Origin: Kitasatospora cineracea
Lineage (GTDB): Bacteria > Actinomycetota > Actinomycetes > Streptomycetales > Streptomycetaceae
Assembly (NCBI RefSeq): GCF_003751605.1
Contig: NZ_RJVJ01000003.1
Coordinates: 186,001 to 250,000 of the forward strand
Direction: 5' to 3'
DNA: 64,000 nt
Positions 1 to 64,000 of this stretch are shown in pieces. Both the position numbers and the translations under genes were made by a program. The notes below the pieces were generated by a model. It ran no database searches. It saw only the letters and a program-made list of their open reading frames with translations, and had not been told where the DNA came from. Position 1 is the stretch's first letter. Each line of letters begins with the position of its first letter.

Positions 1-1666
1 TCTCCTGCGAGGCGAGGATCTGCCGCGGGTCGTCGAGGGTCGCCTCGACGACCGAGACCACGTCCAGGGAGTACGAGGGCGACTCGGGGTCGAGCAGGTC
101 GAAGGCGGCCAGCGCGAAGGTGGACAGCGGCTGGTTGAGCGCGAAGTTCTCCTGCAGGTCGAGGGTCAGGCGCGCGATGCGGCCCTCGGCGTCCGGCTCG
201 TCGAACTGCTCGACCACGCCGCCCTCCCGCAGCGAGCGGTAGATGGCGATCGCGGTGCGGATGTGGCGGCGCTGGGCGGAGCGGTCCTCGTGGTTGTCGG
301 TGAGCAGCTTGCGCATCGCGTCGAAGGCGTTGCCCGGGCGGCCGATCACCGACAGCAGCATCGCGTGGCTGACCTTGAACCGGGACACCAGCGGCTCCGG
401 GTCGGCCCCGATCAGGCGCTCGAAGGTCTCCTCGGTCCAGGACACGAAGCCGTCCGGGGCCTTCTTGCGGACCACCTTCTTGCGCTTCTTCGGGTCGTCG
501 CCGGCCTTGGCCAGCGCCCGGTCGTTCTCCACCACGTGCTCGGGGGCCTGCGCCACCACCTGGCCGACGGTGTCGAACCCGGCCCGCCCCGCCCGTCCGG
601 CGATCTGGTGGAACTCGCGGGCCCGCAGGATCCGCACCCGCTGCCCGTCGTACTTGGACAGCGCGGTGAACAGCACCGTGCGGATCGGCACGTTGACGCC
701 CACGCCGAGCGTGTCGGTGCCGCAGATCACCTTCAGCAGGCCCGCCTGCGCCAGGCGCTCCACCAGGCGGCGGTACTTGGGCAGCATGCCCGCGTGGTGC
801 ACGCCGATGCCGTGCCGCACGTACCGGGACAGGTTGCGGCCGAACTTGGTGGTGAAGCGGAAGTTGCCGATCAGCGAGGCGATCGCGTCCTTCTCCTGCT
901 TCGAGCACATGTTGATGCTCATCAGGGACTGCGCCCGCTCCACCGCCTCCTTCTGCGTGAAGTGCACGACGTACACCGGCGCCTGGCCGGTGGTCAGCAG
1001 TTCCTCCAGCGTGTCGTGCAGGTTGGTGCGCCGGTACTCGTAGAACAGCGGCACCGGGCGGGTCGCCGAGCGGACGACGGTGGTCGGGCGGCCGGTGCGG
1101 CGGGTCAGGTCCTCCTCGAAGCGGCGGACGTCGCCGAGGGTCGCCGACATCAGCAGGAACTGCACCTGCGGCAGCTCCAGGATCGGGATCTGCCAGGCCC
1201 AGCCGCGGTCCGGCTCGGCGTAGAAGTGGAACTCGTCCATCACGACCTGGCCGATGTCGGCGCGCGGGCCGTCGTGCAGGGCGATCTGCGCCAGCACCTC
1301 GGCGGTGCAGCAGATGATCGGCGCGGTCGGGTTCACCGAGGCGTCGCCGGTCATCATGCCGACCTGCTCGGTGCCGAAGACCTTGCACAGGTCGAAGAAC
1401 TTCTCCGACACCAGCGCCTTGATCGGCGCGGTGTAGAAGGTCCGCTTGCCCTCGGCCAGCGCGGCGAAGTGCGCGCCCGCCGCGACCAGGGACTTGCCCG
1501 ACCCGGTCGGGGTCGCCAGGATCACGTTGTTCCCGGAGACCAGCTCGATCAGCGCCTCCTCCTGGGCGGGGTAGAGGGTGATGCCGCGCTCCGACGCCCA
1601 CTCGGCGAAGGTCTCAAACAGCGAGTCGGGCGTGGCGGGTTTCGGCATCAGGTCCAGGAGGGTCAC
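1..1666 (-). CDS. DEAD/DEAH-box RNA helicase with DUF3516-type C-terminus (partial, 3' end outside window)
   Basis: ATP-dependent superfamily 2 helicase, probably acting on RNA. Reading from a GTG at 1666, the protein shows a Walker A motif (ATPTGSGKS), a DEFH motif II, SATL motif III, a HHAGMLPKYRR segment and QIAGRAGRAG motif VI, in the correct order. The C-terminal part continues in the style of the actinobacterial DUF3516 helicases until the window ends without a stop. An ATG six codons downstream (1648) is an alternative start. Family assignment is secure; the exact RNA substrate cannot be seen. Confidence 0.88.
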   Translation of the reverse strand, partial: MTLLDLMPKPATPDSLFETFAEWASERGITLYPAQEEALIELVSGNNVILATPTGSGKSLVAAGAHFAALAEGKRTFYTAPIKALVSEKFFDLCKVFGTEQVGMMTGDASVNPTAPIICCTAEVLAQIALHDGPRADIGQVVMDEFHFYAEPDRGWAWQIPILELPQVQFLLMSATLGDVRRFEEDLTRRTGRPTTVVRSATRPVPLFYEYRRTNLHDTLEELLTTGQAPVYVVHFTQKEAVERAQSLMSINMCSKQEKDAIASLIGNFRFTTKFGRNLSRYVRHGIGVHHAGMLPKYRRLVERLAQAGLLKVICGTDTLGVGVNVPIRTVLFTALSKYDGQRVRILRAREFHQIAGRAGRAGFDTVGQVVAQAPEHVVENDRALAKAGDDPKKRKKVVRKKAPDGFVSWTEETFERLIGADPEPLVSRFKVSHAMLLSVIGRPGNAFDAMRKLLTDNHEDRSAQRRHIRTAIAIYRSLREGGVVEQFDEPDAEGRIARLTLDLQENFALNQPLSTFALAAFDLLDPESPSYSLDVVSVVEATLDDPRQILASQE

Positions 1667-1850
1667 CCCGCTATCTTGCCCGCACTCGATCACCGCGGGC
1701 AAAGCTCGCCCCCGCACCACCGCCCGCTCCGCGCTCCGGCCGAACGAGTGGTTGCGGGCAGCGCTGGTGATATCACGCTGCGTGACGGAGATGATGCCGG
1801 TCGGCCGTCCACGAACCGACGTGGGCGGCGCGAGCAACGGAAGGACCTCC

Positions 1851-2201
1851 ATGACGCTGACGCGCAAGCGCATCCTCGGCCCCGGCCTCGCCCTGGCCGC
1901 CGCCCTGGCCTCCCTGGCGGCGGTGACCGCCGGACCGGCAGCCGCCGCGGCCGACCCGAACGTCGAGACGGTCACCGCGGTCGGCTCCTCCGGCGGCGTG
2001 GTGGCCCGCTGCCCCCAGGGCTGGACGCCCGGCGACCCGCACATCGCCAACGGCGACGGCACCCCGCTCGCCCCGAACCAGCGCTGGCACTACGGCCCGA
2101 TCGAGGGCGGCGACGGCTTCGCGGGCTGGATCGCCCCCTACCTGAACTCCCCGCCGCCGCCGGACACGATCGCGCTCACCATCACCTGCACGCGCTGCTG
2201 A
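1851..2201 (+). CDS. Small secreted protein of unknown function
   Basis: 116 aa. The N-terminus is a clear Sec signal (basic TRKR, a long alanine/leucine core, then GPAAAAA as the cleavage region), so the mature product is about 80 residues outside the cell. It has three cysteines, one near the middle and two close together at the C-terminal CTRC, and a proline run PPPP. A purine-rich GGAAGGA lies about 7 nt before the ATG. I do not recognise a family. It starts divergently from the helicase, 185 bp away. Confidence 0.7.
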   Translation: MTLTRKRILGPGLALAAALASLAAVTAGPAAAAADPNVETVTAVGSSGGVVARCPQGWTPGDPHIANGDGTPLAPNQRWHYGPIEGGDGFAGWIAPYLNSPPPPDTIALTITCTRC

Positions 2202-2220
2202 GACCCTCCCGGCAGCCCTG

Positions 2221-2340
2221 GGCCGGTCTCGCGGGCGGGTGACGCCTGGCGGGGCCCAGGACGGGTCTCGCGGGCAGAGTGACCGCCTGGCCGGCCCGGG
2301 ACGGGCCTCACGGGCAGGTCACCACCTGGCCGGCCCAGGA
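2221..2340. repeat. Three degenerate 40-bp tandem copies overlapping the fabH-like stop codon
   Basis: Units begin at 2221, 2261 and 2301 and share the pattern GG(G/C)C(T)CTC(G/A)CGGGC...CCTGGC...GGCCC(A/G)GG. The third unit is the true 3' end of the ketosynthase gene and carries its stop (TCA on this strand, 2308-2310). The other two have TCG at that place, so they do not contain the stop. The period is not a multiple of three. Confidence 0.75.
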
Positions 2341-3258
2341 CAGGCCGCCGCCGAACGCGAACAGCAGCACCCGGGCGCCGGAGCGCAGCTCGCCGCGCTC
2401 CACCAGCTTCGCCAGCGCCAGCGGCACGGAGGCCGCCGAGGTGTTGCCGGAGTCCACCACGTCCCGGGCGATCACCGCGTCCTCGGACAGGCCCAGCTTC
2501 TGCACCAGCGACTCGATGATCCGCAGGTTCGCCTGGTGGGTCACCACCCCGTCCAGCTCCGCCGGGCTCAACCCGGCCGCCCGGCACGCCTGTTCGGCCA
2601 GCGCGGGCAGCTCGGTGGTGGCCCACCGGAACACCGCCTGGCCGTCCTGCTCGAACTGCGGGTGCCACTCGCCCAGCAGCCGCACCGCGCTCGCCCGCGA
2701 CGGGTCCGAACCCCAGACCGCCGGGCCGATCGCGCTGGTGTCCCCGTCGGTGGCCGACAGCACCGCCGCGCCCGCGCCGTCGCCCAGCAGGATGCAGCTG
2801 CGCCGGTCCGTCCAGTCGACCAGGTCCGACATCTTCTCCGCGCCGATCACCAGCGCGTGCTTGGCGCCGCCCGCCAGCAGCGAGTGGTTCGCCACCGACA
2901 GCGCGGTGCAGAACCCGGCGCAGCCGTTGTTCAGGTCGAACGCCACCGCGGACGGGATGCCCAGCCGGCCCGCGACCTGCGCCGCGATCGACGGGCAGCG
3001 GTCCACCGCACTGCAGGTGGCCACCGTGACCTGCCCGATGTCCGCCGGGTCCAGCCCCGACGCCGCCAGCGCCTTCGCCGCGGCCCCCGCCGCCAGGTCG
3101 GTCACCGACTCGTCCGGTCCGGCGATCCGCCGGGTCACGATCCCGGTGCGCCGCCGGATCCACTCGTCATTGGTGTCCACCATCGTCGCCAGCTCGTCGT
3201 TGCCGAGCACCCGGCCGGGCTGGTGGTGGCCGAGAGCGGCGATCCGGACTCCGGGCAT
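2308..3258 (-). CDS. Beta-ketoacyl-ACP synthase III-like enzyme (FabH family)
   Basis: 316 aa thiolase-fold enzyme that condenses an acyl-CoA starter with malonyl-ACP or a related acyl acceptor. The full catalytic triad is visible: Cys113 in NNGCAGFC, His241 in THQANLRI and Asn272 in SGNTSAAS. The TNDEWIRRRTGI signature near residue 30 is typical of KASIII. The ATG at 3258 has a good ribosome site (GGAAGGGG). No other fatty-acid genes are adjacent, so this is a stand-alone paralogue rather than the housekeeping fab operon copy; it could prime a secondary-metabolite or modified lipid. Confidence 0.9.
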   Translation of the reverse strand: MPGVRIAALGHHQPGRVLGNDELATMVDTNDEWIRRRTGIVTRRIAGPDESVTDLAAGAAAKALAASGLDPADIGQVTVATCSAVDRCPSIAAQVAGRLGIPSAVAFDLNNGCAGFCTALSVANHSLLAGGAKHALVIGAEKMSDLVDWTDRRSCILLGDGAGAAVLSATDGDTSAIGPAVWGSDPSRASAVRLLGEWHPQFEQDGQAVFRWATTELPALAEQACRAAGLSPAELDGVVTHQANLRIIESLVQKLGLSEDAVIARDVVDSGNTSAASVPLALAKLVERGELRSGARVLLFAFGGGLSWAGQVVTCP

Positions 3259-3763
3259 GGCGTTCCCCTTCCGCAGCGGCACCCGACCGGTGCCGGGGCA
3301 ACGGCCAGGAATATAGCAACCGACCGATCGGAAGCTAAACGGCGGCCCGAAGGATGGACGCCGCAGGGGCCGGAGCGGGCCGACCCGGCTCTGCGGGGTT
3401 CGACCGGCTTTACGGGGAGTCCGACCGTCCGGGATTCGGTTCATCGAACCCGGGCCTCGCAGGTGCGGTGCGGTGCAGTGCGGCGCGGACAGGGCCGGGC
3501 CGGGTGCTCCCCGCAGGTGCGGCCGGGGCGGCGGACCGGCGGTTTGGCGGATTCGGGAGCGGCGGGCGTCCTCCTTTGCGATGATCTTGAAGCTTTGAGT
3601 CGCGGACCGGGGGGCGCGGCGGGCGGACCGGGAGGGGCGGCTTCGGCCGGACCCCTCCCCGGGGTCCGCCGGGGCGCGTGCGATGCGCCGTTCACTCCCG
3701 GGCACCGCACCGCACCGCGCAGACCGTCCCCGCCCAGCCGTGGCCAACGTCCAGGAGTCCCAC
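3259..3763. other. Intergenic region between divergent fabH-like and MFS genes
   Basis: About 500 bp with no convincing gene. It should carry promoters for both neighbours. Visible elements are an 8-bp palindrome CCGATCGG near 3325, a block of GTGCGGTGCGGTGCAGTGCG repeats near 3467, and a less GC-rich stretch around 3580-3600. The short ORFs here have no ribosome site or family signature. Confidence 0.5.
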
Positions 3764-5041
3764 GTGAGTCAGACCAGCACGCTGCCCCCCGACGGCCGCC
3801 AGGAGGACACCGCCCCGGACCGTCGGTCCTGGCCGGTGCGCCGGGGGCTGCTCCTGGAGTCGGGCCCCCAGCGCCGGCTGGCCCTCGGGGGCTTCGTCAA
3901 CCAGCTCGGCACCGCGGCCTTCCTGGCGACGGCGCCGCTGTACGCGCTGCGGGTGATCGGCCTGCCGCTCGGGCAGGTCGGGCTCGGGCTGGGGGTCGCG
4001 GGAGTGGTCGGCCTGCTGGCCGGCCCGCCCGTCGGGCACCTCGCCGACCGCCGCGGCCCGCGCGGCGTCTTCCTGGTCACCCTGCTGATCCAGGCCGCCT
4101 CCATGCTGTCGCTGCTGTTCGCCCACTCGTTCACGGCGTTCATGGTGTCCATGGCGGTGACCGACCTGGCCGGCGCCTCGGGGGGTGCGGCGCGCGGCCC
4201 GATGATCCGCCGGTTCGGCGGTGACGAGGTGCCGAAGTTCCGTTCCTACCTGCGCTCGACCGCCTTCCTGGCCAGCACCTTCGGCGCGCTGGCCGCCGGT
4301 GTGGTGATCCAGCTCGACTCCGGCTCCGCCTACCGCGCGCTCATCGTCGCCAACGCCCTGACCTTCGTCGGCTGCGCCGTCGTCGTGCTCCGGCTGCCCG
4401 AGCTGGAACCGCTGCCCGCAGCGACCGGGTCGAACCGGTGGCTCGCACTCAAGGACAAGCCGTACATGGCGTTCGTCGTCCTGGACGGCATCCTGTGGAT
4501 CCAGGGCGAGGTGGTGACCTACGCCCTGCCGCTGTGGGTGGTCCTGCACACCCAGGCGCCGCGCTGGTTCACCGGCGTCGCGCTCGCCGTCAACACCGTG
4601 ATGGTGGTCGTCCTGCAGATCCGCACCAGCCGCGGGATCAAGGGCGGACAGGTCGCCGGCCGGGCCACCCGGCGCGCCGGGCTGGCGTTCCTGCTCGGCA
4701 TGGCGGTCATCGCAACGGCCCCGGGCCTGCCGGGCTGGGCCGCCGCAGCCGTCATGACGGCCGGCGTCGCCGTCCACACCGTGGGCTCGCTGTGGCACGC
4801 GGCCGGGTCGTTGGAACTGCGCTTCCGGCTGGCCCCCGCGCACGCGCAGGGACAGTACTCCGGAGTGTTCGGCATCGGCATGGGCCTCTGCTACACCGTC
4901 GCCCCGGGCCTGCTCGGCCTGCTCTGCCTGGGCTGGGGCGCCCCCGGCTGGCTGGCCATGGGCGGCGTCTTCGTCGCGGCCGGCCTGGCCGTGCCGCTCG
5001 TGGTCCGCTGGGCCGGACGGTCCCGGGAGCTCAGCGCCTGA
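3764..5041 (+). CDS. MFS transporter
   Basis: 425 aa integral membrane protein with about 12 hydrophobic segments. The loop between helices 2 and 3 has GHLADRRGPRGV, matching the MFS G-x-x-x-D-(R/K) signature. The GTG at 3764 is preceded by AGGAG with 6 nt spacing; the longer in-frame ATG at 3683 lacks this. The substrate is unknown, and drug or sugar efflux are both possible. Confidence 0.85.
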   Translation: MSQTSTLPPDGRQEDTAPDRRSWPVRRGLLLESGPQRRLALGGFVNQLGTAAFLATAPLYALRVIGLPLGQVGLGLGVAGVVGLLAGPPVGHLADRRGPRGVFLVTLLIQAASMLSLLFAHSFTAFMVSMAVTDLAGASGGAARGPMIRRFGGDEVPKFRSYLRSTAFLASTFGALAAGVVIQLDSGSAYRALIVANALTFVGCAVVVLRLPELEPLPAATGSNRWLALKDKPYMAFVVLDGILWIQGEVVTYALPLWVVLHTQAPRWFTGVALAVNTVMVVVLQIRTSRGIKGGQVAGRATRRAGLAFLLGMAVIATAPGLPGWAAAAVMTAGVAVHTVGSLWHAAGSLELRFRLAPAHAQGQYSGVFGIGMGLCYTVAPGLLGLLCLGWGAPGWLAMGGVFVAAGLAVPLVVRWAGRSRELSA

Positions 5042-5122
5042 ACGGGCGGCCCGCGACTCCCGTCGAGCAGCCGTCGAGGCTCCCGGTCGGCGGGCAGCCG
5101 TCGGGACCGGGACGGCGGCCTC

Positions 5123-5629
5123 TCACGGCGCAGGCGGGTAACCCGGCGGAAGCTCGACTCCCGTGCCGGCGTGCAGCCGGGCCATGTCCTGCCGGTCCTT
5201 GTCCGTGGCCGCGTAGCCGAGGTGGCACCGCACCTGCGTCGCCGCGTCGACGCACGGGACCCGGCGTCCGCCGATGGTCCCGTTCGCCGGCGCCGGGTAG
5301 TGGAACCGTTCGCCGCCCGGGAGGAGCTGCCGGCCGTCCTCCCGGGCGGAGCCGACGACGGGGTGCAGGTCGATCTCCCGGCCTGCGCCGTCCGCGACGG
5401 CCAGGGCGGTGGGGAGCCGGTCCCGCAGGACTTCCGTGAACCCGGCTCCGGCCAGCGCGCCCCGCACCAGGTCGAGCTGGTCCGCCAGGACGACCAGGTC
5501 GAGATCCGCATGCGCCCGGGTCGTCTCCCCGATCAGGGCGTCCACACCCCAGCCGCCGTCCACCCAGGCCACCGCCCCGGCGCTCTCGAGCAGGTCCAGC
5601 ACTTCGAGCACATCGGATTCGTTCAGCAC
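5123..5629 (-). CDS. Lincosamide/aminoglycoside-type nucleotidyltransferase
   Basis: 168 aa. The motif GGWGVDALIGETTRAHADLDLVV is characteristic of the LnuA / ANT(2'')-like nucleotidyltransferases: the two aspartates after the histidine bind the catalytic metals for transfer of a nucleotidyl group from NTP to an antibiotic hydroxyl. Length fits the small lincosamide type (about 160 aa). The gene is convergent with the MFS transporter. Chromosomal homologues in actinomycetes are common and their real substrate is often unknown, so resistance is a family inference. Confidence 0.78.
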   Translation of the reverse strand: MLNESDVLEVLDLLESAGAVAWVDGGWGVDALIGETTRAHADLDLVVLADQLDLVRGALAGAGFTEVLRDRLPTALAVADGAGREIDLHPVVGSAREDGRQLLPGGERFHYPAPANGTIGGRRVPCVDAATQVRCHLGYAATDKDRQDMARLHAGTGVELPPGYPPAP

Positions 5630-5803
5630 CAGGGCACTCTGGCAGCGCGGACGATCCGCCGCCACCGAGATACCCGACGGCCCGGCGCGGCCGGCCACCG
5701 ACTGATGCCCGGTCACCGGGCCGGGAGCGTCGGCCCCTTGCCCGTAGGGGGTCCGGGATGCCAGGCTCCGGGGTGTGAAGAGAATCGAGTCCGGCACCCC
5801 CCG

Positions 5804-6982
5804 GTGACCGCCCCCGGTGCGCGGGTGCCGCTGTACGAGTACGCGCTGCGGCTGCACCGCCTGGACCCCGACGGCCCGTTGCGGGGGATCGTGCTCCCGC
5901 CGGAGCCGGACCGCGGGCAGCGGTACCGCCGGGACCTCGCGGAGACGGGGTCGGGGGGCGCCCGCACCGCGGCCGTCCTCGACCAGCGGCTCGGCCGCCC
6001 GCTGAGCCCGGTCTCGTTGCGGCTGCTCGACAGCGCGCTGGCGCAGGTGCCGGTGCCGCGGCACCGGGACCCGGCGGTCCGCGACCTGAGCAGGCGTCAC
6101 CCGCCCGCGCTGCTGCGCACGGTGGGCCGCTGGCTGGTGCGCCGCGGCACCGGGCGGGAGGCGGTGGCGGCCGGGCTCGCGCTGCTGGCCGAGACGGCCG
6201 TCGAGAGCGACGTCCCGCTGATCCTGACCGTCGGGCTGCTCGGCTCCCCGTTCGGCCGGCTCCCCGCCGACGCGCTGGAACGCCTGCCGAACGCGGCCGC
6301 CACCCCGGCCCTGGGCCGGCTGGCCGGGCGGACCACCGGCACCGTCCGCACCCACTGCGTGCACGCGCTGAACCGGATCGCCGACCCCCGCGCCCACTAC
6401 CCGTGGTGGCAGGGCCCGCACCCGCTGGCCGACCCCGACCGGCCCGCCGACCCGCAGGCCGTCCACTGGCTGCGCCGCCGGGCCGCCGACCACGGCGACT
6501 TCAACGGGTACTTCGCCGCCGAGACGCTCGTCGCCGCGGACGTCGAACGGGCGATCGCCGACCCGCACGCCGACGGCGAGGTCGTCGACCAGACCGGACG
6601 GCTGCTGCGCGCCACCACCGACTGCGCGGGCACGGGCGCCACCCTCGCCCGGCTCGACAACGCCCGGGAACTGCTCACCCACTACGCGGACCACGTCGGA
6701 CGCCTCGCCCCGACCGCGGACCGCTGCCACTCCGTCCTCGCCCTGGCCGGCTACCTCGCCGACCCGCGGGGAGAGGCCGCCGTCCTCGACCGGCCACCGG
6801 GCGGGCGGGCCGCGCTCCTCGCGCAACTCACCACCCTGCTGCGCGAGCCCGGCTGGCCGGCCCGCCTGGCGGAACTGACCGCCTGGCCGACCGGCAACCT
6901 CGCGGGATGGTCGCTGCTGACGGCCCGGCGCACCGGCCTGCTGCCGGACGGGCCCGGGCCGCAGGCGCGCCGGCGCCGTTGA
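5804..6982 (+). CDS. Conserved hypothetical protein, alpha-helical, 392 aa
   Basis: Reads from a GTG at 5804 (no strong ribosome site; an upstream ATG near 5703 is possible). The protein is rich in Arg, Ala and Leu, has no signal peptide or membrane helix, and contains repeated helical segments such as LLAETAVES and ARELLTHYADHVGRLAP. I do not recognise a family. Codon use is normal for the window, and the reading frame runs through without interruption, which supports a real gene. It is followed 10 bp later by a GNAT gene. Confidence 0.65.
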   Translation: MTAPGARVPLYEYALRLHRLDPDGPLRGIVLPPEPDRGQRYRRDLAETGSGGARTAAVLDQRLGRPLSPVSLRLLDSALAQVPVPRHRDPAVRDLSRRHPPALLRTVGRWLVRRGTGREAVAAGLALLAETAVESDVPLILTVGLLGSPFGRLPADALERLPNAAATPALGRLAGRTTGTVRTHCVHALNRIADPRAHYPWWQGPHPLADPDRPADPQAVHWLRRRAADHGDFNGYFAAETLVAADVERAIADPHADGEVVDQTGRLLRATTDCAGTGATLARLDNARELLTHYADHVGRLAPTADRCHSVLALAGYLADPRGEAAVLDRPPGGRAALLAQLTTLLREPGWPARLAELTAWPTGNLAGWSLLTARRTGLLPDGPGPQARRRR

Positions 6983-6992
6983 CCGGGCGGGC

Positions 6993-7535
6993 ATGGAACG
7001 CTGGGGGGTGTCGAACAGCGGGGGAGAGGTGGGCGCGGTGGGTGGCGGTTCCGGGCTGGACGGGGTGCTGACCAGGCTCGTTCCGACGGGCGAGGACGAC
7101 CTGGAGCTCCTGGCCGGGTGGTTCGCCGACCCCGGGTTCGTGGAGCACTGGGGCGGGGCGCCGCTGTCGCGGCAGGAGGTCGCCGAGAAGTACCTGGGGC
7201 GGCGGCGCCCGCAGGTGGAGTCGTTCCTGGTGCTCGCCGCGGACGCACCGGTGGGCTACGCCCAGTACTGGCGGGCCGGGCCGGACGGCGGCGGCCTCGA
7301 CCTGGTCCTGGTGCCGCACGCCCGGGGCCGGGGCCTGGGGCCGGACGCCGCGCGGGCGCTGCTCGCCCACCTGGTCGGGGAGTCGGGGTGGCGGCGGGTG
7401 ACCGTCGACCCGGCGGCGGCGAACGTCCGGGCCGTGCGCGCCTGGGAGAAGGCCGGGTTCCGGCGGGTGCCGCCCGGCGGAGGTGGGGAACTCCCGGACG
7501 GGGGCCTCCTGTTGGAGTACCGCCCGGGGTGGTGA
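6993..7535 (+). CDS. GNAT N-acetyltransferase (AAC(6')-like)
   Basis: 180 aa. The acetyl-CoA binding region HARGRGLGPDAARALLAHL followed by VDPAAANVRAVRAWEKAGFRR is the classic GNAT motif A and B order and most resembles the aminoglycoside 6'-acetyltransferase subgroup. It starts 10 bp after the preceding hypothetical gene, so the two are probably co-transcribed. The exact start is uncertain: ATG 6993 was chosen, and GTGs within the next 20 codons are possible. Confidence 0.8.
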   Translation: MERWGVSNSGGEVGAVGGGSGLDGVLTRLVPTGEDDLELLAGWFADPGFVEHWGGAPLSRQEVAEKYLGRRRPQVESFLVLAADAPVGYAQYWRAGPDGGGLDLVLVPHARGRGLGPDAARALLAHLVGESGWRRVTVDPAAANVRAVRAWEKAGFRRVPPGGGGELPDGGLLLEYRPGW

Positions 7536-7600
7536 CGGGCCCGGGCGGGGTCAGCGCTCCGGTCGGTTCGGCGCTTCGGGCGGGGTCAGCGCTCCGGCCG

Positions 7601-7812
7601 GTTCGGCGTTCCGGTCGGGGTCGGTGCTTCGGTCGGGGTCGGCGTTCCGGTCGGTTCGGCGTTCCGGCCGGGGTCGGTGCTTCGGTCGGGGTCGGCGTTC
7701 CGGTCGGTTCGGCGTTCCGGCCGGGGTCGGTGCTTCGGTCGGGGTCGGCGTTCCGGTCGGTTCGGCGTTCCGGCCGGGGTCGGTGCTTCGGTCGGGGTCG
7801 GCGTTCCGGTCG
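7601..7812. repeat. 53-bp minisatellite (four tandem units, nested 18+18+17 bp sub-units)
   Basis: GTTCGGCGTT recurs at 7601, 7654, 7707 and 7760, and as a variant at 7813, giving an exact 53-bp period. Each unit is itself three related blocks of 18, 18 and 17 bp built on GGTCGGGGTCGG(T/C)G(C)TTC(C). Degenerate copies extend upstream to about 7550. It lies between two convergent genes, and the stop codon of the minus-strand gene falls in the last, altered copy. Confidence 0.92.
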
Positions 7813-7814
7813 GT

Positions 7815-8297
7815 TCAGCGCTTCGAGGCGCAGGTGGCGGGGAAGGCGGTCGGACCGGCCGTGGTGCGTCGGCGCAGCGCGGGCGGGCAGGCGGAGTTGC
7901 GGACGGCCGCGGCCCGGACGCCCCCGTCGTGGTCGGCGGCGAGTTCGGCCAGCAGGTCGGCGGGGGCGTGCGGGTTGGCGGCCGCGGCCGCGCGGACGGT
8001 CGGGACGTCCTCCGCGGCCCGCCACAGCGCCGCGGTGTCGCGGGTCCGGCGGGTGGCGGCGCGCCGGACCTCCTCGGACGGGTCGTCGAGCAACTGGTCC
8101 ACCAGGTCGGACGGCATCCGGGGGTGGGTGAGCAACGCGACGAGGACGCCGGGGGCGGAGTCGGTCAACAGGGCGTGCCGGAGGCGTCCGGGCAGGTCGT
8201 CCGGGGAGTCCTCCCGGGGGTCGTTCCACGGGTCGTCCCAGGGGTCGTTCCGCGGGTCGGGGGTGGGGGCGGAGGTGCTGGGCTGCTGTTCTTCCAC
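7815..8297 (-). CDS. Leucine-rich-variant/HEAT-like repeat protein
   Basis: 160 aa. After an acidic, Asp-Pro-Trp-rich N-terminus (DPRNDPWDDPWNDP), the rest is made of roughly 24-residue helical repeats, for example ANPHAPADLLAELAADHDGGVRAAA, typical of LRV or HEAT-like scaffolds that bind other proteins. The GTG start has an AGGAGGA ribosome site. The 3' end touches the 53-bp minisatellite: the TGA stop exists because the final repeat copy reads TTCAGC instead of TTCGGC. Confidence 0.75.
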   Translation of the reverse strand: MEEQQPSTSAPTPDPRNDPWDDPWNDPREDSPDDLPGRLRHALLTDSAPGVLVALLTHPRMPSDLVDQLLDDPSEEVRRAATRRTRDTAALWRAAEDVPTVRAAAAANPHAPADLLAELAADHDGGVRAAAVRNSACPPALRRRTTAGPTAFPATCASKR

Positions 8298-8343
8298 GGT
8301 GTCCTCCTGGTGCGGTCGACCCGGCAGGCGTTAGCGTCACTTA

Positions 8344-8372
8344 GACGATAACACTTCTCGTCGGTTGGACGA
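8344..8372. promoter_or_regulatory. Candidate TetR operator between divergent genes
   Basis: Three alternating 5-bp half-sites are visible: GACGA (8344-8348), TCGTC (8358-8362) and GACGA (8368-8372). The minus strand also offers a plausible -35 TTGTCG and -10-like GTTATC here. Its position between the repeat-protein gene and the tetR gene fits a shared, repressed promoter. This is inference from sequence only. Confidence 0.5.
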
Positions 8373-8509
8373 CAAGTGGGGCGGGGAAGGCGCGCCGAAC
8401 CCCGCCCGGCCGCGCGGGCCGCCGCACCCCGGGGCCGCACGACGTAGGATTCCGGGCCGGGGCGCGGATCGGGCGCACCCGGACGAGGCGGACCGCGGAG
8501 GAGGATCGG

Positions 8510-9115
8510 ATGAGCCCGCGCAGCACGGTGGTCGAGACCCGCCGGACCAGGGCCCGGATCATCGACCGCAGCGTCGCCCTCGCCTCGGTCGACGGGCTGG
8601 AAGGGCTGACCATCGGACGGCTGGCCGCCGACCTCGGCCTCTCCAAGGCCGGCGTGCTCGGCCACTTCGGCACCAAGGAAGCCCTCCAACTCGCCACCCT
8701 GGAACGGGCCTCCGCACTCTTCACCGCTCTGGTCTGGGACCCGGCGGCGACCGTCGAACCCGGCCTGCGCCGCCTGCGGGCCGTCTGCCAGAGCTGGATC
8801 GACTACCTCGAACACGCCCGCGAGGTCTTCCCCGGCGGCTGCCTGTTCACCACCGCCGCCGTCGAGTTCGACGCCCACGACGGCCCCGTCCGCCGCAACG
8901 TCGCCCGCCTGCTGATGGTCTGGCGCCGCCGCTTGGCCGGCGAGGTCCGCCTCGCCGTCGAAGCCGGAGAACTCCCCTCCGACACCGACCCCGAACAGGT
9001 CGTCCACGAGCTGACCGGCATCTACCTGGCCCTCAACCAGGCCCTCCAACTCCTCCGCGACCCCCTCGCCGCCACCCGCACCCGCCGCGCCCTGGACCGC
9101 CTCCTCCCCGCCTGA
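8510..9115 (+). CDS. TetR/AcrR family transcriptional regulator
   Basis: 201 aa. Residues about 12-58 form the TetR DNA-binding domain (RTRARIIDRSVALA...LTIGRLAADLGLSKAGVLGHFGTKEALQLATL). The C-terminal half is the all-helical ligand and dimer domain, with a CLFTTAAVEFDAHDGPVRR motif found in the TetR_C_6-like group. A GAGGAGGAT ribosome site precedes the ATG. It is divergent from the repeat-protein gene and probably controls itself or that gene. No ligand is evident. Confidence 0.9.
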   Translation: MSPRSTVVETRRTRARIIDRSVALASVDGLEGLTIGRLAADLGLSKAGVLGHFGTKEALQLATLERASALFTALVWDPAATVEPGLRRLRAVCQSWIDYLEHAREVFPGGCLFTTAAVEFDAHDGPVRRNVARLLMVWRRRLAGEVRLAVEAGELPSDTDPEQVVHELTGIYLALNQALQLLRDPLAATRTRRALDRLLPA

Positions 9116-9177
9116 CCGCCACCGGGGAGTCCGCGGCCCGCCGCGCCCGCCGTCCGGGAGCGCTCCGGCGGCACTGC

Positions 9178-9777
9178 CTAGAGGCGGGGGAGGGGCTCGC
9201 CGTCGCGCGGCTCGCGGCGCTGTTCGAGCCAGAAGAGGTAGCCGCGCAGGTACGACTCCAGCCCGTCGTCGATGTAGGCGATGAAGTCCCGGTGCCCCCG
9301 GGCCGCATCGTGGTAGTGGCCGAGGTAGCGGGGATCGGCGTTGAAGTCCCAGTGGGGGTGGGTGTCCGCACCCCAGTCGGCGGCGATGGCGACCGCCCAA
9401 TCCCTGACCCGGGCCCGGTCCCGCCACCAGTCGCGGACGGTCCCCGCCGTCCAGTGGTCGTCGCCGTCCCAGTTGTAGCCCCGGTACAGCTCCAGCCGGC
9501 AGCCGTGGACCACGGCTGCCGTCTCGTGCTCGTTCACCGGTTGGCGGTAGACGAACTCGGACCCGAAACCGCCGCCCAGGTCATCGTCGTAGGCGATGTG
9601 GTCCGGAGCGTCCAGGCGCCCGACGGCCATGCTGTCCGTGTCGCCGGCGTAGAAAGGGCCGGGCACGTTGCGCCAGTTGCGTTGTTCCCATGCGCCCGTG
9701 AAGAGTTGCTCCGCTTGCTCCCCCAGGCTCTCGACCACCCGCCGGGCCGCGGGGAGCGGATTCCAGTAGCCGATCAC
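9178..9777 (-). CDS. Conserved hypothetical protein, Trp/Tyr-rich, 199 aa
   Basis: Starts at GTG 9777 with AGGATGGGA upstream. Composition is unusual for the window, with many tryptophans, tyrosines and aspartates: RNWRNVPGPFYAGDTDSMAVGRLDAP, YNWDGDDHWT and WRDRARVRDWAV. Homologues with this WRNVPGPFYxxDTDS core seem familiar from actinomycete genomes, where some carry a 'ferredoxin' label, but no Fe-S cysteine motif is present here, so I do not adopt that name. It appears soluble and cytoplasmic. Confidence 0.7.
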   Translation of the reverse strand: MIGYWNPLPAARRVVESLGEQAEQLFTGAWEQRNWRNVPGPFYAGDTDSMAVGRLDAPDHIAYDDDLGGGFGSEFVYRQPVNEHETAAVVHGCRLELYRGYNWDGDDHWTAGTVRDWWRDRARVRDWAVAIAADWGADTHPHWDFNADPRYLGHYHDAARGHRDFIAYIDDGLESYLRGYLFWLEQRREPRDGEPLPRL

Positions 9778-9887
9778 GGTCCCATCCTGCCCGGTTCCGC
9801 CCGCCCCCGAAAGGTCCCCCCGCCCGGCGCCTGCCGTGATCGGGGCGTTCGGGAACGCGCCGCTGCTCCGTCCGTCCGAGCGGGCCC

Positions 9888-10280
9888 CTACTGGCGCTTG
9901 CGGAAGTCGCGGGCCCCTTCGGCGGCGGCCAGGACCTCGGGGAACGGGGCGCCGGTGGCGGCGGTGACGGCGGCGGCCACGGCGCCCTCGACGAAGGGGG
10001 CGTCGGCGAGGGCGGCGGCGGGGAGGGCGAGGTCGGCGAGGACGAGGGCGGCGGTCAGGACGGAGCTGCCGAGGTCGGCCAGGAGCAGGACGCCGGTGCC
10101 GCGGTCGGCGGCGCGGACCGCGCGGGCCGTCAGGTCGTAGCTGGTGCCGAGGGAACCGTCCTCGGTGCCCGCGGCGAGCAGCACCGGGACGTCGTCGGCC
10201 AGTTCGGCGAGCAGTTCCTGCACGCCGCGGGCCAGGTGCGGGCTGTGGGAGACCAGGACCAGACCGACCGGAGCGCGCAT
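9888..10280 (-). CDS. dhaM: Dihydroxyacetone kinase phosphotransfer subunit DhaM (EIIA-Man domain)
   Basis: 130 aa. The start LVLVSHSPHLARGVQELLAEL matches the EIIA-mannose-type fold, with His12 in VSHS as the phosphorylated residue. It relays phosphate from HPr of the PTS to ADP bound on DhaL. Only the EIIA domain is present; the HPr and EI-like domains found fused in the E. coli protein are absent, as is usual in actinobacteria. It is transcribed divergently from dhaK-dhaL, 236 bp away. Confidence 0.88.
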   Translation of the reverse strand: MRAPVGLVLVSHSPHLARGVQELLAELADDVPVLLAAGTEDGSLGTSYDLTARAVRAADRGTGVLLLADLGSSVLTAALVLADLALPAAALADAPFVEGAVAAAVTAATGAPFPEVLAAAEGARDFRKRQ

Positions 10281-10404
10281 GCGGCGCAGCCTACCGGCGG
10301 CCGGCGCCGGGGCCGGGCGCGCCGCGCGGGGCGTGGCGGGGTTCGACGGCGGGGCACGGGGGTTGGGGTAGCGTCGGCCGGAATCCGGTGAAACGAACGA
10401 AACG

Positions 10405-10458
10405 AATGAATCAGATGAATCGGATGAAGCCGATGAAGCTGATGAATCGGATCAATCG
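10405..10458. repeat. 9-bp tandem repeat (GATGAAKCB-type) upstream of dhaK
   Basis: Six consecutive 9-bp units of the form (G/A)AT(G/C)AA(T/G)C(G/C/A/T) with boundaries at 10414, 10423, 10432, 10441 and 10450. The block is markedly AT-richer than its surroundings and sits in the divergent dhaM/dhaK promoter region. Because the period is a multiple of three it is open in frame with dhaK and could be mistaken for a longer N-terminus. Confidence 0.85.
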
Positions 10459-10516
10459 TTGCAACCGGATGGAATCCAACGAATCGGCCGGGTGCGGACG
10501 AAGGGGCACGACCGCC

Positions 10517-11521
10517 GTGAAGAAGCTGATCAACAGCCCGGAGAGCGTCGTCGACGACGCGCTGGCCGGGCTCGCCGCCGCCCACCCCGCGCTCGCGGTG
10601 GACCTCGACCGGCGGGTGGTCACCCGGGCGGTGCGTCCGGCCGGGCCGAAGGTGGCGCTGGTGTCGGGCGGCGGTTCCGGCCACGAGCCGTTGCACGTCG
10701 GGTTCGTGGGCCCGGGCATGCTGGACGCGGCCTGCCCCGGCGACCTGTTCACCTCACCTCCGCCGGACCGGATCCTGGCCGCCGCCCAGGCCGCCGACAA
10801 CGGCGCGGGCGTGCTGTTCGTGGTGAAGAACTACACCGGCGACGTGCTCAACTTCCGGCTGGCCGCCGAACTCGCCGTCGAGCAGGGCCACCGGGTGGCC
10901 ACCGTCCTGGTCGACGACGACGTCGCCGTCCGGGACTCCGCGGCCGGCCGCCGAGGCACCGGCGCGACCCTGCTGGTGCACAAGATCTGCGGCGCGCTCG
11001 CCGAACGCGGCGTCGGCCTGGACGAGGTCCGGGAGTTGGGGGAGCGGGTCGTCGCCGCGTCCCGCTCGTTCGCCATCGCGCTCACCGCCGCCACCAACCC
11101 GGCGGTCGGCCGCCCCGGCTTCGACCTCGCCGAGGACGAGATCGAGATCGAGGTCGGCGTCGGCATCCACGGCGAGCCCGGCCGCCGCCGCGACCGGCTG
11201 CGCCCCGCCCGCGAGTTGGCCGCCACGGCCGTCGACGCAATCCTGGACGACTACCGGCCCGGCCCGGACGAGCAGCCGATCCTGCTGGTCAACGGCCTCG
11301 GCGGCACCCCGCTGATCGAGCTGTACGTCCTGTGCGCCGCCGTCACCGACCGCCTCGCCGAGCACGGCCTCCCCGCCGCCCGCACCCTGGTCGGCTCCTA
11401 CGTCACCAGCCTCGACATGGCCGGCTTCTCGATCACCCTGACCGGCGCCGACCCCCGGATGCTGGAACTGTGGGACGCCCCGGCCGACACCCCCGCCCTG
11501 GTCCGGACACGACGGACGTGA
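10517..11521 (+). CDS. dhaK: Dihydroxyacetone kinase substrate-binding subunit DhaK
   Basis: 334 aa from GTG 10517. It binds dihydroxyacetone covalently as a hemiaminal: the essential histidine is His218 in VGIHGEPG, and His56 in GGGSGHEPLH helps bind the sugar. Both residues fall at the same positions as in the E. coli protein, which supports this start rather than the repeat-rich ATG at 10388. DhaL follows after 55 bp. Together with DhaM it converts dihydroxyacetone to its phosphate at the expense of PEP. Confidence 0.93.
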   Translation: MKKLINSPESVVDDALAGLAAAHPALAVDLDRRVVTRAVRPAGPKVALVSGGGSGHEPLHVGFVGPGMLDAACPGDLFTSPPPDRILAAAQAADNGAGVLFVVKNYTGDVLNFRLAAELAVEQGHRVATVLVDDDVAVRDSAAGRRGTGATLLVHKICGALAERGVGLDEVRELGERVVAASRSFAIALTAATNPAVGRPGFDLAEDEIEIEVGVGIHGEPGRRRDRLRPARELAATAVDAILDDYRPGPDEQPILLVNGLGGTPLIELYVLCAAVTDRLAEHGLPAARTLVGSYVTSLDMAGFSITLTGADPRMLELWDAPADTPALVRTRRT

Positions 11522-11576
11522 TGGACGTGACGGACGACAGTACTGGGCGGTTCCCGGTAGGAAGTGACACAGCACC

Positions 11577-12230
11577 ATGACGCACGAGACCCTCGACACC
11601 GCCCTCGCCGAGGCGTGGATCCGGGCCGCCGCCGCGGCCGTCGGACGCGCCGAGGAGCAACTCACCGCGCTCGACGCGGCGATCGGCGACGGCGACCACG
11701 GCAGCAACCTCCGCCGGGGCTTCACCGCCGTCCTCGCCGCACTGGACGACGCGGGGCCGGACGGCTCCGCCGGCTTCGACAGTGCGGGCGCGCTGCTGCG
11801 CACGGTCGGCAGCACGCTGCTGGCCAAGGTCGGCGGCGCCTCCGGGCCGCTGTACGGGCAGGCGTTCCGGGTGGCCGGGGCCGAACTCCCACCGGACGCC
11901 GGCCCCGCGGCCTGCGCGGACGCACTGGCCGCGGGCCTCGCCGCCGTCCGGGCGCTGGGCGGTGCCGAGCCGGGCGACAAGACGATGGTCGACGCGCTGA
12001 CCCCGGCCGTGGACGCCCTGCGCACCGCCGCCGCGGCGGGGGCCGCCCTCGCCGGGGCGACCGCCGCGGCCGCCGACGCCGCCGAGCAGGGCGCCCGCGC
12101 CACCACCCCGCTCCAGGCCCGCCGGGGCCGCGCCTCCTACCTCGGCTCGCGCAGCGTCGGCCACCAGGACCCGGGTGCGACCTCCGCCGCCCTGATCGTC
12201 CGGGCCCTCGCGGACGCCGCTGCGCGCTGA
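11577..12230 (+). CDS. dhaL: Dihydroxyacetone kinase ADP-binding subunit DhaL
   Basis: 217 aa. The signature AAIGDGDHGSNLRRGF holds the aspartates that coordinate Mg-ADP, and GDKTMVDALTPA and ARRGRASYLGSRSVGHQDPGA are the usual DhaL/Dak2 segments. ADP stays bound as a cofactor and is recharged by DhaM-phosphate. It forms an operon with dhaK. Confidence 0.93.
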   Translation: MTHETLDTALAEAWIRAAAAAVGRAEEQLTALDAAIGDGDHGSNLRRGFTAVLAALDDAGPDGSAGFDSAGALLRTVGSTLLAKVGGASGPLYGQAFRVAGAELPPDAGPAACADALAAGLAAVRALGGAEPGDKTMVDALTPAVDALRTAAAAGAALAGATAAAADAAEQGARATTPLQARRGRASYLGSRSVGHQDPGATSAALIVRALADAAAR

Positions 12231-12581
12231 TCCGGAAATCCCGTACCGGGAGGACCGAATGACCGAATGACCGAATGACCGGAGGACTGAATGACTGCAG
12301 GACTGAATAATCGAGTGGCAGAATGATCTAGTGATCTAGTGATCTAGTGATCTAGTGATCTAGTGATCGGCGGATCGAATGGCCGGATGATCGGTGGAAA
12401 ATCGGAGGAATGTGCGGGAAGGCGAATTTCCGGCTCTCCCCGCGTGGCACCCACCCATTCGCCGCAAAGCTCCTAGTCTCGACGCTCTACAGCGCTGAAG
12501 CGCCACCGCGCCACTGCGCTGCCGCGTTACCGCGCCATTTCCCGCCGCGCCTTCGCGCCGTCGAGCCGAGGAGTTGTGCCC
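12231..12581. other. Intergenic region with two kinds of 8-bp tandem repeats
   Basis: About 350 bp between dhaL and the nitrilase gene with no ORF of note. Three GACCGAAT units occupy 12253-12276, and five perfect TGATCTAG units lie at 12324-12363. The last 100 bp contain GCGCCAC-type near repeats, and the promoter of the downstream operon must be here, but I cannot place it with confidence. Confidence 0.7.
12324..12368. repeat. Five perfect 8-bp tandem repeats (TGATCTAG) plus a partial sixth
   Basis: Units start at 12324, 12332, 12340, 12348 and 12356, followed by TGATC. The tract alternates the palindromes GATC and CTAG and is strongly AT-rich for this genome. There is no spacer and no length variation, so it is a simple sequence repeat, not a CRISPR. 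Confidence 0.95.
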
Positions 12582-13424
12582 ATGAGCCGTGTCGTCAGGG
12601 CTGCCCTGTTCCAGACCGCGTGGACGGGGGACAAGGAGACCATGCTGGCCGCCGCCGAGCGGGCCGCGCGGGACGCGGCCGGGCAGGGGGCGGGGATCAT
12701 CGGGTTCCAGGAGGTGTTCAACGCCCCGTACTTCTGCCAGGTGCAGGAACCCGAGCACTACGCCTGGGCCGAGCCCGTCCCGGACGGGCCGACGGTGCGG
12801 CGGATGCAGGCGCTGGCCCGGGAGTTGGGGATCGTGGTCGTCGCGCCGGTGTACGAGATCGAGAAGGCCGGTTTCTACTACAACACCGCCGCCGTGATCG
12901 ACGCCGACGGCAGCTACCTCGGCAAGTACCGCAAGCACCACATCCCGCAGGTGCGCGGATTCTGGGAGAAGTACTACTTCAAGCCCGGGAACCTCGGCTG
13001 GCCGGTGTTCGACACCGCGGTCGGGAAGGTCGGCGTGTACATCTGCTACGACCGGCACTTCCCGGAAGGCTGGCGGGCACTGGGCCTCGCAGGCGCGGAG
13101 ATCGTGTACAACCCGTCGGCGACCAGCCGCGGCCTGTCCGCCTACCTGTGGCAGCTGGAGCAGCCCGCCGCCGCCGTCGCCAACGAGTACTTCGTCGCCG
13201 CGATCAACCGGGTCGGCGTCGAGGAGTACGGCGACGACGACTTCTACGGCACCAGCTACTTCGTCGACCCGCGCGGGCAGTTCGTCGGCGAGGTCGCCTC
13301 CGACAAGCGCGAGGAACTCGTCGTCCGCGACCTCGACCTCGGGTTGATCGACGAGGTCCGCCAGCAGTGGGCGTTCTACCGGGACCGGCGCCCGGACGCC
13401 TACGGCCCGCTGACCGAGGGCTGA
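12582..13424 (+). CDS. Nitrilase-superfamily amidohydrolase, probable beta-ureidopropionase/N-carbamoyl amidase
   Basis: 280 aa. The catalytic triad is visible as Glu44 (GFQEVF), Lys118 (GKYRKHHIP) and Cys155 (VYICYDRHFPE). The sequence style (FNAPYFCQ, FWEKYYFKPG) fits enzymes that hydrolyse N-carbamoyl-beta-alanine or related ureido acids to the amino acid, CO2 and ammonia. The ATG at 12582 has GAGGAG at 8 nt. It lies only 5 bp before the dihydropyrimidinase gene, whose product would be its substrate. Confidence 0.87.
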   Translation: MSRVVRAALFQTAWTGDKETMLAAAERAARDAAGQGAGIIGFQEVFNAPYFCQVQEPEHYAWAEPVPDGPTVRRMQALARELGIVVVAPVYEIEKAGFYYNTAAVIDADGSYLGKYRKHHIPQVRGFWEKYYFKPGNLGWPVFDTAVGKVGVYICYDRHFPEGWRALGLAGAEIVYNPSATSRGLSAYLWQLEQPAAAVANEYFVAAINRVGVEEYGDDDFYGTSYFVDPRGQFVGEVASDKREELVVRDLDLGLIDEVRQQWAFYRDRRPDAYGPLTEG

Positions 13425-13429
13425 GCGCG

Positions 13430-14818
13430 ATGGCCCGCACCCTGATCACCGGCGGCCTGGTCATCACCGCCGCCGAGGAGGTGCCCGCCGACGTGCTGGT
13501 CGAGGACGGCCGGATCGCCGCCCTCGCCCTGCCCGGCAGCCGGCACTGGAACGCCGACCGGGTGTTCGACGCGAGCGGGAAGTACGTCGTCCCCGGCGGC
13601 GTCGACGCGCACACCCACATGGAGATGCCGTTCGGCGGCACCCGCGCCTCCGACACCTTCACCACCGGCACCCGGGCCGCGGCCTGGGGCGGCACCACCA
13701 CCATCGTCGACTTCGCCGTCCAGAGCAGGGGCTCCTCGCTGCGCGCCGGGCTCGACGACTGGCACGCCAAGGCCGACGGCAACTGCGCGATCGACTACGC
13801 CTTCCACATGATCGTCTCGGACGTCAACGAGGCCGTGCTGCGCGAGATGCCCGGACTGGTCGGCGAGGGCGTCACCTCGTTCAAGCTGTTCATGGCCTAC
13901 CCCGGCGTCTTCTACTCCGACGACGGGCAGATCCTGCGCGCCATGCAGCAGGCCGCCGGGACCGGCGCGCTCACCATGGTGCACGCCGAGAACGGCCCCG
14001 CCATCGACGTCCTGGTCGAACAGGCCCTGGCCCGCGGCGAGACCGACCCGCGGTACCACGGCGAAGTCCGCCGGGCGCTGCTGGAGGCCGAGGCCACCCA
14101 CCGGGCGATCCAACTCGCCCGGGTCGCCGGGGCGCCGCTGTACGTGGTGCACGTCTCCGCCCGCGAGGCGCTCGCCGAACTCGCCGCCGCCCGCGACCTC
14201 GGACTGCCGGTGTTCGGCGAGACCTGCCCGCAGTACCTGTTCCTGTCCACCGACAACCTCGCCGAACCCGGCTTCGAGGGTGCCAAGTACGTCTGCTCCA
14301 CCCCGCTGCGCCCCAGGGACCACCAGGACGCGCTCTGGCGCGGCCTGCGCACCGACGACCTCCAGGTGGTCTCCACCGACCACTGCCCGTTCTGCTTCGA
14401 GGGGCAGAAGGAACTCGGCCGCGGCGACTTCTCGAAGATCCCCAACGGGCTGCCGGGCGTCGAGCACCGGATGGACCTGCTGCACCAGGCCGTCGTCGAG
14501 GGCCGGATCAGCCGCCGCCGCTGGATCGAACTCGCCTGCGCCGCCCCCGCCCGGATGTTCGGCCTCCACCCGCGCAAGGGCACCATCGCCCCCGGCGCCG
14601 ACGCCGACCTGGTGATCTACGACCCGCACGCCGTGCAGACCCTCTCCGCCGCCACCCACCACATGAACGTCGACTACTCGGCGTACGAGGGCCGCACCGT
14701 CACCGGCCGGGTCGAGACCGTGCTCTCCCGCGGCGAGGTCGTGCTCGACCGCGGCGACTACCTCGGCCGCCCCGGACACGGCACCTTCCTGCCCCGCTCC
14801 ACCTGCCAGTACCTCTGA
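13430..14818 (+). CDS. hydA: Dihydropyrimidinase / D-hydantoinase
   Basis: 462 aa cyclic amidohydrolase. The metal ligands are His61 and His63 (VDAHTHMEMPFG), the carboxylated Lys152 (TSFKLFMAYPG), and later VVHVSA and STDHCPF. It opens dihydrouracil, dihydrothymine or hydantoins to the N-carbamoyl amino acid. Its position between a ureidopropionase-like nitrilase and an LLM oxidoreductase fits step two of reductive pyrimidine breakdown. Confidence 0.92.
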   Translation: MARTLITGGLVITAAEEVPADVLVEDGRIAALALPGSRHWNADRVFDASGKYVVPGGVDAHTHMEMPFGGTRASDTFTTGTRAAAWGGTTTIVDFAVQSRGSSLRAGLDDWHAKADGNCAIDYAFHMIVSDVNEAVLREMPGLVGEGVTSFKLFMAYPGVFYSDDGQILRAMQQAAGTGALTMVHAENGPAIDVLVEQALARGETDPRYHGEVRRALLEAEATHRAIQLARVAGAPLYVVHVSAREALAELAAARDLGLPVFGETCPQYLFLSTDNLAEPGFEGAKYVCSTPLRPRDHQDALWRGLRTDDLQVVSTDHCPFCFEGQKELGRGDFSKIPNGLPGVEHRMDLLHQAVVEGRISRRRWIELACAAPARMFGLHPRKGTIAPGADADLVIYDPHAVQTLSAATHHMNVDYSAYEGRTVTGRVETVLSRGEVVLDRGDYLGRPGHGTFLPRSTCQYL

Positions 14819-14838
14819 CCCCTTCAAGGAGCCCCCGC

Positions 14839-15837
14839 GTGGACTTCGGACTCGTCCTGCAGACCGACCCGCCGGCCGCCGAGGTCGTCGGCCTGATGCG
14901 CCGCGCCGAACGGGCCGGGTTCAGCCACGGCTGGACCTTCGACTCCGCGGTGCTCTGGCAGGAACCCTTCGTCATCCACAGCCGCATCCTGGAACACACC
15001 GAACGCCTGCACGTCGGCCCGATGGTCACCAACCCCGGCACCCGCGCCTGGGAGGTCACCGCCTCCACCTTCGCCACCCTCAACGACATGTACGGCAACC
15101 GGACGGTCTGCGGCATCGGCCGCGGCGACTCCGCGATGCGGGTGGCCGGCCGCCGCCCCAACACCCTCGCCCGGCTCGGCGCCGCCATCGACGCGATCCG
15201 CGACCTCGCCGAGGGCCGCGAGGCCGAGGTCGACGGCACCCCGATCCGCATCCCGTGGATCCGGGACGGTCGGCTGCCGGTCTGGATGGCTGCCTACGGG
15301 CCCAAGGCCCTCGCCCTGGCCGGCCGGAAGGCCGACGGGTTCATCCTCCAACTCGCCGACCCCTACCTCACCGAACGGATGGTCAAGGCCGTCCGCCGGG
15401 CCGCCGAGGAGGCCGGCCGCGACCCCGCCGCCGTCACCGTCTGCGTCGCCGCCCCCGCCTACGTCGGCGACGACCTCGCCCACGCCCGCGAACAGTGCCG
15501 CTGGTTCGGCGGCATGGTCGGCAACCACGTCGCCGACCTGGTCGCCAAGTACGGCGAGCACTCCGACCTCGTCCCCGACGAACTCACCGCCTACATCAAG
15601 GACCGCCACGGCTACGACTACAGCCACCACGGCCGCGCCGGGAACCCCTCCACCGACTTCGTCCCCGACGCCGTCGTCGACCGCTTCTGCCTCCTCGGCC
15701 CCGCCGCCGCCCACATCGAGAAACTCCGCGTCCTGCGCGACGCCGGCGTCGACCAGTTCGCGCTGTACGCGATGCACGACGCCCGCGAAGCCGTCATCGA
15801 CGCCTACGGCGCGGAAGTCATCCCGGCCCTGTCCTGA
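14839..15837 (+). CDS. LLM-class F420-dependent oxidoreductase
   Basis: 332 aa luciferase-like TIM-barrel enzyme starting at GTG 14839 with AAGGAG upstream. The N-terminus (MDFGLVLQTDPPAAEVVGLMRRAERAGFSHGWTFD) and the GIGRGDSAMRVAGRRP core are typical of the LLM subgroup often found beside hydantoinases (TIGR03842-like). It probably uses reduced coenzyme F420. In this operon it may carry out the reductive (or an oxidative) step on a pyrimidine or hydantoin ring; that role is inferred from context. Confidence 0.85.
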   Translation: MDFGLVLQTDPPAAEVVGLMRRAERAGFSHGWTFDSAVLWQEPFVIHSRILEHTERLHVGPMVTNPGTRAWEVTASTFATLNDMYGNRTVCGIGRGDSAMRVAGRRPNTLARLGAAIDAIRDLAEGREAEVDGTPIRIPWIRDGRLPVWMAAYGPKALALAGRKADGFILQLADPYLTERMVKAVRRAAEEAGRDPAAVTVCVAAPAYVGDDLAHAREQCRWFGGMVGNHVADLVAKYGEHSDLVPDELTAYIKDRHGYDYSHHGRAGNPSTDFVPDAVVDRFCLLGPAAAHIEKLRVLRDAGVDQFALYAMHDAREAVIDAYGAEVIPALS

Positions 15838-15946
15838 GCCGCCTCAGCGGGGGACACCGCCGTCCCGAACAGTGTGCCGAGGGGGGCGCCCCCGCGGTCG
15901 GCCGTCAGCGTACGATCCGCTGTTGGGGAGGCGAGTTGAGTGGGCG

Positions 15947-16789
15947 TCAGGCAGTGGTGAAGGCGGCTGCGTGTTCGGTGGCCCACTGGTGGAAGGTGCG
16001 TTCCGGGGTGTCGAGCAGGGTGCGGGTGGTGTCGGCGAGGGGGGTCGGGGTGGTGGTGGCGGTGGCCCAGAAGGAGAGCAGGGAGTTGGCCATCGGGGCG
16101 GGCATGAAGCGGGAGAGCTGGCGTTCGGCCTCGGCGCGGGTGATGGTCTCCACCGGGACGGGGCGGCCGAGCACCTCGGACAGGACGCCGACCTGCTCGC
16201 GCAGGGTGAGGCGCCGGCCGCCGGTGAGGGTGACGGCGCGGCCGCGCAGGGCGGGGCCGGTCAGGGCGGCGACCGCGACGTCGGCGACGTCCGCGGGGTG
16301 GATCGGGGCCAGGACGGCGTCCGGGTAGGGGAGTTGGACCGGGAGGCCGGCGCCGATCGGGTGGGCCCAGCCGAGGGCGTTGCTGGCGAAGGCGTCCGGG
16401 CGCAGCAGGGTGGCGGGCAGGGCGGAGGCCGTCAGGGCGCGCTCGACCAGCAGGTGGTGCGAGCCCAGCGGGTCGCTCTCCGCGTCCGGCGACAGGACCG
16501 CGGCGGAGGAGAGCAGCACCACGTGCTCCACGCCCGCGGCCTCGGCGGCCGCGACGAACGCGTCGATGCCCGCGGGCTCCGGGTACAGGAACACCTGGCG
16601 CACGCCCGCCAGCGCCGCCGCGAAGGTGTCGGGCCGGTTCAGCACCAGCTCGACCCGCTCCACTCCGGCCGGGACGTCGAGCCCGGACGGGCGGGCGCTG
16701 GCGGCGCGGACGGGCCGGCCGGCGGCGTGCAGCCGATCGAGGACGGCGCGGCCGATCTGGCCGCGCGCACCGGTGATGAGGACAGTCAT
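15947..16789 (-). CDS. NAD(P)-binding NmrA/atypical SDR protein
   Basis: 280 aa. Begins MTVLITGARGQIGRAVLDRL, a Rossmann GxxGxxG nucleotide-binding motif. There is no canonical YxxxK pair, so it belongs to the NmrA/atypical SDR group that acts as redox sensor or quinone reductase (QOR2-like). It is divergently paired with a MarR regulator, with an operator-like palindrome between them, which suggests induction by a small quinone or phenolic ligand. Confidence 0.82.
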   Translation of the reverse strand: MTVLITGARGQIGRAVLDRLHAAGRPVRAASARPSGLDVPAGVERVELVLNRPDTFAAALAGVRQVFLYPEPAGIDAFVAAAEAAGVEHVVLLSSAAVLSPDAESDPLGSHHLLVERALTASALPATLLRPDAFASNALGWAHPIGAGLPVQLPYPDAVLAPIHPADVADVAVAALTGPALRGRAVTLTGGRRLTLREQVGVLSEVLGRPVPVETITRAEAERQLSRFMPAPMANSLLSFWATATTTPTPLADTTRTLLDTPERTFHQWATEHAAAFTTA

Positions 16790-16880
16790 GGGAACCCCCG
16801 TGGGTGGAGATGGGTGGAGATGGGCGGAGAGGGACGGGAGGCGGGCGGATGGCCGCCGGCCGGCCCGGGTCGGGCTGTTA

Positions 16881-16898
16881 ATGCATGCTGTCATGCAT
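16881..16898. promoter_or_regulatory. Perfect inverted repeat, probable MarR operator
   Basis: ATGCATG, 4-nt spacer, CATGCAT. It lies between the NmrA-like gene (start 16789) and marR (start 16988), and two more GCATG half-sites follow at about 16932 and 16950. The AT-rich composition and position fit a MarR box that overlaps the divergent promoters. Confidence 0.7.
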
Positions 16899-16987
16899 GT
16901 AATTGCCGAGCAGCACATTATTGGAAACCTGCATGCTTCTGCGGGTCGGCATGTTCCTGCGCGCCGTCACGCACCTACCATGGGCGC

Positions 16988-17485
16988 ATGACGAAGAACG
17001 ACGCCCACTGGCCGCACCCCACGGCCGACGAGCTGCTGGACGCCGTCGGCCCGGCCTTCGGCAAGCTGCGCCGCACCTCGCTGCTGGACGTCGAGCACCC
17101 GATCTCCGCCAAGGACCTCAGCCGCACCCTGGTACTCAACCTCGTCCTGGAGCACACCCGCGACTCGGAGGCCGAGGTCACCGTCGGCGCGATCGCCGAA
17201 CTCCTCGCCGTCGACCCCTCGGTCGCCAGTCGGATGGTCACCGACAACATCAAGGCCGGCTACCTGCTGCGCACCGCCTCCCAGCACGACGGCCGCCGCA
17301 CCGTCCTGCACCTCAGCCCCCGGGGCGCCCAGCTGATGGCCCGCTTCCGCCGCCACCAGCGCTCCGCGTTCGAGTACATCACCGCGGACTGGGCCGAGAC
17401 CGAGCGCCTGGAGTTCGCCCGCCTGATGCTCAAGTACGTCGACTCCCTCGACCACCTGAAGGAGCGTCGGCGCGACGCCGACTGA
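16988..17485 (+). CDS. MarR family transcriptional regulator
   Basis: 165 aa. A winged helix covers about residues 40-115 (LVLNLVLEHTR...VTVGAIAELLAVDPSVASRMVTDNIKAGYLLRTASQHDGRRTVLHLSPRG), with the SQHDGRR wing typical of MarR proteins. Starts at ATG 16988. It is divergent from the NmrA-like oxidoreductase gene and probably represses both genes through the palindrome at 16881. Confidence 0.9.
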   Translation: MTKNDAHWPHPTADELLDAVGPAFGKLRRTSLLDVEHPISAKDLSRTLVLNLVLEHTRDSEAEVTVGAIAELLAVDPSVASRMVTDNIKAGYLLRTASQHDGRRTVLHLSPRGAQLMARFRRHQRSAFEYITADWAETERLEFARLMLKYVDSLDHLKERRRDAD

Positions 17486-17642
17486 CAGTGCCGACTGACA
17501 GTGATGAGGTTCGACCGCACCGGTCGGCGCAGCGCCCCGGACCGCTCCCCCCGGGCCGTCCCCCCGGCCGTCCCCCGGCGGTCCCGGCGGCGGTCCCGGC
17601 GGCGGGGAAACCGGGTGCGGGGCGGCGGGTGGGTCTGCGAGC

Positions 17643-19820
17643 ATGCGGGGCATGTCGTACGTGCTCACGCCGCTGATCGTCCGCCACGCCCGCCGTCTGC
17701 CCGTGCCGGAGGGCGGGGCCGGGGGAGAAGGGCAAGGGGCGGTGGTGGCGCGGCAGTTCGATGCCGCGTTGATGTCGGTGGGGTTCAAGCTGTCCGGGGA
17801 GCTGCTGGAGCGGCTGTCCGGGCTGCCGGGGGCGGAGGCCGGGCGGCTCGCCGAGAGCGGGCTGGCCGCCGTCCGGGAGCTGGTCGGCGACCACGTGCAG
17901 CACAACGCGTACTTCGTGGACTTCCCGCGCAACGTGCCGGACACCGAGGAGTTCTGGCGGGAGTTGCTGGCCCGCACCGCGGGTGCCGAGGAGGGGGAGG
18001 CCGGGCTCGTCGGGGTCGACCTGCTGACGCTGGACGGCTACGGCGTGTACCGGCACGGGTACGCCGAACTGCTGGCCGCGCACCGGGAGTTGATCGCCGG
18101 TGCGGGCGACCGGGTGACGGTGCTGCACCTCGGCGGCACGCCCGAGGAGGAGGCCGCCGCGCTCTACCTGGCACTGGCGGGCAGCACCACCCCGCTCGGC
18201 GAGCAGGCGCTGCGCGACCTGGCGGAGCTGGCCCGGCACTGCGCGGACGGCCTGCAGCCCGCCGCGATACCCGTCCGGGAGAACCGGGCCACCGTCAACG
18301 CGGCCCGGCTGCAAGCCGGTTCGCCGCTGCTCGTGGACACCGTCACCGACGTGCTGCGCACCGCCTGCGCACTGTCCGGCGGGGACGTGACGCTCGCCGC
18401 GCCGACCAGGTTCGGCCCGCTGCCGCGCCCGGTACGCCGGGCCCTGCTGGCCGCGCTGGACGGGCTGGTCGCCGCCGCCCCCGGCAAGCTCGCCGACGTG
18501 CTGCCGCACCGCGAGCCGTTCAAGCGGCTCGGCGAGCGCCTGCACCCGCACGAGTACCCGAAGTGGCCGCACGCCGCCGAGGTGTTCGCCGTCGCCCGCG
18601 GCACGGCACAGGTCCGCGGTACGGCGGGCCGGGTCGAGGACCTGCTCGCCGCCGGGGAGGTCGCCGCCGCCGCCGACCTGCTGGCCGCCGCCGCCCCCGG
18701 CAAGCTGCTGCGCGCCCTGGACCGGCTGCTGCGCACCGCCCGCACCGAGCGGGACCGGGCCGCGGTGGCCGCCGCCGCCGAACGCGCCCTGCCCGCCGCG
18801 TCCGGCCGGCTGCTGCTCTCGCTGCGCGAACACCTGGGCAACCGGACCGGGGCGGGCCCCGAACGGCGGGTCTTCGTCAACCGGTACGCCCGCAGCCACG
18901 TCACCGCGGACCACCGCCCGCCGCTGCCCGCCGCCGAACGCGAACGCCTGATCGCCGCCCTCGACGCCGAGACCGTCCGCCGCCTGCCCACCGACCGGCC
19001 GCCCCGGCTGCTGGTCGACCCGGAGGTCCTGGACGTCGCCCTGCCGCTGAGCGGCAACGCGAGCGCCACCGGGATCGGCGTGCTGCCGCGCGGCTCGGTG
19101 CAGCCCGTCCGGGGCGAGCTGCTGCGGTTCTTCGTGTACTGGAAGCAGCGCGAGCGGCGCACCGACTTCGACCTGTCCGCGCTGATCCTCGACCGGGACT
19201 ACGGCGACCCGACCTGGCTCTCGTTCACCCGGCTCGGCTCCCTGGTGGGCGAGCACTCCGGGGACGTGGTCGAAGCGCCCGACGGCGCCTCGGAGTTCAT
19301 CAACCTGCGGCTGCCGTCGGTCTCCGGCGCGTTCGTCGTGCCGGAGGTGAACGTGTACGAGGGCGAGGGCTTCCAGGAGGTCGAGGAGTCCTTCTTCGGC
19401 TGGATGCTGCGCGAGGACGAGCAGCAGGGCCGCCCGTTCGAACCGCGCACCGTCCGGATGAAGTCCGACCTGCGCGGCGCCGGACGGGTCGCCCTGCCGC
19501 TGGTGTTCGAACGCCGGGAGGACGGCCGGTGGTACGCCCGCTGGCTGCACGTCCACCTGCGGGGCGAGCCGTCCGCCAACCAGGTCGAGGGCAACCGGGG
19601 CACGGTCGCCGACCTGCTGCGGGCCGGCGTCGCGCGCAGCTACCTGACGGTCCGCCACCTGATCGGCCTGATGGCCGCGAACGGGGCGGAGGTCGAGACC
19701 TGGGACGGGCGGCTCCCGGACGGCCCGGTCACCTACCTGGGCCTGGAACGGCCGGACGGCCTGCCGGAGGGCTCGGTGGCGATCACGCCGGAGAACCTGC
19801 GCGACCTGATCCCGGCCTGA
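17643..19820 (+). CDS. Large protein with TerD-like C-terminal domain, related to the SCO0854/MXAN_6230 group without a RING finger
   Basis: 725 aa, soluble. The N-terminal part (QFDAALMSVGFKLSGELLERL ... VGDHVQHNAYFVDFPRNVPDTEEFW) resembles proteins that in other actinomycetes carry a RING finger, but no Cys/His zinc motif exists here. Residues about 490-640 (FFVYWKQRERRTDFDLSALILDRDY...EHSGDVVEAPDGASEFINLRLPS...FEPRTVRMKSDLRG) resemble the TerD/CABP stress-response fold. A second ATG three codons downstream (17652) is equally likely as start. The function is unknown; the TerD link suggests a stress or phage-defence-type role, which is inference. No tellurite genes are adjacent. Confidence 0.6.
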   Translation: MRGMSYVLTPLIVRHARRLPVPEGGAGGEGQGAVVARQFDAALMSVGFKLSGELLERLSGLPGAEAGRLAESGLAAVRELVGDHVQHNAYFVDFPRNVPDTEEFWRELLARTAGAEEGEAGLVGVDLLTLDGYGVYRHGYAELLAAHRELIAGAGDRVTVLHLGGTPEEEAAALYLALAGSTTPLGEQALRDLAELARHCADGLQPAAIPVRENRATVNAARLQAGSPLLVDTVTDVLRTACALSGGDVTLAAPTRFGPLPRPVRRALLAALDGLVAAAPGKLADVLPHREPFKRLGERLHPHEYPKWPHAAEVFAVARGTAQVRGTAGRVEDLLAAGEVAAAADLLAAAAPGKLLRALDRLLRTARTERDRAAVAAAAERALPAASGRLLLSLREHLGNRTGAGPERRVFVNRYARSHVTADHRPPLPAAERERLIAALDAETVRRLPTDRPPRLLVDPEVLDVALPLSGNASATGIGVLPRGSVQPVRGELLRFFVYWKQRERRTDFDLSALILDRDYGDPTWLSFTRLGSLVGEHSGDVVEAPDGASEFINLRLPSVSGAFVVPEVNVYEGEGFQEVEESFFGWMLREDEQQGRPFEPRTVRMKSDLRGAGRVALPLVFERREDGRWYARWLHVHLRGEPSANQVEGNRGTVADLLRAGVARSYLTVRHLIGLMAANGAEVETWDGRLPDGPVTYLGLERPDGLPEGSVAITPENLRDLIPA

Positions 19821-19878
19821 GCCCGGCCTCATCCCGGCCCCCGACCCGTTCCGTTCCGTTCCAAGGCCGGGGGAGGGG

Positions 19879-20748
19879 TCAGGCCGGGCGGACGCGGTCG
19901 CCGATCCCGGGCTGCGCCGCGAACCCGGCCGCCCGGTAGGTGGCGACGCCGCCGACGTTGGAACTCGGCGTGCACACCCGCACGCTCGACGAGCCCAGCT
20001 CCCGCAGGGCGGCCGCCCCGGCGAGGGTGATCGCCCGGCCCAGGCCGCGGCCGCGGTGGTCCGCGTGCACGCCCATCGGCTCGACCAGCCCCGGCCGGCC
20101 CGGGCCCGCCGACCACACCGTGACCACCGCCGCCGCGCCGCCCCGCCGGTCGAAGACGCCCAGGCAGCGGGCGTCCCGGTGGTAGGACGGCCCGGCCGAC
20201 ATCGCGTGCCAGTACGCGGCCGAGGGCCGCGGGGTGGCGAACGCCGACCGCAGGACCTCGGCGAAGCCCTGCGCCCGCTCCGGGCCGATCACCTCGACCG
20301 GCACGCCCGGGTCCTCCACCGGGGCGGCGAGGTCGCGGAACAGCGGCGTCCAAGGCTCGTCCAGGCCCCAGCCCCGTTCGGTCAGCAGGTCGTGGAGCAG
20401 CAGGCCGAGCGGCGCCTCGACGGACACCCGGCCGGCCGGCAGCACGCCGCGTCCGGGCCGGGAGAGGTCGTCGGCGAGCTGCCGGGCCAGCTCCTCGTCC
20501 CGGAAGGTGCCGGGGGCGGCGGTCATCCGGAACACCGTCGGCGAGTCCTGCATCCCGACGGCCAGGATCCGCCCGTCCCGGATCCACGTCCGGACCACCG
20601 CGGCCGTCCCGGCGGCGCCGAAGCGGTGGTTCCAGCCGAGGTCCCCCGGGTGCAGCTGCATCGGCGCCCCGTCGTCCTGCCACTCCCGCAGCGCGTCCAT
20701 CGCCCCGCGCGTCCCCTCGGGGCTCGGCGTCCCCGGCACAATCGTCAT
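19879..20748 (-). CDS. GNAT N-acetyltransferase
   Basis: 289 aa, longer than a single GNAT domain. The C-terminal half holds the acetyl-CoA motif GVHADHRGRGLGRAITLAGAAALRELG followed by VCTPSSNVGGVATYRAAGF, so the catalytic domain is C-terminal and the N-terminal 130 residues form a separate, less conserved (possibly degenerate GNAT) domain. ATG 20748 is preferred over the longer 20784 start on similarity grounds. The target is unknown. Confidence 0.82.
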   Translation of the reverse strand: MTIVPGTPSPEGTRGAMDALREWQDDGAPMQLHPGDLGWNHRFGAAGTAAVVRTWIRDGRILAVGMQDSPTVFRMTAAPGTFRDEELARQLADDLSRPGRGVLPAGRVSVEAPLGLLLHDLLTERGWGLDEPWTPLFRDLAAPVEDPGVPVEVIGPERAQGFAEVLRSAFATPRPSAAYWHAMSAGPSYHRDARCLGVFDRRGGAAAVVTVWSAGPGRPGLVEPMGVHADHRGRGLGRAITLAGAAALRELGSSSVRVCTPSSNVGGVATYRAAGFAAQPGIGDRVRPA

Positions 20749-21058
20749 GGGCGGGAGCACACACCCCGACCCGGCGGTCCGCAACCCGATTGACGGCCCG
20801 TCGGCAAGGAGGGGTCAGGGCCGGGGTGGGTCCGGTGGCGGAGCAGGGGCGGGCTCAGGGGCGGGGAAAAGCGGGTGACCCGGGGGTGGGGCGGGTGCTA
20901 CCGTGGCGGCTCGGTGAGGCCATGGACGGGCTTCCTTCTCCTTTCGTATGCATAACGACTCCAGTCCGTCCGCTTTCCTCGCCGTCGACTCCGAGCCGGG
21001 GCGCCCATGACGGGTGCCCCGGCTCGCATCGTCGACGGGGCGTCAGGAGGGGGCGGGG
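20749..21058. other. Intergenic region upstream of the GNAT gene
   Basis: About 310 bp without a gene. It holds the GNAT promoter, a small AT-richer patch with CGTATGCATAACG near 20946, and the hairpin at 20993-21025 that probably ends iclR transcription. Confidence 0.5.
20993..21025 (-). terminator. Hairpin terminator downstream of iclR
   Basis: Arms GAGCCGGGGCGCCC and GGGTGCCCCGGCTC (14 bp with one mismatch) around a 5-nt loop, 34 bp beyond the iclR stop. No U-tract, as is common in actinomycetes. Confidence 0.65.
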
Positions 21059-21835
21059 TCAGGGCTGTTCGGCGAGGTCCGCCTCCAGGGCGCGGGCCGC
21101 CGCCTCCAGCACCGCCACCAGCGACTGCAGCCGGTGCGGGTCGTAGCGGACGCCCGGCATCGACACCGACAGGCCCGCCACCGCCGTGCCCGCCGCGTCC
21201 CGGACGGTCACCCCGACGGCGACCAGGCCGCGTTCGGAGCGCTCCCGGTTGACCGCGAAACCGGCCCGCCGCAGCCGCTTCAGCTCGGTCCGCAGCTGCG
21301 GCAGGTCGGGCCGGTCGCCGGGCCGGTCCCGGTAGCGCTCGGGGGCGTAGGCCTCCTCCAGCTGCTCGTCGGTCAGCTCGGCGAGCAGCAGCAGCCCGGC
21401 GGTGGTGCGGTGCGCGGGGAAGACCATGCCCTCGCGCGAGCCGACCCGCAGGGTCTGCGCGGACTCCACGCTGGCGATGAACCGGGCGGTGTCCCCGGCC
21501 CGGACGATCAGGTTCACCGTCTCGTCCAGCACGTCCACCGCCCGGCGCAGGTGCGGCAGCGCGGCCGGGCGCAGCCGGGAGACCAGCGAGCGGGAGTGCG
21601 CGGCCAGCTCCAGCACCGGGCCGGCCCGGTACGTCCGGTCGTCGTCCTGCACCGCGAAGTCCCGGTAGACCAGCATGCCCAGGATCCGGTGGGCGGTGGA
21701 GCGGGCCACGCCCAGGCGTTCGGCGACCTGGGAGACCGTGGCCCCGCCCTCCAGCTGCAGCATGGTCGCGGCCCGCAGCGCGTGGTCCACGCTGGCGATC
21801 GGGTACGGCGGCGGGGTCTTCAGCGGCTTGTCCAC
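21059..21835 (-). CDS. IclR family regulator of the gentisate pathway
   Basis: 258 aa from GTG 21835. The N-terminal winged helix (SVDHALRAATMLQLEGGATVSQVAERLGVARSTAHRILGMLVYRDFAVQ) and the C-terminal effector domain (TVNLIVRAGDTARFIASVESAQTLRVGSREGMVFPAHRTTAGLLLLAEL) are the standard IclR arrangement. It is divergent from the gentisate dioxygenase gene and probably responds to 3-hydroxybenzoate, gentisate or a ring-cleavage product. Confidence 0.92.
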   Translation of the reverse strand: MDKPLKTPPPYPIASVDHALRAATMLQLEGGATVSQVAERLGVARSTAHRILGMLVYRDFAVQDDDRTYRAGPVLELAAHSRSLVSRLRPAALPHLRRAVDVLDETVNLIVRAGDTARFIASVESAQTLRVGSREGMVFPAHRTTAGLLLLAELTDEQLEEAYAPERYRDRPGDRPDLPQLRTELKRLRRAGFAVNRERSERGLVAVGVTVRDAAGTAVAGLSVSMPGVRYDPHRLQSLVAVLEAAARALEADLAEQP

Positions 21836-21856
21836 GGCGGGGCCTTTCGGTGACTG

Positions 21857-21871
21857 TTCTGCTCTGAAGAA
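21857..21871. promoter_or_regulatory. Candidate IclR binding site
   Basis: Inverted repeat TTCT, 7-nt spacer, AGAA in the 76-bp gap between iclR and the gentisate dioxygenase gene. It is the only AT-rich dyad in this short divergent promoter. Assignment is positional. Confidence 0.5.
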
Positions 21872-21911
21872 TCTACCCGTTCTCCTGGGCGGGACGAGGC
21901 ACGCTGAGCCC

Positions 21912-23081
21912 GTGATCGAGTCCACTCCCGCCCCAGACCCCGCAACGGGCTCCCCGGTCCGGCTCCAGGCCGTCGCCGCGGCCGGGCAGCCCGAGGTCAC
22001 CCCGGCGCTCCACGAGCTCTACCGGGGCTTCGAACAGGAGCTGCTCGTCCCGCTGTGGACCGAGATCGGCGACCTGATGCCCGCCCACCCCCGCTCGCAC
22101 GCCGCCCCGCACCTGTGGCGCTGGCAGAAGCTGCGCGAACTCGCCGCCCGCGCGGGCGAGTTGGTCCCGGTCGGACGCGGCGGCGAACGCCGGGCCATCG
22201 CGCTGGCCAACCCCGCGCTCGGCGGCCGCCCGTTCGCCACCCCCACCCTGTGGGCCGCCGTCCAGTACCTGATGCCCGGCGAGGACGCCCCCGAGCACCG
22301 CCACACCCAGCACGCCTTCCGCTTCGTCGTCGAGGGCGAGGGCGTGTGGACCGTGGTCGGCCGCGACCCCGTCGCCATGCGCCGCGGCGACTTCCTCCCG
22401 CAGGCCGGCTGGAACTGGCACGCCCACCACAACGCCACCAGCGAGCCGATGGCCTGGATCGACGGCCTCGACATCCCGTTCCAGTACGCGGGCGAGACCC
22501 AGTTCTTCGAGTTCGGCCGGGACGGGATCTCCGAAGCCGAACGCGCCACCCCCGACCGTTCCCGGGCCGAACGCCTCTGGGGCCACCCCGGCCTGCGCCC
22601 GGTCGGCGCCCCCCGCCCCGGCCCCGGCAGCCCGCTGCTCGCCTACCGCTGGGAGCACACCGACCGGGCCCTTGCCGACCAGCTCGCCCTGGAAGCCGAG
22701 GGGTTCGGCGGCACCGTCGAACCCGGCCACGCCGCCGTCCGGTTCACCGACCCGGCCACCGCCGGCGACGTGCTCCCCACCCTGCGGGCCGAGATGCACC
22801 GGATCGCCCGCGGCGCCGAGACCGCCCCCGTCCGGGAGACCGGCTCCTCCGTCTACCAGGTCTTCGACGGCTCCGGCACCGTCACGGTCGGCGAGCGCAC
22901 CTGGACGGTCGCCCGCGGCGACCTGTTCACCGTCCCCTCCTGGCAGCCGCTCTCGGTCCGCTCCGAGGCCGGCGGCACCGACTCCGACTCCGGCGCGCTC
23001 GACCTGTTCCGGTTCAGCGACGCCCCGATCTTCGAAGCCCTGCACCTGCAGCGCACCCACGTGGAAGGAACCACCCGATGA
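21912..23081 (+). CDS. Gentisate 1,2-dioxygenase
   Basis: 389 aa bicupin. It opens gentisate with O2 and Fe(II) to give maleylpyruvate. The first cupin holds the iron ligands in PEHRHTQHAFRFVVEGEGVWT and the later WNWHAHHN; the second cupin has VYQVFDGSGTVTVGERTWTVARGDLFTVPSW. Starts at GTG 21912. The gene is the first of the ring-cleavage operon and its stop overlaps the next start (ATGA). Confidence 0.93.
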   Translation: MIESTPAPDPATGSPVRLQAVAAAGQPEVTPALHELYRGFEQELLVPLWTEIGDLMPAHPRSHAAPHLWRWQKLRELAARAGELVPVGRGGERRAIALANPALGGRPFATPTLWAAVQYLMPGEDAPEHRHTQHAFRFVVEGEGVWTVVGRDPVAMRRGDFLPQAGWNWHAHHNATSEPMAWIDGLDIPFQYAGETQFFEFGRDGISEAERATPDRSRAERLWGHPGLRPVGAPRPGPGSPLLAYRWEHTDRALADQLALEAEGFGGTVEPGHAAVRFTDPATAGDVLPTLRAEMHRIARGAETAPVRETGSSVYQVFDGSGTVTVGERTWTVARGDLFTVPSWQPLSVRSEAGGTDSDSGALDLFRFSDAPIFEALHLQRTHVEGTTR

Positions 23082-23920
23082 AGCTCGCCACCCTCCGCAC
23101 CGGCGGCACCACCCGCGCCGTCCGGCTCGACGGCGACACCCTGACCGACCTCGGGTACCCCGACCTCGGCGCGCTGCTCGCGGAGGACGACTGGGCGGGG
23201 ACCGCCGCCGCCGCGACCGGGGCGACGTACCCGATGGCGGGCGCCGAGTTCGCACCCGTGGTGCCGCGGCCCTCCAAGGTGGTGTGCGTCGGCCTCAACT
23301 ACCGCAACCACATCCAGGAGATGGGCCGCGACCTGCCCGAACACCCCACCCTGTTCGCCAAGTTCGCCGACTCGCTGATCGGCGCGGGCGACGACATCCT
23401 GCGCCCCGCGGAGACCGCGGAGTTCGACTGGGAGGTCGAACTCGCCGTCGTCATCGGCAAGTCCGCGCGCCGGGCCCGCGGCGAGCAGGCCGAGGCCGCG
23501 ATCGCCGGGTTCACCGTCCTCAACGACATCACCTGCCGCGACTGGCAGTTCAGGACCCGCGAGTGGCTCCAGGGCAAGACCTGGGACTCCACCACCCCCG
23601 TCGGCCCGTACCTCGTCACCCCCGACGAACTGCCCGGCGGCGTCCGCCCCGCGCTCGACGTCACGCTCACCGTCGACGGCGAGACCATGCAGTCCGACAA
23701 CACCGGCGACCTGCTCTTCGACCCCGTCGCCCTGGTCGAGTACGTCTCCACCGTCATCCGGCTCAACCCCGGCGACCTGATCGCCACCGGCACCCCCGGC
23801 GGCGTCGGCCACGCCCGCAAGCCCGCCCGCTACCTGAGCGGCGGCGAGACCGTCGTCACCGAGATCCAGGGCCTCGGCCGGCTGGAGAACCGCGTCGTCC
23901 CGGACGGCGGCGCCGCGTGA
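23078..23920 (+). CDS. Fumarylpyruvate hydrolase (FAH family)
   Basis: 280 aa. The FAH signature runs from VVCVGLNYRNHIQEMGRDLPEHPTLFAKF through FDWEVELAVVIGKSAR, which supplies the metal-binding Glu/Asp residues, to GDLIATGTPGGVGHARKP. It hydrolyses fumarylpyruvate to fumarate and pyruvate. It overlaps the dioxygenase gene by 4 bp and the next gene's GTG by 4 bp, so translation is coupled. Confidence 0.92.
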   Translation: MKLATLRTGGTTRAVRLDGDTLTDLGYPDLGALLAEDDWAGTAAAATGATYPMAGAEFAPVVPRPSKVVCVGLNYRNHIQEMGRDLPEHPTLFAKFADSLIGAGDDILRPAETAEFDWEVELAVVIGKSARRARGEQAEAAIAGFTVLNDITCRDWQFRTREWLQGKTWDSTTPVGPYLVTPDELPGGVRPALDVTLTVDGETMQSDNTGDLLFDPVALVEYVSTVIRLNPGDLIATGTPGGVGHARKPARYLSGGETVVTEIQGLGRLENRVVPDGGAA

Positions 23921-24611
23921 ACGCCCAGACGCCCGCCGGGGCCGGGAATGGGCGGCGCTCGGCACCCGGCTCTTCCTCGCCGCCGCCGAGGACTTCGGCC
24001 CCGCCGAGTACGCCGCCCCCACCCCGCTGCCCGGCTGGAGCCGCGCCCACCTCGCCGCCCACCTCGCCGCCAACGCCGACGCACTCGGCAACCTGGTGCA
24101 CTGGGCCGCGACCGGCGAACCCACCCCGATGTACGCCTCCGCGGAGGAACGGCTGGCCGGCATCGAACGCGGCCGCGCCCTGCCCGCCGCCGAACTCACC
24201 GCCTGGGTAAGGGAATCCGCCGAGCGGCTGACCGCCGGCCTGGACGCCCTCACCCCCGAGCAGTGGCAGGCCCCCGTCACCACCGCCCAGGGCCGCACCG
24301 TCCCCGCCGCCGAACTCCCCTGGCTGCGCGCCCGCGAAGCCTGCGTCCACGCCGTCGACCTGGCCGCCGGCACCGCCTTCGCCGACCTCCCGGCCGGCTT
24401 CCTGGCCGCGCTCTGCGAGGACGTCCTGGCCAAGCGGGCGGCCGCGCCGGGCCCGGCACTCACCCTGCGCACCCCGGACGACAGCGCCCGGTGGTACCTC
24501 CCGGGCGAGGGCGAGAGCACTTACGTGACGGCCGAACTGCCGCTCATCACCGCCTATCTGACTGGGCGTCAGCACATTGAGGGCGCCCCGCCTCTCGGCC
24601 CCTGGCTCTGA
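23917..24611 (+). pseudogene. Mycothiol-dependent maleylpyruvate isomerase with an apparent 1-nt deletion
   Basis: The protein from about codon 10 on (REWAALGTRLFLAAAEDFGPAEYAAPTPLPGWSRAHLAAHLAANADAL ... LRAREACVHAVDLAAGTAF) is a full DinB/MDMPI-type isomerase, including the histidines that bind zinc. However, this frame has no ATG or GTG before GTG 24096, which would remove the GWSRAHLAAHL metal-binding helix. The natural start, GTG 23917 overlapping the preceding stop, is in another frame (NAQTPAGAGNGRR). One missing base near 23940-23946 in GGGGCCGGG would join them as NAQTPAGAREWAALG. Either a real mutation or a sequence error. Confidence 0.85.
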
Positions 24612-24704
24612 CACCCCGGCCCCGTCCTCCCACGCCCCTCCCGGGCGTGCACGTGCCTCCCCGTGCCTTCCCGTGCCTCCCCGTGATGTCGAAAGAAGCA
24701 GCCC

Positions 24705-25970
24705 ATGAACCCTCCCACCACCCCTGACGTGCTCGTCGTCGGCGGCGGCATCGGCGGTCTCGCGGCCGCGTTCGCGCTGGCCCGCAAGGGCCTGGGCGTG
24801 CGCGTGCTGGAGCGGGCGAAGGAGTTCGGCGAGGTCGGGGCGGGGCTGCAGATCGCGCCCAACTGCACCCGGATCCTCGCCGACTACGGCCTGCTGGACG
24901 AGGCCCGCGAGCTGGGCGTGCTGCCCGACGGGATGGTGATGCGCGACGCGCTGGACGCCCGCGAGCTGACCCGGCTCGACCTGCGCGACCTCGAACGGCG
25001 CTACGGCTACCCGTACTTGGTGATCCACCGCAGCGACCTGCACGGCATCTTCCTGCGGGCCTGCCGGCGGGTCGGGGTCGAACTGCTCACCGACCGCACC
25101 GTGGTCGACTACCGGCAGGACGGCGACGGCGCCCGGGCGGTGCTGGCGGACGGCAGCACGGAGCGGGCCCCGCTGGTGATCGCCGCCGACGGGCTGCACT
25201 CGGTGGCGCGCCGCGAGCTGGTCGGCGACGACGTGGTCAGCTCCGACTACGTCGCCTACCGGGCCGCCGTCCCGATCGAGCAGGTCCGGGGCAACGGCGT
25301 CGCCGAGCACGACGTCACCGTGTACGTCGGCCCGCGCTGCCACTTCGTGCAGTACGCGCTGCGCGGCGGCGAGATGTTCAACCAGGTCGCGGTCTTCGAG
25401 TCGCCGAAGGCCAAGGCGGGCGACCCCGACTGGGGTACCCCCGACGAACTCGACGCCGCGTTCGGGGCGACCTGCGACACCGTCCGCACCGGCATCCCGC
25501 TGATGTGGCGCGACCGCTGGTGGCAGATGATGGACCGCGACCCGGTGGAGACCTGGGTGCACGGCCGGATCGCCCTGCTCGGCGACGCCGCGCACCCGCC
25601 GCTGCAGTACATGGCCCAGGGCGCGATCATGGCGATCGAGGACGGCTGGGTGCTCGCCGAACACGCCGCCCGGCTGACGGGCGAGGGCGGACTCCCGCAG
25701 TGGGACGCCGCGTTGGCCGCCTACCAGGACGTCCGGGTGGAGCACTGCCGCCGCGTCCAGACCACCGCCCGGAGCTGGGGCGACCTGTGGCACCTGGACG
25801 GCGAGGCTCGGCTCCGGCGCAACGCGGTCCTGCGCGAACGGGCCGCCGACGACTACGCGTTCACCGACTGGATCTACGGCCCGACCGCCCTCACCCCCGA
25901 CCGGGAACCGCCGATGTTCACCCCCGTCCCGCTGGCGGGCGCGCGCCCGGAGGAACGGCCGGCCCGCTGA
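24705..25970 (+). CDS. 3-hydroxybenzoate 6-hydroxylase (FAD monooxygenase)
   Basis: 421 aa. FAD-binding motifs are VLVVGGGIGGLAAAFALARKG near the N-terminus, IAADGLHSVARR in the middle and IALLGDAAHPPLQYMAQGA (GD motif) at about residue 290. Homologues next to gentisate dioxygenase convert 3-hydroxybenzoate to gentisate using NADH and O2, the entry step for the three upstream genes. Starts at ATG 24705, 93 bp after the isomerase. Salicylate or another hydroxybenzoate as substrate cannot be excluded. Confidence 0.88.
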   Translation: MNPPTTPDVLVVGGGIGGLAAAFALARKGLGVRVLERAKEFGEVGAGLQIAPNCTRILADYGLLDEARELGVLPDGMVMRDALDARELTRLDLRDLERRYGYPYLVIHRSDLHGIFLRACRRVGVELLTDRTVVDYRQDGDGARAVLADGSTERAPLVIAADGLHSVARRELVGDDVVSSDYVAYRAAVPIEQVRGNGVAEHDVTVYVGPRCHFVQYALRGGEMFNQVAVFESPKAKAGDPDWGTPDELDAAFGATCDTVRTGIPLMWRDRWWQMMDRDPVETWVHGRIALLGDAAHPPLQYMAQGAIMAIEDGWVLAEHAARLTGEGGLPQWDAALAAYQDVRVEHCRRVQTTARSWGDLWHLDGEARLRRNAVLRERAADDYAFTDWIYGPTALTPDREPPMFTPVPLAGARPEERPAR

Positions 25971-26011
25971 CCGCCCGACGGCGTGTCAGCGGGAGGTGCC
26001 AGGATGCCCGG

Positions 26012-26494
26012 ATGGGAGAGACCATCACCTACGTGCGGGGCGACGCCACCGCGCCGCAGGGCAAGGGCGTGCGGATCATCGCGCACGTGTGCAACGACCT
26101 CGGGGGCTGGGGCAAGGGGTTCGTGCTGGCGCTCTCCCGGCGCTGGCCCGAACCGGAGGCCGCGTTCCGCCGCTGGCACCGGGAGCGGGCCGGCAACGAC
26201 TTCGGGCTGGGTGCCCTCCAGTTGGTGCAGGTCAGCCCCTACCTGTGGGTGGCCAACCTGGTCGGCCAGCGCGGCACCCGCACCGCCCGCTCCACGGGCG
26301 TCCCGGTCCGCTACGAGGCGATCGACGCCGCCTTGGCCAAGCTGGCCGCCGAGGCCGAACGGCTCGGCGCCTCCGTCCACATGCCGCGGATCGGCTGCGG
26401 CCTGGCGGGCGGCAGGTGGGAACGGGTCGAACCGCTGATCACCGCCCGGCTCACCGCCCGGGGCGTACCGGTGACGGTCTACGACCACGGGTGA
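26012..26494 (+). CDS. Macro-domain (ADP-ribose binding/hydrolysing) protein
   Basis: 160 aa. The sequence is a short macro domain: ITYVRGDATAPQGKGVRIIAHVCNDLGGWGKGFVLALSRRWPE is the ADP-ribose loop (the usual H-x-x-N is HVCND), and HMPRIGCGLAGGRWERV is the second loop. It most resembles the group that removes ADP-ribose (Appr-1''-p phosphatase or TARG-like). AGGA lies 7 nt before the ATG. No ADP-ribosyltransferase toxin is adjacent. Confidence 0.85.
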   Translation: MGETITYVRGDATAPQGKGVRIIAHVCNDLGGWGKGFVLALSRRWPEPEAAFRRWHRERAGNDFGLGALQLVQVSPYLWVANLVGQRGTRTARSTGVPVRYEAIDAALAKLAAEAERLGASVHMPRIGCGLAGGRWERVEPLITARLTARGVPVTVYDHG

Positions 26495-26641
26495 GCGGGG
26501 TCCGCCCCCGGTAGCAGCGGCCCTCCGGTAGCGGCGGCCCTCCGCCCGCGGCGGCCCTCTTCCGCCGCGGGCGGATCGGCGGGACGCTGGGGGCGCGCCG
26601 GGTGTTCGATTCGACGGGCCCGGGGCGGGGGAGGGGGAATC

Positions 26642-27343
26642 GTGGACCTGCGTCAGCGGGTGGTGCGGCGGAGTCCGTTCGTGGTCTGGACGCTCAACGG
26701 ACTGGCCGCGGTGTCGGCGCTGCTGTTCGTGCACACCATGGTGCGGCAGAACCTGTCGGCGGACGGGCAGCGGGACTGGCCGTGGTCCTGGCAGCTGCTC
26801 GACGCGCAGAGCGCCACCGCCGCACTGATGGCCGGGATCGGGGCGATCATCGCCCGGGCCCAGTTCGCCCGCACCGTGCAGCCGCTGCTGGGCAGCCGGG
26901 CCTGGCCGGGTACCGGGCACGCGCCCGACGGGGCGCTCGCCTGGACGTGCCACCTGGTCAACAGCGGCCAGAGCGCGGTGGTGGTGGTCTCCGTCGAGTA
27001 CTGGATCGACTTCGGCGTCCCCGCGCCCTCCGCGGAGGAGCCGACCGGACCGGCGCCGAGCACCGGCTGGACCGACCGGGCCGGGGCGATCGCGGCCGTC
27101 GCCCCGTACGGGCTGCGCCCCGGCACGGACTACCGGCTGGCCTCCATCAGCCCGAACAGCGTGTTCGGCGGCGAGAGCAACTGCCTGCTCGGCTGGCTCA
27201 CCGAGCCCGCGCTCGTGGTGGTCCGGGACCTGTACGTGCGGGTCACCGTCCGCGACCGGCTCGGCGACCTGCACCAGCGGGCCATCTCCTGCCTCACCGA
27301 CGCCGACCGCCCGCTCACCCACGCGGTCCCCGACCAGCTGTAG
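26642..27343 (+). CDS. Hypothetical membrane protein with two N-terminal helices
   Basis: 233 aa from GTG 26642 (GGGGGAGGGGGAATC upstream). Hydrophobic segments at about residues 13-32 (VVWTLNGLAAVSALLFVHTM) and 57-72 anchor it, followed by a domain of about 150 residues that looks beta-rich (VVVVSVEYWIDFGVP ... LYVRVTVRDRLGDL). I do not recognise a family. Confidence 0.65.
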   Translation: MDLRQRVVRRSPFVVWTLNGLAAVSALLFVHTMVRQNLSADGQRDWPWSWQLLDAQSATAALMAGIGAIIARAQFARTVQPLLGSRAWPGTGHAPDGALAWTCHLVNSGQSAVVVVSVEYWIDFGVPAPSAEEPTGPAPSTGWTDRAGAIAAVAPYGLRPGTDYRLASISPNSVFGGESNCLLGWLTEPALVVVRDLYVRVTVRDRLGDLHQRAISCLTDADRPLTHAVPDQL

Positions 27344-27449
27344 CGGCCGGCCACCGGCCACTTGCGCGTGCGGCATGCCCGGGGGCCCGTCCCTTGCGCG
27401 TTCCGGGAGGGTGTGTGCCCCGTGCGCATGGCAGCCGTACGGTGGCCCC

Positions 27450-28355
27450 ATGAGCCACCCGCACACCCCCGCCCCCGGCCACGGTCACCAGCACGGCCAC
27501 GGTCACGACCACGACCACGGCCACCAGCAGCACCGGCACCCCGCCGAGGACGACGCCGCGCAGGCCGAGGTCCTCGACCTGGACGCCGAGGTGCTGGCCG
27601 AGCACCTCGCCGCGATCACCGCCTGGCTGCCGCTGGACGCCGAACCGCGGCACGTCGTCGACCTCGGGGCCGGCACCGGCGCCGGCACCTTCGCCCTGTT
27701 GCGCCGCTTCCCCGAAGCCCGGATCACCGCCGTCGACGCCTCGCCCGGCCACCTGCTGCGCCTGCGCGAGAAGGCGCACGCCCTGGGCCTGGCGGGCCGG
27801 ATCGCCACCGTGCAGGCCGACCTGGACGGCGCCCACTGGCCGGACCTCGGCACCCCCGACCTGGTCTGGGCGTCCGCCTCGATGCACCACCTGGCCGACC
27901 CCGTCCGGGCACTGCGCCAGGTCCGCGACCTCCTCGGCCCGGACGGCGTGCTCGCCTTGGTCGAACTGGCCGGCTTCCCGCGCTTCCTGCCGCCCGACGC
28001 GCCCGCCGAGCGCCCCGGCCTGGAGGAGCGCTGCCACGCCGCGACCGACCGCCTGCACGCCGAGCACGTCCCGCACCGGGGCGCCGACTGGGGGCCGATC
28101 CTGACCGCCGCCGGGCTCACCGTCACCGGCGAACGCGCCGTCACCGTCGACATCGCCGCCACCGAGCACCCCTCCGTCGGCCGCTACGCCCTGGCCACCC
28201 TGCGCCGGATCCGCTCCGCCGCCGCCGAGACGCTCGACCCCGCGGACCTGGCCGCCCTCGACCGGCTGGTCGACGCCGACGGCCCGGACAGCATCGCGCT
28301 GCGCCCGGACCTCGCGGTGCGCACCGAACGCCAGGTCTGGGCCGCCCGCCGCTGA
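27450..28355 (+). CDS. Class I SAM-dependent methyltransferase with His-rich N-terminus
   Basis: 301 aa. Residues 1-30 contain about 12 histidines in GH/DH repeats, a likely Ni/Zn/Co-binding tail. The catalytic domain follows with motif I VVDLGAGTGAGTFALL, acidic loop VDASP and LVWASASMHHLADPVRALRQVRDLLGPDG. The methyl acceptor is unknown. The His tail suggests a role in, or sensitivity to, metal levels; that is inference. Confidence 0.85.
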   Translation: MSHPHTPAPGHGHQHGHGHDHDHGHQQHRHPAEDDAAQAEVLDLDAEVLAEHLAAITAWLPLDAEPRHVVDLGAGTGAGTFALLRRFPEARITAVDASPGHLLRLREKAHALGLAGRIATVQADLDGAHWPDLGTPDLVWASASMHHLADPVRALRQVRDLLGPDGVLALVELAGFPRFLPPDAPAERPGLEERCHAATDRLHAEHVPHRGADWGPILTAAGLTVTGERAVTVDIAATEHPSVGRYALATLRRIRSAAAETLDPADLAALDRLVDADGPDSIALRPDLAVRTERQVWAARR

Positions 28356-28418
28356 CGCGCACCGCCACCGCGTGGTCCGCCGGGGTCCGCCGGGCTCTGC
28401 GGGTCCGTTGCTCGGGGC

Positions 28419-29048
28419 TCAGCCCCGGGCCCGGGGCCGCTCGTACAGGGCGCGGCCGATCCGGCGGCCCAGCAGCAGGTGGGCCAGCAGGGCGCCGAGT
28501 GTGTTCAGCAGGACGTCGTCCACGTCGAAGGCCCGGCCCTCCACCAGCAGGCCCTGCGCCGCCTCGACCGTGACCATCACCAGCGCGGTCAGCGCGGTCG
28601 CCGCCAGCACGCTGCGCAGCCGGGGGAACAGCACCGGCAGCAGCACCCCGAACGGCGCGCCCAGCAGGACGTTCCCGCCGACCTGCTGGACGGCGGCCCG
28701 GACGGCGGGCTGGTCCAGGTAGCCCCGCAGCGAGGCGCCGAGGTGGAAGTTGGGGTGCACCAGGTCCCGGGCACCGGGCTCCGGTACCAGCGTCACCCGG
28801 GCCAGCGCGACCGCGAACACCACGGTCAGCGCCAGCCCCGCCAGCAGGATCAGCCACCGGATCAGGAAGGAGAACGGCCCGCGCCGCTGCATGAACGCCG
28901 GCCTGGTCCGCTCGGCCCGCGCGGCACCCGTGGACGCGGGTGCCGCCGGGACGTCGCCCGACGCCGCCGGGGCGCTCCCGGGCCTCCACGTCCGCCAGCG
29001 CTTCCAGTCCCGTGCCGACGGCCGGCCGCCCGCCGGCTCCACGTCCAC
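28419..29048 (-). CDS. VanZ-family membrane protein
   Basis: 209 aa from GTG 29048, which has a strong AGGAGG 8 nt upstream; a longer ATG at 29240 and a shorter one at 28892 lack this. After a cytoplasmic, Arg/Pro-rich N-terminus of about 50 residues, four or five membrane helices follow with VanZ-type motifs NVLLGAPFGVLLPVLFPRLRS, EAAQGLLVEGRAFDVDDVLLNTLGALL. VanZ homologues can lower binding of teicoplanin-like antibiotics, but most chromosomal members have no known function. Confidence 0.85.
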   Translation of the reverse strand: MDVEPAGGRPSARDWKRWRTWRPGSAPAASGDVPAAPASTGAARAERTRPAFMQRRGPFSFLIRWLILLAGLALTVVFAVALARVTLVPEPGARDLVHPNFHLGASLRGYLDQPAVRAAVQQVGGNVLLGAPFGVLLPVLFPRLRSVLAATALTALVMVTVEAAQGLLVEGRAFDVDDVLLNTLGALLAHLLLGRRIGRALYERPRARG

Positions 29049-29238
29049 GGCCGCTGCCTCCTGCTGTCCGGCTCCCGCCGAAGTGGTCCGCGCCCTGCCC
29101 ACTGTCGAGGCCCTCCCGTTCCCGCGTTCCGCTCCCTGCCCCCGTGCCCCCGCCGGATACCCGGTGGCCGCGCTCCCATGCCGTGCCGACCGGCGCGGGC
29201 GGGTGGCTTCCGGCCGGTCGGTGCGGCAGACTCGCCGC

Positions 29239-29622
29239 ATGGTTTCCCTGGTGCAGAACGTGGCGATCGACTGTGCGGACGCCCATGGACTGGCCCGGTT
29301 CTGGAGCGCGGTGACGGGCCGTCCGGTCGACCCGGACAGCGGGCCGGGCGACCGCGAGACGCAGGTGACCCTGGCCGACGGGCTGGTGCTCTACTTCAAC
29401 CAGGTGCCCGAGGCCAAGACGGTCAAGAACCGGGTCCACCTGTGCCTGCGCCCCGACACCGCCCGCGACCCCGAGGTCGACCGGCTGCTCGCCTTCGGCG
29501 CCACCCTGGTCGCCGACCGCCGCAACGCCGACGGCACCGGCTGGGCGGTGCTGGCCGACCCGGAGGGCAACGAGTTCTGCGTCCTGCGCGGCGCCGCCGA
29601 GCGGGCCGCCACCACCGGCTGA
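29239..29622 (+). CDS. VOC-family (glyoxalase/bleomycin-resistance-like) protein
   Basis: 127 aa. Two beta-alpha-beta-beta-beta units: VQNVAIDCADAHGLARFWSAVTGRPV and NRVHLCLRPDTARDPEVDRLLAFGATLV, ending in WAVLADPEGNEFCVLRG, where the Glu near the end is the usual metal ligand. Substrate unknown. Its start is divergent from vanZ. Confidence 0.85.
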   Translation: MVSLVQNVAIDCADAHGLARFWSAVTGRPVDPDSGPGDRETQVTLADGLVLYFNQVPEAKTVKNRVHLCLRPDTARDPEVDRLLAFGATLVADRRNADGTGWAVLADPEGNEFCVLRGAAERAATTG

Positions 29623-29660
29623 CGGCAGGCGGCAAGGCGGCAAGGCGGCAGACGGCAAGG

Positions 29661-29703
29661 CGGCCGGGGCCGCCCCTCCCGCACGGAGGGGCGGCCCCGG
29701 CCG
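29661..29703. terminator. Bidirectional hairpin terminator
   Basis: Two perfect 19-bp arms (starting CGGCCGGGGC and ending GCCCCGGCCG) enclose a 5-nt loop. It lies 38 bp after the VOC gene and 31 bp after the convergent beta-helix gene, so it can end both transcripts. Confidence 0.9.
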
Positions 29704-29734
29704 CCGGCCGGTTGCGGCCGGGCTGGGGTCGGGC

Positions 29735-31912
29735 TTACGGGTAGGCGACCAGGTTGGCCACGTTGGTGGTGGAGTTGGACGGGCCGCCGGTCGCGTTGAT
29801 GACGTGGGCGATGGTGCCGGTGCCGCCGAGCGAGACGGTCACCATGTCGTGGAAGCGGACGGTGGAGCGGTTCGGGACCTCGAAGGAGTGCTCCTCGACC
29901 ACGGCCGGGTTGACGTTGAAGTAGGCGTAGGAGCCCAGCCCCCAGGCCTCGTGGGCGGTCACCGAGTCGGCGACCTTGTAGGCCGGGTAGCCGCGGGTCG
30001 AGCCGTTCGTCCAGGCCGCCTGGTTCGGCGGGTCGTACGGCAGCTCGTTCTGGAAGAAGTAGGTGCGGCCGTTGTTGCCGTTCCAGATCACCTGGGTCTG
30101 CTGGTAGTGCTCGACGAACAGGCCGTACATGGTGACGTCGTTGCCGTTGACGACCAGCCCGTTCGCGGCGGTGTTGCTGGTCCAGCCCACCCCGCTGCCG
30201 TGGTCCGCGCGCCACAGCCACATGTGGTCGCCGATCACGTTGTTGGAGTTGACCACCAGTGACTGGGTGGCCTTGCCGACGCCCGCGCCGCCGATCCGGA
30301 AGAACACGTCGTGCAGCGAGGTCGGGTCGGCGCTGTGGTCGGCGGACGAGCCCGCCGCGCCGATCTGCATCAGCACCGGGGAGTTGACCGTCCCGGCGTC
30401 GATCAGCAGCCCGGCCAGCTTGACGCCGTCCACGTCGGCGACGTTCACGGCGGTGACGCCGTTGTCCGGGACGAGGGTGGCCAGGCCCAGGCCGAGCACC
30501 ACGGTGTCGGCGCGGTTGACGTTCAGGGTCTGGTTCAGGTGGTAGACACCCGGCGTGAACAGCAGGTTCTTGCCCTGCGCCAGCGCCGCGTTGATGTCGG
30601 CCGCGGTCGCGCCCGGCTTCACGATGAAGAACTGGTCGATCGGCAGCGAGCTGCCCTGCTGCGCGCCGCCCGCCCAGCTGGTGCCGGAGGTGTTGGTGCG
30701 CAGCGCCGGGACGAACACCTTGTAGGCGCCCGCGGAGTCCACGTACAGGAAGGGCTTCTCGCGCACCACCGGGGTCTGGTTCACGGTGGTGTAGGGCGGG
30801 TTGGGGAAGGAGTTGGCGGGCGCGTTGACGTCGCCGACGAACACCATGTTCCAGTTGGAGCCCGTCCAGCTGCCCCACTGCGCGTTGCGCGACAGCCACT
30901 GCTGCTGGGAGCCGGAGCGGACCTGGCCGTCGATCTTCGAGTCGGCGATGAAGCCGCCCGAGGACCAGCCGCCGTCGTCCAGCTGCAGGTTGCCGCGCAC
31001 GTGCATCCGGCGGTAGGGCGCGGCCTGGGAGACCGCCCAGCGGTCGGTGCCGCCGGTCGGGTTGACCGACAGGTTCTCGGCGGAGCGCCAGAAGTTCTGC
31101 GTCGCGTTGCCCTGGAACCAGTCGGCCTCGGCGTGCACCGCGCCGTTGATGGTGACGTCGTCGGGGGACAGGCCGAGGCCCGCGACCTGGGTGTAGAAGC
31201 CGACGTTGGCGTCCACGTTGTAGCTGCCCGGCTTGAACAGCAGGGCCTGGCGCTGGGTGCCGAACTGGTTGGTCTCCTGCTGCGAGAAGACCGCGTTCAG
31301 CTTGGCCTGGACGGTCGCGGCGGGCGTCGACGGGTCGAAGACGGCCACGTTCGGCCCGAAGTCGGGCGTGCCGGGCGGGTTCGTGACGGTGCTCCCGAAG
31401 GTGAAGGACTGCGCGGCGGTGCCGTTGCAGGCGTACTGCTGCAACTGCACCGCGTCGGCGGTGGAGGCGCTCGGCACGTCCAGGCACTTGCCGCTGTTGC
31501 GGTTGACGAAGTGGTAGGCGCCGCCCGCCTCGGCGACCGCCTGCCACTGCTGGTTCAGGCCGCCGCCGTACGTCCACAGCTGGACCTTGGCGGCGTCGGC
31601 GGTGGAGACGTCGACCACGTCCAGCACCTTCGACGTGTCGTTCTGGTTGTTGATCCGGACGTACCCGTTGCCGAGGTCCTGGACCTGCCACTGCTGGGCG
31701 GTGGTGCCGTTGCAGGCGTACTGCTGGACGGCGGTGCCGTTGGCGGTGGCGGCCGCGGCGGCGTCCACGCACTTGCCGGAGTTCTGCGCCACCAGGGTGG
31801 TCGCCCCGGTCGGGACGGCCGCCAGAGCGGCGGGGGCGGGGGAGAGCAGCACCGCCGAGGAGGCCAGCAGGCCGGCGGTCGCCGTCAGCGGGAGGAGTGA
31901 CTTTCGACGCAT
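29735..31912 (-). CDS. Secreted CBM13 (RICIN) plus right-handed beta-helix protein
   Basis: 725 aa. A Sec signal peptide (MRRKSLLPLTATAGLLASSAVLLSPAPAALA) is followed by a ricin-type lectin domain (residues about 35-175) with three QQWQ-like repeats, and then a long domain with beta-helix features and GNNGRTYFFQNELPYDP near the end, as in GH55/pectate-lyase-like proteins. It probably binds and acts on a cell-wall polysaccharide such as a beta-glucan. AAAGGAG precedes the ATG. It is 40 bp after the chitinase gene, so both are likely one operon. Confidence 0.85.
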   Translation of the reverse strand: MRRKSLLPLTATAGLLASSAVLLSPAPAALAAVPTGATTLVAQNSGKCVDAAAAATANGTAVQQYACNGTTAQQWQVQDLGNGYVRINNQNDTSKVLDVVDVSTADAAKVQLWTYGGGLNQQWQAVAEAGGAYHFVNRNSGKCLDVPSASTADAVQLQQYACNGTAAQSFTFGSTVTNPPGTPDFGPNVAVFDPSTPAATVQAKLNAVFSQQETNQFGTQRQALLFKPGSYNVDANVGFYTQVAGLGLSPDDVTINGAVHAEADWFQGNATQNFWRSAENLSVNPTGGTDRWAVSQAAPYRRMHVRGNLQLDDGGWSSGGFIADSKIDGQVRSGSQQQWLSRNAQWGSWTGSNWNMVFVGDVNAPANSFPNPPYTTVNQTPVVREKPFLYVDSAGAYKVFVPALRTNTSGTSWAGGAQQGSSLPIDQFFIVKPGATAADINAALAQGKNLLFTPGVYHLNQTLNVNRADTVVLGLGLATLVPDNGVTAVNVADVDGVKLAGLLIDAGTVNSPVLMQIGAAGSSADHSADPTSLHDVFFRIGGAGVGKATQSLVVNSNNVIGDHMWLWRADHGSGVGWTSNTAANGLVVNGNDVTMYGLFVEHYQQTQVIWNGNNGRTYFFQNELPYDPPNQAAWTNGSTRGYPAYKVADSVTAHEAWGLGSYAYFNVNPAVVEEHSFEVPNRSTVRFHDMVTVSLGGTGTIAHVINATGGPSNSTTNVANLVAYP

Positions 31913-31952
31913 GGGGGTTGCTCCTTTCTCAGGAAGCGGGGTCGGCGGGTCG

Positions 31953-33413
31953 TCAGGCGGGCAGGTTCCACTGCTGGTTGGCGCCGCCGAAGCAGTCCCA
32001 GACCTGCAGCCGGGTGCCGTTCGCCGAGGACGGGCCGGTGGCGTCCAGGCAGCGGCCGGAGGCCGGGTTCACCAGGGTCTTGTTCGACTGCGCCTGCCAC
32101 TGCTGGGCGCCGGTCCCGTTGCAGTCGTACAGCTGGGCCTGGGTGCCGTTGGCGGTGCCGCCCGAGGTCAGGTCCAGGCACTTGCCCAGGGCCCGGACCG
32201 TGCCGTCGGTGCCCACCGTCCACTGCTGGGCGGCGGTGCCGTTGCAGTCGTAGAGCTGCACGGCGGTGCCGTTGGCGGAACTGGCGGCCGCCACGTCCAC
32301 GCACTTGCCGCCGTAGCCGGTGATCTGCCCGGTCCGGCCGCTCGGCGGCGGGGTGCTGCCGCCGCCGGTGATCGCGTTGAAGGTCTTCGAGAACTGGTAC
32401 GCCGACTGCGGGGTGCCGCTGCAACTGTCGGACAGCGTCCCGGTGCTGGCGCACGCCTTGTCCCGGCCGACCGCCCAGAAGGCGAGCAGCTGGATGCCCT
32501 TGGACGCGGCGAAGGACTCCAGGGTCTGCGCGTTGGCGGTGGAGAACACCTCGGAGGTGGTGTCGTTGACCCCGATCATCGGGGTGTTGCCCTCCATCGC
32601 CCACAGCTGGTCGGAGGTCTTGGAGGTCCAGATCTGGCCCAGCTGGGTGTGCAGGCCGTTGGCGGCGCTGATCGCGGCCTGGCCCATGTCCATCGGCGAG
32701 CCGTAGTCCATCGTCATGATGTTGACGGCGTTCACGGTCAGGCCGCGGCTCTTGGCGTTGTTCAGCAGGCTGATCGAGTTGGATTCGAGTCCCGAAGGGC
32801 TGACCGGCAGCGTGTAGTTGACGTCCAGGCGCTTGCCCGCGGCCGCCTGGGCCTGCTGGAGCTGGGCCAGCGCCTGGTTGCGGCGGTCGTTGGCGGCGGT
32901 GTCGTTCAGCGCGCCGCCTTCCACGTCCAGGTCGATCCTGGTCAGGTTGAGTGCGTCCACCACCCGCTTGTACTGGGCCTGGAGGGTGGAGACGCTGGTG
33001 CACGCCTGGCCCAGCTCGGTGCCGGAGGCGCCGCCGAAGCTGGCGATCACGTCGCCGCCGGCCGCCCGGTGCGCGTTGATCGCGTTGGTCCAACCGGCGT
33101 CCGTGATCGAGGTGTTGCCGTTGAACGTGGCGTTGCAGCTGCCGTCGCTGATCACGAAGGCCAGGGTGACGTACTTCAGCCCGCCGCTGTTGCGGGCGTC
33201 CGCCAGGGTGTTCGGCGAGTTCCAGGTCTCCAGGTACGGCGCCGCGTAGTGCGCCGGGAAGCCGGGCCCCGCGTTGGCGGCGGCCGAGGCCGGACCGGCG
33301 CCGGCCACCAGCAGGCCGGCCACCGTGGCGGGCAGCGCGACGGCGGCCGCGGCAGCGCGCAGGGCCCTACGGGAACGGGCGTGGGAACGGGCGCGGGAAC
33401 GGGTGCGGATCAA
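31953..33413 (-). CDS. Secreted GH18 chitinase with C-terminal CBM13
   Basis: 486 aa starting at TTG 33413, supported by GAGGAG 7 nt upstream. An Arg-rich, long signal peptide (suggesting Tat or Sec export) ends at about ASAAA. The GH18 catalytic motif is D161-L-D163-V-E165 (TRIDLDVEGG), with MTMDYG and FWAVGRD further on. After a PPPSG linker, a three-repeat ricin lectin fold (AQQWTVG, AQQWQAQ, NQQWNLP) binds polysaccharide. It should hydrolyse chitin. The promoter has a DasR-like site. Confidence 0.92.
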   Translation of the reverse strand: MIRTRSRARSHARSRRALRAAAAAVALPATVAGLLVAGAGPASAAANAGPGFPAHYAAPYLETWNSPNTLADARNSGGLKYVTLAFVISDGSCNATFNGNTSITDAGWTNAINAHRAAGGDVIASFGGASGTELGQACTSVSTLQAQYKRVVDALNLTRIDLDVEGGALNDTAANDRRNQALAQLQQAQAAAGKRLDVNYTLPVSPSGLESNSISLLNNAKSRGLTVNAVNIMTMDYGSPMDMGQAAISAANGLHTQLGQIWTSKTSDQLWAMEGNTPMIGVNDTTSEVFSTANAQTLESFAASKGIQLLAFWAVGRDKACASTGTLSDSCSGTPQSAYQFSKTFNAITGGGSTPPPSGRTGQITGYGGKCVDVAAASSANGTAVQLYDCNGTAAQQWTVGTDGTVRALGKCLDLTSGGTANGTQAQLYDCNGTGAQQWQAQSNKTLVNPASGRCLDATGPSSANGTRLQVWDCFGGANQQWNLPA

Positions 33414-33435
33414 GGCGGCTCCTCGTGGGGGAGAA

Positions 33436-33460
33436 CGTTCACTCGTTCAGGTAGTGAACG
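33436..33460. promoter_or_regulatory. Inverted repeat CGTTCAC / GTGAACG in the chitinase leader
   Basis: Perfect 7-bp arms with an 11-nt spacer, 23 bp upstream of the TTG start. It would form a weak hairpin in the mRNA leader or act as a second operator. Confidence 0.55.
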
Positions 33461-33558
33461 CGAAGCGATGCCTGAGGGAGCGTCCGGAGCGGTCCGGGCA
33501 GGGCGGAACGTCCCCCTGACGGGGGATCGACGTGGTGGTGGCCAACAGCCCTGCCGGC

Positions 33559-33574
33559 TTTGGTCTGGACCTTT
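33559..33574. promoter_or_regulatory. DasR-like operator (dre / chitinase direct-repeat element)
   Basis: TTTGGTCTGGACCTTT: the core GGTC-TG-GACC is a near palindrome close to the dre consensus ACTGGTCTAGACCACT and to the TGGTCCAGACCT element known from Streptomyces chitinase promoters. It lies just downstream of the -10 of the chitinase promoter, a position where a GntR-type repressor would block transcription until N-acetylglucosamine signals are present. Confidence 0.7.
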
Positions 33575-33585
33575 TTCAAGACGTG

Positions 33586-33613
33586 AAGTTAGGGGTGTCT
33601 GCGCGACCACGTC
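33586..33613 (-). promoter_or_regulatory. Chitinase operon promoter
   Basis: On the minus strand, -35 TTGACG (33613-33608) and -10 TAACTT (33591-33586) are separated by 16 bp, close to the housekeeping sigma consensus. The leader to the TTG start is about 165 nt. Confidence 0.65.
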
Positions 33614-33778
33614 AACCCCTGTGCGTACAGGAGTCGAAGGACGTGTGCGGAACGGGACGGCGGTTGACCGCCGCGCCGGGGCGTCCTGTTCGTCCGCACC
33701 ATGGCCGCCTGCGAACAGGGCGCCGCGGACGGCTCCTGACGGGCCGTCGGGCCGGGGTGCGGGAGCGGGGCTGCGGGG

Positions 33779-36010
33779 TCAGCGGAGCGGGCCCCGGTTG
33801 AGCAGCAGGTTCCGGCGTTCGGACAGCGTCATCGGCCGGGGGTGCAGGACCGTCAGGGCGGCGTCGGCCTCCCCGGCGGCGGTGAGGTTCGCGGCGGCCG
33901 CCGCGACGGACAGCGGGGACAGCCGCCCGGCCTCCCGGAGCAGGACCTCCAGCCGCCCGTGCTGGCCCGCCCGGCGGAACCCGGCGACCAGGTCGGGGAA
34001 CTCCGCGGACGCCCGGACCGCCGGGGCCAGGCAGACCAGCCGCTCCGCGACCGCGAACTGCCCGGCGGCGTGGAACGCCGCGACCACCGCACCGAGTTCG
34101 GCGGCCGGCCAGGCCCGGGCGACCGTCGTCACCAGGTCGTCCGGCGAGATCCCCGGGTGCCGGACCTGGTGCAGCGTCGGCAGCCACTCCGCCCGGAACC
34201 GCTCCGGGCCCGACGGCCGGGACCGGATCCACTCCAGGAACGCCGCCTCGTCCGCGACCCCAGCGGCGGTGAGCGCACCCACCGCCGTGACGACCGCCGC
34301 GAACGGCGGCACCCCCGGTCGGGCCGCAACCGCCCGCATCCCGCGGGCCAGCCGGACGAGCAGCGCGGCCCGCTCCGCCTCGACGGCCCGCGTGCGGTGG
34401 GCGAACCGGGCGAGCAGTGCGGCCCGCTCCGTCTCGACGGGTGCGACGTGCGCGACGGGCGCGGCAGGCGCGGCGGGCGCGGCCGAGGGCGGTGCCGGTG
34501 CCGGTGCCGGTGCGGCTGCCGGTGCCGGTGCCGGGTACGGGAGTTGCGGGTCGAGGGCTTCGAGGGCGGCGGTCAGCATGGTGAGGCGCAGGTGCTGCCC
34601 GGCCGCGCGGAGCCCGGCGAGGAGGGCGGGGAGTTCGGCGGTGGTGCGGCGGGCGGGAATGCTGCGGACGATCTCGTTGGCGAGCCGGGGCAGCCGGGCG
34701 TCCTCGTAGGTGGCGAGCAGCGCACCGATCCCGGCCGCCGGCCAGGCCCGGGCCACGGCGTCCACCCAGGCGGGGGACTGGTAGCCCCGGCCGTGCCGGG
34801 CCAACAGCTGCTCGGGCAGAGGGAGTTGACCGGCGGCGTCCAGTGTCCGGATCCAGTCGACGTACGTCGACTCCCCGGCGTGCGATCCGGGCTCCGGGGC
34901 GTGAAGCGGGGTCGTGACGGCCGTCGGCGGGAGCGGTCGGGTGTCGGTCGGCGGTGCAGGGGCGGGCAGCGGTGTCGGGGTGGGTAGCGGGAAAGTCGCG
35001 GCGGTCGGCGGGGTGGCCGGTGCGGGTGTCGGGACGGTGGCGGCGGTCGGGAACCGGGGCGCGTCGGTCGGGAACCGGGGCGCGGCGGTCGGGAACCGGG
35101 GCGCGTCGGCCGGGACGGTCGTCGGCCAGGGAGTCCGCGGTCCGCGACTTCCGTCCCCGCTCTCGATCCCGTTGCCGGTGGCGAGGCCGCGGAGGCGGTC
35201 GGTGACCTCGGCGGCGGAGCGGGGGCGGGCGGCCGGGTCCTTGGCGAGCAGGTCGAGGACCAGCCGGTCGAGGGCGGGCGGAACGGGGTGGAGGGACTCG
35301 GGGCCGGGCGGGCGCGGGGGCTCGGCGAGGTGGCGCATCATCAGCGGGACCGGGTCCCCGGCGCCGAACGGCGGGCGGCCGGTGAGGAACTCGAACAGGA
35401 CGCAGCCGAGGGCGTACAGGTCTCCGCGGTGGTCGCCGGAGCGGCCGTGGAAGCGCTCCGGCGGCATGTACGCCATGGTGCCCATCACCCGGCTGTGGGT
35501 GTCGGACCGTCCCTCGTGGTGCTTGGCGATGCCGAAGTCGAGGATCTTCAGCCGGCCGTTCCGGGCCAGGAACAGGTTGGCGGGCTTGAGGTCCCGGTGG
35601 ACGACCTGCGCGGCGTGCGCGAAGGCGAGCGCGTCGCAGAGCTGGAGCGTCCAGTCGACGGCCTCGGCGACCGGGGGCGGTCCGTCCGCGCGGAGCCGGA
35701 CGGCCAGGTCGGTGCCGGTGAGCAGCTCCATCACCAGGTAGACCGTGCCGTCGGGCTCCCGGCCCAGGTCGTGGACGGTGACGATGCCGGGGTGGCCGAG
35801 CCCGGCGGCGAGCCGGGCCTCGTTGAGGAACAGGTCGGTGCCGCGCGGGTCGTGCAGTTCGGTGTGCAGCAGCTTGACGGCGACCCGGCGCTGCAGCGCC
35901 ACGTCCCACCCGTGCCAGACCTGGCCCATCCCGCCGCGCCCGATCAGCTCGTCCAGACGGTAGCGCGCGGCGAGCATGCGTACGGCGGCCAAGACTTCCT
36001 CCCCGGTCAT
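33779..36010 (-). CDS. Ser/Thr protein kinase with repeat-rich C-terminal region
   Basis: 743 aa. The kinase domain (residues about 17-280) has the glycine loop GRGGMGQVW, Lys46 (AVKLL), the catalytic loop HRDLKPAN (Asp140), DFG (Asp158) and MGTMAYMPPE. A Pro/Ala linker with DAPRFPTA repeats follows, then two helical regions (YVDWIRTLDAAGQLPLPEQLL and FLEWIRSRPSGPERFRAEWLP) with internally related AWPAAxxGAxLA units. No membrane helix is visible, so it is a cytosolic PASTA-less kinase. Targets are unknown. Confidence 0.9.
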   Translation of the reverse strand: MTGEEVLAAVRMLAARYRLDELIGRGGMGQVWHGWDVALQRRVAVKLLHTELHDPRGTDLFLNEARLAAGLGHPGIVTVHDLGREPDGTVYLVMELLTGTDLAVRLRADGPPPVAEAVDWTLQLCDALAFAHAAQVVHRDLKPANLFLARNGRLKILDFGIAKHHEGRSDTHSRVMGTMAYMPPERFHGRSGDHRGDLYALGCVLFEFLTGRPPFGAGDPVPLMMRHLAEPPRPPGPESLHPVPPALDRLVLDLLAKDPAARPRSAAEVTDRLRGLATGNGIESGDGSRGPRTPWPTTVPADAPRFPTAAPRFPTDAPRFPTAATVPTPAPATPPTAATFPLPTPTPLPAPAPPTDTRPLPPTAVTTPLHAPEPGSHAGESTYVDWIRTLDAAGQLPLPEQLLARHGRGYQSPAWVDAVARAWPAAGIGALLATYEDARLPRLANEIVRSIPARRTTAELPALLAGLRAAGQHLRLTMLTAALEALDPQLPYPAPAPAAAPAPAPAPPSAAPAAPAAPVAHVAPVETERAALLARFAHRTRAVEAERAALLVRLARGMRAVAARPGVPPFAAVVTAVGALTAAGVADEAAFLEWIRSRPSGPERFRAEWLPTLHQVRHPGISPDDLVTTVARAWPAAELGAVVAAFHAAGQFAVAERLVCLAPAVRASAEFPDLVAGFRRAGQHGRLEVLLREAGRLSPLSVAAAAANLTAAGEADAALTVLHPRPMTLSERRNLLLNRGPLR
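35046..35108. repeat. Three 21-bp in-frame tandem repeats inside the kinase linker
   Basis: Units start at 35046, 35067 and 35088, each GTCGGGAACCGGGGCGCG plus 3 nt. They encode the APRFPTA/DAPRFPT repeats on the minus strand and keep frame, so copy number can change linker length. Confidence 0.9.
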
Positions 36011-36368
36011 CCCGACCGGGCCGCGCCGGGGCGCAGGACGGGCCGCGCGGGCCGGTCTGCCCCGGAATCTACCAGCCGGACCCGGCCCCGGACCCGGCCC
36101 GTCCCGGGACCCCCGGCGGGCCGGACGCCCGCTTCGGCCTCGGTCGCGGCCCGGTGCGCCACCGGCCCCCGAACGGTGAACACGCCCGGGGCAGGACCGG
36201 CTCCCGCCCCGCCCCGGCCGGGACCGCGGCTCCTTCGCCGCCTGCGCCCCGCAGCTGCGAGCCGAGCCACCTCGTCGGCCACTCGCGGAACCCGGCCGGC
36301 GCCGGCGACGACCTCCCGCACCCCACCGGGCCGGCCACCGCCGCGCCCGCCGACCGACCGCCCGGGGC
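36011..36368. other. Intergenic region upstream of the kinase gene
   Basis: About 360 bp, extremely GC-rich, with no ORF that has a ribosome site or recognisable product, and no obvious promoter or dyad beyond CCGG-type simple palindromes. Confidence 0.5.
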
Positions 36369-37247
36369 TCAGCCCCCGTCCGCCGGCAGCAGGCCGCCGC
36401 CGAGCACGTCGAGCAGGTGCGGCCAGGCCGCCGCACCCAGCCGGGCGGCCGCCGCCGGGGTCCCGCCGTGGTCGAAGACCGTGGACGGGGGCGGCGGCAC
36501 CTCGCCGGGGAACACCACCCGGTGGCCCGCCGCCGGGTCGCCGACCAGCACGGTGCGGGCGCCGTCGGCCGCGCGGCGGCGCTCGCGCAGCCGCTCGGCG
36601 TACGGGAGCGACGGCCACATCGCATCGGCCCCGCCCGCGACCAGCAGCAGCTCCGCCCGGGCCCGCTCCACCGGGATCCGGGCCGCGGGCAGGTCCGCCG
36701 CGAACGTCCGCTCGCTCTGCTCGTACCAGCCGCGGATGGCCACCGGGACGCCCGCCGGCTCCGCGGGCGTCCAGCTCTCGTCCGTCGGGACGAACGGCAG
36801 CGGGTGCCCCCGCCAGGTCCAGGAGGAACGGGCCGGGCGGTCCGCACCGTCCAGCCCCGCCCCGACGTTGCGCCACACCAGAGAGGTCGGCGCCAGCGCG
36901 ACCACCGCGTCCACCCGCGGGTCGCGCACCGCCGTCAGCATCGCCGCCTCCGCGCCCTTCGACGTCCCGAGCAGGCCGACCCGCCGCAGCCCGTCCGCCC
37001 GCAGCAGGTCGACCGCCGCCGTGAAGGTCTCCAACGGCACCTCGCACACCCCCGGCGGCTGCCCCGGCCCGCCGAACCAACGGATCGTCAACGCGTCGAA
37101 CCCCACCCGCGCCAACACCCGCGCCCGCGCCGCCTCCACCCGCCCGCTCGACCCCGACAGCACCACCACCCCGACCGCACTGCCCCCGACCGGCGTGCAC
37201 CGCAACCCCTCCCACGGCTCCGTCCACACCCGCTCGACGATCTCCAT
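36369..37247 (-). CDS. Alpha/beta hydrolase of the acyl-CoA thioesterase (BAAT C-terminal) type
   Basis: 292 aa from ATG 37247, with AGGGGAGG upstream. The catalytic triad can be placed as Ser in GTSKGAEAA, Asp in VAGGADAMWPS and His in AAGHRVVFPGE. The context VVVLSGSSGRVEAARA and WRGHPLPFVP is typical of BAAT/acyl-CoA thioester hydrolase C-terminal proteins. Substrate unknown. Confidence 0.85.
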   Translation of the reverse strand: MEIVERVWTEPWEGLRCTPVGGSAVGVVVLSGSSGRVEAARARVLARVGFDALTIRWFGGPGQPPGVCEVPLETFTAAVDLLRADGLRRVGLLGTSKGAEAAMLTAVRDPRVDAVVALAPTSLVWRNVGAGLDGADRPARSSWTWRGHPLPFVPTDESWTPAEPAGVPVAIRGWYEQSERTFAADLPAARIPVERARAELLLVAGGADAMWPSLPYAERLRERRRAADGARTVLVGDPAAGHRVVFPGEVPPPPSTVFDHGGTPAAAARLGAAAWPHLLDVLGGGLLPADGG

Positions 37248-37553
37248 CCGCCTCCCCTTTCCCTCCGCTCCCGCCCCACCCTCACCGACCGCACCCCCAC
37301 CGGGCAAGGACCCGCCCGGCTGCCGGGGCGGGCTCCGACCGGCCGTCGGGGAACATGGGAGAGAGCACTGCGGGGTTCAGGACCGGGCTGCTGATGTACG
37401 CGGACGGCGAGGCGGGGGACTGCCTGCGGGGGTCGGGGGCGGGCCGTGGTCCGGAGCGGGCGTTTCTGGACTTGCTGGTCCATTTTCGGCTGCCTACCGT
37501 GCTGAACGTGCCCGGCCGACGGCGGGCGGGCCCAAGCAGGAAGGCGGTGCGCC
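37248..37553. other. Divergent promoter region between hydrolase and quinone oxidoreductase genes
   Basis: About 306 bp. The plus-strand promoter at 37472 is the only clear signal; a small ORF from 37355 has no ribosome site and codes for nothing recognisable. Confidence 0.55.
37472..37500 (+). promoter_or_regulatory. Promoter of the quinone oxidoreductase gene
   Basis: -35 TTGCTG (37472-37477) and -10 TACCGT (37495-37500) are separated by exactly 17 bp, 54 bp before the ATG. Confidence 0.6.
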
Positions 37554-38516
37554 ATGCAGGCGATCCGGATCGAGGAGCACGGCGGTCCCGAGGTGATGCG
37601 CTGGACCGAACTGCCCGACCCCGTGCCCGGACCGGGGGAGGTGCTGGTGCGGTCGGCCGCGGTCGGGGTCAACTACATGGACGTCGGCGCGCGGGCCCAG
37701 GGCGGTCCGGGCTGGGCGGCGCCGGCGGTGCTGGGGGCCGAGGGGGCGGGGTACGTGACCGCTCTCGGCGCGGGCGTCGAGGAGCTCGCGGTCGGCGACC
37801 GGGTGGCCTGGTTCTACCACCCGGGCAGCTACGCCGAGTTGCTGGCCGTCCCGGTCGCCGCGCTGGTCAAGGTGCCTGACGGGGTGTCGGACGAGGTCGC
37901 GGGCGGCCTGCTGATGCAGGGCCTGACCGCCAACCACCTGACCACCGAGACGTACCCCGTCGCCCCGGGCAGCACCGCCGTGGTGCACGCGGCGGCCGGC
38001 GGGGTGGGCCAGTTGCTGACCCAGCTGGTGAAGGCCCGCGGCGGCAGCGTGATCGGGCTGGTCTCCCGGGCGGAGAAGGCCGCGGTGGCGGAGCGGGCCG
38101 GGGCCGACCACGTCCTGGTCCACTCCGGCGGCGGTTTCGAGCAGCAGGTCCGCGAACTCACCGGCGGACGCGGGGCCGACGTGGTCTACGACGGCGGCGG
38201 CGCCGACACCTTCGCCTCCTCCCAGCTGTCGCTGCGCCCGCACGGCGTGCACGCCTACTACGGGCCCTTCATGGGCGTCCCGACCCTGCGGCCCACCGAC
38301 CTGCCCAACAGCATCCTGCTCAGCTACCCGGTCGTGCACCACCACGTCGCCACCCGCGCGGACCTGGTGCGGCGCACCGGCGAACTGTTCGACCTGGTCC
38401 TGGACGGGCGGCTCACCCAGCGGATCACCGGCCGCTACCCCCTCGCCGACGCCGCCCGGGCGCACGCCGACCTCGAATCCCGCCGCACCACCGGCAAACT
38501 GATCCTGCTGCCCTGA
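37554..38516 (+). CDS. Zinc-less NADPH:quinone oxidoreductase (MDR family)
   Basis: 320 aa. The GroES-like N-terminal domain (GVNYMDVGARA) lacks catalytic zinc ligands, and the Rossmann domain carries VVHAAAGGVGQLLTQLVKARG. It reduces quinones with NADPH. AGGAAGGCGG precedes the ATG. Originally followed closely by a gene whose ribosome site and possible start (38531-38544) are now cut off by an IS110 element; the tetR on the other side is the likely former neighbour. Confidence 0.92.
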   Translation: MQAIRIEEHGGPEVMRWTELPDPVPGPGEVLVRSAAVGVNYMDVGARAQGGPGWAAPAVLGAEGAGYVTALGAGVEELAVGDRVAWFYHPGSYAELLAVPVAALVKVPDGVSDEVAGGLLMQGLTANHLTTETYPVAPGSTAVVHAAAGGVGQLLTQLVKARGGSVIGLVSRAEKAAVAERAGADHVLVHSGGGFEQQVRELTGGRGADVVYDGGGADTFASSQLSLRPHGVHAYYGPFMGVPTLRPTDLPNSILLSYPVVHHHVATRADLVRRTGELFDLVLDGRLTQRITGRYPLADAARAHADLESRRTTGKLILLP

Positions 38517-38550
38517 CCGCCGCCCCCCCGGAGGAGTCTCAATGACCGAG

Positions 38551-39750
38551 TCAAGCTGCCTGCGCGTCCAGAACGGGGGTGAAGATCCGATTGTCGCGCA
38601 GGAGCGCCCACAGGACGCTGACCCGGCGGCGGGCGAGGGCGATGATCGCCTGGACATGCTTGCAGCCCTCGGCGCGCTTCTTGAGGTAGAAGTCCCGGTT
38701 CGGCCCGTCCCGCATGATGCTGGTCTGCGCGGACATGTAGAACACCCGTCGCAGGCGGCGACTGTAGCGTTTCGGCCGGTGCATGTTGCCGGTGCGGCGA
38801 CCGGAATCGCGGGGGACGGGCACCAGCCCGGCCGCCGAGGCGAGGTGGCCGGCGTCCGCGTAGGCGGCCAGGTCCCCGGCGGCGACGACGAGCTCGGCGC
38901 CGAGTATCGGCCCGATGCCGGGCAGGGACTCGATGATCTCGGCCTGCGGGTGGGCACGGAAGGTGTCGCGGATCTGCTTGTCGATCCGCTTCAACCGGTC
39001 GTCCAGGGCCAGGATCTGTGCGGCGAGGTCGGCGACGATCGCGGCGGCGACGTCCTCGCCGGGCAGCACGGTGCGCTGGGCCTCGGCGGCCTCCAGCGCG
39101 GTCGCGGCGACCGCGTCGGCGCCGCGCACGCTCCGGTTGGCGAGCCAGGCCGTCAGCCGGGCCCGGCCCCGGCGGCGCAGGGCGGCCGGGGTCTGGTAGC
39201 CGGTCAGCAGGACCAGGGCGCCCTTGTGCGCGGAGTAGTCGAAGGCCCGTTCCAGGGCGGGGAAGATGCCGGTGAGCACGTCGCGGAGCCGGTTGATCAT
39301 CCGCACGCGGTCGGCGACCAGGTCCGATCGGTGCGCAGTCAGCAGTGCGAGGTCCGCCGCGAGCTGGGCGGGCACCTCGATCGCGGCGAAGTCCCATCGC
39401 TGACGGGAGGTTTCGGCGATGACGTAGGCGTCGCGGGCGTCGGTCTTCGCCTCGCCCCGGTAGGCGCCGGCCATGCGGTTGACGGTGCGTCCGGGCACGT
39501 AGACGGCCTGCTGGCCGTGGGCGGCGAGCAGGGCCAGCAGCAGTGCCGAGGCGGTGCCGGAGATGTCCACCGCCCAGTGGACCTGCTCGGCCAGCTCCAG
39601 GATTTCGCCGAGCGCGGTCAGGATCGCCGTCTCGTCGTTGACGATCTTCTTCGACCACAGCGTTGTGCCGGCCTCGTCGACCACGGCCGCCCAGTGATGG
39701 CCCTTGCCGGCGTCAACACCCGCCCAAGCACGGGCACTTCGCTCTCCCAC
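38551..39750 (-). CDS. IS110-family transposase (DEDD recombinase)
   Basis: 399 aa from GTG 39750 with GAGGAGG 7 nt upstream. The N-terminal RuvC-like DEDD domain starts GVDAGKGHHWAAV and includes TDARDAYVIAE; the C-terminal Tnp20 domain has ESLPGIGPILGAELV and ASAAGLVPVPRDSGRRTGNMHRPKR, where the Ser before AAGL is the expected catalytic serine. Length and order are intact, so the enzyme looks functional. It would be guided by a bridge RNA from the element's left end. Confidence 0.93.
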   Translation of the reverse strand: MGERSARAWAGVDAGKGHHWAAVVDEAGTTLWSKKIVNDETAILTALGEILELAEQVHWAVDISGTASALLLALLAAHGQQAVYVPGRTVNRMAGAYRGEAKTDARDAYVIAETSRQRWDFAAIEVPAQLAADLALLTAHRSDLVADRVRMINRLRDVLTGIFPALERAFDYSAHKGALVLLTGYQTPAALRRRGRARLTAWLANRSVRGADAVAATALEAAEAQRTVLPGEDVAAAIVADLAAQILALDDRLKRIDKQIRDTFRAHPQAEIIESLPGIGPILGAELVVAAGDLAAYADAGHLASAAGLVPVPRDSGRRTGNMHRPKRYSRRLRRVFYMSAQTSIMRDGPNRDFYLKKRAEGCKHVQAIIALARRRVSVLWALLRDNRIFTPVLDAQAA

Positions 39751-39806
39751 TCGCCCCTCCTCGATCCCGCCTGCATTCCATCGGCCCGAGGAACACCCCG
39801 CCGTCG

Positions 39807-39958
39807 TCTCCGTAAACAGCGACCGCACACAGCGCGCACATCTCAATCAGCAGCCAGGGCACCCCGAAGAGCCGGACGGCCACTCCTCGCAAGCCACTGA
39901 AGGCAGAGAACCGTTAGCCACATCCGGCCCTCCCGGGCCGACCAACACCTTACGGAGA
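39807..39958 (-). ncRNA. Candidate bridge RNA in the left end of the IS110 element
   Basis: The 210 nt between the transposase start and the tetR boundary are non-coding. A perfect 9-bp inverted repeat, TCTCCGTAA (39807-39815) and TTACGGAGA (39950-39958), would close an RNA of about 150 nt; inside it CGGCCC TCCC GGGCCG (39925-39940) forms a hairpin, followed by less GC-rich single-stranded stretches. Size, strand and place match the bridge RNAs of the IS110 group. The stem is seen; the identity as guide RNA is inference. Confidence 0.5.
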
Positions 39959-39961
39959 ACC

Positions 39962-40564
39962 GTGCCGCTGACCCGCAAGGGCGCCGCCACCCGGCAGCGC
40001 ATCGTCGAGGGCACCGCCGAACAGATCCGCGAAGACGGCGTGTTCGCGGTCCGCCTCGAGGACGTGATGGCCCGCACCGCGACCAGCAAGAGCCAGCTCT
40101 TCCACTACTTCCCCGGCGGGAAGGACGACCTGCTGCTCGCCGTCGCCCGGCACGAGGCGCACCGGGTGCTGGCGGACCAGCAGCCCGAACTCGGCGCCCT
40201 CACCGACTGGGACGCCTGGCAGCAGTGGCGCGACAAGGTCCTCGCCCGCTACCGCGCCCAGGGCGCCAACTGCCCCCTGCACACCGCCCTCGCCCAACTC
40301 GGCGGCGCCACCGACGCCACCCGGGCGGTGGCCTGCGAACTGCTCGACCAGTGGCAGCGCCAACTCGCCGCCGGCATCCGCCACCTGCAGGCCGACGGCG
40401 CGACCGCCCCGCACCTGGACGCCGACCGAGAGGCCGCCGCGCTGCTCGCCGGGATCCAGGGCGGCGTGCTGATCCTGATGACCAGCGGCTCCGCCACCCA
40501 CCTGGAAGCCGCCCTGGACACCGGCCTCGCCCGCCTGCGCGGAACGGTCGGCACCGGTGCGTGA
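39962..40564 (+). CDS. TetR/AcrR family regulator, start region abutted by IS110
   Basis: 200 aa from GTG 39962. The N-terminal helix-turn-helix (RKGAATRQRIVEGTAEQIREDGVFAVRLEDVMARTATSKSQLFHYFPGGKDDLL) and the C-terminal domain with NCPLHTALAQLGG are typical of TetR regulators that control adjacent oxidoreductases. The start context (TTACGGAGAACC before GTG) may come from the insertion sequence. Before insertion the gene probably lay about 25 bp downstream of the quinone oxidoreductase stop. Confidence 0.88.
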   Translation: MPLTRKGAATRQRIVEGTAEQIREDGVFAVRLEDVMARTATSKSQLFHYFPGGKDDLLLAVARHEAHRVLADQQPELGALTDWDAWQQWRDKVLARYRAQGANCPLHTALAQLGGATDATRAVACELLDQWQRQLAAGIRHLQADGATAPHLDADREAAALLAGIQGGVLILMTSGSATHLEAALDTGLARLRGTVGTGA

Positions 40565-40710
40565 GCACTCGGCCCGCGCACGGCGGGCCGGCGGGATCTT
40601 GACGGTCACAGGCGCTCACGCCACTCGTGGGGCGGGTGTGCGGACCGCGAGACTGGAGCCGTCGCCGACCGGGGCCGCCGGAACGGCCCACCGGAACCCC
40701 CGGCTCCCAG

Positions 40711-40774
40711 CCCGGAAGGCCCCCGACCCGGAAGGCTCCCAGCCCGGAAGGCCCCCGGCCCGGAACTCCCGCAC
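40711..40774. repeat. Four 16-bp tandem repeats upstream of the rhodanese gene
   Basis: CCCGGAA(GGC) begins at 40711, 40727, 40743 and 40759, an exact 16-bp period with small variation between units. It lies in the 231-bp gap after tetR, ending 21 bp before the rhodanese start, so it is within the leader or promoter. Confidence 0.85.
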
Positions 40775-40795
40775 CGCCAGAAACGAGGCACCTCC

Positions 40796-41302
40796 ATGTC
40801 CGCCACCGCCACCGCCACCGCCGGGACGAGCACCGAGACCGCCACCAGCGCCGTCCTGAGCGTCCCCGCCGCCGCCCCGGCCGAGGCCGCCGCCCACTAC
40901 GCCGCCCGGCTCGCCTTCGAGGCGGACGTCTCGGACGTCCACGCCGACCTGGCCTCCGGCGCGCCCGGCATCGTGGTGGTCGACACCCGCAGCAAGGCCG
41001 CCTGGGACCAGGGGCACATCCCCGGTGCCGTCCACCTCCCGACCGGGCAGATCGCCGACCTGGCCCCGGAGGCGATCGACCCGACCCTGACCGTGGTCAC
41101 CTACTGCTGGGGCCCCGGCTGCAACGGCGCCACCCGCGCGGCCCTGGCCTTCGCCCGGCTCGGCTACCGGGTCAAGGAGATGCTCGGCGGCTTCGAGTAC
41201 TGGGCCCGCGAGGGCTTCGCGTACGACACCGCCGCGGGCTCCGAGCAGCGCCCCGTCGACGACCTGACCGCCCCGCGCTCCGGCATCTCCTGCGCCTGCT
41301 GA
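40796..41302 (+). CDS. Rhodanese-like sulfurtransferase
   Basis: 168 aa single rhodanese domain. DTRSKAAWDQGHIPGAVHLP and the active-site loop CNGATR in TYCWGPGCNGATRAA are clear; the second Cys of this stretch is the likely persulfide carrier. An unusual C-terminal tail SGISCAC adds two more cysteines, which could accept sulfur or bind metal. The N-terminal 30 residues are Thr/Ala-rich and low complexity. It is convergent with lysR. Confidence 0.88.
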   Translation: MSATATATAGTSTETATSAVLSVPAAAPAEAAAHYAARLAFEADVSDVHADLASGAPGIVVVDTRSKAAWDQGHIPGAVHLPTGQIADLAPEAIDPTLTVVTYCWGPGCNGATRAALAFARLGYRVKEMLGGFEYWAREGFAYDTAAGSEQRPVDDLTAPRSGISCAC

Positions 41303-41305
41303 TCC

Positions 41306-41356
41306 CCTCCCGGGCCTCCGGGCCTCCCGGGCCTCCGGGCCTCCCGGGCCTCCGGG
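41306..41356. repeat. Three perfect 17-bp tandem repeats between convergent genes
   Basis: CCTCCCGGGCCTCCGGG at 41306, 41323 and 41340 plus a degenerate fourth. It fills most of the 82-bp gap between the rhodanese and lysR stops and could fold into CCCGGG/GGCC hairpins acting as a two-way terminator. Confidence 0.9.
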
Positions 41357-41384
41357 CCTCCCGAGCCTCCCGAACCCCCGGCGC

Positions 41385-42236
41385 TCAGGCGCGGTAGGCG
41401 GCCGTCGCCGTCTCGACGAAGGAGCGGACCAGCGGGTCGGCCGCGCCCTCGTTCCAGGCCACCACCACCCGGCTCGGCGCCAGGTCCGGCACCGGCACCA
41501 CCACCAGCCCGGCGGGCAGGTCGTGTCCGAGCGGGGCCAGCCCGACCGTGCCGTTCCACAGCACCGCCTGCAGGCACTCCTGCACGCCGCGCACCACCGG
41601 GCCCTCCCGCTCGGTGCCGCCGTGCCAGAACGCCTGCCAGCGCGGGTCGGTGCCGGGCGGGAAGCGGAACCAGCGGCGGCCGTCCAGCTCGGCCGACCGC
41701 AGCCGCTCGCGGCGGGCCAGCGGGTCGTCGGCGCGCAGCACCGCGCCGACCGGATCGGACCGCAGCGTGCGCACCGCCAGGCCGTCCTCGTCGAACGGGG
41801 CCCGGGTGAGGGCAACGTCCACCAGCCCGGCGCGCAGCCCGCAGGTCGGGTCGGTCAGGTCGGTCTCCCGGACCAGGACGTCCACGCCCGGGTGGTCGCG
41901 GCGGTGGGCGGCCGCCGACCGGAACACGCCCGGGTCGGTGCCGTCGCCCAGGATGCCGACGGTCAGGCCCGCCCGTCCGGCCGCCGCGCCGACCCGCACC
42001 CGCAGCCGGTCGGCGCGGGCGAGCAGGGTCCGCGCCTCCGCCAGCAGCACCGTGCCCGCCGGGGTGAGCGCGACCCCGGCCGGCGAGCGGACGAACAGCA
42101 GGGCGCCGAGGTCGGCCTCCAACTGCTTGACCGCCCGGCTCAGCGGCGGCTGGCTCAGGTGCAGGCGGCGGGCGGCCCGGCCGAAGTGCAGTTCCTCGGC
42201 GACCGCCACGAAGTACCGCAGGGTCCGTAGCTCCAC
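41385..42236 (-). CDS. LysR family transcriptional regulator
   Basis: 283 aa from GTG 42236. The N-terminal winged helix ELRTLRYFVAVAEELHFGRAARRLHLSQPPLSRAVKQLEADLGALLF and a type 2 periplasmic-binding-like effector domain are both complete. It is divergent from the doxX-like gene (178 bp gap), which is its most likely target. Confidence 0.93.
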   Translation of the reverse strand: MELRTLRYFVAVAEELHFGRAARRLHLSQPPLSRAVKQLEADLGALLFVRSPAGVALTPAGTVLLAEARTLLARADRLRVRVGAAAGRAGLTVGILGDGTDPGVFRSAAAHRRDHPGVDVLVRETDLTDPTCGLRAGLVDVALTRAPFDEDGLAVRTLRSDPVGAVLRADDPLARRERLRSAELDGRRWFRFPPGTDPRWQAFWHGGTEREGPVVRGVQECLQAVLWNGTVGLAPLGHDLPAGLVVVPVPDLAPSRVVVAWNEGAADPLVRSFVETATAAYRA

Positions 42237-42414
42237 GCTGCGACGATACCCAGCCGGCATCGGCGGACCGGAACGGGTCCTGGACGGCGCCCCGCCCCCG
42301 GCGGTGGGGTGGACGGGACGCGGCCGCTCCCGGCCGCCCCCGCCGCCCGGCCCCGCCCGGCGGCGGCCCGCGCACCGGCCCCGCACCGCGGCGGCCCGCC
42401 CCGAACGGGAACCG

Positions 42415-42771
42415 ATGGAACTCGCCCACTGGATCGTCGCCGGGCTGCTCGCCCTCTTCTCCCTCTACTCGGGCACGCTGAAGGCGGTCCGCAGCCCCGA
42501 CCGGCTCCGCCCGATGATGGCCTGGGTCGACCGGGTCCCGCTGCCCGCCCTGCGCGCCCTCGGCGCGCTCGAACTCCTCGGCGCCGCCGGGCTGCTGCTG
42601 CCCCCGCTGACCGGCACCGCCACCTGGCTCGCCCCGGCCGCGGCGACCGGCCTGCTGCTGCTCCAGGCCGGCGCGATCCCGGTCCACCTCACCGGCGGCG
42701 ACCGCCGGATCGGCCTCAACCTGGCCCTGCTGGCCGCCGCGGCCGCCGTCCTGCTGCTGCCCGCCGGGTAG
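42415..42771 (+). CDS. DoxX-like membrane protein
   Basis: 118 aa with four hydrophobic helices (HWIVAGLLALFSLYSGTLKAV, LRALGALELLGAAGLLLPP, WLAPAAATGLLLLQAGAI, IGLNLALLAAAAAVLLLP). The first helix GxxxLxxGxxK and the PxxxExxGAxGL core are typical of DoxX/DUF4870-type small membrane proteins connected with redox or oxidative stress. It is divergent from lysR. Confidence 0.82.
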   Translation: MELAHWIVAGLLALFSLYSGTLKAVRSPDRLRPMMAWVDRVPLPALRALGALELLGAAGLLLPPLTGTATWLAPAAATGLLLLQAGAIPVHLTGGDRRIGLNLALLAAAAAVLLLPAG

Positions 42772-42797
42772 CCGGAACGGGACGTCCGATAAATCGG

Positions 42798-42826
42798 TTG
42801 GCCGGGCGGCGGGAGGTTGCTACTGT
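42798..42826 (+). promoter_or_regulatory. Promoter of the leader-peptide/GNAT/IF-1 transcript
   Basis: -35 TTGGCC (42798-42803) and -10 TACTGT (42821-42826) with exactly 17 bp between. Transcription would begin near 42833, about 34 nt before the leader ATG. Confidence 0.65.
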
Positions 42827-42866
42827 TCGGATCGCCGTGAACAGGAAGCGAGGAGGTGAGTTCCCC

Positions 42867-42920
42867 ATGAGAGCTGGATCGAGGCGGGTGCTCCCCCTTT
42901 CCCCACGGTGCAACGACTGA
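42867..42920 (+). CDS. 17-aa leader peptide with strong ribosome site
   Basis: MRAGSRRVLPLSPRCND. It is preceded by GAGGAGGTGAG, the strongest Shine-Dalgarno in the area, at the correct distance. The stop codon lies inside a hairpin (GACAC at 42919-42923 with GTGTC at 42926-42930), and a second hairpin follows (CGGGAG 42933-42938 with CTCCCG 42961-42966) just before the ribosome site of the downstream GNAT gene. This layout suggests ribosome-controlled attenuation. The peptide is too short for homology, so evidence is structural only. Confidence 0.7.
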   Translation: MRAGSRRVLPLSPRCND

Positions 42921-42966
42921 CACAGGTGTCGTCGGGAGCGCTCGCGTGACAACGCAGGCACTCCCG
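42919..42966 (+). promoter_or_regulatory. Tandem RNA hairpins between leader peptide and GNAT gene (candidate attenuator)
   Basis: Hairpin 1: GACAC-AG-GTGTC, with an alternative longer pairing ACGAC (42913-42917) to GTCGT (42928-42932) that a ribosome at the leader stop would disturb. Hairpin 2: CGGGAG to CTCCCG across 22 nt. The GNAT ribosome site (GAAAGGCGAAAG) begins right at the base of hairpin 2. Confidence 0.55.
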
Positions 42967-42979
42967 AAAGGCGAAAGCC

Positions 42980-43756
42980 ATGAACACCGTGAACAGCACG
43001 AACACCGTGCACCCCGTGCAGATCACCCGGGTCGACGAGACCCAGTGGCAGGCCCTGTCCGGGGACGTGGTCGTCGGCCACGCCGACGTCTCCACCCGCC
43101 GCCACGACCTCCGCTACGTCAGCATCGACGTCTGGGACGACGCGGCCTTCGCGCCGCTCGCCGACGCGGTGCGCGCCGCCCTGCCCGCCCCGCTCCGCAC
43201 CCTGCTCGCCGCGGACGACCCGGCCCCGGCCGCCCGCTGGGAGCGGGCCGGGTTCGTCCCCGAGCGGCGGGAGTGGGAGTACGTCCTGTCCACCGCCGCC
43301 GCGGTCCCCTCCCTCGCCCCGGGCGTCACGATCCTGCCCGCCGGGACGGCCGACGAGGCCCGACTGCGCGAGCTGGACCGGGAGATCCGGGCCGAGGTCG
43401 AGGCCGGCCCCGGCTGGCACACCATGCCCGCCGAGGTTCGGCCCTGCCCTCCGGGGGACACTCTGATCGACCCGTCGCTGTACGCGGTCGCCGTCCACCG
43501 GGGCCGGTACGCCGGCCTGGTCCGGGTGGTCCGCGGCCGCGGCCCCGCCCGGATCGGCCTGCTCGCGGTCCGCGCCGCCCACCAGCGGCACGGCCTCGGC
43601 CGCTCCCTGCTCGCGCACGCCCTGCACACCCTGCACGAGGCGGGCACCACCACCGCCTGGGCCGAGGTCGACCAGTCCCGCACCGCCGCCGCCACCCTCT
43701 TCGAGAGCTTCGGCGCCGAACGGACCGGCCAGGTCCTGCACCTGATCCACCACTGA
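42980..43756 (+). CDS. GNAT N-acetyltransferase
   Basis: 258 aa. The C-terminal GNAT domain has the acetyl-CoA loop LLAVRAAHQRHGLGRSLLAHALHTLHEAG and VDQSRTAAATLFESFGAER. The N-terminal 120 residues form a second, divergent domain with PAARWERAGFVPERREWEYVLS, itself like the end of a GNAT, so this may be a tandem GNAT with one active half. It is followed 69 bp later by an IF-1 paralogue and preceded by a leader peptide; a role in modifying a ribosomal or antibiotic target is inference. Confidence 0.85.
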   Translation: MNTVNSTNTVHPVQITRVDETQWQALSGDVVVGHADVSTRRHDLRYVSIDVWDDAAFAPLADAVRAALPAPLRTLLAADDPAPAARWERAGFVPERREWEYVLSTAAAVPSLAPGVTILPAGTADEARLRELDREIRAEVEAGPGWHTMPAEVRPCPPGDTLIDPSLYAVAVHRGRYAGLVRVVRGRGPARIGLLAVRAAHQRHGLGRSLLAHALHTLHEAGTTTAWAEVDQSRTAAATLFESFGAERTGQVLHLIHH

Positions 43757-43825
43757 CCGGCACCACCCGCACCGCCCCGCACCAACTCCGCACCACCCCC
43801 ACTCCCACCAGAGAATCGAGACCCC

Positions 43826-44050
43826 TTGCCACGCGTCGCCAAGGGCCTGGAGCTCGAGGGCACCGTCCTCGAGTGCCTGCGGAACGCCACCTTCAAGGTG
43901 GAACTGCAGAACGGCCACCACGTGCTCGCCCACATCAGCGGAAAGATCCGCAAGAACTACATCAAGATCCTCCCCTTCGACCGCGTCCTGGTCGAACTCA
44001 GCCCGTACGACCTGACCAGGGGCCGCATCCTGTTCCGCTACCGCAACTGA
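43826..44050 (+). CDS. infA: Translation initiation factor IF-1 paralogue
   Basis: 74 aa starting at TTG 43826. The OB fold is complete: [67 protein letters not shown]. Compared with the housekeeping actinobacterial IF-1, core residues are kept, but the N-terminus differs (MPRVAKG) and Leu-Phe-Asp replaces the usual L-P-x-D stretch in ILPFDRV. It is not beside rpmJ/rpsM as the main infA is, so it is a second copy, co-transcribed with a GNAT gene. Confidence 0.93.
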
Positions 44051-44260
44051 CCCCCCGTCAGCCCCGGTAGCCCCACCGGTCCCGGTCGCCCCCTCGCGCC
44101 GGTGCCTCCGCCCCCCGTACGGGCCGGAGGCGCCGGCGCGAGCGGTTTCCGAGCAGGTCCCGAGCGGTTCTCCGGTCGGAGGGCCGGGGGAGTGTGGGCC
44201 GTCGCACATCGGGGCGGTACGCGTTGCCCCGGCCGCGCGCCGGATGGAAGAGTGCCGGGC

Positions 44261-45433
44261 ATGGTGGCAGACGGGCAGGTCAGCGGAGCGGAAGCGGCGC
44301 CGGAGCGGGTGTTCGACTGGCTGGACGGGGCGGCGAGGGCCCGGGACGCCGCCGGGCTGACCAGGCGGCTGCGCAGCCGGCCCGCCGACGACCCGGTGCT
44401 CGACCTGGCCTCCAACGACTACCTCGGGCTGACCAGGCACCCGGCCGTCACGGCCGCCGCCGCCGAGGCCGCCGTGCGCTGGGGCGGCGGCGCGACCGGC
44501 TCCCGGCTGGTCACCGGCACCACCGAGGCGCACACCGCGCTGGAACGCGAACTCGCCGAGTTCTGCGGCTACCAGGCCGCCCTGGTGTTCTCCTCCGGCT
44601 ACACCGCCAACCTCGCCGTGCTCACCGCGCTGGCCGGCCCGGACACCCTGATCGTCTCCGACGCCCACAACCACGCCTCGCTGATCGACGGCTGCCGGCT
44701 CGCCAGGGGCCGGGTCGCCCGGGCCGCGCACTGCGACCCCGCCTCGGTGCGCGAAGCCCTCGCGACCCGCACCGAACCCCGCGCCCTGGTCGTCACCGAC
44801 TCGGTGTTCTCGGTCGACGGCAACGCCGCCCCGCTCGCCGACCACCTCGCCGCCGCCCGCGCGCACGGCGCCGCGCTGGTCATCGACGACGCGCACGGCC
44901 TGGGCGTGCTCGGCCCGGGCGGCGCGGGCGCCGGGGCCGCCGCGGGCATCGCCGGACAGCCCGACGTGGTCGCCACCGCGACGCTCTCCAAGTCGCTCGG
45001 CGCGCAGGGCGGCGTCGTCCTCGGCCCCGAGCGGGTGATCCGCCACCTGGTCTCCGCCGCCCGCACCTTCATCTTCGACACCGGCCTCGCCCCCGCCGCG
45101 GTCGGCGCCGCCCTCGGCGCGCTGCGCCTGCTGCGGGCCGAGCCCGGCCGGGCCGCCGACGCCCTGCGGGTGGCCCGCGAACTCGCCGACCGGCTCGCCG
45201 AGTCCGGCCTGGACGCCTCCGCCCCGGACGGCGCGGTGGTCGCCGTCCGGGCCGACGACCCCGAGCACGCGGTGCGCTGGGCCGCCGCCTGCCGGGACGA
45301 GGGCCTGGCCGTCGGCTGCTTCCGGCCCCCGTCCGTCCCCGACGGCGTCCCGCGCCTGCGGCTGACCGCCCGCGCCGACCTGACGGCCGATCAGGTCGCC
45401 TTCGCGGTGCAGGTGGTGCTCAAGACCCGCTGA
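44261..45433 (+). CDS. 8-amino-7-oxononanoate synthase-like (BioF / alpha-oxoamine synthase)
   Basis: 390 aa PLP enzyme. DLASNDYLGLTRHP, GGGATGSRLVTGT, IDDAHGLGVLGPGG and the PLP lysine in TLSKSLGAQGG are all present. It joins pimeloyl-ACP/CoA and alanine in biotin synthesis; AOS relatives make other amino ketones. No bioA, bioB or bioD is nearby, so a biotin role is probable rather than shown. ATG 44261 was chosen; there is no good ribosome site, and an in-frame GTG upstream (44191) is possible. Confidence 0.87.
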   Translation: MVADGQVSGAEAAPERVFDWLDGAARARDAAGLTRRLRSRPADDPVLDLASNDYLGLTRHPAVTAAAAEAAVRWGGGATGSRLVTGTTEAHTALERELAEFCGYQAALVFSSGYTANLAVLTALAGPDTLIVSDAHNHASLIDGCRLARGRVARAAHCDPASVREALATRTEPRALVVTDSVFSVDGNAAPLADHLAAARAHGAALVIDDAHGLGVLGPGGAGAGAAAGIAGQPDVVATATLSKSLGAQGGVVLGPERVIRHLVSAARTFIFDTGLAPAAVGAALGALRLLRAEPGRAADALRVARELADRLAESGLDASAPDGAVVAVRADDPEHAVRWAAACRDEGLAVGCFRPPSVPDGVPRLRLTARADLTADQVAFAVQVVLKTR

Positions 45434-45478
45434 GCGGTCCCGGGACGGGCCGGACCCGCCCGCCCCGGGACGGCGCCG

Positions 45479-46996
45479 TCAGCTGAAGACGACCTGGTCG
45501 ACCGTCCAGAACGCCGAGTTGGTGCCGGTGTAGCGGAACTGGAAGCGGGCCGTCGAGGCCCCCGCCGGGACGGTCACGTCCAGGTGCTCGACCGTGTTCA
45601 GGTCGGCCCGGTAGGACTTCACCAGCTGCGCGGCGCCGCCGTCGAAGGACACGTACACGTCGCCGGTCTGCGGGCCGTCGACCTTGTAGTCGGTGGCGAA
45701 GGACAGCGTGCCGTGCGTGCGGCCGGCCACCGGGTACGCCGGGCTGACCAGCGTCGAGTCGAACTGGCCGGTGCCGTGCGACTTGTCGTCCCACTCGTCG
45801 GAGTCCGCGACCGCGAACACGTTGCGGGCCCGGACGTTGGTCTCCCGGCCCTGGCCGAGCTGCGCCGCCGTCCAGAACTCGTCGGTGGCGAACGCCCAGC
45901 CGCGCCACTCGGTGACGCCGCCGGACGGCATCCGCGAGTTGTCGATCGACCAGCCGGCCGGCGGGGTGCGGGTGAAGCCCTTGACCGTCGAGCCGATGCC
46001 GGTCTCGTCGACCCGGGTCTGCAGGCTCGGCCGCAGCGCGTCGAACTCGTCCGGCACGATCTCGTCCACCGGCTTGCCGTCCAGGCCCCAGGCCGGGTCG
46101 ATCGGCGCGCCCTCGTGCTTGAGCACGGTCGGCGCGATGTCCACCGGCTTGACGTCGTAGCGGTGCGCCCCGGCGGCGTAGCCCCGGCCGTTCAGGACCA
46201 TCCAGGTCTGCCGCTCGTTGGCGCTGTTGCCGCCGTGGCCGCCCGCGTCGGTGTGGCCGTGGTCGGTGGTGACCACGACCAGCCAGTCCTCCGAGGCGTA
46301 GGTGGCGCGGGACCTGAGCGCGGCCAGCACCTGCCCGACCAGGCCGTCCGCGCCGTGGATCGCCGCCAGGTACTGGCTGGACGCGCCGCCGTAGGAGTGC
46401 CCGGCCTCGTCCACCTCGTCGAAGTGCAGGAACACCGAGTCCGGGTTGCCGTGCGCCAGGTAGTCGGCGGCGTCCGAGGCGGTCTTGGCGTCGTTCTCGC
46501 TCTCCGGGATCCGCAGGTCGGCCGTGCCGTTGAAGACGTTCGCGGTGATCGGGTTCCAGGAGCCGATCACCAGCGTCGATGCGGCCGGGTCGGCGCTCTC
46601 CAGCCGGCTCGCGTAGTCCGGGTACAGGTCGAAGCGCGAACCGGTGAAGTTGTTGTCCAGCACCTTGTGCTTGTCCGGCCACACGCCGGTGGCGATGGTC
46701 GACCAGCCCGGCCCGGAGAGGGTCGGCGCCAGCGGGTTCGCGTACAGGTCGGAGGTCGCCGTGGTGCCCGAGGCCATCAGCGCCTTCAGGTTCGGCGCGT
46801 CCGCCGCCGCGATCTTGTCGTACCGGGTGCCGTCGATGCCGATGACCAGCGTCTTGGCCTGCTTGCTGCCGTTCGGCAGGCCGTTGTACGCGCCGGTGGC
46901 GGCCGCGGCGGGCGAGCCGCCCAGCGGCACCAGCGCGGTCGCGACGACGGCCGCCGCGGACAGGGAAAGGGCCATGGTGGAACGGGAGTTGCGCAC
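45479..46996 (-). CDS. Secreted type I phosphodiesterase / nucleotide pyrophosphatase
   Basis: 505 aa from GTG 46996 (GGGAGA upstream). A signal peptide (RNSRSTMALSLSAAAVVATALVPLGGSPAAAA) leads to an alkaline-phosphatase-superfamily domain: metal ligands in VIGIDGTRYDKI, the region LAPTLSGPGWSTIATGVWPDKHKV that contains the nucleophile, HFDEVDEAGHSYG and VTTDHGHTDAGGHGG. The last 130 residues form a beta-sandwich carbohydrate-binding-like module. It releases phosphate from nucleotides or phosphodiesters outside the cell. Confidence 0.88.
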   Translation of the reverse strand: MRNSRSTMALSLSAAAVVATALVPLGGSPAAAATGAYNGLPNGSKQAKTLVIGIDGTRYDKIAAADAPNLKALMASGTTATSDLYANPLAPTLSGPGWSTIATGVWPDKHKVLDNNFTGSRFDLYPDYASRLESADPAASTLVIGSWNPITANVFNGTADLRIPESENDAKTASDAADYLAHGNPDSVFLHFDEVDEAGHSYGGASSQYLAAIHGADGLVGQVLAALRSRATYASEDWLVVVTTDHGHTDAGGHGGNSANERQTWMVLNGRGYAAGAHRYDVKPVDIAPTVLKHEGAPIDPAWGLDGKPVDEIVPDEFDALRPSLQTRVDETGIGSTVKGFTRTPPAGWSIDNSRMPSGGVTEWRGWAFATDEFWTAAQLGQGRETNVRARNVFAVADSDEWDDKSHGTGQFDSTLVSPAYPVAGRTHGTLSFATDYKVDGPQTGDVYVSFDGGAAQLVKSYRADLNTVEHLDVTVPAGASTARFQFRYTGTNSAFWTVDQVVFS

Positions 46997-47124
46997 GGGG
47001 TCTCCCAACGGGGAAGCGGCACGGTGCGGTTGCACCGGCAACCGAGGATGGGGCGGCCGGGCGAGCGCGAGCCCGCACCGAATCCACGGTTGTATGAACA
47101 AGCGCCAAAATTCAGTCCAGACCG

Positions 47125-47146
47125 GTTATCTGTTCGTTATGTTCTG
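47125..47146. promoter_or_regulatory. Direct repeat resembling a degenerate PHO box
   Basis: Two adjacent 11-nt units, GTTATCTGTTC and GTTATGTTCTG, in the divergent promoter between the secreted phosphodiesterase and a gntR gene. PhoP sites in Streptomyces are 11-nt direct repeats of GTTCACC plus 4 nt; matches here are partial. A GTCCAGACC (47115-47123) just beside it also resembles half of a DasR site. Confidence 0.4.
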
Positions 47147-47204
47147 TGGGCGGTCGGACCAGGGGGTGCCGGGCCGGCGGACGGCCGATCGCTACCCTGG
47201 GCCG

Positions 47205-47972
47205 GTGAACCACGGCACCCCCCGAGCCCCCCTCGCCCCCGCCCGGTCCGGCGTCCCCGAGCACGGCCGGGTGCCCAAGTACTACCTGGTCAAAGCCGAA
47301 CTCGAGGAACTGCTCGACGAGTTGGGCCCCGGCGGACGGCTCCCCACCGAAGCCGGCCTGGCCGAGCGGTACGGCGTCGCCCGCGCCACCGTCCGCCAGG
47401 CCCTGCGCGACCTGCTGATCGAGGGCCGCCTGCGCCGCCAGGGCCGCGGCACCGTGGTCGCCGGAGCCAAGATCGAACAGCCGCTGTCCCTGGCCAGCTA
47501 CACCGAGGGCGTCACCCGCCAGGGCCTGCGCCCCGGCCGCACCCTGATCGCCCTCGACCGCCAGCCCGCCGACCCCGCCACCGCCGACCGCCTCGCCGTC
47601 CCGGCCGGCGAACCGCTCTGGCACCTCGAACGCGTGCTGCGCGCCGACGAGGAACGCGTCGGCCTGGAGTCCACCTACCTGCCGGTGGCCCGAGTCCCCC
47701 TGCTGGCAACGGAGTTCGACCCGGCCGGCTCGCTCTACGGCTACCTGCGCGACCGCGGCGTCCAGCTCGCCGGAGCCGAGGAGCGGATCGAGACCGTGCT
47801 CGCCACCCCGCGCGAGGCCCTGCTGATCGGCACCCCGCCCGCCCTCCCGATGCTGCTGCTGCACCGCCGCAGCCGCGACGCCGCCGGCCGCCCGCTGGAA
47901 CTCGTCCGCACCCTCTACCGCGGCGACCGGTTCAGCTTCACCCTCGACCTGACCGCCCCCACCACCGACTGA
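47205..47972 (+). CDS. GntR/HutC family regulator, DasR-like
   Basis: 255 aa from GTG 47205 (GTG 47271 is an alternative). The winged helix VPKYYLVKAELEELLDELGPGGRLPTEAGLAERYGVARATVRQALRDLLIEGRLRRQGRGT is followed by a UTRA effector domain with SYTEGVTRQGLRP, LWHLERVLRADEERVGLESTYLP and PMLLLHRRSRDAAGRPLELVRTLYRGDRFSF. The layout closely follows DasR, the GlcNAc-phosphate sensor, but it is probably a paralogue since it is not in a GlcNAc transport operon. It is divergent from the phosphodiesterase. Confidence 0.9.
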   Translation: MNHGTPRAPLAPARSGVPEHGRVPKYYLVKAELEELLDELGPGGRLPTEAGLAERYGVARATVRQALRDLLIEGRLRRQGRGTVVAGAKIEQPLSLASYTEGVTRQGLRPGRTLIALDRQPADPATADRLAVPAGEPLWHLERVLRADEERVGLESTYLPVARVPLLATEFDPAGSLYGYLRDRGVQLAGAEERIETVLATPREALLIGTPPALPMLLLHRRSRDAAGRPLELVRTLYRGDRFSFTLDLTAPTTD

Positions 47973-48057
47973 CCCGGCCGCGGCTTCCGGACAGCACCTC
48001 CCGGGGCGGGTGAAATCCCTTTGCGGGGACGGCTCGTGCGGTCCGACACTGGGGGAC

Positions 48058-48600
48058 GTGCTCGGATTCGTCAGGACCGACAACGAAGCCCTCGTCACCT
48101 ACCTGGGCGACCCGCAACGCACCGTCGCCGCCCACCGGGAGCTGCTGCGGCGCGGGGAGGACGCGGTGGACGCCGTCCGCCGCGGCCTGTCCCACCCCGA
48201 CGCGGCCGTCCGGGAGGGCTGCTGCCGGCTCCTGGACCACCTGGTCGACACCGCGTCCATGGGCCGCCTCGTCACCATGGCCGACGACCCCGACCCCGAG
48301 GTCCGGATCGCCGCCTTCCACGCCCTGGCCTGCGACCGCTGCAAGGGCGACACCTGCGCCCCGGGCGCGGACCAGGTCCTCGCCCCCGCCCTGCGCCACC
48401 TCGCCGACGACCCCGACCCCCGGGTGCGGGCCCGGGCCGCCGAACTCGTCGGCAAGTTCGCCCACACCCACCCCGGGGCCGCCACCGCCCTGCGGACCTG
48501 CCACGTCCAGGACCCGAGCCCCGCCGTCCGCAAGAAGGCCGGCTGGTACGCCCCCGGCGGGAGCATCCACGAACGGACCCGCCCCCGCCCGGCCCGGTGA
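48058..48600 (+). CDS. HEAT-repeat protein
   Basis: 180 aa from GTG 48058 with GGGGG upstream. Four or five HEAT-like helical repeats (DAVDAVRRGLSHPDAAVREGCCRLLDHLV, LVTMADDPDPEVRIAAFHALACD, LRHLADDPDPRVRARAAELVGKFAHTH, DPSPAVRKKAGWYAPGG). A CDRCKGDTC loop between repeats carries three cysteines and may bind metal. A scaffold or lyase-like role cannot be decided. Confidence 0.82.
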   Translation: MLGFVRTDNEALVTYLGDPQRTVAAHRELLRRGEDAVDAVRRGLSHPDAAVREGCCRLLDHLVDTASMGRLVTMADDPDPEVRIAAFHALACDRCKGDTCAPGADQVLAPALRHLADDPDPRVRARAAELVGKFAHTHPGAATALRTCHVQDPSPAVRKKAGWYAPGGSIHERTRPRPAR

Positions 48601-48618
48601 CGGACGCCCGGTCCGTGC

Positions 48619-49155
48619 TCAGGCCAGGATCTTGCGCATCAGGACGCACATCGTCTCGTAGCGGCGGAGCGTGCCGTCCTCGTCCTCCACGTCCCAGGAG
48701 TCGGGCGCCCGGCCGAAGGCGCGGTAGCCGAGGCGCTCGTAGAGGGCGCGGGCCCGCGGGTTGGACTCCTCGACGCCCAGCTCGGCGCGGACCAGGCCGC
48801 GGGCGGCGATCCGCCGCTCGGCGGCGCCGATCAGCAGCGTGCCGATCCCGCAGGACTGCAGGGCGGGATGGACGCCGAGCTGCCAGAGCGTGCCCGCCCC
48901 GGGCACCACCGCGTAGTCGACGCCGCACAGCGCCACCGGCAGCCCGGCCGGCGTGCACGCCGCCAGGTAGTCGATCTCGCCCGCCGCGGCCCGCCGGACC
49001 TGCCCGGCGAGCTCGCGCACGTGCTTCGGCGAACCGGCCCAACCGCAGGACGGCAGATCGGCGTCGGTGAGGCCGCGCACCGACAACCGCAGCCTGACCT
49101 CGGCCGCCGCCGTGCCCCGCCCGTCCGCTGCCGCGCCCCGCGCGTCCTCCGCCAT
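48619..49155 (-). CDS. GNAT N-acetyltransferase (RimI-like)
   Basis: 178 aa from ATG 49155 with GGAGGGG upstream. GNAT motif: LWQLGVHPALQSCGIGTLLIGAAERRIAARG and VEESNPRARALYERLGYRAFGR. It is convergent with the HEAT-repeat gene, 18 bp apart. Substrate unknown. Confidence 0.87.
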   Translation of the reverse strand: MAEDARGAAADGRGTAAAEVRLRLSVRGLTDADLPSCGWAGSPKHVRELAGQVRRAAAGEIDYLAACTPAGLPVALCGVDYAVVPGAGTLWQLGVHPALQSCGIGTLLIGAAERRIAARGLVRAELGVEESNPRARALYERLGYRAFGRAPDSWDVEDEDGTLRRYETMCVLMRKILA

Positions 49156-49261
49156 CGTCGTCCCCTCCGTCGCGGGCGTTCCCCGGCCCATTGCAGCAGG
49201 CCGCCGCCCGCCCGTCCAAGGGTTTCCGGGGCGGTGGCGCGGGCCGGCGCGGGAGGCCGGC

Positions 49262-49954
49262 TCAGAGCGCCGACAACAGCAGCAGCAACCCGAACGGGGC
49301 CGCCCCCCAGGCCAGTCCGCGCAGCACGCCGCGCCGCACGGTGTCCGCGGCGGGCAGCGGGAGGGACGTCCGGGCCCGTACCCCGGAGCCGCCCCTGGCC
49401 TCTATCCCGGCCTCGGTCCCGGTCTTCGGCTGCGGGGCCAGCGGCAGCCCCATCTGCACGCCCGCCGCGGCCAGCGCGGGCGGCAGCAGGGTGAACGCCA
49501 GCCACAGCGGGTAGACGAAGCCCGGGTCCCGGTTCGAGACCGGGTCGTGGCCCGTAGCGGGGGCGATCTCCGCGACCGGCCAGGCCAGCAGCGCCAGCAG
49601 CGCGCCGAACGCCAGTGCCAGCACGGCCCCCGCCCACACCGCGCCCACCGGCCGGGAACGGTACTTCGGCGTCGCCGTCCGCAGCGCGCTGCCCGCCAGC
49701 ACCGCCGCCCCGTACCCGCCAAACACGGCCAGCCCGTCCCCGCGCAGCGCGTCCCGGACCCCGTCCGCCCCGTCGACCCCGTCCGCCAGCGCCCCGACGC
49801 CCCACGCCCCGGCCACCGCCGCCGCCAGGACCAGGACCACCGAGCCGGGCGCGGCGGTCCTGCCCCTGCCGCTGCCCGCGTCGCCACTGCCCGCATCGCC
49901 GTTGCCCGCATCGCCGTTGCCCGTGCTGCCGTTCACCGCGTCGCCGTTCGCCAT
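49262..49954 (-). CDS. Hypothetical membrane protein, streptomycete-type
   Basis: 230 aa. A low-complexity N-terminus with NGDAGNGDAGSGDAGSG repeats precedes about five hydrophobic segments (SVVLVLAAAVAGAWGVGALAD, AVFGGYGAAVLAGSAL, AVWAGAVLALAFGALLALLAW, LWLAFTLLPPALAAAGVQM, GLAWGAAPFGLLLLLSAL). ATG 49954 has no ribosome site; GTG 49963 is possible. It resembles the Gly-rich membrane proteins common in actinomycetes. No function can be proposed. Confidence 0.68.
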   Translation of the reverse strand: MANGDAVNGSTGNGDAGNGDAGSGDAGSGRGRTAAPGSVVLVLAAAVAGAWGVGALADGVDGADGVRDALRGDGLAVFGGYGAAVLAGSALRTATPKYRSRPVGAVWAGAVLALAFGALLALLAWPVAEIAPATGHDPVSNRDPGFVYPLWLAFTLLPPALAAAGVQMGLPLAPQPKTGTEAGIEARGGSGVRARTSLPLPAADTVRRGVLRGLAWGAAPFGLLLLLSAL

Positions 49955-49997
49955 GCCCGGCACGCTAACAGCGGCCCGGCTGCGGTGGGCGGGTGCG

Positions 49998-50825
49998 TCA
50001 GGCGGTGGTCGCGGTGTGCTCGGCCAGGAAGTCGGTGATCAGGGCCCGCCACTGCTCGGGCTGCTCGGCGAACGGCAGGTGGCCGGTGGGCAGTTCGGCC
50101 GTCCGGGCGCCGGGAATGCGGTCGGCGAGCTCGCGCTGCAGGGACGGCGAGACCAGCGGGTCGGCGGTGGTGGTGATCACCAGGGTGGGCGCCTGGACCC
50201 GGGCCAGGTCCGCGCGGACGTCGATCCGCCGCACCAGGTCGACCTGTTCGGGCGTGCCGGACGGGACGGTGGCGGCCACCGCGGCGATCGCCCCGCGCAG
50301 TGCGGCCGGGTCGAGGGCCTGCAGCGCGTCGGGGCCGAACGCGGCCAGGGTCAGGTGCTCGGCGAGCAGGTCGTGCGCGCCGGACGCGTACAGCTCGCCC
50401 CACAGCCGGGCGGCCAGGTCGAGCCGGGCGTCCCGGTGGGCGAAGGTCGCGGTCAGCACCAGGGCGACGACCCGCTCCGGGTGGCGGGCGGCGGCCCGGA
50501 CGGCGACCGGGCCGCCCAGCGAGAACCCGGCCAGGGCGAAGCGTTCGAGCCCCGCGGCGTCGGCGGCGGCGACCAGCTGGTCGGCCAGCTCGTCGGTGTC
50601 CAACGGGCCCGCGGCGCGCGGGGATCCGCCGCTGCCGGGCCAGTCGACGCCGACCACGGTGTGCCGGGCGGCCAGGCCGTCCAGCAGCGGCCCGTAGTTC
50701 GCGGCGGTGCCGCCGCCGGCGCCGTGGGCCAGCACCAGGCCGGGACCGGAGCCGAGCACGGTGCGGGCGAGCGGCGCGGGCGGGGTAAGCAGGACGGACG
50801 TGGTGGATGCGGTGGCGATGGACAT
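49998..50825 (-). CDS. Alpha/beta-fold hydrolase
   Basis: 275 aa. Catalytic Ser in LAGFSLGGPVAV, Asp in TTTADPLVSPS and His in LPTGHLPFAEQP; oxyanion region LAHGAGGGTAANYGPLL. It is divergent from a TetR gene with two operator-like sites between, so it is probably the inducible enzyme of a repressor/hydrolase pair. Substrate not evident. GGAGGGGG precedes the ATG. Confidence 0.9.
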   Translation of the reverse strand: MSIATASTTSVLLTPPAPLARTVLGSGPGLVLAHGAGGGTAANYGPLLDGLAARHTVVGVDWPGSGGSPRAAGPLDTDELADQLVAAADAAGLERFALAGFSLGGPVAVRAAARHPERVVALVLTATFAHRDARLDLAARLWGELYASGAHDLLAEHLTLAAFGPDALQALDPAALRGAIAAVAATVPSGTPEQVDLVRRIDVRADLARVQAPTLVITTTADPLVSPSLQRELADRIPGARTAELPTGHLPFAEQPEQWRALITDFLAEHTATTA

Positions 50826-50865
50826 GGGAGTTCCCCCTCCGGGCGCGGTGTGGCACCTGAATTCT

Positions 50866-50914
50866 GTAGCGGTCGCTACGAAATGACCGTAGCACGCTCT
50901 GTAGGGATCGCTAT
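50866..50914. promoter_or_regulatory. Two TetR operator sites in the hydrolase/tetR divergent promoter
   Basis: Site 1 GTAGCG-GT-CGCTAC (50866-50879) is a dyad with perfect 6-bp arms. Site 2 GTAGGGATCGCTAT (50901-50914) is a near copy 35 bp away. Both carry TGTAG on the left, and they flank the likely start points of both transcripts. Confidence 0.8.
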
Positions 50915-50926
50915 AGAATTACCGCC

Positions 50927-51661
50927 ATGGCCACCAAGGGACGCCCGCGCAGCTTCGACCGGGACGCCGCGCTCGACGCGGCACTGACCGAGTTCTGGCG
51001 CCACGGCTACGAGGCGACCTCGCTGTCCGGGCTCACCAGGGCGATGGGCATCAACCCGCCCAGCCTGTACGCGGCGTTCGGCGACAAGCGGCAGCTCTTC
51101 ACCGCCGCCGTCCAGCGCTACGCCGCCACCCACGGCAGCTACAGCGCCCGGGCGCTCGCCCGGCCGACCGCGCGCGAGGCCGTCGAGACGATGCTCGGAC
51201 TGGCCGCCGCCGGGTACGCCGAACCCGGCCACCCCCCGGGCTGCTTCGTGGTCGACGGCGCCACCAACACCACCGACGCCGCCCAGGACGTCCGGGAGGA
51301 ACTGCGCGCCCTCCGCGAGGGCGTCAAACAGGCCCTCGCCGCCCGGATCACCGCCGACGCCGCGGCCGGCCTACTGCCCCCCGTGACCCGGGACGAGGCG
51401 GACGGCCTCGCGGCCTTCTACGCCTCCGTCATCCAGGGCATGTCCACCCAGGCCCGCGACGGCGCCGACCGCGCCACCCTGGAACGCATCGCCGCCCTGG
51501 CCATGCGCGCCTGGCCGTCCGCCCCGGTGGGCATGGCGATCGCGGAGAGCCCGGTGGGCATGGCGATCGCGGAGAGCCCGGAGAGCGCGGCGGGCGCGGC
51601 GGGCGGCTGCGGTGACGACGGCGGGCGCGGGGCTCAGGGGCGGACGGCCACCGCGCCGTAG
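50927..51661 (+). CDS. TetR/AcrR family regulator with duplicated C-terminal tail
   Basis: 244 aa. The DNA-binding domain is GRPRSFDRDAALDAALTEFWRHGYEATSLSGLTRAMGINPPSLYAAFGDKRQLF. The ligand domain ends near residue 195 (LAMRAWPSAP), and then a 9-residue unit PVGMAIAES occurs twice before a Gly/Ala-rich tail. The tail overlaps the 3' end of the convergent methyltransferase gene by 28 bp. It probably represses the divergent hydrolase gene and itself. Confidence 0.9.
   Translation: MATKGRPRSFDRDAALDAALTEFWRHGYEATSLSGLTRAMGINPPSLYAAFGDKRQLFTAAVQRYAATHGSYSARALARPTAREAVETMLGLAAAGYAEPGHPPGCFVVDGATNTTDAAQDVREELRALREGVKQALAARITADAAAGLLPPVTRDEADGLAAFYASVIQGMSTQARDGADRATLERIAALAMRAWPSAPVGMAIAESPVGMAIAESPESAAGAAGGCGDDGGRGAQGRTATAP
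51523..51576 (+). repeat. 27-bp in-frame tandem duplication in the tetR tail
   Basis: Two identical units starting at 51523 and 51550 encode PVGMAIAES twice. Identity is complete, so the duplication is recent; it lengthens only the disordered tail of the regulator. Confidence 0.93.
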
Positions 51662-52473
51662 CAGGAGGCGCCGGCGTCGCTGATCCGCTCGGTGTCCTCC
51701 TCCAGCGAGGGGTTCCAGCGGGTGGTGGCGACGACGCCCGGGTCGAGGACGTCCCAGCCGGTGAAGAAGCGGCCGAACTCCTCGCTGGTGCAGGCCGCGA
51801 CGGGCGTGCCGGCGGCGGTGTAGACCTGGATCAGCCGGGTGGTCTCGTCGGGGGCGAAGTCGGGGGTGAGGTGGCTGATCACCAGCGCGGAGCCGCGGGG
51901 CAGCCGGGCCTTGAGGCCCTCGGTGATCCGGTGCGCGTCGTCCGGGACGAAGTGCAGCAGGGCGTTCATGCTGAGCGCGATCGGCTGCTCGAAGTCGAGG
52001 GTGCGGGCGGCGGCCTCGAGCAGTGCGTCGGGCTCGCGGACGTCGGCCTGGACGTAGGCGGTGACGCCCTGTTCGGTGCCGTGCAGCAGGGCCTGGGCGT
52101 GCAGCAGCACGATCGGGTCGTTGTCGGCGTAGACCACCGCGGCGTCCGGGACGACCTGCTGGGCGACCTCGTGCAGGTTGGGGGAGGTGGGGATGCCGGT
52201 GCCGATGTCGAGGAACTGCCGGATGCCGGAGCGGGCGAGCAGGCGCGTCGAGCGGCGCATGAAGGCGCGGTTGGCGCGGGCGGCGGAGCGGGCGTAGGGG
52301 AAGACGGCCAGGGCACGGCCGGCGGCCTCCCGGTCGGCGGGGAAGTTGGTCGTCCCGCCGAGGTAGAAGTCGTACATCCGGGCCGAGTGCGCCAGGTGGA
52401 TGTCGAGGTTGACCTCGACGCCGTCGCCCCGGCCGCCGTTGCTGCCGCTCCGGTCGCGTGCGTCCGTTGTCAC
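51634..52473 (-). CDS. SAM-dependent methyltransferase of the DUF574/PF04672 type
   Basis: 279 aa from GTG 52473, which has AGGGGGAG 5 nt upstream. The family pattern is clear: HLAHSARMYDFYLGGTTNFPADREAAGRAL, FMRRSTRLLARSGIRQFLDIGTGIPTSPNLHEVAQ, VVYADNDPIVLLHAQALL. These proteins are numerous in Streptomyces and often found with regulators; the methyl acceptor is unknown. Confidence 0.9.
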   Translation of the reverse strand: MTTDARDRSGSNGGRGDGVEVNLDIHLAHSARMYDFYLGGTTNFPADREAAGRALAVFPYARSAARANRAFMRRSTRLLARSGIRQFLDIGTGIPTSPNLHEVAQQVVPDAAVVYADNDPIVLLHAQALLHGTEQGVTAYVQADVREPDALLEAAARTLDFEQPIALSMNALLHFVPDDAHRITEGLKARLPRGSALVISHLTPDFAPDETTRLIQVYTAAGTPVAACTSEEFGRFFTGWDVLDPGVVATTRWNPSLEEDTERISDAGASCYGAVAVRP

Positions 52474-52772
52474 GAGCTCCCCCTGATCGTCCGTCACTCC
52501 GCTCACTCCGCCCACTATGCCCATACGTACGAACCGACAATCAAGGGTGGTTGCCCGTCGCGGGCGCTCCGCCGGGCGGAACGGTCGGAATCGATCAGGG
52601 GGCGATCGGATCCGGTCGGGGCGCCGAACAGTCGGATTTTCCGTCGGAACGACTTATGTCTGATCTTGAAACCTCTTGTGCCGGATTACCATCTCGACAC
52701 CTGATGCGCCTTAATGTTCCTACCGGGAAAGCGAGTTCCGGCGACCCGGGGCCGCTGGGGAGGAGTGTGGGC

Positions 52773-53333
52773 GTGAACGAGAGCGAGTGGGCGGTGGGCG
52801 ACCGGCACCGCCTGACGTTCGACGCATTCTGCGATACCCACCACCGGACGTGGACCGGCTTCGCCGGTGCGCGCCTGGGCGACCCGGCCGTTGCGCGCGG
52901 CGCGGTGGAACTCGCCAAGAGCCGGGTGTGGCGGGAGTGGCCGCGGATCCTGCGCGAGCAGTTCCCGGCCTTCCAGGCCTGGACGATCCTCAAGGAGGAG
53001 GTCGGCGCGGCCCTGCTGCAGCGGATGATGGACGGCGCACCGCCGCCGCCCCCGGAACACGTCCCGCTCTGGGTCTGCGCGGTGCGGATCGCCGCCGAGC
53101 GCGCCCAGCACCTGCCGGAGACCGACGGCAGCCACCGGGAGCTGTACGCCGCGCTGCGCGGACTCTCCGAGCGCCGCCACGACGTGGTCCTGCTGCGCTA
53201 CCTGCTCGGCCTGACGGACCGGCAGATCGCCGACTGCCTGGCCACCACCGAGGCCAACGTCCGCTCCACCGCCGCCCAGGCCCTCGCCCGGCTGGCCGCG
53301 GCCCTCGGCGCCCGGAGCGGGGAACCCCGATGA
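52773..53333 (+). CDS. Divergent ECF-type sigma factor
   Basis: 186 aa from GTG 52773 with GGGGAGGAG upstream. The C-terminal part is a clear sigma region 4: YAALRGLSERRHDVVLLRYLLGLTDRQIADCLATTEANVRSTAAQALARLAAAL. The region 2 (FDAFCDTHHRTWTGFAGARLGDPAVARGAVELAKSRVWREWPRIL) is weakly conserved, so core RNA polymerase binding may differ from standard ECF factors. Its stop overlaps the start of a partner gene. No anti-sigma factor with a membrane helix is present. Confidence 0.78.
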   Translation: MNESEWAVGDRHRLTFDAFCDTHHRTWTGFAGARLGDPAVARGAVELAKSRVWREWPRILREQFPAFQAWTILKEEVGAALLQRMMDGAPPPPPEHVPLWVCAVRIAAERAQHLPETDGSHRELYAALRGLSERRHDVVLLRYLLGLTDRQIADCLATTEANVRSTAAQALARLAAALGARSGEPR

Positions 53334-53989
53334 CCACCGGACGCGACAGTCTCCCCTCGCCCACCCGGCCGCCCCGCCCCTGCCCGGGCGGCCCGACCGG
53401 ACCGGACGACCCGGAAGGCCCGGCCGTCTCCTGGGACCGGCTGCTCACCGCCCCCCGGCCGTTCCCCTCCGAACACCTCCAGGCCGCCCACGAACTCGAC
53501 CTCGCCACCTCCCTGGTCCTGGCCATGCCCACCGCCGCCGCCTCGCTGGACCTGCTGGTCAACGACGCGCACATCCACCCCGAGGGCGCCCTCGTCCTCG
53601 GCGCGCTGCTGTACGTCGCCCACCATCGCGAAGGCGCCCAGTTCTGGTGGCAGTTCGCGGCCGGCGGCGGCTCCTACACCGCCGCGTCCTGCCTGAGCCT
53701 GCTGCACCGCAGCCTCGGCGAGTTCCTCGACGCCGAGGTCTGGCGTCGCCAGGCCGAGAACCTGGCGGCCGGCCCCCGCCCGTCGCAACCCGTCCTCGGC
53801 GGCCGCGACACGCTGCTCCCGGCCGGCGTCCTCGCCGAGATCCTCGCGCTGTGCCACGAGGGCCTCGACGTCCGGCTCCCGCCCCGGCTGGCCGCCGTGA
53901 TCCACCAGCTCCCGGTGGACTGCGACGACCTCGAGTACGGCGAACTCCCGCAGGTGAGCAGCACCCTGGTCCGCGACCTGGCCCGCTGA
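53330..53989 (+). CDS. Partner protein of the sigma factor, unknown function
   Basis: 219 aa, overlapping the sigma gene by ATGA, so translation is coupled. It has a Pro-rich N-terminus, then a helical domain (LQAAHELDLATSLVLAMPTAAASLDLLVNDAHIHPEGALVLGALLYVAHHREGAQFWWQFAAGGGSYTAASCLSLLHRSLGEF). No zinc-type anti-sigma motif (HxxxCxxC) and no membrane helix are seen. The composition suggests a TPR-like fold. It could be a regulator of the sigma factor, by context only. Confidence 0.72.
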   Translation: MTTGRDSLPSPTRPPRPCPGGPTGPDDPEGPAVSWDRLLTAPRPFPSEHLQAAHELDLATSLVLAMPTAAASLDLLVNDAHIHPEGALVLGALLYVAHHREGAQFWWQFAAGGGSYTAASCLSLLHRSLGEFLDAEVWRRQAENLAAGPRPSQPVLGGRDTLLPAGVLAEILALCHEGLDVRLPPRLAAVIHQLPVDCDDLEYGELPQVSSTLVRDLAR

Positions 53990-54101
53990 ACACCGGCCCC
54001 ACCAGGGCGCTCCGGTCCCACCCGGGCGGTCCGACCGGCCGTCAGGACGCCGGAGCGGACCGGTCGTCAGGGCGCTGGCGGCCGGGGCTACCCTTTCGAT
54101 C

Positions 54102-54713
54102 ATGGCTATGACACCTGACGAGTTCTACGACCACGCGCGCGCCGCCGCCGACGGCGAACTCCGGCTCCCGCTCGCCCGGATGACCGGCTGGGACATCAGC
54201 CCGTTCGAGCCGGAGGGGCTGCGGGTCTCGCCGCTGCGCCCGCCGGTGCTGCCCGAGCCGCCGCGGCACGGCGAGGACCCGGCGGACTGCGGGATGTGCC
54301 GGGCCCGCGACGAGGGCCTGTGGTTCACCGACCACTGGCGGCTGGACCGGGTCGCGGGCGTCGGCGTGCCACTGGCCCTGATGCTGTACCCGCGCGACCA
54401 CTACGACCTGGCGGAACTCCCCGACGAACTGGCCGCCGAACTGGGCGTGCTCACCACCCGCATCGTCCGCCACGTCCAGGCCCTGCCGCACGTCTCCCGG
54501 GCCCACGTCTACCGCCTGGGCGACGGCGCCGCCCACCTGCACCTCTGGTTCTTCGCCCGCCCGGCGGGCCAGCTCCAACTGTTCGGCTCCTGGCTGCCCG
54601 TCTGGGACGACCTGCTGCCGGAGTACCCGGCCGACGCGGCCCGGGCGGACGCGGAGACCGTCGCCGACGCCCTGACCGCCTCCTACGGCGGCCGCCGCAC
54701 GGCGACCGCCTGA
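54102..54713 (+). CDS. HIT-like (histidine triad superfamily) protein
   Basis: 203 aa. GDGAAHLHLWFFARP resembles the H-x-H-x-x-x HIT/GalT nucleotide-binding motif, and CGMCRARDEGLWFTDHWRL resembles the N-terminal zinc and substrate segment of HIT proteins. Middle strands VPLALMLYPRDHYDLAELPDEL match the HIT 'PxxHxxxLxxL' region. It probably hydrolyses or transfers nucleotides, but the third His of the triad is not obvious. Confidence 0.7.
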   Translation: MAMTPDEFYDHARAAADGELRLPLARMTGWDISPFEPEGLRVSPLRPPVLPEPPRHGEDPADCGMCRARDEGLWFTDHWRLDRVAGVGVPLALMLYPRDHYDLAELPDELAAELGVLTTRIVRHVQALPHVSRAHVYRLGDGAAHLHLWFFARPAGQLQLFGSWLPVWDDLLPEYPADAARADAETVADALTASYGGRRTATA

Positions 54714-54737
54714 CCGACTGCCCGCCGCCCGCGCCGC

Positions 54738-55166
54738 TCAGCCCCTGAGCGCCACCACCAGCGCGCAGCCGAACACGGCCGTCACCCAGGTCCACAGCAC
54801 CGACAGGGCGACGTGGGCGGCGGTCCGCAGCCGGTCGCCGCGCCACAACTCCGTTGAGAACACCGTGAACTGGAAGATCCAGCGCAGGCCCCAGAAGAGC
54901 GTCTGCGCGGCCAGCAGGACAGTGCCGAGCCGGCCCCCGGCGAGCAGATCCGGGGCGAGCAGCAGCGGCAGCAGGCCGAGCAGGACGCAGGTCAGGGCGA
55001 TGAAGAAGAGGTGCGCGTAGGAGACCTGACGGGTCAGCAGGGTGGTCCCGGCGAGGTCGGACGGCCAGCCGATGAGCCGCGGCAGGACGGCGTGGAACGC
55101 GCCCATCACGATCAGGGCCGCACCCACCAGGCGCAGTTGGCCTTCCAGGGTGAGCAGGTGGGTCAC
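54738..55166 (-). CDS. Small four-helix membrane protein, last gene of the overlapping operon
   Basis: 142 aa from GTG 55166, overlapping the preceding methyltransferase by 4 bp. Hydrophobic helices: LVGAALIVMGAFHAVLPRL, VSYAHLFFIALTCVLLGLLPLLLAP, LGTVLLAAQTLFWGLRWIFQFTVF, TAAHVALSVLWTWVTAVFGCALVVAL. I do not recognise a named family; it may be an integral partner of the lipid-like pathway encoded upstream. Confidence 0.78.
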   Translation of the reverse strand: MTHLLTLEGQLRLVGAALIVMGAFHAVLPRLIGWPSDLAGTTLLTRQVSYAHLFFIALTCVLLGLLPLLLAPDLLAGGRLGTVLLAAQTLFWGLRWIFQFTVFSTELWRGDRLRTAAHVALSVLWTWVTAVFGCALVVALRG

Positions 55167-56119
55167 GGTGCGAGGCGCTTTCCGGTCGGGGCGGGGGAGT
55201 CGGAGGCCAGGGTGGTGGCGGTGGTGGTGGCGGTGGCGGTGGCGGTGGCGGCGGGCGGGGTGGTTGCGGGTGGGGCGGCGAAGACGAAGGCGGTGACGAG
55301 ACCGCCGATCCGCCGCTGCGCGACGAGGTGCAGGCCCGCCCCGGCCGCGGCCCGCAGCCAGGTCCGCCGGGGGAAGAAGTGCTGGGCGCCGGGGCCGTAG
55401 ACCGCGGTGTTGGCGGCGTCCCGCAGGTGCTCGACCAGGACGAGGCGACCCCCGGGGCGCAGCACCCGGGCGCATTCGGCGAAGAGCTCGTGCCGGTCGC
55501 CGGTCCGGCGCAGCTCGTGGGCGGCGAAGACGGCGAGGACGGTGTCGGTCGTGCCGGTGGCCGCGGGCAGGTGGTCGGGGCGTCCGGGAAGGGTGCGCGG
55601 GGCGGGCGGCACGTGGCGGCGGGCCCGGCGGATCGAGCCCTCGGTCATGAGGGCGGGGTCGTAGAGGTCCACCACGGTCTGGGGGTGCTGCGGCCAGCGG
55701 GCCGCCACCGGCCGGCCGGCCTCGTCGAGGCCGGAGGAGAGGACCAGGTGCTCGCCCGGGCCGGCGGGCAGCAGTTCCTCCAGCCAGTCGAAGGTGCGCA
55801 GTTCCGAGCGGTCGTAGACCCACCAGGTGGCGGCCGTGCTGCTGGTCAGCAGGGCGGCCGCCGCGGCCGCGCCCGCCCGGGCGAGTGCGGCCGCGGGCCG
55901 GGGGAGCCGGTGCGAGAGCGCGAGGCCCGCCCCGGCGGCGAGGCAGCCCGCCGCGTACAGGGGCCAGTTGTAGCGGACGACCTCCCGCACGCCGGAGAAA
56001 CGAACCGGTTCCTCCCGAACCGGTTCCTCCCGGCCCACCTCCTCCCGGACCGCCTCCTCCCGGGCCGCCTCCTCCCGGACCGCGCGGGTGCTCCGCTGCT
56101 CCGCCGTGGCCCGCCTCAT
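55163..56119 (-). CDS. Membrane-anchored SAM-dependent methyltransferase
   Basis: 318 aa. The N-terminus has REEAVREEVGREEPVREEP repeats (charged, likely helical), then two hydrophobic helices (YAAGCLAAGAGLALSHRL, ALARAGAAAAAALLTSSTAATWW) and a methyltransferase domain with DTVLAVFAAHELRRTGDRHELFAECARVLRPGGRLVLVEHLRD, a typical motif II/III stretch. The motif I region is unusual (LLPAGPGEHLVLSSGLDE). The C-terminus has a low-complexity TATATATTTATT run. It could methylate the product of the upstream BtaA-like enzyme. Confidence 0.8.
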   Translation of the reverse strand: MRRATAEQRSTRAVREEAAREEAVREEVGREEPVREEPVRFSGVREVVRYNWPLYAAGCLAAGAGLALSHRLPRPAAALARAGAAAAAALLTSSTAATWWVYDRSELRTFDWLEELLPAGPGEHLVLSSGLDEAGRPVAARWPQHPQTVVDLYDPALMTEGSIRRARRHVPPAPRTLPGRPDHLPAATGTTDTVLAVFAAHELRRTGDRHELFAECARVLRPGGRLVLVEHLRDAANTAVYGPGAQHFFPRRTWLRAAAGAGLHLVAQRRIGGLVTAFVFAAPPATTPPAATATATATTTATTLASDSPAPTGKRLAP

Positions 56120-56898
56120 CGTTCGGCCCCGTTCTCGGCGCGGCGCAGACCGGCGTCCCAGCCGTAGTCGAGGTCGGCGACGTGGAAGGCGTTGGCGAGC
56201 ACGGGTGCCGTTCCGGCGAAGGGGCCGTGCTGGAAGAAGGTGGGCGGGGTCGGCAGTTCGACGGCCACCGGGGTCGGCTCCCAGTGGGTCCGGACGGCCT
56301 TGACCACGATCATCGATCCGGTCCGGGGCTCGTGCTCGAAGGTGTAGGGCAGCGGACCGGCGAAGCGCCGGGCGTCCTTGGCGCAGGCGAACGGGCTGCC
56401 GGCGGGCAGGTCCGCGGGGGCGCCCGCGAGGTCGGCCCGCACGTGCAGGTCGGCCCGGCCGTCGCGGCTGAGGACCCGGAACTCCAGGGTGTCGCCGACG
56501 ACCCGGCTGCCGATCCGGGCGAGCCGGTAGTGGTAGCGGGTGAGCAGGTTGCCGCCGACGGCCATGGTGCGGCTGTCGGTGTCGCTGCGCAGGATCTTCA
56601 GCCCGCGCATGGTCCGTCCCCCGGGCGTGGGGAAGCGGGTGAAGATCCGGTACCCGGTGAGGATCAGGTCGGCGCCGAGGCCGGCGGGCAGGAAGGCGGG
56701 CCGCAGGTCCCGGGTGTCCACCAGGGCCGCGGCGACGAACCCGTGCTCGGTGCCGGCGGGGTCGGTGTAGGTGTCGAGGGCGAGCCCCGGCGGCAGCAGC
56801 GGTTCCAGGACCTGCGGCGGCAGGGCGTAGGTGAGGACCAGCGAGTGGGCGAAGCGGGTCCGCATCGGGACGGGGTGGCGCTGCAGCAGGTGCTTCAT
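56116..56898 (-). CDS. DUF2071/acetoacetate-decarboxylase-fold protein
   Basis: 260 aa. HPVPMRTRFAHSLVLTYALPPQVLEPLLPPGLALDTYTDPAGTEHGFVAAALVDT and the TMRGLKILRSDTDS...LTRYHY segments are typical of DUF2071 proteins, which share the acetoacetate decarboxylase fold. The catalytic Lys position cannot be certified by eye. Overlaps both neighbours by 4 bp. Function unknown; in this operon it may bind a hydrophobic keto or acyl intermediate. Confidence 0.83.
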   Translation of the reverse strand: MKHLLQRHPVPMRTRFAHSLVLTYALPPQVLEPLLPPGLALDTYTDPAGTEHGFVAAALVDTRDLRPAFLPAGLGADLILTGYRIFTRFPTPGGRTMRGLKILRSDTDSRTMAVGGNLLTRYHYRLARIGSRVVGDTLEFRVLSRDGRADLHVRADLAGAPADLPAGSPFACAKDARRFAGPLPYTFEHEPRTGSMIVVKAVRTHWEPTPVAVELPTPPTFFQHGPFAGTAPVLANAFHVADLDYGWDAGLRRAENGAER

Positions 56899-57878
56899 CG
56901 GGCCCTCGCTCCGTCCGTTCCGGTGCGGACGACCCGCACCACGCCCCAGATCATCGACCGGTCCTCGGCGGCCTGCCCGGCCCCGCCGGGGCCCGGTTCG
57001 CGCAGGCTGCGCACCACCGCGGTCCCGCCCGGGCGCACCGCGTGCTCGACGGCGGCGCGCAGCCGCCGGGCGAAGCGCGGGCCGGGGCCGTCGACCACGT
57101 TGGAGAGCGTCACCGCGTCGTAGCTCCCGGCGGCGCACCGCTCCAGGTGCTCGACGACCTCGCCCCGCACCAGCCGCACCCGCCCCGGGCCGACCGGGGC
57201 CGCGGCCGCGCCGGGGCGTTCGCGGCCGAGCAGCAGCCGCCAGGCCCAGTCGTTGGCGGCGTTGGGGTGCCGGGCCACGGTCCGGGCGATCCTGCGCAGC
57301 AGCACCTCGTCGAAGCCGCGCGGAAGCACGCACCGGAAGCCCGGGCGCAGGACGGTGGCGAGCGCCCCGGCGGGCCGCAGGGCGGCGGCGGCCAGCAGCC
57401 GCAGCCCGGGCCCGTCGAACTCGGCCGTCCAGCGGCGCCGTTGCTCGTCGGGGTCGTCCAGGCGCAGGAAACCGGCGACGGCCGCGGGCCGCCAGCCGGG
57501 CAGCAGGGCCGCGGCGGCGGTCCGGCCCAGGCCGGTCAGCCGCTCGGCGGTGCCGGTCGCGGCGGGCGCCCCGTCCTCCAGCCGGGTCCTGGCGTAGGCG
57601 AGCTGGACCGGGTTCAGGTCGAGGGCGGTGACCTCGTACCCGGCCGCGGCGAGCGCGGCCGCGGTGTCCCCGGCGGACGCGATGCACAGCACCCGGGCGC
57701 CGGGCGGCGGGAAGGCGGCGAGTTCCACGGCCGGGTCCTCGTACATGCGGCCGAACAGCACCCGGGGGCGGCCGGCGGGCCCGGCGAGCAGGCGGCCCGT
57801 CCGCCACGGCGTACCGGCGGCGGGGTCCGGGGTGCGCGGTGCGGCTGCGGAGCGGTGGGTGAGGAAGGAAGGGCTCAT
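56895..57878 (-). CDS. BtaA-like (DUF3419) aminocarboxypropyltransferase-family protein
   Basis: 327 aa from ATG 57878. VLFGRMYEDPAVELAAFPPPGARVLCIASAGDTAAALAAAGYEVTALDLNPVQLAYARTRL is the typical BtaA/DUF3419 SAM-binding start, and SYDAVTLSNVVDGPGPRFARRL a second conserved stretch. BtaA transfers the 3-amino-3-carboxypropyl group of SAM to diacylglycerol, the first step to betaine lipids. Shorter than classical BtaA (about 400 aa), so its acceptor may differ. Overlaps both neighbours by 4 bp. Confidence 0.8.
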   Translation of the reverse strand: MSPSFLTHRSAAAPRTPDPAAGTPWRTGRLLAGPAGRPRVLFGRMYEDPAVELAAFPPPGARVLCIASAGDTAAALAAAGYEVTALDLNPVQLAYARTRLEDGAPAATGTAERLTGLGRTAAAALLPGWRPAAVAGFLRLDDPDEQRRRWTAEFDGPGLRLLAAAALRPAGALATVLRPGFRCVLPRGFDEVLLRRIARTVARHPNAANDWAWRLLLGRERPGAAAAPVGPGRVRLVRGEVVEHLERCAAGSYDAVTLSNVVDGPGPRFARRLRAAVEHAVRPGGTAVVRSLREPGPGGAGQAAEDRSMIWGVVRVVRTGTDGARAR

Positions 57879-58300
57879 CGCGCCCGGACCCCCTGCACGG
57901 CGCCGTCCAGCCGCCCCGGGCCGGGCGCGGTGCGGCGCGCGGCGACCAGCCAGATCAGCGCGAGGAACCCGAGGTCCTGGACCACCAGCCGGCCGGGCTC
58001 GGGGATGTGCTGCGAACCGACGAGCAGGCCCCCGGTGTTGAAGCCGACCACCAGGACCGTCTGCACGACCGCGGCGGCGCACGGCCGGTACCCCAGCAGC
58101 ACCCACACCCCGAGCGCGACCTCGGCGAGGCCGATGGCGACCAGCAGCGCGTTGGCCGCGCCGGCCGGCAGCAGGGGCAGTCCCTCCACGATGGCCCGCT
58201 GGTCCGCCCGCCCGGGGAAGACCTTGCACCAGAAGCCCTCGTACCACCACATCAACGCGACCGCGACGGCCGGCAAGCGCGTCCTGCCGATGTCTCCCAC
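57875..58300 (-). CDS. DoxX-family membrane protein, first gene of the overlapping operon
   Basis: 141 aa from GTG 58300, with GAGAGGGGGG upstream. Four hydrophobic helices with WWYEGFWCKVFPGRADQ after helix 1, as in DoxX-like proteins fused or linked to NAD-dependent epimerases. Contains a Cys next to Lys-Val-Phe. It heads an operon in which every junction is a 4-bp overlap. Confidence 0.82.
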   Translation of the reverse strand: MGDIGRTRLPAVAVALMWWYEGFWCKVFPGRADQRAIVEGLPLLPAGAANALLVAIGLAEVALGVWVLLGYRPCAAAVVQTVLVVGFNTGGLLVGSQHIPEPGRLVVQDLGFLALIWLVAARRTAPGPGRLDGAVQGVRAR

Positions 58301-58681
58301 GGTCCCCCCTCTCCCACGACCGCTCGGGCGCAGGGCACGGCGGCGCCGGCCCCGTTCTCCCCCCGGGCTTCACAGCGCCGATCATGCCGCAAATTTTGAA
58401 CGCGTTCAATGCGGGGGACGCGGGCCCGGACCGAGCAGCTGCGGTCCGTTACGGCGGGAGTCCGGGCTGCTCCGGCGGGCGGCCGGGCCGTCGGGGCGCC
58501 GGAGCGCGGCGTGCGGCGTGCGGGAAGCCAGGCCAGACCCCGGCCGAGAGCACCGGCCGGGCGCCGGAGGACCTCCGCCGCCCGGCCGGTGGACCGCGAC
58601 CCGGATCCGGGTACCCGGGTGTCATCGCCGTCCGGCGGGATAGACGCGATCGGACCGACCCGGCAGAGAGGGGCACAACCC
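58301..58681. other. Intergenic region between divergent operons, with a perfect palindrome
   Basis: About 380 bp. Apart from the palindrome at 58396 I see only very GC-rich sequence with CGGCGTGCGG-type near repeats around 58510. The small ORFs here lack ribosome sites. Confidence 0.6.
58396..58409. promoter_or_regulatory. Perfect 14-bp palindrome, probable operator of the five-gene operon
   Basis: TTGAACGCGTTCAA, with a run of A/T before it (AAATT), 96 bp upstream of the DoxX gene start. It is the only AT-rich dyad in the region and resembles TetR-type operators. The regulator that binds is not encoded next to it. Confidence 0.75.
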
Positions 58682-59089
58682 GTGACCAGTGACGGAGAAC
58701 CGCAGCGGCAGTCCGACCGGCCGCCCGGCATGGATGACGCCACCGTGGAAGCGCTGGGGCTCCTGTCGCAGGCGCTGGAGACCACCGAACGGGCCCGGGG
58801 GCGCCTGTACGACTTCCACCAGCTGACCGGCAACGCGGACAAGGCCGTCGGCGAGGCGGTGCGGCGGCTCCGGGAGGCCGGCCACCACGACCAGGCCGAC
58901 CTGGTCGAGCGCGAGGTCCAGGGGGCCGACGTCCTGCCGGGGATGTGGACCTTCCAGATCGTCGAGGCCTACGACGACGGCTATCACCGGCGATTCGTCG
59001 CCGCAGAGCAACAGGTCCGCGACGCCCTCGGGAAGGGCCGCACCCACATCGCCGAGGCGGAGATGAAGCGACGCCGCCGAACGACCTGA
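58682..59089 (+). CDS. Conserved actinobacterial hypothetical protein, 135 aa
   Basis: Starts at GTG 58682 with GAGAGGGG upstream. A mainly helical protein (MDDATVEALGLLSQALETTERARGRLYDFHQLTGNADKAVGEAVRRLREAGHHDQADLVEREVQG then MWTFQIVEAYDDGYHRRFVAAEQQVRDALGKGRTHIAEAEMKRRRR) with a basic tail. Family name not known to me. Possibly a four-helix bundle. It faces the PRC-barrel gene across a strong terminator. Confidence 0.78.
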   Translation: MTSDGEPQRQSDRPPGMDDATVEALGLLSQALETTERARGRLYDFHQLTGNADKAVGEAVRRLREAGHHDQADLVEREVQGADVLPGMWTFQIVEAYDDGYHRRFVAAEQQVRDALGKGRTHIAEAEMKRRRRTT

Positions 59090-59141
59090 CCGTCCCCGCC
59101 CCCGCCCTCGCCTCTGCCCCTGCGGCGGAGCCGGGACAGCG

Positions 59142-59174
59142 AAGGGGCCCCGCACCGCCGGTGCGGGGCCCCTT
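59142..59174. terminator. Bidirectional hairpin terminator
   Basis: Perfect 15-bp arms AAGGGGCCCCGCACC and GGTGCGGGGCCCCTT with a 3-nt loop, between convergent genes. The AA/TT ends give a short U-run in both directions. Confidence 0.93.
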
Positions 59175-59188
59175 GCTCCGGGGGCGGG

Positions 59189-59539
59189 TCAGATGATGCC
59201 GCCGCTGTAGTAGCCGCCGAGCTGGTCGCGGTAGGCGGGATCGTCGGTGTGGTGGCCCTCGTCGCGGGCGGGCGAGTTCTTCACCTCGTCCTTGGACCGG
59301 TCCACGAACACCGTCTTCTCGTCGTGGTCGATCCGGGTGATGGTCCCGGCCGGGAGCAGGACCTCGCGGCCGAAGATCCACGGGCCGGTGTCGACCACGA
59401 TGTAGGCGGCGTCGACGTCCTCGGTGTGCTTGTCGACCTTGCCGATGTGGCCGTCGGTCGCCTCGACCCGGTAGCCGGTCAGGTCCGAGCCCGCGGCGTA
59501 CCCCTCGGCGTTCCCGTAGCCCCACAGTCCGCTGGTCAC
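59189..59539 (-). CDS. PRC-barrel domain protein
   Basis: 116 aa from GTG 59539 (AGGAGG at 6 nt). SDLTGYRVEATDGHIGKVDKHTEDVDAAYIVVDTGPWIFGREVLLPAGTITRIDHDEKTVFVDRSKDEVKNSP is a single PRC barrel, a small beta fold that binds RNA or proteins. The C-terminus is Tyr/Gly-rich (YRDQLGGYYSGG). Such genes are often stress or sigma-B-type dependent in streptomycetes; that is family knowledge. Confidence 0.88.
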   Translation of the reverse strand: MTSGLWGYGNAEGYAAGSDLTGYRVEATDGHIGKVDKHTEDVDAAYIVVDTGPWIFGREVLLPAGTITRIDHDEKTVFVDRSKDEVKNSPARDEGHHTDDPAYRDQLGGYYSGGII

Positions 59540-59644
59540 AGCTGCCTCCTCTGTCCGGGTGTGTCGATCGTCCTGCGGACACTCGACTGCCCCGACGGGG
59601 CCGGGACATGCCACCGCGGGGCGTCGGACCCGGCTCCGGCCGGA

Positions 59645-60049
59645 CTACGGCGCGTCGGCAAGCCGGTTGTTGCGGTCGATCTCCGGCATGTGCGCCTCGG
59701 CCCAGAGCCGCAGGGCGGAGAGCGGTTCCTCGAGGGACCGGCCGAGCCCGGTGAGCCGGTAGTGGACGGCGGGCGGGACGGTGGGTTCCACCCGGCGGGC
59801 GACCAGGCCGTCGCGGACCAGGCTCTGCAGGGTGACGGAGAGCATCTTCTGCGAGATGCCGGGGACGCGGCGCCGCAGTTCGGCGAAGCGGAGTTCGTCC
59901 GGGGCCTCCTCGGCCAGCACCTTGACCGCCATCGACGTCCACTTGGTGCCGAGGCGGTCGAGCAGTTGGCGGGTCGGGCAGTCCGGATCCAGCAGGTCGC
60001 CCCGCTCGCCGGGCCGCCGGCCGGGTCCGTCGGTCCTCGATGTGGTCAC
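59645..60049 (-). CDS. HxlR family transcriptional regulator
   Basis: 134 aa from GTG 60049. DCPTRQLLDRLGTKWTSMAVKVLAEEAPDELRFAELRRRVPGISQKMLSVTLQSLVRDGLVARRVEPTVPPAVHYRLTGLGRSL is the full HxlR winged helix. CPTR holds one Cys near the N-terminus, the usual redox- or electrophile-sensing place. It is divergent from an alpha/beta hydrolase gene. Confidence 0.92.
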   Translation of the reverse strand: MTTSRTDGPGRRPGERGDLLDPDCPTRQLLDRLGTKWTSMAVKVLAEEAPDELRFAELRRRVPGISQKMLSVTLQSLVRDGLVARRVEPTVPPAVHYRLTGLGRSLEEPLSALRLWAEAHMPEIDRNNRLADAP

Positions 60050-60096
60050 TCGGGGCTCACCACCTGTGGGAGAAGTGCCGTCTTGGACGGACCAGC

Positions 60097-60108
60097 CTAG
60101 TTCCCTAG
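60097..60108. promoter_or_regulatory. Candidate HxlR operator
   Basis: CTAG, 4-nt spacer, CTAG in the 111-bp divergent promoter of hxlR and the hydrolase gene. CTAG is rare in this DNA, so a pair 8 bp apart stands out. Confidence 0.5.
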
Positions 60109-60160
60109 CGTGACCTGGTCACCCTTCCACACCACCACCCACCACCCCTGGAGCCCTGCC

Positions 60161-61012
60161 GTGCCCGAACTGCGCCGCGTCCCCGTCAACGGCGTCGAAC
60201 TGAACGTCGCCCTCGCCGGATCCGGTCCGGCCGTCCTGCTCCTGCACGGCTTCCCGCACACCTGGGAACTGTGGACGGACGTCATGGCCGACCTGGCCGA
60301 CCGCCACCGCGTCATCGCGCCGGACCTGCGCGGGTTCGGCGCGAGCAGCCGGGCCGCCACCGGGTACGACGCGGGCACCCTGGCCGCGGACGCCGAGGCG
60401 CTCCTCGCCGCACTCGGCGTCCGCTCGGCCGCGGTGGCGGGCATCGACGCGGGCGCCGCGCCGGCCTTCCTGCTCGCCCTGCACCGCCCCGACCTGGTCC
60501 GGCGGCTGGTCGTCATGGAGTCCCTGCTGGGCACGCTGCCCGGCGCCGAGGAGTTCCTCGCGGGCGGGCCGCCGTGGTGGTTCGGCTTCCACACCGCCGC
60601 GCCCGACCTCGCCGAGACCGTCCTGCAGGGCCACGAGGCCGCCTACGTCGACTGGTTCCTGCACACCGGCACGCTCGGCGACGGGGTGCGCCCCGCCCTC
60701 CGGGACGCCTTCGTCCGCGCGTACACCGGCCGCCGGGCGCTGAGCTGCGCGTTCTCGTACTACCGGGCCCTGCCCGAGAGCGCGGCCCAGATCGAGCGGG
60801 CGGTCGCCGCCGCCCGCCTGACGGTGCCGACGCTGGCCCTGGGCGCCCGGCCCGTCGGCGCCGCGCTGGAACGCCAACTCCGCCCGGTCGCCGACGACCT
60901 GACCGGGCACGTCATCGAGGACTGCGGCCACATCGTCCCGCTGCACCGCCCGCACGCCCTGCTCGCGCTGCTGCGCCCGTTCCTGGCCGGCGCGGACGCG
61001 GAAACGGCGTGA
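60161..61012 (+). CDS. Alpha/beta hydrolase of the epoxide hydrolase / haloacetate dehalogenase type
   Basis: 283 aa from GTG 60161. The nucleophile elbow is AGIDAGAAPAF, with Asp instead of Ser, which marks epoxide hydrolases and dehalogenases. LLLHGFPHTWELWTDVM holds the oxyanion region, and the final His is in EDCGHIVPLHRP. It is divergent from hxlR, probably its regulator, forming an inducible detoxification pair. Confidence 0.88.
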   Translation: MPELRRVPVNGVELNVALAGSGPAVLLLHGFPHTWELWTDVMADLADRHRVIAPDLRGFGASSRAATGYDAGTLAADAEALLAALGVRSAAVAGIDAGAAPAFLLALHRPDLVRRLVVMESLLGTLPGAEEFLAGGPPWWFGFHTAAPDLAETVLQGHEAAYVDWFLHTGTLGDGVRPALRDAFVRAYTGRRALSCAFSYYRALPESAAQIERAVAAARLTVPTLALGARPVGAALERQLRPVADDLTGHVIEDCGHIVPLHRPHALLALLRPFLAGADAETA

Positions 61013-61193
61013 CCGGGCGGCTGCCGCCCGGGCGGTCCCGACGGCGCACCGGCGGCCGCACCGGCGGCGGCGTAGGCGAACCGGCCGGTGAACTCGCGGG
61101 CGGGGTCCAGCGGTTGCCCCTGGCGGGCATCCGGGCCGACCGGCGCCACCTGGTCCGGACCACCCCTCCCGCCGCGCGCAGCGAGCCACGGCC

Positions 61194-61220
61194 GTGGGGT
61201 GTACCGGCGGTACACCCCAC
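61194..61220. promoter_or_regulatory. 27-bp perfect palindrome upstream of the MmyB-type regulator
   Basis: Arms GTGGGGTGTACC and GGTACACCCCAC (12 bp each) with a 3-nt spacer, 31 bp before the GTG of the XRE regulator. Probably its own operator. The central GTACC/GGTAC repeat is the strongest dyad in the window's promoters. Confidence 0.88.
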
Positions 61221-61250
61221 CCGGGCCCCGGGCGTCGTACCGTCGGAGGC

Positions 61251-62159
61251 GTGGACAACAGCCAGGAGGTCCGCGAGTTCCTCACCTCGCGGCGCGCGAA
61301 GATCAGCCCCGAGCGGGCGGGCATGCCCGCCGGCCCCCGCCGCCGGGTGCCCGGCCTGCGCCGCAGCGAGGTCGCCGCGCTCGCCGACCTGAGCGTCGAG
61401 TACTACGCCAAGCTGGAGCGCGGCAACCTGGCCGGGGCCTCACCCGCCGTCCTGGAGGCCCTCGCCCGCGCCCTGCAGCTCGACGACGCCGAACGCGCCC
61501 ACCTGCTGCACCTGGCCCAGGCCGCCGACGGCTCCGACGCGCTGGCCCGCCCCCGCCGCCGCGCCACCCGGCAGTGGACGGCGCACCCGGCCCTGCAGTG
61601 GATGCTCGACGCCGTCACCGGCGGCCCCGCGTTCGTCCGCAACGGCCGGATGGACCTGCTCGCCGCCAACCAGTTCGCCCGCGCCTTCTACTCCGAGGTG
61701 CACGACCACCCCGGCAACCAGGACAACCTCGCCCGCTACCAGTTCCTCGACCCCGGCGCCCGGCGCTTCTACCCGGACTGGGAGCAGGCCGCCGACATCA
61801 CCGTCGCCATCCTGCGCACCGAGGCCGGCCGCGACCCGCACGACAAGGACCTGCACGACCTGGTCGGCGAACTGTCCACCCGCAGCGACGAGTTCCGCAC
61901 CCGCTGGGGCGCCCACGACGTCCGCCACCACGGCAGCGGCACCAAGCGCTTCCACCACCGGGCCGTCGGCGACCTCACCCTCGCCTACGAGGGCATGGAG
62001 CTGACCGCCGCCCCCGGCCTCCACCTGACCGTCTACACCGCCGAACCCGGCTCCCCCTCCGAACAGGGCCTGCGCCTGCTCGCCAGCTGGGCCGCCACCC
62101 GCGAGGCCGGACCGGACCCCCGACGGACCGGCCGGACGGCACCCACCCGCCGGGAGTGA
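61251..62159 (+). CDS. XRE-family regulator with MmyB-like ligand-binding domain
   Basis: 302 aa from GTG 61251. The N-terminal helix-turn-helix (EVREFLTSRRAKISPERAGMPAGPRRRVPGLRRSEVAALADLSVEYYAKLERGNLAGASPAVLEALARAL) is the typical actinobacterial arrangement, followed by a PAS-like MmyB domain (LQWMLDAVTGGPAFVRNGRMDLLAANQFARAFYSEV...) thought to bind fatty acids. It probably controls itself through the upstream palindrome; other targets unknown. Confidence 0.93.
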   Translation: MDNSQEVREFLTSRRAKISPERAGMPAGPRRRVPGLRRSEVAALADLSVEYYAKLERGNLAGASPAVLEALARALQLDDAERAHLLHLAQAADGSDALARPRRRATRQWTAHPALQWMLDAVTGGPAFVRNGRMDLLAANQFARAFYSEVHDHPGNQDNLARYQFLDPGARRFYPDWEQAADITVAILRTEAGRDPHDKDLHDLVGELSTRSDEFRTRWGAHDVRHHGSGTKRFHHRAVGDLTLAYEGMELTAAPGLHLTVYTAEPGSPSEQGLRLLASWAATREAGPDPRRTGRTAPTRRE

Positions 62160-62205
62160 GCCCACCCGCGGCCCGGGGCCCGGTACCGGCCGCGCCCGCC
62201 ACCGC

Positions 62206-63516
62206 CTACCGGGCCGCCCGCACCGCCCCGTCCCGGCCCCCGCCCGACGGGAGCGGGAGGTCGAGCGGCACCAGGGACTCCGGGGCGCGGACCCGGGGGA
62301 CGGGCGAGGGGAGCAGCCACAGCACGGCGAGGCTCCCGCCGAAGGCCGCGACGAGCAGGGCGGGGCGCAGGCCCAGCACGGTGCCCAGCAGGCCGCCGAG
62401 CAGCGCGCCGAGCGGGCGGACCCCGTAGTTGACGGTGGCGAACGCGCCGGAGACCCGGCTGCGCAGCCGGTCGGGGACGACGGCGGCCTGGACGGCGTTC
62501 AGCGGCACGTCGAACAGCATCACGCCCAGGCCGGAGAGGAACTCGGCCGCCGCCAGGACACCCGTCCGGGCCCACACCGGACCGCCCGCCACGGCCAGCA
62601 GCGCGATCGGCGCGGGGAACAGCACCGCACCCAGCACGATCGTCCGCCCGGCGCCGATCCGCCGCGACAGCGCCGGAGCCCCCAGCGCCCCCAGCAGGCC
62701 GCCGGTCGCCCCGAGACCGAACGCCAGGCCGATCCGGCCCGCCGACAGGCCCAGCTCCCGGCCCGCGAACAGCACGGTGAGGCCGAAGCCGAGGAAGGTG
62801 AAGAAGTTGACGGTGGTGCAGCAGCCCAGGCTCGCCCGCAGGTACGGGTGCCGCAGCACGAACCCCAGCCCCTCCCGGGCCCGCCGCAGCACCGCCCCGT
62901 CCGCCCCGTCCGGTCCGTCCGCCCCGTCCGTCGGCGGCCGGTCGGTCCGGACGCCGCCCACCAGCAGCGCCGAGACCAGGAACGACACCGCGTCGGCCAG
63001 CACCGCGACGGGCGCCGTCAGCGCCTGCACCAGCGCTCCGCCGAGCGCCGGCCCGGCCAGCTGCGCCGCCGAACGGGTGCCGCTCAGACGGCTGTTGGCG
63101 GCCAGGTAGGCCGAGCGCGGCACCAGGCGGGCGAAGAACGGCGCGTACGCGTTGCCGAACAGCACGCCCGCCGCGCCCGTCACCACCGCGACGGCGTACA
63201 GCTGACCCAGCGTCACCGCGCCGAACAGCGCCGCCACCGGCAGCGTGGCCAGCGCCGCCGCTCGGACCAGGTCCGCCAGCACCAGCAGCCGCCGCTGGTC
63301 GGGGCGGCCGTCCACCCAGGCGCCGAGGAAGACCGCCGCCAGGTTCGGCGCCCACAGCGCCGCCGTCAGCCCGGCGACCTGCGCGGTGCTCGCGTCCAGG
63401 GCGCCCACCGCGATCAGCGGCAGCGCCAACTCCGAGACCCGGTCGCCGAACTGGGAGACCGCCTGACCGGCCCAGAACCGCCGGAACGCCCGGTGGCCCC
63501 GCAGCGGCGACGTCAC
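62206..63516 (-). CDS. MFS exporter (EntS/MFS_3-like)
   Basis: 436 aa from GTG 63516, overlapping the stop of the upstream regulator by 4 bp (GTGA). About 12 helices; GQAVSQFGDRVSELALPLIAV and AWVDGRPDQRRLLVLADLVRAAALATL are typical of the MFS_3 group that exports siderophores or macrolide-like drugs. A DGADGPDGADG loop lies in the centre. Export of an antibiotic under control of the co-transcribed ArsR-like regulator is the likely role. Confidence 0.9.
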   Translation of the reverse strand: MTSPLRGHRAFRRFWAGQAVSQFGDRVSELALPLIAVGALDASTAQVAGLTAALWAPNLAAVFLGAWVDGRPDQRRLLVLADLVRAAALATLPVAALFGAVTLGQLYAVAVVTGAAGVLFGNAYAPFFARLVPRSAYLAANSRLSGTRSAAQLAGPALGGALVQALTAPVAVLADAVSFLVSALLVGGVRTDRPPTDGADGPDGADGAVLRRAREGLGFVLRHPYLRASLGCCTTVNFFTFLGFGLTVLFAGRELGLSAGRIGLAFGLGATGGLLGALGAPALSRRIGAGRTIVLGAVLFPAPIALLAVAGGPVWARTGVLAAAEFLSGLGVMLFDVPLNAVQAAVVPDRLRSRVSGAFATVNYGVRPLGALLGGLLGTVLGLRPALLVAAFGGSLAVLWLLPSPVPRVRAPESLVPLDLPLPSGGGRDGAVRAAR

Positions 63517-64000
63517 TCCGTCCCGTCCTCGGGCCCGTCCCCCTCCGGCAGGGTGTAGCGCAGCAGGCGCACCGCGCGGGCGTCCGCGGGCCGGTCGGCG
63601 CGGTCGCGGTGGACGTACGGGGCGAGCAACCCCTCGATCGCGGACGAGAGTTCGGCCAACTCGGCGGGGGAGAGGACGACCCGGGTGTCGGCCAGTCCGG
63701 CCGAGCGCAGCCACTGCGGCGGCAGGCCCGGACCGACCTCCGCCATCCAGCGGGCCGGCGCGTCCGCGGAGCGCCGGAACATCACCTGCGCCAGCGCCCC
63801 GGCCGCCTCCCGCCCCGCCCCGTCCGCCCCCGGCGCGAACCGGAACCCGCGCCCGACCGCCTCCCACCGCCGCTTGCGCCGGTCCGGCCCGGGCTCCGCG
63901 TCCCGCACCAGCCCGAACTCGGCCAGGTGCCGCAGGTGCCAACTCGCCACCGTCGGCGTGGCCCCCACGTGCGGAGCCAACTCGGTCGCGGTGGCCGGCC
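63513..64000 (-). CDS. ArsR-like helix-turn-helix regulator (partial, N-terminus outside window)
   Basis: At least 161 aa. The recognition segment ATELAPHVGATPTVASWHLRHLAEFGLVRDAEPGPDRRKRRWEAVGRGF is an ArsR-type winged helix; the rest has no metal-binding cysteines and resembles the HTH plus helical domain proteins next to MFS exporters. Read open to the end of the window. Translation is coupled to the exporter by a 4-bp overlap. Confidence 0.87.
   Translation of the reverse strand, partial: PATATELAPHVGATPTVASWHLRHLAEFGLVRDAEPGPDRRKRRWEAVGRGFRFAPGADGAGREAAGALAQVMFRRSADAPARWMAEVGPGLPPQWLRSAGLADTRVVLSPAELAELSSAIEGLLAPYVHRDRADRPADARAVRLLRYTLPEGDGPEDGTE

What the first reader, a model, noticed from the sequence alone, without database searches (positions are those of the whole stretch)
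39807..39958. Bridge-RNA candidate in the IS110 left end with a 9-bp closing stem
The only non-coding part of the element is the 210 nt upstream of the transposase. Within it TCTCCGTAA and TTACGGAGA pair perfectly across about 150 nt, and there is an inner GGCCC/GGGCC hairpin. This is the size and place expected for IS110-group bridge RNAs, which direct both donor and target choice. A segment of this region, TCTCAAT (39841-39847), also occurs exactly at the left junction (38537-38543), which could be a guide-to-target match. AT-rich 7-mers are rare in this DNA.
Basis: partly seen in the sequence, partly recalled or inferred. Interest (0 to 1): 0.8.

Follow-up and report, generated by a model that had tools for sequence, protein, structure and literature searches.

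The report
Bridge RNA aimed at gene starts
A small jumping DNA element carries a guide RNA that sends it to the spot where ribosomes start reading a gene, and relatives that aim there keep their reverse strand free of stop signals while relatives that aim elsewhere do not.

Summary
The bridge-RNA reading is right; two details are wrong. The IS110 transposase is on the minus strand, so the RNA is minus-strand. The "9-bp closing stem" is the right donor guide matching the element's own end. TCTCAAT is the left donor guide matching the other end, not a target match. The target guides, ACGGUUCUC (39906-39914) and GCGAGGAG (39883-39890), match a Shine-Dalgarno/GTG start, GGAGGAGAACCGTG, uninterrupted in 4 of 11 same-genus relatives and with one or two changes in 2 more. 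Both target guides covary with the flanks across relatives (0 of 5000 shuffles each); the two-loop RNA structure shows compensatory changes.

Beyond the finding: relatives aimed at gene starts keep the codon-aligned antisense frame of the transposase (like IS900's hed) free of stops (70 of 71); of relatives aimed elsewhere 24 of 25 have stops. The class changes 10 times on the tree (6 forced by well-supported branches). Antisense stops arose 2 times on 7.3 units of gene-start branches, 56 times on 3.4 units of the others. The antisense product shows no detected amino-acid constraint and no predicted fold. Selection seems to keep the frame open; why is inferred.

The parts
38537..39955 (-). IS110-group insertion sequence, about 1.42 kb; ends uncertain by 1-2 bases because both junctions share CTC
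   Evidence: Limits shared by three near-identical copies in the genome and empty sites in relatives
38551..39750 (-). IS110 transposase (GTG start at 39750, chosen by eye)
   Evidence: Pfam PF01548 E 3e-47 and PF02371 E 2e-20; NCBIfam NF033542 'IS110 family RNA-guided transposase' E 6e-75; PDB relatives IS621 and ISCro4 transposases
39783..39939 (-). Bridge RNA core: closing stem, target stem-loop, donor stem-loop (transcript ends unknown)
   Evidence: Consensus fold of 35 NCRs, 41 pairs, 98.9% of cells paired, 11 pairs with double changes, all five measures 0/500 shuffles
39906..39914 (-). Left target guide ACGGUUCUC (LTG)
   Evidence: 9 of 9 match to the left flank; covariation over 45 distinct LTGs
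39883..39890 (-). Right target guide GCGAGGAG (RTG)
   Evidence: Complement of the right flank CTCCTC (six contiguous bases here); covariation over 33 distinct RTGs
39841..39847 (-).
   Evidence: Matches RE CATTGAGA; nearly constant in relatives
39807..39815 (-).
   Evidence: Complement of LE TCTCCGTAA; varies with it
39950..39958 (-). Right donor (LE end, with core CT/TC)
38537..38544 (-). Left donor (RE end CATTGAGA); on the + strand it supplies the ATG of the antisense frame
38530..38536 (+). Host Shine-Dalgarno GGAGGAG, split from its own gene by the insertion and now in front of the antisense frame
   Evidence: Empty sites GGAGGAGAACCGTG in relatives
38542..39900 (+). Antisense 'hed-like' open frame, 452 codons, codon-aligned with the transposase
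   Evidence: open for at least 390 codons in 54 of 64 loci in which RE could be parsed
39954..39957 (+). GGAG re-created by the left end in front of the displaced host start codon (inferred Shine-Dalgarno)
   Evidence: sequence; inference
39962..40564 (+). Displaced host gene: TetR-family regulator, GTG start
   Evidence: Pfam; same start in uninterrupted relatives
37554..38516 (+). Upstream host gene (zinc-binding dehydrogenase type), same direction
   Evidence: Pfam; ends 20 nt before the insertion

Best explanation
The 5' non-coding region of this IS110 element encodes a minus-strand bridge RNA. Its first internal loop (LTG/RTG) is programmed for a Shine-Dalgarno/GTG start, its second (LDG/RDG) for the element's own joined ends. 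The recombinase would use both loops to bring the circular element and the site together and exchange strands at a CT/TC core (inferred from IS621). Insertion is antisense to the host gene: the host Shine-Dalgarno is left next to an ATG in the right end, and the host start codon gets a GGAG from the left end. In relatives programmed for such sites the antisense frame that begins at this ATG is kept free of stop codons; relatives programmed for other sites have stops in it. Shown by sequence: guides, target, structure, covariation, coupling of guide class with stop avoidance. Inferred: transcription, recombination, translation of the antisense frame, and the direction of change (loss after reprogramming).
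For: Empty sites: GGAGGAGAACCGTG uninterrupted in L087, L088, L090, L091; L089 has GGAGGAGAACAGTG, L093 CGAGGAGAACCCGTG; the five further relatives have other strings before the same start (11 relatives examined). LTG vs own left flank: 45 distinct LTGs from 73 usable of 79 parsed loci (83 tried, 4 without LE parse), mean 7.02 of 9 matches (8.04 with G-U) against 4.67 shuffled, 0/5000; RTG: 33 distinct from 62 usable, 6.42 of 8 against 4.24, 0/5000; RDG varies with the left end. RNA structure: 0/500 shuffles on all five measures, slid controls 38-54% paired against 98.9%. Start codon opening an ORF of at least 60 codons 3-16 nt after the core: 55 of 73 loci, 54 of these at 7-9 nt. Shine-Dalgarno-like string before the split: 61 of 74 gene-start loci, 3 of 16 others (two rows moved by inspection, near-copies counted). 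Antisense stops: 70 of 71 gene-start elements have none, 24 of 25 others have at least one, Fisher p 2.4e-20; ten class changes on the tree; 2 gains on 7.30 branch length against 56 on 3.38. Codon control: TCA 1/913 and CTA 1/2794 against CCA 5.0%, GCA 6.4%, GTA 2.0% in the same genes; in the others TCA 10.7%, CCA 10.1%.
Against: No transcript, recombination or ribosome data. No Rfam match at gathering threshold. A single minus-strand fold of the window alone is not remarkable (z -1.59; plus strand z -1.82), so the structure rests on the alignment. 59% of 284 control ATGs in these GC-rich flanks open an ORF of at least 60 codons anyway; the fixed distance and the Shine-Dalgarno carry the argument. 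RTG in the window matches only six contiguous bases of its flank. Donor guides fail in some relatives: RDG in L022 (loop deleted), L055 and L065 (6 of 8); LDG in L026 and L047. Fisher's test treats related sequences as independent; the independent-pairs sign test is modest (6 pairs, median p 0.03, range 0.03-0.22). The classes also differ in GC3 (0.897 against 0.839) and so in expected antisense stops (1.48 against 2.15 per gene), far less than in those seen (0.03 against 3.16). Direction and gain counts depend on a midpoint root with a gene-start root state.
Confidence: 0.92

Rival explanations
1. hed encodes a useful protein that the element can make only after capturing a host Shine-Dalgarno and promoter, as the title of the 1997 IS900 paper suggests; elements aimed elsewhere cannot express it and lose it.
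For: Explains stop avoidance and its absence elsewhere equally well. A hed ORF was named for IS900 (passages of PMC8141618). Silent divergence is lower in gene-start pairs (0.36-0.39 against 0.48-0.49 at 11-17% amino-acid difference).
Against: Exchanges that are silent in hed too (Gln CAG/CAA, Pro CCG/CCT, Ser TCG/TCT) are not favoured in gene-start elements. At 104 conserved four-fold columns only 1 is nearly fixed in gene-start elements, 3 in the others. AlphaFold2 on 32 hed sequences: mean pLDDT 32, no residue at 50 or more; the transposase from 30 of these 32 loci gives 58.7 with 132 of 399 residues at 70 or more. No Pfam or NCBIfam match up to E 0.1. The difference in silent divergence shrinks beyond 17% amino-acid difference, is reversed in the one closer bin with control pairs (n=9), and may reflect GC (GC4 0.89 against 0.83).
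Confidence: 0.22
2. The antisense frame is open only because of GC-rich codon usage or rarity of TTA in streptomycetes.
For: GC3 is 0.90 in gene-start elements and 0.84 in the others; long mechanical antisense ORFs are common in this window.
Against: TCA and CTA are nearly missing while CCA, GCA, GTA are common in the same genes; the other class has TCA at 10.7%; the two other antisense frames hold 10-13 stops per gene in both classes. Rhodococcus copies (four near-copies pooled) with GCA 34/239 also have TCA 0/60, CTA 0/104, TTA 0/66.
Confidence: 0.03
3. The 9-bp complementarity is an intramolecular closing stem of the RNA.
For: It is perfect and improbable by chance (1/5000).
Against: Not in the consensus fold, whose closing stem is 39934-39939 with 39783-39788. 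One arm is the element end and the other lies in the donor loop, where IS621 has its donor guide; the pair varies together as RD/RDG.
Confidence: 0.04
4. Bridge RNAs of this family double as antisense regulators: LTG is complementary to the mRNA start region of the displaced gene and LDG to that of the antisense frame.
For: Follows from the geometry: LTG ACGGUUCUC is complementary to GAGAACCGU at the host start, LDG AUUGAGA to UCUCAAU at the hed ATG.
Against: Not tested here; complementarity is a necessary consequence of guiding.
Confidence: 0.08

Closest known systems
IS621 bridge RNA (IS110 group; Durrant et al. 2024, PMC11208160)
   Same: RNA in the 5' non-coding end; a target loop followed by a donor loop; left guides pair with the bottom strand, right guides with the top strand; guides span the core (sections 6, 7, 12 read)
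   Different: Here a closing stem unites both stem-loops; the target is a translation start; an antisense frame is coupled to the target programme. 'start codon', 'ribosome', 'IS900', 'hed' and 'Shine-Dalgarno' do not occur in that paper's main text
IS900 with its hed ORF (Mycobacterium avium subsp. paratuberculosis)
   Same: Target motif CATGNNNNNNTCTCCTT, the same layout as here (start codon, spacer, CTCC); an ORF opposite the transposase that spans the element and lacks its own ribosome-binding site (passages and section 17 of PMC8141618)
   Different: The IS900 sequence was not compared here. No guide RNA or family-wide comparison appears in the passages I read
IS116 (Streptomyces clavuligerus) and IS2112 (Rhodococcus)
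   Same: 66% and 76% identical transposases (names from the plasmid records' annotation); gene-start flank, no antisense stops
   Different: Other target-guide sequences; separate branches of the family
ISEc21 seekRNA (IS110 group; PMC11187229, section 12)
   Same: Upstream NCR RNA with target matches in the IS110 order
   Different: Target is inside IS3-family transposase genes, not a translation start

Membership tests
IS110 family, IS110 group | DEDD recombinase with Transposase_20 domain | tested here: met
   PF01548, PF02371; NF033542; IS621 and ISCro4 chains in PDB
IS110 family, IS110 group | Long non-coding end upstream of the transposase (LE), short RE | tested here: met
   about 205 nt against about 14 nt
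IS110 family, IS110 group | No long terminal inverted repeats and no target duplication | tested here: met
   Copies and empty sites show only the shared CTC at the junctions; terminal repeats judged by eye
IS110 family, IS110 group | CT core dinucleotide | tested here: inconclusive
   CT and TC fit equally in the window; TC is present at both junctions in the relatives parsed
Bridge RNA | Two internal loops in conserved RNA structure, target loop first | tested here: met
Bridge RNA | Loops complementary to target and donor, covarying | tested here: met
   LTG, RTG and RDG vary with their partners, LDG is nearly constant; empty sites
Bridge RNA | RNA transcribed, bound by the recombinase and required for recombination | not testable with these tools
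   no RNA or protein assay
IS900-type elements with hed | Insertion between Shine-Dalgarno and start codon, antisense to the gene | tested here: met
IS900-type elements with hed | Long ORF opposite the transposase starting at the end that meets the host Shine-Dalgarno | tested here: met
   38542-39900
IS900-type elements with hed | Sequence kinship with IS900 | not tested
   IS900 sequence was not fetched
IS1111 group | Non-coding region and guide RNA downstream of the transposase | tested here: not met
   RE is about 14 nt

The most novel reading that the evidence does not exclude
The element keeps a 'ribosome corridor'. Its guide RNA places it exactly between a host Shine-Dalgarno and its start codon. 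The captured Shine-Dalgarno then loads ribosomes onto an antisense frame that is under selection only for having no stops, so translation (and, with it, transcription) crosses the whole element and the downstream host gene stays expressed. The frame encodes no protein that matters; it is anti-polarity by stop-codon avoidance, and it decays each time the guide is reprogrammed to sites where host expression is already lost.
Probability: 0.5. Interest if true: 0.85.

Novelty: new variant of a known kind. Interest (0 to 1): 0.72.

Why it matters
It ties two things that were known apart: RNA-guided IS110 transposition (2024) and the older puzzle of IS900's hed frame (a 1997 paper, seen only as a citation). 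It gives a natural series of about ten changes of guide programme with a visible companion change in the same DNA, and a case where an overlapping reading frame seems to be kept for passage of ribosomes rather than for its product. That can be tested directly by silent changes in the transposase gene. It also adds a clade of bridge RNAs whose guides point at translation starts.

Tried and rejected
Rfam gathering scan of the window found nothing. Folding the window strand alone was uninformative. A first loop parser failed on all rows and was replaced. A generic left-end finder based on the best LTG-flank match was used only for rows under 60% identity. In that distant set the automatic class is unreliable: of 10 rows called gene-start, 7 have no antisense stop and L134, L177, L179 have 4, 3 and 1, and many rows called 'other' have none either, so I drew no statistics from it.

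Classification problems in the main set. 187 loci were parsed; 130 passed 60% identity and 330 codons, giving 103 distinct transposases, of which 96 could be classed and 7 not (6 without and 1 with antisense stops). The two discordant rows are L106 (called gene-start through a chance GTG; its guide is not start-like; 2 antisense stops) and L045/L104 (called 'other' because the ORF behind its ATG has 29 codons; 0 antisense stops). I quote the automatic numbers; the 'inspected' class moves only these two rows and is used and as the second line (0 gains against 58). The pattern was first seen in 64 loci; in the distinct sequences found only afterwards (L098 and later, counted by hand) it is 20 of 21 gene-start without stops and 7 of 7 others with stops. 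Plasmid elements: 14 fetched, 12 classable, 11 gene-start all without antisense stops, 1 other with five (L205); L204 (none) and L215 (two) not classable. They are not all independent: four are near-copies of one Rhodococcus IS2112-type element, L211 and L213 have the flanks of L100 and L079, and L207 and L208 have broken transposase frames.

Considered and rejected: GC or TTA rarity; hed as a conserved protein, kept as a rival.

Full report
What is there. The transposase lies on the minus strand (38551-39750) with both IS110 domains and NCBI's 'IS110 family RNA-guided transposase' model. The genome holds three near-identical copies (99-100% protein identity) plus two distant relatives. Aligning the three copies fixes the ends: in transposase orientation CACGGT[T/C]CTC|CGTAAGG... 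and ...GGTCATTGAGACTC|CTC. The non-coding part is about 205 nt on the 5' side and about 14 nt on the 3' side, as in the IS110 group.

The target. Joining the flanks over the shared CTC predicts CACGGTTCTCCTCC, read on the host strand as GGAGGAGAACCGTG: a Shine-Dalgarno and the GTG start of the TetR gene at 39962. Of 11 same-genus loci that carry the gene without the insertion, this string stands uninterrupted in L087, L088, L090 and L091; L089 and L093 differ by one or two changes, and the five others have other strings before the same start. The other two copies in the genome also sit before GTG starts. With up to one mismatch the genome holds 8 such 14-mers against 1 for the reversed pattern; none is perfect.

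The guides. In the minus-strand RNA, ACGGUUCUC (39906-39914) equals the left flank, GCGAGGAG (39883-39890) is complementary to the right flank over six contiguous bases, AUUGAGA (39841-39847) equals the right end, and UUACGGAGA (39807-39815) is complementary to the left end. Order and strand are those described for IS621 (PMC11208160, sections 6 and 7 read). Chance rates are 1 and 51 in 5000 shuffles.

Relatives. Among 45 distinct LTGs the match to the own flank averages 7.02 of 9 (4.67 when flanks are shuffled, 0 of 5000 as high); own flank is best or tied-best for 35 of 45. Among 33 distinct RTGs it is 6.42 of 8 (4.24 shuffled, 0 of 5000). Left-end variants TCCGTAA, TCCCTAA and TCCTTAA come with matching RDGs, in 76 of 79 loci at 7 or 8 of 8; L022 (donor loop deleted), L055 and L065 do not fit. 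LDG is nearly constant; L026 and L047 have right ends that differ from it.

Structure. RNAalifold on 35 chosen NCRs gives a closing stem, a target stem-loop holding LTG and RTG, and a donor stem-loop holding LDG and RDG. 98.9% of cells are paired, 11 of 41 pairs have double changes, no shuffle of 500 reaches any of the five measures, and sliding partners by 1-3 columns drops pairing to 38-54%. RNAalifold chose the structure on the same alignment, so the covariation counts, not the pairing percentage, carry the weight.

What the guides aim at. In 55 of 73 loci with at least 400 nt of flank, a start codon opening an ORF of 60 codons or more lies 3-16 nt after the core, 54 of them at 7, 8 or 9 nt, 50 of 55 with ATG; 59% of 284 control ATGs open such an ORF too, so the distance is the telling part. 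A Shine-Dalgarno-like string precedes the split in 61 of 74 gene-start loci and 3 of 16 others. In annotated plasmid records a gene on the opposite strand begins at the left end, for instance beside IS116 and IS2112. Most remaining loci have guides for other sites, such as CCAAAGCNGCTC or CAGGCGATCTC, and sit there.

The antisense frame. On the host strand the right end reads SD-TCTCA-ATG, and from this ATG a frame of 452 codons runs through the whole transposase gene, codon-aligned with it. It corresponds in layout to hed of IS900, described as an ORF on the complementary strand that spans the element and has no ribosome-binding site of its own (passages of PMC8141618; the 1997 paper was seen only as a citation). 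Its stops are TTA, CTA and TCA in the transposase frame. Among 103 distinct transposases at 60% identity or more, 96 could be classed by their flank: 70 of 71 gene-start elements have none of these codons, 24 of 25 others have one to seven (Fisher p 2.4e-20, which takes related rows as independent). In gene-start elements TCA is 1 of 913 TCN and CTA 1 of 2794 CTN, while CCA is 5.0%, ACA 3.8%, GCA 6.4% and GTA 2.0%; in the others TCA is 10.7%, CCA 10.1%. From the A-ending rates of the sister codon boxes 1.48 antisense stops per gene-start gene would be expected, 0.03 are seen; in the others 2.15 and 3.16. The two other antisense frames hold 10-13 stops per gene in both classes.

Independence. 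On a protein tree (the trait is silent in the protein) the class changes 10 times (at least 6 forced by well-supported branches) and the antisense trait 10 times; in 6 pairs on supported branches the traits go together in 5.8 on average, median sign-test p 0.03, range 0.03-0.22. Counting gains per codon column on the midpoint-rooted tree, 2 antisense stops arose on 7.30 units of gene-start branches and 56 on 3.38 units of the others, where about 121 would be expected on the former at the other rate; moving the two rows that inspection shows to be misclassed gives 0 and 58. Plasmid-borne elements agree: 11 gene-start, no antisense stops (IS116, IS2112-type copies, further Streptomyces and Kitasatospora elements, partly near-copies), and one Mycolicibacterium element aimed elsewhere with five.

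Frame or protein? hed amino acids show no constraint that I could detect. Exchanges silent in both frames are not favoured. Silent bases at 104 conserved four-fold columns vary nearly as freely as in the control class, mean entropy 1.08 against 1.26 bits. hed has no family match and no predicted fold (mean pLDDT 32), while the transposase from 30 of the same 32 loci gives a partial but ordered model (58.7). Against this, silent divergence between gene-start pairs is lower than between other pairs at 11-17% protein difference (0.36-0.39 against 0.48-0.49), less so at larger distances; base composition may explain part of it. The frame ends 12 to 191 nt before the host start codon in 63 of 76 gene-start loci (L106, 954 nt, is the misclassed row), is fused in frame to the host gene in 7 (six different elements; in L034 and L153 both are open to the end of the stretch held) and runs past the start in 5. 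In 31 of 74 gene-start loci a long codirectional ORF ends within 120 nt upstream, against 2 of 16 others: these insertions often split operons, as here between the dehydrogenase gene and the TetR gene.

Reading. I think the bridge RNA is real (0.92) and that selection keeps a translatable passage across the element when it sits inside a translation start. Whether the passage serves host-gene expression (anti-polarity, 0.5) or a protein (0.22) is open.

What is known. Bridge RNAs are described (PMC11208160, PMC11187229: abstracts, named sections and passages read). Targeting of translation starts and hed are described for IS900. 'hed' and 'Shine-Dalgarno' occur in neither guide-RNA paper's main text, and 'start codon' occurs there only in a methods sentence of the second. 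Nine full-text searches did not list a paper on the coupling; the listings were capped and the library lacks most subscription journals.

Noticed in passing
L022, left end (Amycolatopsis marina): NCR of only 164 nt: the donor-binding loop is deleted while the transposase is intact; perhaps immobile or helped in trans.
   Followed up: no
L044/L052/L112/L150; L046/L057/L115/L118-L120; L117: Three separate lineages of elements aimed away from gene starts have guides for the same kind of site, CCAAANCNGCTC.
   Followed up: partly
L167-L169, L174, L186, L187, L189-L191, L197-L199: A distant IS110 group (about 51-55% identity) has LTGs of the TCAGGCGGC type; the flank often reads GCCGCCTGA on the host strand, possibly a stop-codon programme.
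   Followed up: no
L026, L034, L055, L076, L081, L101, L153: The antisense frame is fused in frame to the downstream host gene.
   Followed up: partly
L004 (G000:C1:5859499-5860659) and L005: The same genome holds a 36% identical IS110 transposase and a degenerate one.
   Followed up: no
L207, L208: Rhodococcus and Streptomyces plasmid copies with a frameshifted transposase, still without antisense stops in the codon-aligned frame.
   Followed up: partly
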